Below are positions 1 to 33,052 of a stretch of DNA of 33,052 nt, in pieces (position 1 is the first letter of the stretch; each line of letters begins with the position of its first letter). The stretch covers positions 1 to 33,052 of the forward strand of contig WJKS01000082.1 of NCBI GenBank assembly GCA_014728985.1, given 5' to 3'. The DNA comes from Candidatus Aenigmatarchaeota archaeon (lineage in GTDB: Archaea > Aenigmatarchaeota > Aenigmatarchaeia > CG10238-14). Under the pieces are notes generated by a model, which worked only from the letters and a program-made list of their open reading frames with translations, did no database searches and was not told the DNA's origin. Both the position numbers and the translations under genes were made by a program.

Positions 1-96
1 TCAAGAATGGCAAGGCAGATGCAAAGAGGACCTGGCATTGCTTTCCTTGAGATAGATGCTTTCTTAAAAAGAAAAGCGGGAGTTCCTGGTGTTTAG
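1..96 (+). CDS. C-terminal fragment of an unidentified protein (truncated by window edge)
   Basis: Open frame from base 1: SRMARQMQRGPGIAFLEIDAFLKRKAGVPGV, stop TAG 94-96; next gene begins at about 98. Confidence 0.5.
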   Translation, partial: SRMARQMQRGPGIAFLEIDAFLKRKAGVPGV

Positions 97-97
97 T

Positions 98-2299
98 ATG
101 GGATTCTTAGAAAATCTGAAAGAAAAATTGGATTTGAGAAAAATACAGAAGTCTCTAGAAAAACCTAAACTCAAATCAAAATCTAAGATTATAGGACCTC
201 AAGAAGAACTAAAGCTGAAAGTTGGGGCTACTAGTGGGATATATAGTGCCGCAAGGTCACCAGAACTAGCGGATATTATAAGTAAATTATCTTATACTCT
301 AACCCGCGGTGCAACCTGTCTTGAACTTGCTTCGGATGTTCCTCATGAAGTCAATTATACACAAGGAAAAGAGTTAAGACATATTTCAAAGAAACAAGGG
401 GTTGATATTACTTTTCATGGTGCTTTATCCGTTCAGATGGGTATACCCGAGTTGATTGAATGGAGCAGTGCTCAGGAACATATGCAGAAATCTATAAAAT
501 CTGCTGTTCATGCTGGTGCGAAATATATTGACTTTCATTCCTGTCTCAGAGAATGGTTGGAATTATTCACTTACGCTGGTTCTAGATTACATATTATTAT
601 GTCTGATTGGGATGGAAATTTCATTGGGGAAATTTTCAAGAATAATCCTAAACTTTCTAAATGGTTTTCTTATGATAGTAGATACAGATTCTGGAGTGCT
701 TTTGGTGGTGTCATAGTTGGGCCAGAGCTCAATTTACAATTAGAAACTGCAATGGACAATAAGATGAATAATATCATAGAGGAAAGTGAAGGAGCTATAA
801 AAGATAGGTTTTTGATAAGATTTAGGAATTCTATTTTCCGTGACATTGGTAGTTTAGTTCAAATATCAAGAGAATTGTTGGATGAAGGTATTATAGACAG
901 AGGTCTCTTTAATGGTATAGTTTCAGGTGATCCCGATTCTATTCAGAGAATAAGAGAGATATTGACTAATGAGAAGATAAAATCATTAAGTCTTTTTAAA
1001 GATGAATTTAATGATCATATGAATGAACTGAAAAGGTTACCTTACCATTCCAAGATAGGTGAGTTGACAAGAATGGCCGTTTTTGGTCCGGATACAGATA
1101 AAGAAATCCGTCAGAGGATTGAAAAGGAAAGAGAAAGAACAATAAAAGAATTGGTTGAAGATAAGTTACATAAAACTGGGGATTGGTTCGAAAAGGAAAG
1201 GACTGGTGCTACATTGGAAATGGCTTACTATATACTTGCCCATGAACTTTACATAAATAAGTACAAGTACCCTATTTGGGATCAAATGGTCAAATTATAT
1301 TGGAATGAATTGAATAGACTTGGTTACAAAGAATATGATGCTTCGATAGAAGGATTATCAAATAACAAGAGACTGAATTGGCTTGAGAAGACCATAATAA
1401 CCATAGAAGAGCAAGAAGATAAGGAATTGGTCAAAACATTTAAGGAGTTCTATTATGGAGTGGTCGCAATTAAGTTCCTTCAGGGACATATAGAAAGACT
1501 GGTAAAGTGGATGGAAGAAGATTTACCAGATATACTGAAAGAAGAAGTTAAGCTAACAGAACCAAGTCCAAATAGGGTTGAAGAGCAGCGAGATGAATTA
1601 ATTCAGAGCCTGAAACAACTTGCTATAGCAATAGAAAATCCTGATGCAAGGGATCCTAGTCAAGGTGGAAGATTTTTATTATGGAGACCTAAACAGATCT
1701 ATTTGGCGATTAGGAATATTAGATCAAGCCTCAAAGAAAAAAAGAGAAGTCATTGGGATAAGGTACTCATGCTAATAGATTTTGAACACTTAGCGACTCA
1801 AGGTGTTGATCCGTTGGAGGAATTAAAAGAAATGGTGAGTAATAAATTAACTAAAAATTATGCGGAAATTGTTAAAGCGGTTCATGCTGGCGTACCTACC
1901 CCATTACATTCACATAAACCTATTGGCGCTGAAGATAGGGAAATAGTTTACAGGCTACTTTGGGAGTTAAAAAAAGCTGGTTTGGGGAGAAAGATTGAGA
2001 CTTATTTAATTTTTGAGAGAGGTGGGTTTAAAGATCCATTTAAAGGAAGTGTGAAGGCATTGAAGGATATGAAAAAACTATTGGAAGAAAATGTTGAGCC
2101 AAGCAAATTACCAGGCTGGTTCTTTGAAATACCTCATCCGAAGTACCAGGCAAGACAAAGAGCTATAATATTCGAGCATACCTTTGATCCAATTAAAGGT
2201 TTATTGAAGTTCCCAGAAGAAGAGTATACGTTACTTGGTTCCGCCGCTCTAAAGGCTGGTAAAAGACCAGAAGAGTGGAAGAAAGAAGAACTAAGATAA
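98..2299 (+). CDS. Xylose isomerase/endonuclease IV-like TIM-barrel protein with a large internal insertion
   Basis: ORF track 89..2299; ATG at 98 is a likely start. TIM-barrel-like segments ITFHGALSVQMGIPEL, AVHAGAKYIDFHSC, then LMLIDFEHLATQGVDP, AVHAGVPTPLHSHKPIGAEDREIVYRLLWEL, ETYLIFERGG. Confidence 0.65.
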   Translation: MGFLENLKEKLDLRKIQKSLEKPKLKSKSKIIGPQEELKLKVGATSGIYSAARSPELADIISKLSYTLTRGATCLELASDVPHEVNYTQGKELRHISKKQGVDITFHGALSVQMGIPELIEWSSAQEHMQKSIKSAVHAGAKYIDFHSCLREWLELFTYAGSRLHIIMSDWDGNFIGEIFKNNPKLSKWFSYDSRYRFWSAFGGVIVGPELNLQLETAMDNKMNNIIEESEGAIKDRFLIRFRNSIFRDIGSLVQISRELLDEGIIDRGLFNGIVSGDPDSIQRIREILTNEKIKSLSLFKDEFNDHMNELKRLPYHSKIGELTRMAVFGPDTDKEIRQRIEKERERTIKELVEDKLHKTGDWFEKERTGATLEMAYYILAHELYINKYKYPIWDQMVKLYWNELNRLGYKEYDASIEGLSNNKRLNWLEKTIITIEEQEDKELVKTFKEFYYGVVAIKFLQGHIERLVKWMEEDLPDILKEEVKLTEPSPNRVEEQRDELIQSLKQLAIAIENPDARDPSQGGRFLLWRPKQIYLAIRNIRSSLKEKKRSHWDKVLMLIDFEHLATQGVDPLEELKEMVSNKLTKNYAEIVKAVHAGVPTPLHSHKPIGAEDREIVYRLLWELKKAGLGRKIETYLIFERGGFKDPFKGSVKALKDMKKLLEENVEPSKLPGWFFEIPHPKYQARQRAIIFEHTFDPIKGLLKFPEEEYTLLGSAALKAGKRPEEWKKEELR

Positions 2300-2371
2300 T
2301 CTAGTAGCAAAACTAATAAATATCTAGAATGGTTTCTAAGAGTTAGTATTTCGGAGACCTGAGTGATAATC

Positions 2372-4774
2372 ATGAAAAATAATAAATTCATCTTATGGTT
2401 AGATGAGATAACAGCTAAAGATATTCCTTTAGTTGGGGGAAAAAACGCTTCTTTAGGTGAAATGCATAAGAACCTAATTAAAAAAAGAATCAAGGTACCA
2501 GACGGATTTGTGATTACCTGTAATGCATATTCTCATTTTCTGAAAGAATCAAATTTAGAAGAAAAAATCAAGGATTACTTGGAAGATTTAGATCATGAGG
2601 ATGTTAATGACTTAATCAAAAGGGGAGAAAAAATAAGGAAAGAGATATTGAAATCAGATTTTCCTAAAGACTTGAAAAATAAAATTTTGAAAGAATATAA
2701 GAAATTATGTAAGGAATACGGGGATAATATTGATGTTGCAGTTAGGTCATCAGCTACTACCGAGGACCTTGATGGCTCCTCTTTTGCAGGACAACAGGAA
2801 AGTTTTCTTAATATTAGAGGTGGAGAAGAATTAATTAAAGCCTGTAAAAAATGTTTTGCCTCACTGTTTAATCATCGTGCAATTTCTTATAGAATAGATC
2901 ATGGGTTTGATAATGATAATATTTACATGTCAGTCATGGTACAGAAGATGGTCAGAAGTGATAAGGCCTGTTCTGGGGTTATCTTTACAATAGACACAGA
3001 AACAGGTTTCAAAGACATAGTTTTGATTTCAGCAACTTATGGTTTGGGCGAGAGTATAGTAAAAGGATTAGTCAATCCAGACGAATATTACGTTTTCAAA
3101 CCCACACTTAAGAAGGGTTATAAGGCGATTATACAGAGAAAAATGGGTGAAAAGGACATAAAGACAGTCTATTCCAAGAGCGGAACTAAAAATATAGAAG
3201 TTCCAGAAAAGTTGCGTAAGTCATTTGTCCTGAAAGAGGAGGAAATATTAGAATTAGCTAAACAGGCATGTGTTATAGAAGATCATTATGAAAAACCAGT
3301 GGATATAGAGTGGGCAAAGGATGGTAAAACTGGCGAAATCTTTATCGTTCAGGCAAGACCAGAAACAGTTCATTCCCTCAAGGACGGAAAAGTACTTGAG
3401 ACATATAAAATAAAAGAAAAAGTTAAAGTTTTTCTAACCGGAAGAGCAATAGGTTCAAAGATTGGTCAGGGTATGGTAGATGTCATACCAGATCCAAAAG
3501 AGATCCCAAAGTTCAAAAAAGGTCGGGTTTTGGTTACGGATATGACCGATCCTGATTGGGAGCCAATAATGAAGATTGCATCAGCTATAGTAACAAATAG
3601 GGGGGGAAGGACGTGTCACGCCGCAATTGTATCAAGGGAATTAGGAATACCCTGCGTTATTGGAACTGGGAATGCAACTCAGGTACTGAAAGATGGTGAT
3701 AGAGTTACAGTTAGCTGTTCAGAGGGGGAAATAGGGAAAATCTACAGGGGTTTGTTGAAGTACGAAATTCTAAAAGAAGATGTAGGTAAAATTCCAAGTA
3801 CAAAAACTAGAGTAATGATGAATGTTGGGATGCCCGAAAAAGCGTTTATTCACTCTAAAATACCATGTGATGGTGTTGGTCTTGCTAGGGAGGAATTTAT
3901 AATCAATTCTTATGTGGGGATACATCCCTTGGTCTTAATTGATTTTGAAAAACTGGAGAAAAACTCAAAAGATAATAAAGAACTAACCGATTTAATAAAA
4001 GCTATCGAAGAAAAGACAATAGGATATGAAAACAAAAAACAGTTTTTCATAGATAAGTTAGCAGAGGGTATAGCCAAGATTGGAGCTGCATTTTATCCTG
4101 AGGATGTAATAGTCAGATTTTCTGACTTTAAGAGTAATGAGTATGCGAATTTAATTGGAGGACATCTTTACGAGCCTGTAGAGATAAACCCCATGTTGGG
4201 TTGGAGAGGAGCGTCAAGATACTATGATGAAGTATTCAAGGACGCTTTTAAGTTAGAATGTTTGGCCTTTAAGAAGGTAAGAGAAGAGATTGGACTTATT
4301 AATGTAAAACCTATGGTACCTTTTTGCAGGACAGTTGAGGAAGGAGAGAAAGTTGTAGAAATCATGGAGAATTTTGGATTAAAAAGGGGTAAAGAGGGAT
4401 TGGAAATTTACATGATGTGTGAGATCCCTTCTAATGTAATTTTGGCAGATAAATTTGCTGATTTATTCGATGGTTTTTCGATTGGGAGTAACGATTTAAC
4501 ACAGTTAACTTTGGGAATTGACAGGGATTCAGAGTTAGTATCTCATATTTATGATGAGAGGGACGAGGCTGTCAAGACTTTAATTAAACAGGTTGTGGAT
4601 ATTTCAAAAAAGAAAGGTGTTAAGATTGGAATATGTGGTCAAGCACCATCTGATTTCCCCGAATTTACTGAATTTTTGATAAACTGCGGTATAGATAGTG
4701 TTTCCTTGAACCCAGATACTGTTATCAAGACTAGATTTCTGATAGCAGAAAAAGAGAAAGATATAAGTAGTTAA
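2372..4774 (+). CDS. ppsA: Phosphoenolpyruvate synthase (pyruvate, water dikinase)
   Basis: N-terminal VGGKNASLGEM, AVRSSATTEDLDGSSFAGQQESFLN; phosphohistidine motif GGRTCHAAIVSRELGIPCVIGTG; C-terminal GSNDLTQLTLGIDRDS and GICGQAPSD. Track start 2363 (GTG); ATG at 2372 preferred. Confidence 0.95.
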   Translation: MKNNKFILWLDEITAKDIPLVGGKNASLGEMHKNLIKKRIKVPDGFVITCNAYSHFLKESNLEEKIKDYLEDLDHEDVNDLIKRGEKIRKEILKSDFPKDLKNKILKEYKKLCKEYGDNIDVAVRSSATTEDLDGSSFAGQQESFLNIRGGEELIKACKKCFASLFNHRAISYRIDHGFDNDNIYMSVMVQKMVRSDKACSGVIFTIDTETGFKDIVLISATYGLGESIVKGLVNPDEYYVFKPTLKKGYKAIIQRKMGEKDIKTVYSKSGTKNIEVPEKLRKSFVLKEEEILELAKQACVIEDHYEKPVDIEWAKDGKTGEIFIVQARPETVHSLKDGKVLETYKIKEKVKVFLTGRAIGSKIGQGMVDVIPDPKEIPKFKKGRVLVTDMTDPDWEPIMKIASAIVTNRGGRTCHAAIVSRELGIPCVIGTGNATQVLKDGDRVTVSCSEGEIGKIYRGLLKYEILKEDVGKIPSTKTRVMMNVGMPEKAFIHSKIPCDGVGLAREEFIINSYVGIHPLVLIDFEKLEKNSKDNKELTDLIKAIEEKTIGYENKKQFFIDKLAEGIAKIGAAFYPEDVIVRFSDFKSNEYANLIGGHLYEPVEINPMLGWRGASRYYDEVFKDAFKLECLAFKKVREEIGLINVKPMVPFCRTVEEGEKVVEIMENFGLKRGKEGLEIYMMCEIPSNVILADKFADLFDGFSIGSNDLTQLTLGIDRDSELVSHIYDERDEAVKTLIKQVVDISKKKGVKIGICGQAPSDFPEFTEFLINCGIDSVSLNPDTVIKTRFLIAEKEKDISS

Positions 4775-4830
4775 AGTTATCATTGAGTCAATCAATAAGT
4801 ATTATATTTAGAAAAACACAAGGTGTATGT

Positions 4831-5760
4831 ATGGCGTTTGAATTTGATTTTGAAAAAGAATTGGAAAAACCTCTTTTTCTTGAAAAAGACTTAAAGAAAG
4901 AAGAGGACTGTAAGGGAGGCAAAGTAGTTAAGAAAGACGTGGTTGAAAGTAGTGCTTACAAGAGCAATTATTCAAAAGTAATCCAGTTTACAAGAAAAAT
5001 AAAGAAAATGTATGGAGATATTATAAAATCCGTGTTAATTTTTGGTTCAGCCGCGAGAAAAGACGCAAAAAAAACTTCTGATATAGATGTTTGGGTGGTT
5101 ATAGATGATACCTCTACCAAGGGGACTCAGGATATATTGAAAGTCAAAGCTCAATTACAAGTAATCGGGAAGGACATGAAAGATATTCATGTTCAGATGA
5201 ATGGTCTCACCGAATTTTGGAATTGGATGAAGACCGGTTCTCCGGAATTATTTAATTTTTTGAGAGACGGATTAGTTATATATGATACGGGATTTATTAA
5301 ACCAGTTCAAAGAATGTTGAAGATGGGTCTATTCCCTCCAAGTGAAGAAACTATAAGCCTGAAAGCAAAATCATGTGAGGGTTTAATTAAAAGGGTTGAG
5401 GCCTCGTGGAAGGCAGATGTTTTTGATCTCAGATACGCTGCAACTGATATTTGCCAGGCAGTTATAATGCATCATTATAAGGAAATGCCAGATCATAAAA
5501 GGATGTTTGATTTTCTTGAAAAATTGGTTAAAGAGCACGGTTTGGAAGAAGAGTATATGAATAAGTATAGAGAGTTGAATAAATTATGGAAGGACTTGGA
5601 TCACAAGAGAGTAGAGACTCCAACACCAGATTATGTTGCAAAAGCAGATAAAATAGCGAGGGATATCATAGAAAGGATGAAAAAATTATTACCTGAAGAT
5701 TTACAAGAAATTGATTATCCTGGTAGTAAAATAAAGAAAATCGGTGGTAAGTTAAAATGA
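4831..5760 (+). CDS. Nucleotidyltransferase-domain protein with C-terminal HEPN-like helical domain (copy 1)
   Basis: Pol-beta NTase motif GSAARKDAKKTSDIDVWVV; C-terminal helical DLRYAATDICQAVIMHHY...YRELNKLWKDLDHKRV. ATG 4831 preferred over track start 4783. Confidence 0.75.
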   Translation: MAFEFDFEKELEKPLFLEKDLKKEEDCKGGKVVKKDVVESSAYKSNYSKVIQFTRKIKKMYGDIIKSVLIFGSAARKDAKKTSDIDVWVVIDDTSTKGTQDILKVKAQLQVIGKDMKDIHVQMNGLTEFWNWMKTGSPELFNFLRDGLVIYDTGFIKPVQRMLKMGLFPPSEETISLKAKSCEGLIKRVEASWKADVFDLRYAATDICQAVIMHHYKEMPDHKRMFDFLEKLVKEHGLEEEYMNKYRELNKLWKDLDHKRVETPTPDYVAKADKIARDIIERMKKLLPEDLQEIDYPGSKIKKIGGKLK

Positions 5761-6890
5761 AAAGAAAGAGGGAAAAGAAGAAAAAGGCTGAATTTGAGGA
5801 ACTCAAAACAAAAAAAGAAAGAATGGACAGGGTAAATAAGTTCAAAGATAAGGTACTTGAGAAGTATGAGGATAAGATCAAATGTATTGTGGTCATGGGT
5901 TCTGTTGTAAGAGATGAGTTTAAACCAAAATCTGATATTGATATTTTTGTAGTGGCCGACGACACCGATAAGCCAATGAGTTTTAATCAAAAAAAGAAAA
6001 TAGATAGTGATATTTTAAAGATGGCCAAGGATATTTCACCTAATCTATCATTTCAGCCTTTATATACTTTAACTGAATTCATGGATTATGCTAGAATCGG
6101 GCATCCAATAATTTACAATTTTATTAAAGAAGGACATGCAGTCTTTGATGCCGGTTTTTTCACTCCATTCCAAAGACTACTTAAAAAAGGAAGAATACCC
6201 ATGACAAGGGAGGCAATTGAGACTTATATAGAGGGTGCACCTAAGAAATTAATGCGTGCTAAAACTGTTAAATTACTTATTCTTGCGGAGGATTGTTTCT
6301 ATGCTATGTTAAATTCTGCACAAGCTGCTTTAATGTTCATGGGCGTAGAACCCCCTGTTCCAAATAAAGCATATGATGCTGTGAAAAAATATCTAGTTGA
6401 ACCTAGTTTACTTGAGTCAGAGTACGCGGAACAGTTAAAAGATATAATAGATATAAGAAAGAAGATTGAGCATAAGGAAATAATGGACGTAAAAGGTGAA
6501 TATGTTGATCAATGGATTGCGATCGCGGATAGATTTATTGATAGAATGTATGAATTATTAACTTCTTTAGAAGAAAAGAAAAAGGAAAAGGTACTTGAGA
6601 GAACATATAGTGTTATGAAAAAGGCTGCAGTTGCTGCTTTAAAGTCAGTGGATAAATTACCTAAAGAAGACGAAGAAATACCACAGGAATTCAGAAAACA
6701 GTTCATGGATAACAAACTTCTGAAGACTTACTATTGGGATGTCTGGAAGAAAGTGGATGTAATGAAAAACCTAGCAGAAAAGGGAAGATTAGATAAAATA
6801 CCTGAAAGGGATGTTTATCAGATGAGAGAACATGTAAGAACGATGATTAGGGACCTTTCCAGAATTTTAGAAAAAAAGGAAAAGAAATAA
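5757..6890 (+). CDS. Nucleotidyltransferase-domain protein with C-terminal HEPN-like domain (copy 2, with extra C-terminal helices)
   Basis: NTase motif GSVVRDEFKPKSDIDIFVV; HEPN-like AEDCFYAMLNSAQAALMFMG...IIDIRKKIEHKEI (RX4H); ATGA overlap with the previous gene. Confidence 0.75.
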   Translation: MKRKREKKKKAEFEELKTKKERMDRVNKFKDKVLEKYEDKIKCIVVMGSVVRDEFKPKSDIDIFVVADDTDKPMSFNQKKKIDSDILKMAKDISPNLSFQPLYTLTEFMDYARIGHPIIYNFIKEGHAVFDAGFFTPFQRLLKKGRIPMTREAIETYIEGAPKKLMRAKTVKLLILAEDCFYAMLNSAQAALMFMGVEPPVPNKAYDAVKKYLVEPSLLESEYAEQLKDIIDIRKKIEHKEIMDVKGEYVDQWIAIADRFIDRMYELLTSLEEKKKEKVLERTYSVMKKAAVAALKSVDKLPKEDEEIPQEFRKQFMDNKLLKTYYWDVWKKVDVMKNLAEKGRLDKIPERDVYQMREHVRTMIRDLSRILEKKEKK

Positions 6891-6917
6891 AAAAGTTCTT
6901 ATGCATAGTTGGTTGTT

Positions 6918-7178
6918 ATGAAAGGTAAGATTCTAAGTTACAGAAGGGGAAGGCGTAAGCAAAACGTTAATCAGATGTTAATAGAAGTGGAAAATGTGAC
7001 TTCCAAGGAAGATGCTGAGAAATTAGTTGGTAAGAAATTAGTCTGGGAAACACCTGGAGGAAGAGAGATTAAGGGGGAATTAATCGCCGTTCATGGCGGA
7101 AAAGGTGTTTTAAGGGCAAAATTCGAGAGAAATCTTCCTGGGCAGTCTATTACTACTTTTGTTGAAATCGAGGGATAA
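6918..7178 (+). CDS. rpl35ae: 50S ribosomal protein L35Ae
   Basis: KGKILSYRRGRRKQNVNQMLIEVENVTSKEDAEKLVGKKLVWETPGG...GELIAVHGGKGVLRAKFERNLPGQSITTFVEI matches L35Ae architecture. Confidence 0.88.
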   Translation: MKGKILSYRRGRRKQNVNQMLIEVENVTSKEDAEKLVGKKLVWETPGGREIKGELIAVHGGKGVLRAKFERNLPGQSITTFVEIEG

Positions 7179-7189
7179 ACTCACTTAAT

Positions 7190-7903
7190 TTAACCATAAT
7201 TGATTTTTTGTTTATATTCTGATCTAGGAACATAGGTACTTAATTCTTCATAAGCTGTCCCACCACCATAAACTGAACCATTTTGGTTGATATTAGATTC
7301 AGTGTCTCTTGAAGGCAATTTTAATTCATTTTTCCTATAGGATCTTGGTAATAAGTTCTTTATACTTCTGGCCCTTTCATTTATTTCTATAATTTGCTTT
7401 CTAATTAAATTCTTAACGGATCCTGGTACATTTGATTTCTCCAATGCATTTAAAGCAAAATTCGGGTTAGAACCGACATCTTCTATTCTTAATAAAGCAC
7501 TACTCATTTTCATGCCCTGCGTTCTACCGGACCTAATATCAGTTCCAAATGCAACTATGTAATTGAGATTAGCGTCTGAGAAATCAGTTTTATTGTTAAT
7601 TATACTTTCTATTATTGCGGACCAGGAAAGATCTGCTTCGATGAAAATGGTTCCTGAAAGATTGGTTTTACTTAAATCAGACCATTTAAGGTCAGAATTA
7701 ATGAATTTAGAGCTGATTAAGGTTGAGTTGCTAAAACTAGAGAAGCTTAAGTCAGAATTTGAAAAATTAATACCTGATAAGTCCAAGTCATTAAACCATC
7801 CCGCCCTGCAAATTATATTTGTGAAATCTCTTTTACCACTTTTATAATTTTTAATTATGTCAAAATGGGACATCCTTTTTTTCTTACCTAAATTTAGGTC
7901 CAT
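7190..7903 (-). CDS. Pentapeptide-repeat protein
   Basis: Tandem A(D/N)LXX-like repeats: DLDLSGINFSNSDLSFSSFSNSTLISSKFINSDLKWSDLSKTNLSGTIFIEADLSWSAI...TDFSDANLNYI. Confidence 0.85.
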   Translation of the reverse strand: MDLNLGKKKRMSHFDIIKNYKSGKRDFTNIICRAGWFNDLDLSGINFSNSDLSFSSFSNSTLISSKFINSDLKWSDLSKTNLSGTIFIEADLSWSAIIESIINNKTDFSDANLNYIVAFGTDIRSGRTQGMKMSSALLRIEDVGSNPNFALNALEKSNVPGSVKNLIRKQIIEINERARSIKNLLPRSYRKNELKLPSRDTESNINQNGSVYGGGTAYEELSTYVPRSEYKQKINYG

Positions 7904-7996
7904 AATTTAAGTTAGATTCGGGTTTATTTAATTTTAATGCCGGAAACGAGAATTATCATTTGTAAGTTATTTAAATTATGCCTTCAAATTAGATTT

Positions 7997-8671
7997 ATGC
8001 CTTCAGTTGCGGTACTATTTTCAGGTGGAAAGGATTCTACAAGAACAGTCCACTGGTGTCTAGAAAATGGATATAATGTGAAATATTTGGTTACTATTGT
8101 CTCGGAAAGAGAAGATTCCTATATGTACCATGTTCCTAATATTCACTTAACTGATCAATTATCAAAAGCAATAGGAATACCCCTTGTTAAGAAAATATCT
8201 TCAGGAATTAAAGAAAAGGAAGTTGAAGACGTGAAAGATATCCTTGAGGGGTTAGATATAGATGCAGTAGCCTGTGGAGGAATAGCCAGCAATTATCAGA
8301 AATCAAGAATAGAGAAAGTATGTAAAGAATTGAGTTTGAATCTAATAGCTCCTTTTTGGGGGGTAAATCCTGAGGAATTCATGCGAAATACTATAAAACT
8401 AGATTTTGATGTGAGATTTATTGGTGTTTATTCTATGGGAATGGATAAAACCTGGTTAGGGAGAAAATTAGATGAAGAATCATTAAAAGACCTCATTAAA
8501 TTAAATGAAAAATATGAGGTTAATCTGGTAGGCGAGGGCGGAGAATTTGAAACTCTCTGTGTTAACGGCCCAATTTTCAAGAAGAAGCTGGAAATAACCG
8601 ATTCTGAAATAATTTGGGACGAAGGAACAAAAAGTGGGTGGTTAAAGGTTAAAAAAGCAAAATTGATTTAA
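7997..8671 (+). CDS. dph6: Diphthine--ammonia ligase (PP-loop ATPase)
   Basis: N-terminal PP-loop MPSVAVLFSGGKDSTRT; YMYHVPNIHL; GEGGEFETLCVNGPIFKKKLEI. Internal ATG 7997 preferred. Confidence 0.88.
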   Translation: MPSVAVLFSGGKDSTRTVHWCLENGYNVKYLVTIVSEREDSYMYHVPNIHLTDQLSKAIGIPLVKKISSGIKEKEVEDVKDILEGLDIDAVACGGIASNYQKSRIEKVCKELSLNLIAPFWGVNPEEFMRNTIKLDFDVRFIGVYSMGMDKTWLGRKLDEESLKDLIKLNEKYEVNLVGEGGEFETLCVNGPIFKKKLEITDSEIIWDEGTKSGWLKVKKAKLI

Positions 8672-9114
8672 AATAATACCTCCTCTGTTATAATCGAAGA
8701 TTTGACTTCTTCTATACCTGGAATACTTCGGATTTTCTCCATGAGTTTGTTGGTATCCTTGAGTTTTTCTAATCTGGCTTTTAGTATTATATCCCAGTCC
8801 CCACCTTGAATTTCAAATAATTGATAAATATGATTAATTTTCTCTAGATTTTCTTTTATTTCCTTTACTGGAACATAATTTTCTTCTTTATTAGTTTCCT
8901 CGAGGTTTATGAATGCTAGAATAGGTATAGGCTTATCAGTTTTTTCGTAATTGACTATTGCCCTATAACCTTTTATTACCCCTTCCTTTTCCATCCTATT
9001 TACCCTTCTATAAGCGGTAGATATAGGTAACATAGCTTTTTTAGCTAATTGTCTACTAGAGAGTTTACCTTCCTTTTCTAAGATTTTTATTAGTAACTTA
9101 TCTTTATTATCCAT
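8668..9114 (-). CDS. Lrp/AsnC-family transcriptional regulator
   Basis: N-terminal wHTH (LLIKILEKEGKLSSRQLAKKAMLPISTAYRRVNRMEKEGVIKGYRAIVNYEK) followed by RAM-like domain. Confidence 0.88.
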   Translation of the reverse strand: MDNKDKLLIKILEKEGKLSSRQLAKKAMLPISTAYRRVNRMEKEGVIKGYRAIVNYEKTDKPIPILAFINLEETNKEENYVPVKEIKENLEKINHIYQLFEIQGGDWDIILKARLEKLKDTNKLMEKIRSIPGIEEVKSSIITEEVLF

Positions 9115-9185
9115 GTATATTATAGATTGGACTAATTATTTAAAAGAATGGTATATTTGTTTCATCTTTCTCTGGATAATTACTT

Positions 9186-9500
9186 ATGGTGACCTGCAAT
9201 AGTAATAGTATGAAAGTCTATATTTGGGAAGATAAGTTACTAATGTATAGAGAAGGCGAAAATGGTCCAGGAGAAGAAATAGAGAGTATAGACATCGCGG
9301 CTCAAAGAGTTCGAGGACTTCGTGAGAGAAATCCAAATGTTACTTGTTTAGTATTATATGAACCTCCAGAGGGATTAAGAGGTAAAGCTCCAGGTTCTCA
9401 GGTAATACAAAGGATTAGAAATTTGATACGTCACCCAGATTCACGGTATAATAGAAAAGGGGGAAGAACTCGAATGCTTCGTAGAAAATGGAGAACTTAA
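9186..9500 (+). CDS. Small Arg-rich orphan protein (104 aa)
   Basis: ORF filling the gap between Lrp and GlyRS genes; C-terminus IRNLIRHPDSRYNRKGGRTRMLRRKWRT; no family recognised. Confidence 0.6.
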   Translation: MVTCNSNSMKVYIWEDKLLMYREGENGPGEEIESIDIAAQRVRGLRERNPNVTCLVLYEPPEGLRGKAPGSQVIQRIRNLIRHPDSRYNRKGGRTRMLRRKWRT

Positions 9501-10991
9501 TTATTCTAATCCCCTTAAAGCAGCTTCCAGAAAGACCCTAAGATCCTTTATGTGAATTCTAATTTGTTTGGTAGAATCTCTGTTTCTGATAGTTACAGTA
9601 TCATCTTTCAAGGTATCATAGTCTATTGTAATTGCAAATGGGGTTCCTATCTCATCTGCACGGGCATATCTCTTACCAATAGAACCCGATTCATCGTAAA
9701 ATACGTCAAATCCCTCCTTTTTAAGGTCTTCTATCACATCCTGTGCCTTTTCTGGTAATCCGTCTTTTCTGACCAAAGGAAATACTCCTGCTAAATAAGG
9801 AGCTATCTTAGCTGGAAATTTAAACCAATCCCATCCTCTTTCTTTGTCTTCAACGTAATTATGAAGTAATATTCCCGCAACGGTTCTTTCAATACCAAAA
9901 GAGGGTTCAACTACATGTGGTAGAACCTTCCCCTTTTCTGTTTGCACGTCTAATTTAACGTTCGCATGCTTCATGTGACTTTTAAGGTCGTGGTCTGTTC
10001 TATAAGCGTTACCTACGGTTTCTTTCCATCCAAAATCAAATTTTATCTCCAGATCAAAATTACCCTCAGAATAATGTGGTGTCTCTTCTGGTAACATATG
10101 CCTGAATCTCAAAGCATCTTCCGGAATACCTAAGGATTTGTAAAATTCGAATTCTTTCGCTAAAAAGTATCCTATCCAGGGATCAGGTAGTATTCCTTTT
10201 TCAAATGCCTCTCCCACAGTTATTTTAATCATTTTACCCTTTTTCTGCTGGGCTTCTTGTGTTACTAGATTAATTTGAATGTCTTTTACTTCATCAAAAC
10301 GTTCACAGGATTTTTCTCGCGGGTCAATAAACATCTCTATCTCCATTTGACTAAATTCTCTTAGTCTCACGATAAAGTTCCTGGGAGATATCTCATTTCT
10401 GAATGAGTGCCCTACTTGAGCTATACCCATAGGTAGTTTAGATCGGGTTGTTCTGTAAACCCTGTTAAACGCAGTAAAGATGTTTTGGGCAGTTTCAGGT
10501 CTTAAATAACCTGTTTGGCCCCCAGTAGGTGAAATATCAGTTTTAAGCATTAGATTGAATACTCTAACATCCATTAGCCCCCCTTTACAGGATGGGCATT
10601 TTATCTTCTCCTTTTCAATTATTTTTGTCAGTTCCTTTGGTGTTTTTCCTTCAACGAATTTACCTGTCTTATCTTCAATCAGATGATCTGCACGATGAAT
10701 ACTTTTACATTTCTTACACTGTGCGATTGGATCTACAAATGATTCGAGATGTCCGGAAGCCTCGAGGACCTTTTCTGGAAGAACTGTAGAACCGTCAATT
10801 TCGAATATATTGCTGTGGCTTTTAACGAATTCTTCTCTCCAACTTTTTATTAATTTTTGTTTAAGAATGGTTCCAATCGGTCCATAATCAAAGAAACCTG
10901 AAACGCCTGAATAGATTTCAGCTGTTGGAAATATTATCCCTCTGGTTAGGCATACAGTTTGAACATCTTTTAATGTTGACATTGATCTCAC
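9501..10991 (-). CDS. glyS: Glycyl-tRNA synthetase (archaeal/eukaryotic dimeric type)
   Basis: Class II motifs: RGIIFPTAEIYSGVSGFFDYGPIGTILKQ, FRNEISPRNFIVRLREFSQMEIEMF, PSFGIERTVAGIL. Confidence 0.95.
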   Translation of the reverse strand: MRSMSTLKDVQTVCLTRGIIFPTAEIYSGVSGFFDYGPIGTILKQKLIKSWREEFVKSHSNIFEIDGSTVLPEKVLEASGHLESFVDPIAQCKKCKSIHRADHLIEDKTGKFVEGKTPKELTKIIEKEKIKCPSCKGGLMDVRVFNLMLKTDISPTGGQTGYLRPETAQNIFTAFNRVYRTTRSKLPMGIAQVGHSFRNEISPRNFIVRLREFSQMEIEMFIDPREKSCERFDEVKDIQINLVTQEAQQKKGKMIKITVGEAFEKGILPDPWIGYFLAKEFEFYKSLGIPEDALRFRHMLPEETPHYSEGNFDLEIKFDFGWKETVGNAYRTDHDLKSHMKHANVKLDVQTEKGKVLPHVVEPSFGIERTVAGILLHNYVEDKERGWDWFKFPAKIAPYLAGVFPLVRKDGLPEKAQDVIEDLKKEGFDVFYDESGSIGKRYARADEIGTPFAITIDYDTLKDDTVTIRNRDSTKQIRIHIKDLRVFLEAALRGLE

Positions 10992-11059
10992 ACTCCTACA
11001 AATATTTAGGATATATTCTTTTATAGTCTTTGAGAATTAAAAAAGAGCTTTATAATAAA

Positions 11060-11251
11060 TTACCCATGAACCTTAATTATCTTAGCCTTAATTTCGGACA
11101 TTCCGCCTGTAGGTTCAGCGAGGACATTATCACAAACTACACATTTTATTGTCTTAGAGGATTTATTAAAAATTATCTGTTCATTTTTACATTTAGAGCA
11201 GACTACTTCCAAAAATTTGCTTGTTGGTTGTTCTGATATCATAAATTTCAC
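11060..11251 (-). CDS. rps27e: 30S ribosomal protein S27e
   Basis: Zinc ribbon VVCSKCKNEQIIFNKSSKTIKCVVCDNVLAEPTGG. Confidence 0.92.
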   Translation of the reverse strand: MKFMISEQPTSKFLEVVCSKCKNEQIIFNKSSKTIKCVVCDNVLAEPTGGMSEIKAKIIKVHG

Positions 11252-11253
11252 CC

Positions 11254-11535
11254 TTATTTTTTAACTAATCTGAATTTTTTATTCCTAAATCCTTTACCTT
11301 TTGTATGTTTTTTACCACATACATCACATTTATACCTTAAATCAGTTCTCTTAACACTTTTTTCGTGACTTGGTTTAGGTCTGGGAAAACTTCCATAACC
11401 TTTTAATTTTCTTAAATATCTTCTCTGACCCTGTGCCATCTTTCTTCTGGGTTTTTTCTTTACTGGTTCTACCTTATGTTCTGTATGTTTTCTACAAAAT
11501 GGGCAGAAAACCCTTTGATTCTTTGGAACTTCCAT
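11254..11535 (-). CDS. rpl44e: 50S ribosomal protein L44e
   Basis: [23 protein letters not shown]...[32 protein letters not shown]. Confidence 0.93.
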
Positions 11536-12090
11536 TTATTTCACCTTTTCAGCATTTCCTGATTTTATCATTAATTTTGCATTTTCAGAAGGTATTTTAG
11601 CCTCCTGTTCTGGTTCGAACGGGCCATATTTTCTCATATCAGATCCGACAAACTCAGGTATATCTTGTGTAAATTTAACCTTTTTAAACTTTACTTTTTC
11701 CTTACTCCCTTTACTTTTTTTCGTTAACATATTTAAAGTATTTTCCCTTTGGTATTTCAAAAGTTCAGTTAACTGGTCAAAGAATTTTTTTTCAATTTTA
11801 CTCAGATTTTGAGGCGGAACCCCGGTTCTAACCGAGAAAACAGCCTTTTCTAGTATTTTAGTTTCTCTCCTGTTGTAAATATCTTGAAGAACTCCCTGTA
11901 CATTTGAAAGCTCTCTCTGAGTAGAATTATCGCCTTTTTTCTTTGCAAGTTTCATTTTTCTTTCGAGATATTCTCTTGCCTTTTTATAGAAATCATCCGG
12001 AATCTGGGTCAATTTAGCTTCATATTTTTCTTTTCTTTGAATTTTTCTTATGTATTCAAAGGTTATGGCTTCTTCCTTTTCCGCGGGCAT
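11536..12090 (-). CDS. Archaeal GINS complex subunit (Gins51-like)
   Basis: N-terminal helical A domain (YIRKIQRKEKYEAKLTQIPDDFYKKAREYL) and C-terminal B domain (VKFTQDIPEFVGSDMRKYGPFEPEQEAKIPSENAKLMIKSGNAEKV); adjacent to primase and L44e/S27e. Confidence 0.85.
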   Translation of the reverse strand: MPAEKEEAITFEYIRKIQRKEKYEAKLTQIPDDFYKKAREYLERKMKLAKKKGDNSTQRELSNVQGVLQDIYNRRETKILEKAVFSVRTGVPPQNLSKIEKKFFDQLTELLKYQRENTLNMLTKKSKGSKEKVKFKKVKFTQDIPEFVGSDMRKYGPFEPEQEAKIPSENAKLMIKSGNAEKVK

Positions 12091-12160
12091 ACTATAGAAT
12101 TAGTATTGAATATTGAAATAGGTGATCAATTCTTTCACAGAGTTCTCAGAGAGCAAAGAA

Positions 12161-12167
12161 TTAAATA
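12161..12167 (+). promoter_or_regulatory. Archaeal TATA-like element for the ORF at 12196
   Basis: AAAGAATTAAATAT; TTAAATA lies ~28 nt upstream of ATG 12196, consistent with a leaderless transcript. Confidence 0.5.
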
Positions 12168-12195
12168 TTTTTACCTTTAATTATCAACTGATTTA

Positions 12196-12421
12196 ATGAT
12201 TTATAGTAAATACAGATGGGGGTATATTAAGTTTCTCAGTTAGGCATCCCGAATATCCTCAAGTAGACGCAGAAATTGGATTTGATTCTAGGGGAGCTAA
12301 TGTGAGAAGTTCTGGTGATGCTAGTTACGTGAAAACAGATACGGGGTTAGATATACTCCTTGCGGGAAATTTTAGAGTTATATATAGTTATGGAGGAAAT
12401 AGACCTATTCCACAAAGATAA
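12196..12421 (+). pseudogene. Apparently frameshifted small ORF (73 codons open from 12200, no start codon in that frame)
   Basis: ATG 12196 opens MIYSKYRWGYIKFLS then TAG 12241; the adjacent frame is open 12200-12421 (..NTDGGILSFSVRHPEYPQVDAEIGFDSRGANVRSSGDASYVKTDTGLDILLAGNFRVIYSYGGNRPIPQR*). Removing one G from the GGGGG run at 12218-12222 joins them. Not in the supplied ORF track. Confidence 0.55.
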
Positions 12422-12429
12422 GAACTTCC

Positions 12430-13728
12430 CTAATTATCGACTAAGTTTTTTTTATTCTGTTTATTCTTCAGTTTCCTAAAAACATAATTGACTGGGTTTT
12501 TTAATCCCTCACAACAATCATCCTTCACATTCCCAAGTACGGATTTGTAATAATTATCTCTGTCACAGTTAGGGGGTAGTAGATTTCTTGGTTGTCTTTT
12601 ATGCCATCTCAGTTGCGTACCAATATATCTCTTGGATAATGGTCTCTTGTTTTTTTGATTCCATTGCTCAAGTTCCTTTTCAATTTCCTCCCACGACCAT
12701 CCCATATTTTTGAGAAAAGTTATCAAAACAAAAACAGCCCTCTTTCTCCCATCAGATAGCCCCTGGAGCAGTTGATGGATACATGGAGGAAAATATTTCT
12801 TTGGAACTCTCTTTAATTTTCTTCTGGGTCCTTTATACTCAACTTTTTCTTGTTGTGTGCTATACTTTTCAGACCAATCTAATGCCTCAGTGATTAAACC
12901 CGTCGCTTCTGCTAGAACGGGCTCTTCTAATAGAAAATTATTTTCTACTTTGACTCTAAAAGGTTCTGCGTCTTTTTTCTGAAAACCATCTAATTCTTTC
13001 AAACTCAGGGGAAAACTAACTAAAAGAGATTTTTCGTGAAGACTATATGGTAAACGGAACATATGACGGGAAGAAGCCACCATACTGTCCACTTCCACCA
13101 GCTTCAGAGGGTTTATACCTTCTTCATCTATACATTCCTGAATGGTTTTATCCACCCTTTCCACCAACTTCAATGGGTTATCAAGTTCAAGAAACCTCTC
13201 TCTGAGTGTTTTTTTAATATAGCTTTTCAAATATTCTATTATTGCTTTGGCAGCTTCCGGGTATAGATTTTCAATCTTTTTATCATCAATTTTCCCTGGG
13301 AACGATTCAAAAGGAACCCCTATATGAAATCCTTTACCACCAGTATACTTGATTGAATAACTCTTTAATCCGTGGTCTTCCAATCCCTCACAAATAGTTT
13401 TAACGGTTATTTTTGAAAGTTCAAAGTCTGGGCAATCAGGATCAAGTATTAAGTCCCATCCTATTCTGAGATCGCTCATTTCTTTTATAGGCATTCCTGA
13501 TTCAAGTCTCATGGGGCTAGACCATCTTTCAACTGATCCGTGAAAACTTACTACTCCTTTCTTGACCATTTCAATTATATCATTTGGATAATTGAGAACG
13601 TTAGGTCTTTTGTCAAAATTACCATTATCATAAACTCCTACTATTTCCCTATTTTTGGCTATCTCTAATAAAACATTTTGAACACTCTTTTGGGAGTAAT
13701 ATTTCCAGACTTTCAAGGAGTTGCTCAT
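12430..13728 (-). CDS. Single-chain DNA primase: PriS catalytic domain fused to PriL C-terminal Fe-S-like domain
   Basis: PriS-like WDLILDPDCPDFE and IKYTGGKGFHIGVPFESFPG; C-terminal PriL-CTD-like PPCIHQLLQGLSDGRKRAVFVLITFLKNMGW...PPNCDRDNYY...DDCCEGLKNPVNYVF with four Cys. Confidence 0.85.
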   Translation of the reverse strand: MSNSLKVWKYYSQKSVQNVLLEIAKNREIVGVYDNGNFDKRPNVLNYPNDIIEMVKKGVVSFHGSVERWSSPMRLESGMPIKEMSDLRIGWDLILDPDCPDFELSKITVKTICEGLEDHGLKSYSIKYTGGKGFHIGVPFESFPGKIDDKKIENLYPEAAKAIIEYLKSYIKKTLRERFLELDNPLKLVERVDKTIQECIDEEGINPLKLVEVDSMVASSRHMFRLPYSLHEKSLLVSFPLSLKELDGFQKKDAEPFRVKVENNFLLEEPVLAEATGLITEALDWSEKYSTQQEKVEYKGPRRKLKRVPKKYFPPCIHQLLQGLSDGRKRAVFVLITFLKNMGWSWEEIEKELEQWNQKNKRPLSKRYIGTQLRWHKRQPRNLLPPNCDRDNYYKSVLGNVKDDCCEGLKNPVNYVFRKLKNKQNKKNLVDN

Positions 13729-13780
13729 GAATTGTTATTGGAGATTAAGGAATAAATTGGTTAAGTAAAATCCGTGAAAT

Positions 13781-14434
13781 TTAGTCTGATTTCTTTGAAA
13801 AATAAAACCAAAAAAATAACCTACCTAGAATGTATCCCATTAAATGAGCAGCTATAGAATACACAAAACCGTAATTAAAATTCAAAATCAAGAAGGAAAA
13901 AACAAAAGAACCAATAAAAGCTGCTGTAACATGGAATAAAGCTATTCTTCCTGCTATCAATAGAAGAGGTACGTGAATTAATGCAAAGGTAACTGAAAAT
14001 AATATAATTACTCTTCCATAAGATAACCCACTACTGACTAGCATTTGGAGTAAAACCATTATTGTTATCTGTTGTAAGATTATATCAAAAAACTTGGTAA
14101 TAATAAATCTATGATTAAAATCCAGAAAATATGTACTTTTATGTCTTTTTAACATCTTCTCGGGAATGGGGAATTTCTTTTTAAATAACTTTGGTGAGGG
14201 CAAGAGGATTAAACCCATGTATAATAAGCTTATGAAGGGATTTAATGTGAAATTTTGAAAATAATGATTTAATGAGTCTTTATATATGAAAAAAACCGCG
14301 ACTGAAAGTATGAGGTAATATACAGAGAGAAGGTAAAATTTGTTATGATAATCAATTCCCTTCTTTTGGAGTAATGTACCACCTAAGGCAAATATACCGA
14401 AAATAGCGAGTACTCCTAATATCCCAATTAACAT
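13781..14434 (-). CDS. Multi-pass membrane protein, possibly a degenerate CPBP (Abi)-like family member
   Basis: Several hydrophobic helices; FALIHVPLL and AAHLMGYILG resemble CPBP FxxxH and HxxxN/G motifs; no clear EExxxR motif. Confidence 0.5.
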   Translation of the reverse strand: MLIGILGVLAIFGIFALGGTLLQKKGIDYHNKFYLLSVYYLILSVAVFFIYKDSLNHYFQNFTLNPFISLLYMGLILLPSPKLFKKKFPIPEKMLKRHKSTYFLDFNHRFIITKFFDIILQQITIMVLLQMLVSSGLSYGRVIILFSVTFALIHVPLLLIAGRIALFHVTAAFIGSFVFSFLILNFNYGFVYSIAAHLMGYILGRLFFWFYFSKKSD

Positions 14435-14538
14435 TGTCTCAGGATAGAATTAGTTTTTCCAGATAAAATAATTTTTATGTAAAATGGAGTTAGGTTCGAA
14501 AAAAAAGTTAAGACCAAGGAAAATATTTTACAAACCAA

Positions 14539-14814
14539 TTAACCCGTAACTTTTCTTACTATATAATCTTCTTCAAATATCTGGGGACCATGTACATATG
14601 GTACATTAACTAAATACAGTGGAATATGAGTCAGAACTGATGGATGGGCTTCTAATACTTGGAATTCCCTTCCATGTCCTTTTGTAGCAAGCATATCCAC
14701 AAAAGCTCCGGTCATTTCAACTCTATCTCCTGGACTATAATTGAATGGGACCGGTTCATCGCCTACACATGTACTTGGACCTTGATAACCACAAATTCTG
14801 CATGTTCTTTTCAT
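14539..14814 (-). CDS. Small orphan protein with N-terminal CxxC-x6-C
   Basis: MKRTCRICGYQGPSTCVGDEP...; 91 aa, no family recognised. Confidence 0.6.
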   Translation of the reverse strand: MKRTCRICGYQGPSTCVGDEPVPFNYSPGDRVEMTGAFVDMLATKGHGREFQVLEAHPSVLTHIPLYLVNVPYVHGPQIFEEDYIVRKVTG

Positions 14815-14923
14815 GAGATAATATTTTGAAAATGAATTTTAATAGATTATTCGAGTAATATGTTGTTATAAAATAGTAGTCACGATATGGAAAAGATTAA
14901 TACTTTATTGACTTTTTAATTGT

Positions 14924-15349
14924 ATGATTTATAGGAAATGGGGTTCTATATTGAGATATGAAGGAGATTTGGGAAAATTAAGGTCAATAGAACCCCAAGT
15001 GATTGGTATAGAAACAAGAGGAGTACCATGTGCTGGAAATTTAATGGTATTCCTACCTTCAAGTGGAAGATTTTTAGGTTGTGATCCCCATAATGATGAA
15101 CCAGTCTTTCAGGAGGGATATGACCCAGAAGCACCCACTATTTTATGTGATCATACTGTAGTTACAGGGAGAACATTTTCAAGAGTTTTAAATCAGCATT
15201 TAAAGAATGGAGGAGACCCTGAAAATACTTTTCTATGTGTAGGTATACCCGGACTTCTCTACCTTGGTTCCACTCCATGTGTTGTTGATTTATTTTTCAG
15301 ATCTGCTGAAGATGAATATAAAGAAGGAATTATGAGTCATTATTGTTAA
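14924..15349 (+). CDS. Small phosphoribosyltransferase-like protein (141 aa)
   Basis: VIGIETRGVPCAGNLM plus PRPP-loop-like TILCDHTVVTGRTFSRVLNQHLKNGG...FLCVGIPG. Confidence 0.5.
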   Translation: MIYRKWGSILRYEGDLGKLRSIEPQVIGIETRGVPCAGNLMVFLPSSGRFLGCDPHNDEPVFQEGYDPEAPTILCDHTVVTGRTFSRVLNQHLKNGGDPENTFLCVGIPGLLYLGSTPCVVDLFFRSAEDEYKEGIMSHYC

Positions 15350-15468
15350 ATTCATTTTTCATTGTCATTAATCTTTGATTATCTTCCCCTATTGATTTAT
15401 GAAAAAATCCCAGTCAAACTTAAATTCTTAAACATTAAACCCTAATAAATGAAAGATAAGGTGAATTA

Positions 15469-15732
15469 ATGGGAAATGTAAGAACAAGCCATATAAAAAT
15501 ACTCTCGGAAAGGTTAATAGAACTACATCCAGATAAATTTTCCGAAGATTATGATAAAAATAAAGAAAATCTGGATGGTTTAATGACCTTTGATTCAAAA
15601 ACTATTCGAAATAAAGTGGCCGGTTATATTACACATAGCGTTGATAAACTGAAAAAACTTGATTCTCTTAAAGTAACTTACCAAAATCCTGAACCAGATA
15701 AAAAGAAAAAGAAAAAACGTAAAAGGAGTTAA
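15469..15732 (+). CDS. rps17e: 30S ribosomal protein S17e
   Basis: MGNVRTSHIKILSERLIELHPDKFSEDYDKNKENL...SKTIRNKVAGYITHSV followed by a basic tail. Confidence 0.85.
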   Translation: MGNVRTSHIKILSERLIELHPDKFSEDYDKNKENLDGLMTFDSKTIRNKVAGYITHSVDKLKKLDSLKVTYQNPEPDKKKKKKRKRS

Positions 15733-16514
15733 ATAAACTCGTAACTTACACTAACAGTTGCACTTACCTCTATCATTCCTGGACTAATTTCGGTTGTTAT
15801 ATCCTTTGCTTCTCCTGATACTGCAGCTTCCATTGTATAACTTCTGTATACAGGTTGATAATAACTGGATTCACTTGCTCTCAAAACTCCATCTAATTTA
15901 ACTCCTAATCCATCAGCAATTGAATTTGCTTTACTTTCTGCGTTCTTTGACGCTTCTTTTAATGCTTCAGTCCTGTATTCAGATTGTTTTTCATCTGTGA
16001 GCCCAAAACTGACTCCTTGGAACCTATTAGCACCTGCCGAAGCTGCCGCATCAATTACTTTACCCACATTTTCAAGGTCGGTAGTTTTAACCTTTATCAT
16101 TTGAGTGGTCTTGTAGGAGATAACTTCATAATAGTTTTCTTCACTTCTCCAGTTTCTTATCGGTTGAACACTGTATTGATATGTTTTAATATCGTCTTTA
16201 TTGATTCCATTTGCTCTTAGAGCAGACATAACATTTTCCATTATCTCTGCGTTTGTTTGCTGTGATTCCAATGCTGTATCTTCTTGGGTTTCAACTCCAA
16301 GGATTATTTCTGCTTTATTTGGATCTACTGAAAGGATTGACTGTCCTGTTACTTGTATACTATTTTCAGGTTCAGAAGTACCAGTATTACCAGTTATCTT
16401 TCCTTCTAAGTTCACGTTGACTGGTTTCAATACAACTAGACCTGCCATCCCTATTAACCCTAATACCAATAGCACAACTATTAGATTTTCAGCCTTTAGT
16501 TTCATTTTTATCAC
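15729..16514 (-). CDS. SIMPL (DUF541) domain secreted/membrane-anchored protein
   Basis: N-terminal hydrophobic anchor; SVDPNKAEIILGVETQEDTALESQQTNAEIMENVMSALRANGINKDDIKTYQYSVQP; VSATVSVSYEFI. Confidence 0.85.
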   Translation of the reverse strand: MIKMKLKAENLIVVLLVLGLIGMAGLVVLKPVNVNLEGKITGNTGTSEPENSIQVTGQSILSVDPNKAEIILGVETQEDTALESQQTNAEIMENVMSALRANGINKDDIKTYQYSVQPIRNWRSEENYYEVISYKTTQMIKVKTTDLENVGKVIDAAASAGANRFQGVSFGLTDEKQSEYRTEALKEASKNAESKANSIADGLGVKLDGVLRASESSYYQPVYRSYTMEAAVSGEAKDITTEISPGMIEVSATVSVSYEFI

Positions 16515-16598
16515 TAAGAATGATTTGGATGAGTAAGTTTAAAAGATACTAGGTTTTTGTAAGGTAGTAACCGAACTTCCTTATTCATTAAAAGTAGA

Positions 16599-16895
16599 TT
16601 AGTATATTATACGTTTATTATCCCTTATTACAATGACACCTTTTTTTGTCAATGGTTCAGTGTACTCATCGATGCACGCGCCTGGTTCGCCATAACATCC
16701 TTCCATAATGACGGTATCACCGGGATTGAACATTGAAGCGACTACTTCTGGAGGAACGGTAGAGTATACTAAAACTCCTCCTTTCTGTGAAATGTATCTT
16801 AACACCCTCTGATATCTACTAGGGTCTCCACCACGGTTTCCCTTCATATCCTCCTCTAGGATATCTGGATGTATTATTAAACGTGTTTTTACCAT
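16599..16895 (-). CDS. Small orphan protein (98 aa)
   Basis: Complete ORF in an intergenic gap; contains FNPGDTVIMEGCYGEPGACIDEY; no family recognised. Confidence 0.6.
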   Translation of the reverse strand: MVKTRLIIHPDILEEDMKGNRGGDPSRYQRVLRYISQKGGVLVYSTVPPEVVASMFNPGDTVIMEGCYGEPGACIDEYTEPLTKKGVIVIRDNKRIIY

Positions 16896-16936
16896 ACTTA
16901 TGATAAATTAGAACTGAATTTTTAATATGTAAATGA

Positions 16937-16944
16937 TTTATAAA
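16937..16944 (+). promoter_or_regulatory. TATA box upstream of the structured RNA candidate
   Basis: TTTATAAA ending 22 nt before G16967, near standard archaeal TATA-TSS spacing. Confidence 0.5.
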
Positions 16945-16966
16945 CTTCTAAGAGTGTTCTTTATTT

Positions 16967-17036
16967 GGGTCACGATGAAGAGACCATCCCAGACTGACCG
17001 AAAGGGAGGAAGACGGAGGTAGCTCTTGAGTGACCC
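16967..17036 (+). ncRNA. Candidate structured ncRNA with k-turn-like (box C/D-like) terminal motif
   Basis: Perfect 7-bp terminal stem GGGTCAC(16967-16973)/GTGACCC(17030-17036), inner AGAG/CTCT, ACC/GGT and TCCC/GGGA pairings; GATGA opposite TGA next to the stem; CTGA at 16994-16997; about 57% GC (40/70 by hand count) in AT-rich surroundings; TATA box upstream. Confidence 0.6.
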
Positions 17037-17071
17037 ACTTTATCACTTAAAAGTAACCAAAAAAAGAAAGA

Positions 17072-17079
17072 TTTAAATA
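17072..17079 (+). promoter_or_regulatory. TATA box for the small ORF at 17103
   Basis: AAAGATTTAAATAG with TTTAAATA ending 24 nt before ATG 17103 (leaderless arrangement). Confidence 0.55.
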
Positions 17080-17102
17080 GTTGAAATATATTTATCCTGA
17101 AT

Positions 17103-17393
17103 ATGAGTACCCTTGAAGCAAACGGTAAAAGAATCGTTTGGGGAATATATGGATTTCCACCAAGACCACATATGGTATTAAAAGTTGGTGAGAGTCCAGA
17201 TTCATATGGGACCGTTAGTTTATTTTATGGTGATGAGGAAGTTCCTATAGATTGTTTCCACTGCCGTGATACTGGAAATGAAACCCATCAGGTTGATCAC
17301 GTAGGAACTGATACATTTTCTATTAGAACAAGATTTTGGTTACCTAGGGTGGCTGTTAGAGCAGGAAGATATAGTGCTCAATATGAACTTTAA
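17103..17393 (+). CDS. Small orphan protein (96 aa)
   Basis: ORF with good upstream TATA box; MSTLEANGKRIVWGIYGFPPRPHMVLKVGESPDSYG...; no family recognised. Confidence 0.6.
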   Translation: MSTLEANGKRIVWGIYGFPPRPHMVLKVGESPDSYGTVSLFYGDEEVPIDCFHCRDTGNETHQVDHVGTDTFSIRTRFWLPRVAVRAGRYSAQYEL

Positions 17394-18541
17394 TCAAAAA
17401 TATACATTACTTTATCTCCTTCAACTTTAGTGGTTGATTCAAGAAGATCTTCAATTATTTCCACATATTTTTCTTTAGGAACAGATTTACCGCCTAACCC
17501 AAGAATATAATTGTTAATCGTTCGTTTATATCCATACATCAATGATCTAACATCATGATAAATTATCCCACCATAACCTGGAGCAATATTCTGGTCACAA
17601 ACACCTATACCAACAACATCATTCAGTGCATCTTCTAACTCTTTGAATGGGAATGGCCTGTAGACTACAATTTTCACTAATCCAACCTTAATACCCTTTT
17701 TCCTGGCTTCAAGTACTGCCGCTTTAGCAGTGGATGTCATTGCACCTACTGAAACAAGTGCGATAACCGCATCATCCATCATAAACCTTTCAATTACATC
17801 ATACTTCCTGCCAAACTTCTTTTCCCATTCTTTGAAGGTCTTTTTAATTAGACCAAGTGCGTTTTCCATTGCTGCCTCTTGCTGTAGTCTGAATTTCATA
17901 TAGCCTTCCATTACTGGTATACCAAGATTCATTGGTTTTTTTGGGTCAAGATAGGTCACTGGTTTGTATTTTGGTAAGAATTTATCAACAGCTTTTTGAG
18001 TAGGGATTTTAACTGGTTCCCGAGTATAACTAAGAATGAATCCATCTAGATTAACAAAACAAGGTAATAGTACTTTATGATTCTCAGCAATTTTGAATGC
18101 TTGCAATGTCAAGTCAATTACTTCCTGATTATTTTCTGTGAAAAACATCATCCACCCTGTATCTCGTTGATCCAAGATATCATTGTGGTCAGACCATAGG
18201 GTGATAGGTGCAGATAAACCACGGGATACATTAATCATAACTATTGGTAACCTCATTCCAGACGCAATGTAAAAGACTTCATGCATTAGTAGTAGACCTT
18301 GGCTGGAAGATGCAGTAAAAGTTCTGACTCCTGTAGCTTCTGAAGCAACTGCTGCTGACATAACTGAATGTTCGGATTCTACATCAAGAAAATCACCCTT
18401 GAACTTTCCATCTACTTTCCATTTAGCCAAAGTTTCAATCAATTCTGTTTGAGGAGTAACCGGGAAATTTGGGATCACTTGAACATTTGCCAATTTTGCG
18501 GCCCATGCACCTGCTTCATTACCATCCATTATTTTTTTCAT
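17390..18541 (-). CDS. porA: Pyruvate (2-oxoacid):ferredoxin oxidoreductase alpha subunit
   Basis: MKKIMDGNEAGAWAAKLANVQVIPNFPVTPQTELIETLAKW; VESEHSVMSAAVASEATGVRTFTASSSQGLLLMHEVFYIASGMRLPIVMINVSRGLSAPITLWSDHND. Confidence 0.92.
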   Translation of the reverse strand: MKKIMDGNEAGAWAAKLANVQVIPNFPVTPQTELIETLAKWKVDGKFKGDFLDVESEHSVMSAAVASEATGVRTFTASSSQGLLLMHEVFYIASGMRLPIVMINVSRGLSAPITLWSDHNDILDQRDTGWMMFFTENNQEVIDLTLQAFKIAENHKVLLPCFVNLDGFILSYTREPVKIPTQKAVDKFLPKYKPVTYLDPKKPMNLGIPVMEGYMKFRLQQEAAMENALGLIKKTFKEWEKKFGRKYDVIERFMMDDAVIALVSVGAMTSTAKAAVLEARKKGIKVGLVKIVVYRPFPFKELEDALNDVVGIGVCDQNIAPGYGGIIYHDVRSLMYGYKRTINNYILGLGGKSVPKEKYVEIIEDLLESTTKVEGDKVMYIFD

Positions 18542-18542
18542 C

Positions 18543-19061
18543 CTATTCCAACCCCGCACATTCTTCACTCATATATTCCTTAACTGAACACCAATCATCA
18601 ACACATTCATGAACTACCTCATAATGTGTACAGAATAACTGCCCAATAAATTGAAATAGTCTTGCTTTTATCTTGACTCCTATCAGTTTTTTCTTAGGAA
18701 TCTCCTTAACTATAAGATTCGGTTGATATAAACTGGATATAGTATCTTTCTGATCTTTTGATAGGTCATAAGCATCATAATCTTCCATTTCTTCAAGTAC
18801 TTTTCTGAATTTTTCTTTGTCAATACATTCCTCATCAACAGAATTACAAGTAATAATCATTCCGTTCTCATTCAATCCAATGCTATAATCATCATAAACT
18901 TTTTCCAGTTCTTTGCTACTTAATCTGACAAATTCACCTGATTCTTTCAGGGGATCTAACTGAATCGGATAGTGAAATTGAATTACATCGGGTTGTACTC
19001 TGGCTTCTACTAAGGTAAAACTTAATACAATTAACAGGCCAATGATCATTTTCTTATTCAT
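18543..19061 (-). CDS. Predicted secreted protein with six cysteines, embedded in the por operon
   Basis: Signal peptide-like MNKKMIIGLLIVLSFTLVEARVQ; C-terminal FCTHYEVVHECVDDWCSVKEYMSEEC; overlaps porD at its 5' end and abuts porA. Confidence 0.75.
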   Translation of the reverse strand: MNKKMIIGLLIVLSFTLVEARVQPDVIQFHYPIQLDPLKESGEFVRLSSKELEKVYDDYSIGLNENGMIITCNSVDEECIDKEKFRKVLEEMEDYDAYDLSKDQKDTISSLYQPNLIVKEIPKKKLIGVKIKARLFQFIGQLFCTHYEVVHECVDDWCSVKEYMSEECAGLE

Positions 19062-19383
19062 GTGTTTCCCTCACCTTCTTGATACATTTAACCGGACAAT
19101 TCTCAGCACATACCAAACATCCTTTACATATCGAGTAATCTATTATTGGTTTTCCATCCTTATCAAAAGTTATAGCTGATTCTGGACAGGATATCCAACA
19201 TCTGCGACATTTTATACATTTACTTTTATCAATAACTGGTTTAAATACTCTCCAACTACCGACGTCTCTCTCCAAACTATTTCCTTTTGCCTCTACATAA
19301 GGTATACCTTCTTTCCCAAGATATTCTATTTTCTCTATTCCTACAGACTTCTTCTTGATTTTTTTAACAATCTTCTTAACCAT
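19054..19383 (-). CDS. porD: Pyruvate:ferredoxin oxidoreductase delta subunit (2x[4Fe-4S] ferredoxin)
   Basis: CIKCRRCWISCPESAI and CKGCLVCAENCPVKCI cluster-binding motifs; ATG 19383 preferred over track start 19428. Confidence 0.9.
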   Translation of the reverse strand: MVKKIVKKIKKKSVGIEKIEYLGKEGIPYVEAKGNSLERDVGSWRVFKPVIDKSKCIKCRRCWISCPESAITFDKDGKPIIDYSICKGCLVCAENCPVKCIKKVRETHE

Positions 19384-19921
19384 GTATACTCCCATACCCG
19401 ACCTTTGCAGCCCTTTTATTAGCTTCAATTATCTTTTCAGAATATCTCTTCATTTTTTTCTCTATAGCCTCTTCAAGATTCTTAAAAGGTATCTTACCTT
19501 TCAATTTCTTTACTAAAACTCCCAACATTACTGTATTTGGAATCGGTCTTCCAATTATATCCAGAGCTATAGTTGTTGCATCAGTGCAAATGTAATTTTC
19601 CTTTTTATCAAGTCCTAATTTATGTGAACGGTTAGTATTAACCAGGATTAATGTCATTTTATCTGTACCTTTCAACATCCTATCAAAATCAAGTGAATCA
19701 TCTAGTATTACAACAACATCTGGTTTAGTAATATAACCTCTTTCTAGTATCTTTTTCTTATCTATTCTTGTAAAGCTTACGACCGGTGCGCCTCTTCTTT
19801 CAGCACCATATAGACTGAAATCCTGAGTTTGGAATCCACTGAGAAATGCTGCCTTTCCTAATAATTGTGCAGCTGTTTTAACCCCTGCCCCACCTCTGCC
19901 ATGGAATCTTACTTCAAGCAT
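19376..19921 (-). CDS. porG: Pyruvate:ferredoxin oxidoreductase gamma subunit
   Basis: MLEVRFHGRGGAGVKTAAQLLGKAAFLSGFQTQDFSLYGAERRGAPVVSFTRID. Confidence 0.93.
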   Translation of the reverse strand: MLEVRFHGRGGAGVKTAAQLLGKAAFLSGFQTQDFSLYGAERRGAPVVSFTRIDKKKILERGYITKPDVVVILDDSLDFDRMLKGTDKMTLILVNTNRSHKLGLDKKENYICTDATTIALDIIGRPIPNTVMLGVLVKKLKGKIPFKNLEEAIEKKMKRYSEKIIEANKRAAKVGYGSIHG

Positions 19922-20027
19922 TAACTCACACTATTAGATATTTGGTTTGGTTAATATTAAGTTTTACCAGAAAATCGAATCTAATAGTTACATAATGAAT
20001 TTAAGATTAATTTACTATATATCTAAC

Positions 20028-20438
20028 ATGCCTGGGGGTATTGGTTTTGGTGGTAATCCTGATAGAGGATACGCTGCTTCTGTTTCTTCTCCAGATATTG
20101 GTTCTAGTGTTTGGGGATATGTAGATCCAATGTGTAATTTAGATGAACTCCCTAAGGATACTCGACTATTACCAAGAATCAGTCGTCTTAGGAGAAAATT
20201 AGCTCCAGGAGTACCAGTATTAAAGGAAAGAGGTAGAAATTTTCCTGTTCATAGATTCCAAGTTCCTGATCATTCTGGTGCTCAAGGATTTATAGTTTAT
20301 GAAGATTTGAGTGAAACTCCTGGAGATTATAGTGGAATGGGTAGATATCTCTTATTAGCATTTGGTTTTTCCCTTCCAGAGAAATTCCCAGGAAGACGAA
20401 GTATTTACATGATTGATGCGGATTCGATTCTCCAATAA
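20028..20438 (+). CDS. Small orphan protein (136 aa)
   Basis: MPGGIGFGGNPDRGYAASVSSPDIGSSVWGYVDP...; in-frame ATG 20028 preferred over track start 19947; no family recognised. Confidence 0.55.
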   Translation: MPGGIGFGGNPDRGYAASVSSPDIGSSVWGYVDPMCNLDELPKDTRLLPRISRLRRKLAPGVPVLKERGRNFPVHRFQVPDHSGAQGFIVYEDLSETPGDYSGMGRYLLLAFGFSLPEKFPGRRSIYMIDADSILQ

Positions 20439-20439
20439 A

Positions 20440-20913
20440 TCAAAACCCTACTTTATCCAAGATCAAATGACTCAAATAACCCCAAAAAATAATTAGAAAA
20501 TAAATACCGAACTCAAATCCTGAAAAATTGAACATAAACCAGAGAATTGAGGTCATCCCTAAACTGAAAACTAAAGAAAACCACAATTTATGCGTGGCTC
20601 CTCTATGCTTAGTTGGGAAGAATCTAATTACCAAATAAACGATTATAAAGCCTAATAAACCATAAAAAATAGATCCCAGAGAGAAGTTAATAATCAAATA
20701 AACAGTGATTATAACAGATAGTAACAGTGAAAGGTATTTTCTGATATTGCTTTTGGGCGTATCTATGTCTGGAGAAATAGTTGCCAAGAGATTGAATAAA
20801 GTAAGGAAAATTATTAAGATATAGTCAGTTATCAATCCCCAACCATAAAGAGTGCCTAGTATTACGATTAAGATTATCATATCGAATATTAGGTGTACTT
20901 TCCAGGATGGCAT
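20440..20913 (-). CDS. Membrane-bound metal-dependent hydrolase (YdjM/DUF457-like)
   Basis: SPDIDTPKS, HRGATHKLW, GYLSHLILD motifs among TM helices. Confidence 0.75.
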   Translation of the reverse strand: MPSWKVHLIFDMIILIVILGTLYGWGLITDYILIIFLTLFNLLATISPDIDTPKSNIRKYLSLLLSVIITVYLIINFSLGSIFYGLLGFIIVYLVIRFFPTKHRGATHKLWFSLVFSLGMTSILWFMFNFSGFEFGIYFLIIFWGYLSHLILDKVGF

Positions 20914-20944
20914 AGAAATTTTATGATTTATTCGATTAAATAGG

Positions 20945-21196
20945 TTAAATTAATTCCATTATTTCTGAAGCTAATAGGGATAATTGGATTCCAGCATGAC
21001 ATCTAGTTCTGTCAAGAAATATACTAGCAATTATTCTACTTGTGGGTTCGGGACCTAAATCTTCTCTGTTTACATATCCAGTCACTTGAGAACCATTATG
21101 AATTATTATGTAATGGGTGGCACCCTGATCGGTAGGAACCCTTGAAGGACCTACATCTAACCCATAAGTTCTACCATCAACTACAAAACTTCTCAT
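20945..21196 (-). CDS. Small orphan protein (83 aa) without any lysine
   Basis: MRSFVVDGRTYGLDVGPSRVPTDQGATHYIIIHNGSQVTGYVNREDLGPEP...; no family recognised. Confidence 0.55.
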   Translation of the reverse strand: MRSFVVDGRTYGLDVGPSRVPTDQGATHYIIIHNGSQVTGYVNREDLGPEPTSRIIASIFLDRTRCHAGIQLSLLASEIMELI

Positions 21197-21231
21197 AACT
21201 TAAGAATAAAGCCCTAGAGTTAAATATCTTA

Positions 21232-21924
21232 CTAATCAATTATTATCCTTGCATCAACAGCTATAGCATCGTCGCTGAAAGCAAAAACAGGGTTGATGTC
21301 TAATTCTTGAATCTCGGGATTTCCCTCAAGCATTTTGGATGTTTTCATTAAAATATCAATTAGTGCCTTAAAATCAACAGGTTCTTTACCTCTGATGCCT
21401 TTAAGTACTTTAAGACCCTTGATTTCAGTTATCATTTCAGCAGCTTCTCTTTTTTTGATTGGGACTACCCGAAAACTAACATCTTCAAATACTTCCACAA
21501 ATACTCCCCCTAAACCAAAGAGAACAACCTGATCAAATGTCGGGTCTTTTTTACCACCTACAATAACTTCTGGAGCTTCGGGTAACATCTTCTGAACAAA
21601 TATACCATCTATTCTAGCCTTTGGTTTGTTTTTTTTAACAGTTTTTATCAAATCAGTTATTCCATCCCTCAGTTCCTTTTCATTTTCTATCCCTATCTTT
21701 ACAGCCCCAGCGTCTGTCTTGTGGATTATATCTTTACTCACGACTTTTAGAACAAGAGGATAACCAAACTTATTCGCGAATGATATCGCATCCTTTATCT
21801 CCTGTATTACAGTTCCTCTTACCACTGGTATTCTGTAATATTCTAGGATTTTTCTTGATTCTAGTTCTGTGAGGTTATTTCTACCCTCTTTTCTTACTTT
21901 ATCAAAAATTTTCTGGGGTCTCAT
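21232..21924 (-). CDS. acdB: Acetyl-CoA synthetase (ADP-forming) beta subunit, ATP-grasp
   Basis: LTELESRKILEYYRIPV; FGYPLVLKVVSKDIIHKTDAGAVKIGI; FDQVVLFGLGGVFVEVFEDVSFRVVPI; EIQELDINPVF. Confidence 0.92.
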   Translation of the reverse strand: MRPQKIFDKVRKEGRNNLTELESRKILEYYRIPVVRGTVIQEIKDAISFANKFGYPLVLKVVSKDIIHKTDAGAVKIGIENEKELRDGITDLIKTVKKNKPKARIDGIFVQKMLPEAPEVIVGGKKDPTFDQVVLFGLGGVFVEVFEDVSFRVVPIKKREAAEMITEIKGLKVLKGIRGKEPVDFKALIDILMKTSKMLEGNPEIQELDINPVFAFSDDAIAVDARIIID

Positions 21925-21950
21925 GTGATATTATTTGGAAAAGAAGATAA

Positions 21951-22556
21951 TTATTTCTTTCTACCCATCAGCTTCTCAAAAATAAACTTCTTAAAACCAC
22001 TAATATATCCTTTTCTATCCATCCACATAAGAACAATAAAGGCGATAGTTCCAACACCAATAGTAATCTCAAGACCGACTCCAACCCATCTAAGTACTCC
22101 CCCGGCAAGAGAACCAATTGATCCAAGTATTAGCATTCTGGGGAAGGCACCTAGAGCAGTAGCAATCATATAATCCTTAAAACTCAGTGAAGTAACCCCA
22201 GTAATGTAACTAATCAGGTCAAAAGGAATGATTGGAATTAATCTGGTGACAAATATACCTGTTTTCCCATTTTCTATGACCCATTCATCAAGATTTTCTA
22301 TCCAGTCCTCACCAACAAGTTTCTTAACAATAGGTCTACCACCCTTTCTAGCAATCCAAAAAGCGATAACGGCCCCCACAATAGTACCTATCCCACCAAA
22401 AATCACAATATCCAGGAGCCTGATTCCAATAGCACCGGCAAAGACTATCATAGCCTCAGAAGGTATAGGTGCGATGATCGTTTGTATAATCATCACAAAA
22501 AGTAAGCCTATAGGACCATAAGCCTCAATAATAGGTACTAGTAATTCTTCTAACAT
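21951..22556 (-). CDS. DedA/VTT-domain membrane protein
   Basis: PIPSEAMIVFAGAIG, GTIVGAVIAFWIARKGGR, FVTRLIPIIPFDLISYITGVTSLSFKDYMIATALGAFPRM. Confidence 0.87.
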   Translation of the reverse strand: MLEELLVPIIEAYGPIGLLFVMIIQTIIAPIPSEAMIVFAGAIGIRLLDIVIFGGIGTIVGAVIAFWIARKGGRPIVKKLVGEDWIENLDEWVIENGKTGIFVTRLIPIIPFDLISYITGVTSLSFKDYMIATALGAFPRMLILGSIGSLAGGVLRWVGVGLEITIGVGTIAFIVLMWMDRKGYISGFKKFIFEKLMGRKK

Positions 22557-22588
22557 TCTATAATCTTACTCTTTTAGGTTAAAATATT

Positions 22589-22661
22589 TAGTCCCGAGCG
22601 GATTCGAACCGCCGTCTGAAGCTCCAGAGGCTCCTATGCTTGACCACTACACCACGGGACT
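22589..22661 (-). tRNA. trnQ(ctg): tRNA-Gln (anticodon CTG)
   Basis: Reverse complement AGTCCCG...GGAGC-CTCTGGA-GCTTC...GGTTCGAATCC...CGGGACT; 7-bp acceptor stem, 7-nt anticodon loop with CTG at positions 34-36. Confidence 0.93.
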
Positions 22662-22698
22662 TTATCAAAATAATTAGGTATTAAGAATTAATTAATTT

Positions 22699-22965
22699 CT
22701 ATTTCTGATTTTCCATGACCTTTTTAGGAAATACTTCCGTTATCGCCAGATATATTGAAAGCCCTACAATCGCAAGCCAGACTTCTATTGAGTAAAGTCT
22801 TCTTTTAATAATAACTTCAAGTGGGGTAAAAATAACTCTTTTAAACAGAGGATATTTTCCCCCACCTATCGCAAAAAATACCATATAAAATCCATAAAGT
22901 ATTTGAAAAGCGAAATTAATAATTATAAGTCTGTGTAAAACTCTCCATTTCCCTTTCTTTTCCAT
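22699..22965 (-). CDS. Small membrane protein (88 aa), unknown
   Basis: Two hydrophobic segments (IINFAFQILYGFYMVFFAIGG, VWLAIVGLSIYLAIT). Confidence 0.6.
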   Translation of the reverse strand: MEKKGKWRVLHRLIIINFAFQILYGFYMVFFAIGGGKYPLFKRVIFTPLEVIIKRRLYSIEVWLAIVGLSIYLAITEVFPKKVMENQK

Positions 22966-23034
22966 GAAACTACCTTTTATGACTATAATTCTAACTTAAA
23001 CATTAATTAAGTTTATTATGTATATTTCAGTGTA

Positions 23035-24222
23035 ATGAACAGGATAAATTTTCTTATAAATGAAATCAAGAAAGAGAAGGAACTGGTTAAAGATAGTTTT
23101 TGGATGTTCCTTGCAAATGCGATCCCGGCTATAATGGGATTTTTGATGAATTTAATACTGGCGAGAATTTTCAATCCAGAACCATTTGGCAATTATAAGA
23201 CCGTAACTTATCTAATAACATTTTTTTCCGCTTTAATAAGTTTTGGAATTCCAATCACGCTTACCAAATATATAGCACAATTCAGGGTTAAAGACAAGAA
23301 GAAAATAGGTTATATGACCAGATGGTTTTTAAATATAAGACTAATATCCTTTTCCGCATTATTTCTGATTCTATTGGTTTTTCTAAAACCGATAACAGTC
23401 TATTTTCTTCATGATCCATCATTAAGTAATTTGATACTTGCCGGATTTCCATTGGTCTTCGCAACTATTTTTGGGTTTTTGCCTTCCATGGTTTTGGGGT
23501 ATGAAAATTTCAAGTTATATTTCTTTTCAAAGCTAGTAACTAGCATTGGTTATATATTATTTGTCGTAGGATTAGGTTATTTTTCTGGGGTACCTTTTTC
23601 TGTCATAGGTTTGGGTATTTCCAATCTTTTGGGTAGCCTCTTATGTCTTAAATATCTTAACAAAAAGGGAAGCTTCCGAAAAACAAATGGAAAATTTAAT
23701 GTAAAAGAGATATTTTTAAAATTCTCTTTACCAATGTACATCTTTACAATACCTAGTTTTTTCGGTAACGCTGTAGTTCCAGTTTTAAGTATATTCTTTT
23801 CGCCCGAATTAATAGGACAGTATTCATTTTCTTTTGTGTTTTATTATTCAGGGCTAGTAATACCAAGTACCATAGGAACTGTTCTACTTCCGAGAAATTC
23901 CAGGCTCATTAGTTTGAAAGATGAAAAGAACATTAAAAAAACTCTAATTAAAGTATTTTCTGTCTATACCTTAATTGCAGTTGTTGGAATTTTAGGAGTA
24001 TTTTTATTGGGAAGAACAGTTCTATCAATCATAGCTCCCGAATATTTGCCAGGATTAGTGTTCTTTAAGGCTCTGGTTTCTTTGGGACTGATTTCAGGTT
24101 ATATAATAATCTATAACTCTTATTTGACAGCAAAAGAAGAATTAAAATGGGTAGCTCTTTTAACATTAATTCAGAATCTATTGATATTCTTGGTGAGTTT
24201 CCTATTATTGAAATCTGTTTAG
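23035..24222 (+). CDS. Oligosaccharide flippase / polysaccharide biosynthesis membrane protein (MOP superfamily)
   Basis: DSFWMFLANAIPAIMGFLMNLILARIFNPEPFGNYKTVTYLITFFSALISFGIPITLTKYIA and repeated TM helices. Confidence 0.87.
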   Translation: MNRINFLINEIKKEKELVKDSFWMFLANAIPAIMGFLMNLILARIFNPEPFGNYKTVTYLITFFSALISFGIPITLTKYIAQFRVKDKKKIGYMTRWFLNIRLISFSALFLILLVFLKPITVYFLHDPSLSNLILAGFPLVFATIFGFLPSMVLGYENFKLYFFSKLVTSIGYILFVVGLGYFSGVPFSVIGLGISNLLGSLLCLKYLNKKGSFRKTNGKFNVKEIFLKFSLPMYIFTIPSFFGNAVVPVLSIFFSPELIGQYSFSFVFYYSGLVIPSTIGTVLLPRNSRLISLKDEKNIKKTLIKVFSVYTLIAVVGILGVFLLGRTVLSIIAPEYLPGLVFFKALVSLGLISGYIIIYNSYLTAKEELKWVALLTLIQNLLIFLVSFLLLKSV

Positions 24223-26552
24223 ATTACTTCCCCATAGGCAGATCCAATCTCCTCATACCCCCTTGACTTATAATTGTCAGATAGACTGCTTAGGAAATTC
24301 TTCATAAATCTTTCTTTCTCAGAATCCCATTTCTCATTTGATTTAAGGAACTCAATCAATTCTTTTAGTTCCATTAGGTAAGCCTTAATCCTTGAGGGTT
24401 CTATCACATAAGGTAACATATTCAACAATTGATAAAATCTAGTACTGGTTTTTATGTCTTCTATTGAATCTTTATCTATCTTTATTTCCCTTTCCTTTAA
24501 TTTCGTTAATAATTCATTAATTACAAAGTTCTGATTTTTAACCACTTCTCTGAGTTTATCTACACTTTCCCTCAAGCCTTCAATTTCCTCAGACTCCACT
24601 CTAGTCACTCTTTCCAGGACATCATCAACTACAAAATTCTGCCTTTCGGCTACTGATTTTAGCTTATCAAATTTATCTTTCAAGGCCATTAATTCCCTTT
24701 CTACTATATAAACATCCTCAATATCTTTTGAGTCAACCTTTTCCCCCAGTCTCTTTTTAATATCTTCTAAGTCATTTTTAAGCTCATGATCCGTTTTCTT
24801 TATTTCTTTAATCTCATCTGTTATGCCAGATGTCCAACTTGCTATATTATTAATTTTATCCAGGAATTCTTCCTGATTTGCAGGGACAGATATCTTCTTA
24901 CTTACCTTCAATAAGTCGTTCATGAATTTCTCTTCTCTATCACCCCAAACATCGGAATCCTTCATTTTCCTTATAATATCCTTCATTTCTTTTGAATACT
25001 CTTTTAATTTTATTCTGTCTTCTAAAAAGGGTAATATATTCAGTAGTTGATAAAATCTTAGTGAGAGCCCGAGGTTATTTAGTTCTTTAATATTAATGTT
25101 TGGAATATTTCTTACCTTTTCCATGCTATTTATTAAATCAGAAATTACATTGTTCTGTTTTTCGATAATTTTCTTTATTTTTTCTATTTTATGTGAGGAC
25201 GCTGGAACTTTACGAGGAAGATCCGGTAACTTATCTACTTCATTAAGTCTTTGTTTAATTTTATTTATTTCTGGAATTAACCTTCTTTCTAACTCCAGAA
25301 GCCTTTCTCTATTATCGTCCAAATGCCTAGATTTTGAATCAACTTTTGAATTGAAGTTTATTATCTTTTCCTCAATTTCACCTATTCTATCTAATTCATC
25401 TCTTATACCAGTCTCATTAATCAATTTAAAAAATTTTGCAACGCTTTCTCTTTCTTTTTGGAATTTACTTACTTCATTAGTGATCTCTGAGAACACGTCT
25501 TCAATCTTTTCAGCATTCTTTTCAGACTCTTTTTTAATTGTCTCCATTTCTCTTATCTTTTTATCTACTTTGTTTAAAATTTTACTTTTTTTGTTTATCT
25601 CAGAATTGAATTTTTCCATCTTATTTTCTATATTTGACAAATCCGCTAGAACCCCTTTCATTTCTTTAAGTTTATTTTTAATATCAGTTTCATCAATTAG
25701 ATTTGATACTTTCTCAATTTTTTCCTTACTAATTCCTATTTTTTGAATTTCCTCTCTGATATCCTTTTTAAAACTTTCGAGACCTTTAGAATCGACAGAA
25801 TTCTTCATCTTTATACTCATTTCATCTAACATTTGGGTAATTTCAGTTGTGAGCTCATCTAATTTAGAAATTTTTTCCTTCTGACCTTGTAATTCATTTA
25901 CCTTATCTGTGATCTCCGAGAATATAGTTTCAATTTTTGCTGCTGTTCTATCAGAATATTTCTTCGTATCTTCAATCTCTTCTATTTTTCCATTTATTTT
26001 TTTAGATAAATCCACAAGATTATCAAAACTTTTTATTCTCTCCATAGTCTTTCTAAAATCCTTAGATTCCTTCTCAAGCGCTCTTACTAGATTTTCTATC
26101 TTTTCTATCTTGACAGCATTTTCCATTATTTCCTGTTCCTTCTTTTCAAATCCCTTTCTGACTTTTAGCGGTTCGATGTCACCAACTACTTCTTTTATTT
26201 CTTGAAAGTTCTTTTCAACTTTACCAAACGATCTTTCGGTTTCCAAAATCATGGTTCTAAGTTCCCCTATTTCTTCGGACATTTGCGCAATTCTTTCATT
26301 TAGCTCATTCCTGTAACCGCTTATTATATCAAATTTTCCTTCTAATTTTTCGGTCTTTAGAACAAGATCAGTTAAAGAACCAATTTCAGAATCAGAACTT
26401 TTCGAACTTAGTTTATTTTTAAAATTATCATCACTGATTTTTTGTTTTGGTATCTCCTTTGTGACCCCATATTTTTTCTTAAGTTTTTCTTCTTTCAATT
26501 CCTCCTTAGACTTCTTTTTAGTGTCTCCTTCCTTTTTGGAAGAACCTTTCAA
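24219..26552 (-). CDS. Long coiled-coil protein with a duplicated C-terminal RFYQLLN-LP module (start ambiguous)
   Basis: Heptad-rich Lys/Glu protein; copies LRFYQLLNILPFLEDRIKLKEYSKEMKDIIRKMKDSDVWGDREEKFMNDLL and TRFYQLLNMLPYVIEPSRIKAYLMELKELIEFLKSNEKWDSEKERFMKNFL. Track start is TTG 26552; coding-like frame extends upstream to a TAA at 26676-26678. Confidence 0.8.
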   Translation of the reverse strand: MKGSSKKEGDTKKKSKEELKEEKLKKKYGVTKEIPKQKISDDNFKNKLSSKSSDSEIGSLTDLVLKTEKLEGKFDIISGYRNELNERIAQMSEEIGELRTMILETERSFGKVEKNFQEIKEVVGDIEPLKVRKGFEKKEQEIMENAVKIEKIENLVRALEKESKDFRKTMERIKSFDNLVDLSKKINGKIEEIEDTKKYSDRTAAKIETIFSEITDKVNELQGQKEKISKLDELTTEITQMLDEMSIKMKNSVDSKGLESFKKDIREEIQKIGISKEKIEKVSNLIDETDIKNKLKEMKGVLADLSNIENKMEKFNSEINKKSKILNKVDKKIREMETIKKESEKNAEKIEDVFSEITNEVSKFQKERESVAKFFKLINETGIRDELDRIGEIEEKIINFNSKVDSKSRHLDDNRERLLELERRLIPEINKIKQRLNEVDKLPDLPRKVPASSHKIEKIKKIIEKQNNVISDLINSMEKVRNIPNINIKELNNLGLSLRFYQLLNILPFLEDRIKLKEYSKEMKDIIRKMKDSDVWGDREEKFMNDLLKVSKKISVPANQEEFLDKINNIASWTSGITDEIKEIKKTDHELKNDLEDIKKRLGEKVDSKDIEDVYIVERELMALKDKFDKLKSVAERQNFVVDDVLERVTRVESEEIEGLRESVDKLREVVKNQNFVINELLTKLKEREIKIDKDSIEDIKTSTRFYQLLNMLPYVIEPSRIKAYLMELKELIEFLKSNEKWDSEKERFMKNFLSSLSDNYKSRGYEEIGSAYGEVI

Positions 26553-26686
26553 TTTCTTAAATAAGCCCTTTTTATGTTGTGTCTTTTTTATATTCTCTTC
26601 ATTATTTTCAGATTTCTTATCTTCTTCTAATTCAGAATTATCCTCTATTTTTTCCTTTTCTTCTTTCTCGGGTATTTAAATCACCA

Positions 26687-29600
26687 TCATTCTTTTCCCT
26701 TACTTAATGATTTAGTTAAAGAATCGATATATATTTTCGCCATCCTAAATCTTCCTTTCTTTAATTTATCTTTAGCTAAATTCAATTCAACATTGAGTCC
26801 AAAAACATCTTTTTCAGACTTTTTCAACGATTCAATTTTTTCTTCTATTCCCTTAATCAAGTTCTCATACTTCTTATACAATTCTAAATCCTTGTCTGGT
26901 ATTTTATGTGGAGAGTGATAAGGAGGTCTAAAGGCAACAAAATAAGGCTTACCCTTATTATATTTAGGATTCTGCATCATACCAATTCCCACTTCTAATT
27001 TAGTTACTCTCTTAGCATAATCTTCTCCAAATTTCCTTTCTATTCTTTCCAGATCCCCAAGTGATTTTGTATGTAATTGTACTTCTGTTAATACATTACC
27101 TTTAATAGCTTCTTTGAAGTCCGATAAGACCTGTGAAACCATAATTAAGCCGATACCCCATTTACGGAATTCACGACAAGCTTTTTCTAAGGCAACATAG
27201 CCACCCTTACCCCCGTATTTTTCAAGTAATCTGTGGACTTCATCCAGAACTATTACCAATTGCAGATCAGTAGATTCCTCCCAACCCTGTTCAAATATAG
27301 TCTCTACTATTGATTTCACAGCCTCATCATATTCTCCAGGCTTTAGTTTGTTTAAAGTGAATATTGTTATTTCACCTGGTTTCATATATTTTTTGAAATC
27401 AATCTTAACTTTGGGATCCTTTACCTCATATATCATACCTTTGTATGGTTTGACGTCTCTTAGATTCATTCCGAACTTATTATAGAATCTTAAGAGGTCC
27501 TGGTCCTTGCAAGGTCTTACAAACCCTGTCCATTGCGCTGTAGGGTCAAAGACTACAACAGGTATTTTCTTTTCCAGTAATTCTTCTATCATTATCATCG
27601 AAGAAACTGTCTTACCTGAACCTGTTGCTCCAGCAGTAAGGACATGTGTTTTTAATTCTTTCATTTCAAATGTAGCCTTTTGATCTGTTTCTGCTACTTG
27701 GCCAAGCCATATTTCGCCTTTTGGTAAACTTTTTGGGTCAACTGGAAATATATATCTAACTTTAGATGCCTTCCATTTTTTATAAAATTTCCTTGAATAA
27801 TAGACAGTAGGTACAGAAACCACTAGTAAAGTTATTAAAATAATGATTCTGATCCTCTTGGTAGTGAAAAAGGATTGGGTAACTATGAAAGTATCAGCAG
27901 AGGATATTTGCTCACCGTCGAATTTAACCTCAACTTCATAAGAATATTCTCCAACTGTTGCGTTTTTGGGTATATGAATATTTTTCATTAAAAGCAAGGA
28001 AGTTTCAATTTCTTTAACCTCATGATCTCTGAAGATTATTTCATTTGAATCCAATCTTTTAGCCGTGTGATTTATACTTATGTTAAAGCTTTTTCTATAA
28101 CCTATATTATGAACCTGAACTCGGAAAATTGCTGTTCCATTAGGGTTCACTCTACTTGTTAATGTTTTTACGTCAATATCAAGGTACATACTCCCAACTA
28201 TTGGTACTGTTATTGTCACCGGTAAGCGTTGGGTATAGCCTTCACCTGATATCAAAATTTCTCCAGTATAAACAGCTGGTTCTGTGGATGTAGGTATGCT
28301 AGCATAGATAGGAATATCCTTTTCTTCGGTAAAATTCAGTTCTATAAAATTTTCATCAACAGATAAGAAATGAGATGTTGATCCTCCGAAATGTATTGAT
28401 ACGTTTATATTTCCATCATGCGTGTTGTTTATCCAAAGATCATATATTTCAAGTTTACCAGCTTCTATTTCTACGTCGGTTAAATTAGTTTTAACATTAA
28501 ATGGTGGTTTTTTAGCTTTTCCACAGTCTTCAGGACAGTTTTCTATATTTTCAGTTGCTTCACAAATACCGTTACCACATGTTGCTGATGAACTTCCTCC
28601 ACCACCCCCGCCTGTTGTTCCAGTGTCACCATTACCTTCATTCCCCCCAGCACATGATGGACAATATTCAGCTACAACGAAACAAGATAAGCTAGTAAGA
28701 TCGGCTGAAATTGTATTACTTGAACTATTCAGAGTAGTGGTTAACATGTTCCAAGATCCAGAGCAACCTGTTCTATTGTCCAATTCCCAATTTGAACACT
28801 GATATATCCTAAGTGCAGGTTTACTTAAATCAGAATACGCGTTTAAATTCTCAGTGAAATTGAGAGTTATCGTGAGATTATCAAATTCTAAATTGTTGTC
28901 AATTGCTAATGCCGTCATTTTATTTTTGGTTGTAGACTGTAAAAGAATTTCAGAAACAGAAACATTATCAATGTTTATGGGGTCAGTTATATTTGTAGCG
29001 TTTTCATCGAACAGTGTTCTCACTGAGGAGTTTATATCAACATTTCTGAAGTATAGCTCATGGTCAATTACTTTTAATTTCATATCGACGTTTGTATTGA
29101 AAACCGAAATATTGTAACTCCCACCACTAACATAGGTATTGGGTATGTCCATGGTTTTGTTGGTACCTGGTCTATAGAAAGTGAAGTCTAATGTTATATT
29201 ATTATTGTCATTATTTGTGGCATTCCCGATAAAGAAAAGTCGGGTATAAATGTCAAACCAGCCGCTTGTGGAATTAATCTGATCACTTGTATCATTTGCG
29301 TAGATCGTATAATCATATGAACCCAAGTTTGAAACATTATTCAAAGTTGTTCTCCAGGTACCTGTAAGTGTATTTGTGGAAGTATTGGATAGGTAATATG
29401 TATAATTGGTTGAATTAGGATAGATTACAACAGTCCAAACTTTATCTACTCCGAACCAATCAGTAACGTTTGCTTCAATGGTTACATTATTGTATGGAGA
29501 TGTCGAAGTAGCATAAGTACCAGTAAAGAAAGGCAAATTATAATCAACTTCTCTTATTATCATCCAGGACTCACTTTCGTTTACAGATACGTTGTAGTAA

Positions 29601-32600
29601 AGACTAGAATCTTCACTTATATTACATTTGAGTGTATGGTTTCCCTCTGCTACAGTTACATTCGAACTTATGTTCCAATTATAGACTGCATGACCTGTAC
29701 TATTAGTCGTGTTGGTTCCAATTGATTCTGTACCGTCCCAGAATTGAATAGTATATCCCTGTACACCTGCAGTACTTACATTATCTGTGACTTTACAAAC
29801 TAAATCGGTGTAAGTAACTTCCCCAGCGGTTCTATTTGTAATATTTCCCGAGGAAGGGTTTTCAAAACTAACCTCAGACCAACCATAGATAAATATAGTA
29901 ACGTTGTCTTTATTTGAATTATAATAATCACCTGTTGCATTTGTTATTATTAGTTGCTCTCTTGGGTCACATGTAGCTTCGAGTGAATAAGAATCATTGT
30001 CACCTGTTGTTACTGGATTCGATGAGGGACAAGAGGAAGCTTTTTCAAGGTACCAACTTACAGTGTAACTATTCTCTGGAATTCCACAACCGTCCGAAAT
30101 AGTTGAATTGAGTTGTACTGTTTCTTGTTCATGGAAAATAGTTCCAGCTATAGGGTAAATTACTGTAATATTCAGGGTATCTTTTAATCTTATATTTGTG
30201 CTATTTTGATTATTTTGAACATGATAATAACTATAAGGGCTTCCAGATAAAGTGACATTGACCGGATAAAGGCCTGTTATATTAGAACAAGTTGGCCACC
30301 AATTATAAGAACAGTACCCGGTATTATTAACTGGCCCTTGATAAACTTGGGAATTATTAATATACCAAGTACAAGTGTATTGACTTTGGGTATTGGGGAC
30401 AAGATTATTATTCTCATCATATATTCCTGCAACTAAATCCAATAGCCCCCCTCTAGTCCCATTTTTACCTACAGTTGAACTATGGAAGTTGATGTTAATT
30501 GGTACATGTATAGTTAGGTTATATGAAGAAGAATTGGTTGAGTCATAAAATACATCGTTATCTACACCAGAAATCCATACCTGATCACCAGCACTAAAAC
30601 TAGAATCAGGATTAAAGGTTAGACTACAATGCCCTGTTGAGTTAGTTGAAGTCTGATTAACTAGAGTAAAAATGGAGCCATCCGTAGTTATCCAAAAACT
30701 ACAGTTGACATTATCTTCGACATAGCTAGCGTTGGAAGTATCGTTGATTCTTACAATAAGTTCTGTAGTATTTGTCCCAGTTCTATTAACATTACTATTG
30801 TCTCCTTTCAAATAAAGTACTTCTATACTGTGTTTAGTTACGGTGAAATCATAATAACTCGAGTTCTGCCAAAGATGCAAAACAGCACCAGTTGACTCAT
30901 TATAATCTCTATATTCGAACATATACCTATTATTTCCAGTCCATGTTTTGTCAGAGGCTTTAGTAAACCAGGTTGTCCCATTAGTACTTAAATTCTTTGT
31001 TTCAATTTTACTCCATGAACTATTCCTATCAAAATACAGCCATAAAGAAATCGTAGCATTATTACCTTCGTAATCTCCCACGTCAACAGAGAAATTAAAT
31101 GCGGAGTTCCAAATAGAAGAGCTTGAATTAATTTGGGCGTTAGTTAACTCTAAGGGATAATTACTAGATCCCTCTAATCTGTAATTTCTTGAGGATGTGT
31201 GTGGTTGTTTCCAGTTAAAGAAATCATATACACCATTTCCGTTTGTGTCCTCTTTACAAACAAAGAAATTATCAGATCCAACAAGTTTTACAGTATAAGT
31301 AGGATCATCAGTATCACAATCGCTTGTTCCACTGTCTGGGGTTATGTCATGGTATACCCCATTTTGGTCCCAGTCTACAAAGATTCTTTCATCAGAGGTG
31401 ACATAATTCTCATCTATTGTAATATTTGCAGTCACATTATAAAGAATTTCAGCATCATTTGCAGTGTAGATGGTCATGTTTTTGATCCAAAATCCAGTGG
31501 AATTAACCTGGCCTCCAGTAGTGTTCAGGTACGCAGGGATAGATGTCGACATAGTGTCATCCCATAATCTATGCGTGATTGGAAGATTGCCAACCGAAGG
31601 AATTTGATAACTATTGGATGAAATATTACATACTTTTAAACCACTTTCAGTTATTATAGAATAAGATGTTCCCCAAAAGTCACAGGAACTGCTTGCAGCA
31701 GCATTAACTTTTACATAATTAATCGTTATATTATTGGCTGAATTTTGGGGATAGGATATATTTACAACTTCATTACCTATACTGGTGTTAACAAAAGTAT
31801 TATTAAGTCGGGACCATGCACTAACAGAATTTTCAGAATTTATGGCTTCAGAGGCGTTATAGTTATATGTTATGTTAATGTAACTTACATTTAGATTTCC
31901 AGCCGCATCTGAGTGAAATACAAAGGGCACATTACAGATTTGTGTCCCACATGAGTCAAGATAATTTTGTATTGATTGACCTATACTGGAATTTTCTACA
32001 TAATCAAAATTTCTTAATTTCTCGCTACTAGATGACCAATCATAGTCGCCATCATTGCCTATATCGATTGAAGTGTTAGTAGGGTAATAATTAAAATTCA
32101 ATATGTAGATACTCTTATCCCTAGAAACACCAAGTGTCTCGTTCAAGGTGTCAGTGCTCACGTCACCAATAACTACACCTTTGACGTCGTGTCCTGTGGT
32201 ATAACTCCAAATAAAATTACCATTGGAGTCAAGTTGATATATTTTATCGTCTCCGGAACCAATCGCAATTTCATTTCCAGTATCAGATGTACTATCACCG
32301 ATTGATATACTATAAATTGTATCTCCAATATAATAATTCCATTTAAAGCTACCTAACTGGGTAAAAACAAATACGGTCCCATTGCTAGTTCCTATAGCTA
32401 TTTCATTACCTGTATCCGCTGTTATATCACCTATTTTCACTGCTCTTACAGTATTTGAAATTGTTATGTTTCTTATTGGGTTACCACTAGAACTTATTAT
32501 ATAAACAGAACTACCCGCTCCTACAACAATTTCATTTCCACTATATGTGGTGTTCAATTCTCCTATATCTAAACTATAGACAGTTTCATCGATATCATAA

Positions 32601-33052
32601 TTCCATTTGAGCTGCCCGGAAACATTCAACGCTGTAATCTTATTATCATTACCTCCAATCACAATTTCTTCACCAGGATCTGAAGTTAAGTTGCCTATTG
32701 AAACTGCATTGACAGGGGAACCAATATCATAATTCCATAGTTCTTGACCGGAAGAATTCAATAAATAAATTTTATTATCATCATTTGTGGCGATTGCTAC
32801 TTCATCATAATCTGAACTTAAATTAACATTCCCTATTGAGACATCGTTTATAGTGTTTGAAGTTGATGTGTTAAAGTCCCATAATTTTGTTAATGAGGGA
32901 TTGTATAATGTTACATGTGGCTCACCACCTGAACCAACAACAATATCATTTTTTGTAGCACTACTCAAATTACCTATATCTATACATTCGAATTCAACAC
33001 TACTACCTGTTGTTTGACTTGGTGTAATCTCACCTAACATAGTAATATTGGA
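26687..33052 (-). CDS. Giant surface protein: beta-propeller/Ig-like ectodomain, one TM, C-terminal HerA/VirB4-like ATPase (N-terminus outside window)
   Basis: Blade repeats (IGDITADTGNEIAIGTSNGTVFVF...), CGNGICEATENIENCPEDCG, TM IIILITLLVVSVPTVYYS, Walker A AGATGSGKTVSS (27608-27631), Walker B VIVLDEVHRLL (~27239-27256). Frame stays open to the window edge (SNIT before M33040). Confidence 0.85.
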   Translation of the reverse strand, partial: SNITMLGEITPSQTTGSSVEFECIDIGNLSSATKNDIVVGSGGEPHVTLYNPSLTKLWDFNTSTSNTINDVSIGNVNLSSDYDEVAIATNDDNKIYLLNSSGQELWNYDIGSPVNAVSIGNLTSDPGEEIVIGGNDNKITALNVSGQLKWNYDIDETVYSLDIGELNTTYSGNEIVVGAGSSVYIISSSGNPIRNITISNTVRAVKIGDITADTGNEIAIGTSNGTVFVFTQLGSFKWNYYIGDTIYSISIGDSTSDTGNEIAIGSGDDKIYQLDSNGNFIWSYTTGHDVKGVVIGDVSTDTLNETLGVSRDKSIYILNFNYYPTNTSIDIGNDGDYDWSSSSEKLRNFDYVENSSIGQSIQNYLDSCGTQICNVPFVFHSDAAGNLNVSYINITYNYNASEAINSENSVSAWSRLNNTFVNTSIGNEVVNISYPQNSANNITINYVKVNAAASSSCDFWGTSYSIITESGLKVCNISSNSYQIPSVGNLPITHRLWDDTMSTSIPAYLNTTGGQVNSTGFWIKNMTIYTANDAEILYNVTANITIDENYVTSDERIFVDWDQNGVYHDITPDSGTSDCDTDDPTYTVKLVGSDNFFVCKEDTNGNGVYDFFNWKQPHTSSRNYRLEGSSNYPLELTNAQINSSSSIWNSAFNFSVDVGDYEGNNATISLWLYFDRNSSWSKIETKNLSTNGTTWFTKASDKTWTGNNRYMFEYRDYNESTGAVLHLWQNSSYYDFTVTKHSIEVLYLKGDNSNVNRTGTNTTELIVRINDTSNASYVEDNVNCSFWITTDGSIFTLVNQTSTNSTGHCSLTFNPDSSFSAGDQVWISGVDNDVFYDSTNSSSYNLTIHVPININFHSSTVGKNGTRGGLLDLVAGIYDENNNLVPNTQSQYTCTWYINNSQVYQGPVNNTGYCSYNWWPTCSNITGLYPVNVTLSGSPYSYYHVQNNQNSTNIRLKDTLNITVIYPIAGTIFHEQETVQLNSTISDGCGIPENSYTVSWYLEKASSCPSSNPVTTGDNDSYSLEATCDPREQLIITNATGDYYNSNKDNVTIFIYGWSEVSFENPSSGNITNRTAGEVTYTDLVCKVTDNVSTAGVQGYTIQFWDGTESIGTNTTNSTGHAVYNWNISSNVTVAEGNHTLKCNISEDSSLYYNVSVNESESWMIIREVDYNLPFFTGTYATSTSPYNNVTIEANVTDWFGVDKVWTVVIYPNSTNYTYYLSNTSTNTLTGTWRTTLNNVSNLGSYDYTIYANDTSDQINSTSGWFDIYTRLFFIGNATNNDNNNITLDFTFYRPGTNKTMDIPNTYVSGGSYNISVFNTNVDMKLKVIDHELYFRNVDINSSVRTLFDENATNITDPINIDNVSVSEILLQSTTKNKMTALAIDNNLEFDNLTITLNFTENLNAYSDLSKPALRIYQCSNWELDNRTGCSGSWNMLTTTLNSSSNTISADLTSLSCFVVAEYCPSCAGGNEGNGDTGTTGGGGGGSSSATCGNGICEATENIENCPEDCGKAKKPPFNVKTNLTDVEIEAGKLEIYDLWINNTHDGNINVSIHFGGSTSHFLSVDENFIELNFTEEKDIPIYASIPTSTEPAVYTGEILISGEGYTQRLPVTITVPIVGSMYLDIDVKTLTSRVNPNGTAIFRVQVHNIGYRKSFNISINHTAKRLDSNEIIFRDHEVKEIETSLLLMKNIHIPKNATVGEYSYEVEVKFDGEQISSADTFIVTQSFFTTKRIRIIILITLLVVSVPTVYYSRKFYKKWKASKVRYIFPVDPKSLPKGEIWLGQVAETDQKATFEMKELKTHVLTAGATGSGKTVSSMIMIEELLEKKIPVVVFDPTAQWTGFVRPCKDQDLLRFYNKFGMNLRDVKPYKGMIYEVKDPKVKIDFKKYMKPGEITIFTLNKLKPGEYDEAVKSIVETIFEQGWEESTDLQLVIVLDEVHRLLEKYGGKGGYVALEKACREFRKWGIGLIMVSQVLSDFKEAIKGNVLTEVQLHTKSLGDLERIERKFGEDYAKRVTKLEVGIGMMQNPKYNKGKPYFVAFRPPYHSPHKIPDKDLELYKKYENLIKGIEEKIESLKKSEKDVFGLNVELNLAKDKLKKGRFRMAKIYIDSLTKSLSKGKE
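32150..33040 (-). repeat. Tandem beta-propeller blade repeats (~40-47 aa per unit)
   Basis: Recurring V.[SA][IV].IG[DN].T.D.GNEIAIG..D.KIY.L.S.G...WNY.I pattern. Confidence 0.7.

Follow-up and report, generated by a model that had tools for sequence, protein, structure and literature searches.

Can one archaeal polypeptide both hold another cell and carry the motor that acts at the point of contact? The question is raised by the last gene of a 33,052-base stretch of DNA (the window), which is the entire contig C67 of genome G000, a fragmented archaeal MAG of 1.0 Mb and 82% completeness. An initial annotation of this DNA proposed that an adhesin-like ectodomain, a membrane anchor and a HerA/VirB4-type ATPase are encoded in one uninterrupted frame. 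We analysed the parts of this protein, its relatives and its gene neighbourhood.

Results

One open frame encodes an ectodomain, a membrane helix and an ATPase

The fusion gene (26687-33052, minus strand) is a single open frame with 2121 codons visible (2121 aa). Its 5' end is cut by the contig edge and the true N-terminus is therefore missing. Complete relatives of the same family align with the window protein from end to end (about 2,150 residues, 38-39% identity) and carry N-terminal signal peptides, for example MGKILFCILLALLVFSFFNISLA. This alignment indicates that approximately 75-110 N-terminal residues, signal peptide included, are absent from the window. The signal peptide that the initial annotation expected further upstream was thus recovered in complete relatives of the truncated window gene.

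The visible protein begins with a PQQ/WD40-like beta-propeller (residues 1-325; 32078-33052, minus strand), with Pfam propeller matches over residues 38-220 (PF25292, 5.9e-12; PF13360, 1.8e-9). An AlphaFold2 model of the N-terminus of a complete relative, L034, built with the window sequence in the alignment, reached a pLDDT of 91.5. It shows a beta-sandwich followed by 28 strands, counted as seven propeller blades, and many propellers were matched by Foldseek. Next comes an NxS/T-rich, Ig/beta-sandwich-like stalk (residues 326-1465; 28658-32077, minus strand), assigned from sequence and conserved end to end in relatives. Domains found in the ectodomains of relatives are NEW3, MG2, DUF11 and Big. 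A self-BLAST for internal repeats gave 0 hits, a result not counted as evidence either way. The ectodomain holds 93 NxS/T sequons against 44 ± 5 in composition-preserving shuffles, an excess that fits the STT3-type oligosaccharyltransferase encoded in the same genome. The ectodomain is probably sugar-coated.

The stalk is followed by a Gly-rich linker (28589-28630) and the Cys motif CGNGICEATENIENCPEDC (28523-28579), both on the minus strand; the latter recurs in a paralogue and several relatives. The juxtamembrane region (residues 1516-1730; 27863-28507, minus strand) is conserved with the paralogue and probably comprises two beta-sandwich domains. Hydropathy gave one strong transmembrane (TM) helix only, at residues 1734-1752 (27797-27853, minus strand), close to the anchor first placed at about 27795-27860. 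It is followed by RKFYKKWKASK. In 58 of 62 family members the K/R count is higher after the TM helix than before it, which fits the proposed topology of an ectodomain outside and an ATPase inside. Propeller and DUF87 matches lie in the same frame, and the linker, Cys motif, Walker A and Walker B listed in the initial annotation are all present. The anatomy set out here is almost certainly correct.

The ATPase groups with HerA by sequence and model

The ATPase domain (residues 1771-2055; 26888-27742, minus strand) was delimited by Pfam, profile search, structural model and Foldseek, and leads into a C-terminal helical tail (26690-26887, minus strand; helices 300-325, 331-345 and 349-366 in the model). 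The HerA central domain DUF87 was matched above its cut-off at residues 1783-1888 (6.3e-9), with weaker Pfam matches to FtsK_SpoIIIE (2.4e-5), TrwB (0.0044) and VirB4-type AAA_10 (0.062). An alignment of 22 ATPase sequences found HerA (4d2i, 1.9e-14) as its best PDB profile match. The model made from this alignment (pLDDT 90.5) likewise had Sulfolobus HerA 4d2i as its best Foldseek match (2.6e-13). The residues after the TM helix, for which a HerA or VirB4 identity had been suggested, are thus nearest HerA in domain, profile and fold searches.

Four residues of HerA, K154, D176, E356 and the trans arginine finger R381, are critical (PMC4351679). They correspond to K1814, D1836, E1938 and R1963 of the window protein, all invariant in 64 of 64 sequences. 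K1814 lies in the Walker A motif GATGSGKT (27608-27631), E1938 in the Walker B pair D1937-E1938 (DEVHR; 27239-27244), also invariant in 64/64, and R1963, aligned with R381, at 27164-27166 (all minus strand). As judged from sequence and model, the ATPase is a member of the HerA clade of the HerA/FtsK superfamily with its catalytic residue set intact.

HerA is an archaeal DNA-end resection translocase. The present ATPase shares its core fold and catalytic residues but differs in being membrane-anchored beneath a large ectodomain. The N-terminal HAS barrel is absent, as the approximately 55 residues between the TM helix and Walker A hold only two short strands, and NurA is not beside the fusion gene but on contig C104. 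The best NCBIfam match was CedD (2.1e-12), at 46.5 bits against a curated cut-off of 600 (NF053655). CedD and CedB of the crenarchaeal DNA exchange system (PMC11868833) are also TM-anchored HerA/VirB4-like ATPases, but the window protein scores far below the CedD cut-off, has no Pfam match to the VirB4-specific N-terminal domain PF03135 and bears a giant ectodomain, none being described for CedD. FtsK/SpoIIIE and type IV secretion system (T4SS) coupling proteins are likewise pumping ATPases of this superfamily tethered to the membrane; they matched more weakly and are without an adhesin-like ectodomain. A type IV pilus ATPase was rejected, the PF00437 match being marginal (0.093). A defence system was likewise set aside: the PADLOC hits (mad8, 2.8e-15) reflect general similarity to HerA-like ATPases, and no defence genes adjoin.

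Genomes of the phylum were also searched for PF03135-type VirB4, and none of 156 gave a match, the 55 that carry the fusion included; the control was positive in a single bacterium, and the profile may overlook archaeal VirB4 that has diverged. The result bears on a type-IV-secretion-like injector, or 'straw', in which the ectodomain would dock on a host and a VirB4/TraG-like ATPase would export effectors or DNA. Such a device is suggested by a domain order matching that proposed for nanohaloarchaea by La Cono et al. (PMC10266531), and by weak matches to CedD, itself TM-bearing and needed for DNA import (PMC11868833), and to TraC/TraD. It is opposed by the missing PF03135, by an AAA_10 match far weaker than that to DUF87, and by the neighbourhood, where a conserved channel or effector gene was not found. 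We regard an injector of this kind as rather unlikely, if still a serious contender.

The fusion is conserved in independent genomes

A paralogue of at least 1893 aa (L007) lies on contig C97 of the same genome and aligns over about 1,000 residues (33% identity) spanning the Cys motif, juxtamembrane domains, TM helix and ATPase. The family is carried by 14 of 37 near relatives, and 55 of 156 genomes from the phylum contain the fusion. Sixteen genes whose 5' end lies inside the contig encode 1,393-12,145 aa, with no stand-alone ATPase among them. Because contigs of relatives frequently stop within these giant genes, lengths read from MAGs are often minimum values.

The family extends further. 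A second phylum-level set, reached through L017, was positive in 24 of 34 genomes, with frames of up to 12,145 aa. A third set, reached through L018, which is 'Hadesarchaea' by title only, gave three clear positives in 28 genomes, one of 7,944 aa. Among 119 Asgard-titled genomes, matches occurred only on two short contigs of the suspect MAG G157; these were treated as probable contamination and an Asgard occurrence was not accepted. The family is thus common to Aenigmatarchaeota and two other archaeal groups. Its tree has three well-supported groups: one with the window gene and all ten detected propeller members, a second with the C97 paralogue and an 11,262 aa protein, and a diverged third with members from all three archaeal groups. 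No relatives of the fusion gene were found in viral contigs or plasmids, and a viral or plasmid origin was rejected.

These results dispose of an assembly chimera or frameshift uniting two unrelated genes. Although a MAG contig that cuts the 5' end invites the suspicion, the entire arrangement is retained in independent genomes, and the same join in the paralogue, so that chance and a chimeric join are both excluded; we give this explanation next to no credence. The fusion of ectodomain, TM helix and ATPase is real, old and widespread in the phylum.

Conservation is uneven along the protein. The ATPase is the slowest-changing part, with 83% identity to congener G001 compared with 46-60% for the ectodomain. 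This bears on whether the protein is a structural surface-layer component whose ATPase serves only its own export or assembly. Sequon-rich beta-sandwich stalks do resemble archaeal S-layer-type proteins and the genome encodes an N-glycosylation enzyme. However, such a role sits poorly with an ATPase conserved far above the stalk and a family found in only about a third of genomes, and we consider it very improbable.

Two unusual arrangements were observed among relatives. Fusion genes occur as tandem pairs at G186:C8 (L108-L110) and G170:C157 (L126), the first gene encoding up to 12,145 aa and the second 1,393 or 1,502 aa. At L137 (G215:C11, 5871-6791, minus strand) a 307 aa relative keeps the REFRKWG motif without the Walker A lysine or an ectodomain; it is a degenerate ATPase.

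A coiled-coil gene accompanies the fusion gene

Directly downstream in the window lies a coiled-coil partner gene (24219-26675, minus strand), whose frame opens at 26675 and whose first listed start is a TTG at 26552. At 54 of the 59 loci with room for one, a cytoplasmic coiled-coil gene follows on the same strand no more than 2.5 kb away. Of these genes, 22 went into a partner profile and so match it by construction; partner genes of further loci matched at E-values of 1e-28 to 1e-102, against 3e-6 at best for reversed copies. Coiled-coil composition alone is therefore insufficient to explain the matches. SMC/Rad50-like matches to the partner were also obtained, with the warning that coiled-coil homology is hard to prove. 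A FlaD/E-like identity, guessed from sequence, was rejected as no such Pfam match was found.

At the junction of the two window genes (26663-26691, minus strand) an ATG of the partner is coupled to the ATPase stop and is followed four codons on by an in-frame TAA (MMVI*IPEKEEK). The partner start must hence lie downstream, or the real genome differs. In several relatives the partner gene starts cleanly at its junction with the ATPase gene.

No channel protein or secreted substrate was conserved beside the fusion gene in the neighbourhoods of relatives. With a cytoplasmic coiled coil as the most conserved neighbour and no channel, the protein may act in adhesion or signalling without transport: ATP-driven ring assembly would cluster the ectodomains and anchor to, or signal through, the coiled-coil partner, as in inside-out control of adhesins. 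One paralogue does adjoin a histidine kinase, a response regulator and a MinD-like ATPase. Against this, the complete catalytic set is kept, arginine finger included, and the HerA-clade enzymes studied to date act on polymers. We judge a purely non-transporting complex unlikely.

Other neighbours were recorded. A gene for a MinD-like ATPase is found at three loci; neighbours of the C97 paralogue (L007:5693-10245) include a CBS-HisKA kinase, a response regulator and a MinD/ParA ATPase. At L034, L035 and L036 a conserved protein of 667-675 aa with a signal peptide, NEW3 and a C-terminal TM helix is encoded upstream of the fusion gene, and may represent a third component within that genus. In the window, a polysaccharide flippase gene (23035-24219, plus strand) adjoins the partner gene, with synteny held in congener G001. 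Two adjoining paralogous genes (4783-5760 and 5757-6890, plus strand) are nucleotidyltransferase-like.

Discussion

The initial annotation held that ATPases of this clade are normally separate from surface adhesins. This generalisation has not applied to small symbiotic archaea since 2023, when adhesin-ATPase proteins of nanohaloarchaea were published. La Cono et al. described giant 'SPEARE' proteins (SVXNc_0300, BNXNv_0298 and a protein of Ca. Nanohaloarchaeum antarcticus) with a signal, propellers, Ig repeats, a TM helix, a VirB4/TraG-like ATPase and a coiled coil; for nanohaloarchaeal proteins of 8,880 and 9,409 aa they proposed effector secretion into the host, and they corrected an earlier 'restriction endonuclease' label (PMC10266531). 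That label stems from a type III restriction (helicase) match which both ATPases give, ResIII in our case.

Set beside the published description, the present family shares the signal peptide, beta-sandwich, PQQ/WD40-like propeller, Ig-like stalk, single TM helix, cytosolic HerA/VirB4-superfamily ATPase and C-terminal helices. The full part list is found in the window and complete relatives together, the window being without its own N-terminus. The general design is thus already known from nanohaloarchaea. The present protein is smaller (about 2.2 kaa versus 8.9-9.4 kaa), has one modelled propeller rather than two, and is followed by a coiled-coil gene, whereas VirB4 lies immediately downstream of SVXNc_0300. 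Its ATPase is nearest HerA/CedD in the libraries used, as against the VirB4/TraG-like ATPase of the published SPEARE description. What is new is the compact single-propeller form, its phylum-wide spread, the coiled-coil partner in place of VirB4, the HerA/CedD-nearest ATPase and the absence of PF03135-type VirB4 from 156 genomes.

Our best overall explanation, which we hold to be evenly poised, is a single-pass surface adhesin or receptor with a cytoplasmic HerA-clade motor tail. It draws on the invariant catalytic set (64/64), the wide retention of the fusion, the partner in 54/59 loci and the published nanohaloarchaeal host-contact proposal. It is weakened by the single TM helix per subunit, by the lack of a conserved adjoining channel or secreted substrate, and by PF03135-type VirB4 in 0/156 genomes, unlike nanohaloarchaeal loci. 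As expected from HerA biochemistry, the ATPase would work as a cytosolic hexameric ring, because each active site is completed by a finger from the adjacent subunit; six ectodomains would then bundle over one motor ring. The ectodomain would hold another cell or surface, and attachment to another cell seems somewhat probable from its domain types. At the contact site the ring and its coiled-coil partner might spend ATP on moving or pulling a substrate, candidates being DNA, protein or the coiled coil itself. That the fusion protein carries a substrate across the membrane is plausible, although we lean slightly against it. The only constant companion found is a coiled coil and not a channel, so models without transport keep some weight. 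More tentatively still, the fused adhesin-motor and its coiled-coil partner could form a self-contained contact machine without VirB4 or a pilus, in which outside contact directly gates or powers the inner HerA ring; it would be an ancient system, split by duplication into at least three old clades and common to three archaeal groups.

With PF03135-type VirB4 absent from these genomes, the published T4SS reading becomes testable. Expression and imaging should be feasible with the compact 2.2 kaa version, and the coiled coil is now named as its conserved partner. The adhesin-ATPase fusion, known from a few halophiles, proves to be a widespread tool in an entire phylum and also outside it, and bears on the ways in which ultra-small archaea attach to other cells and exploit them.
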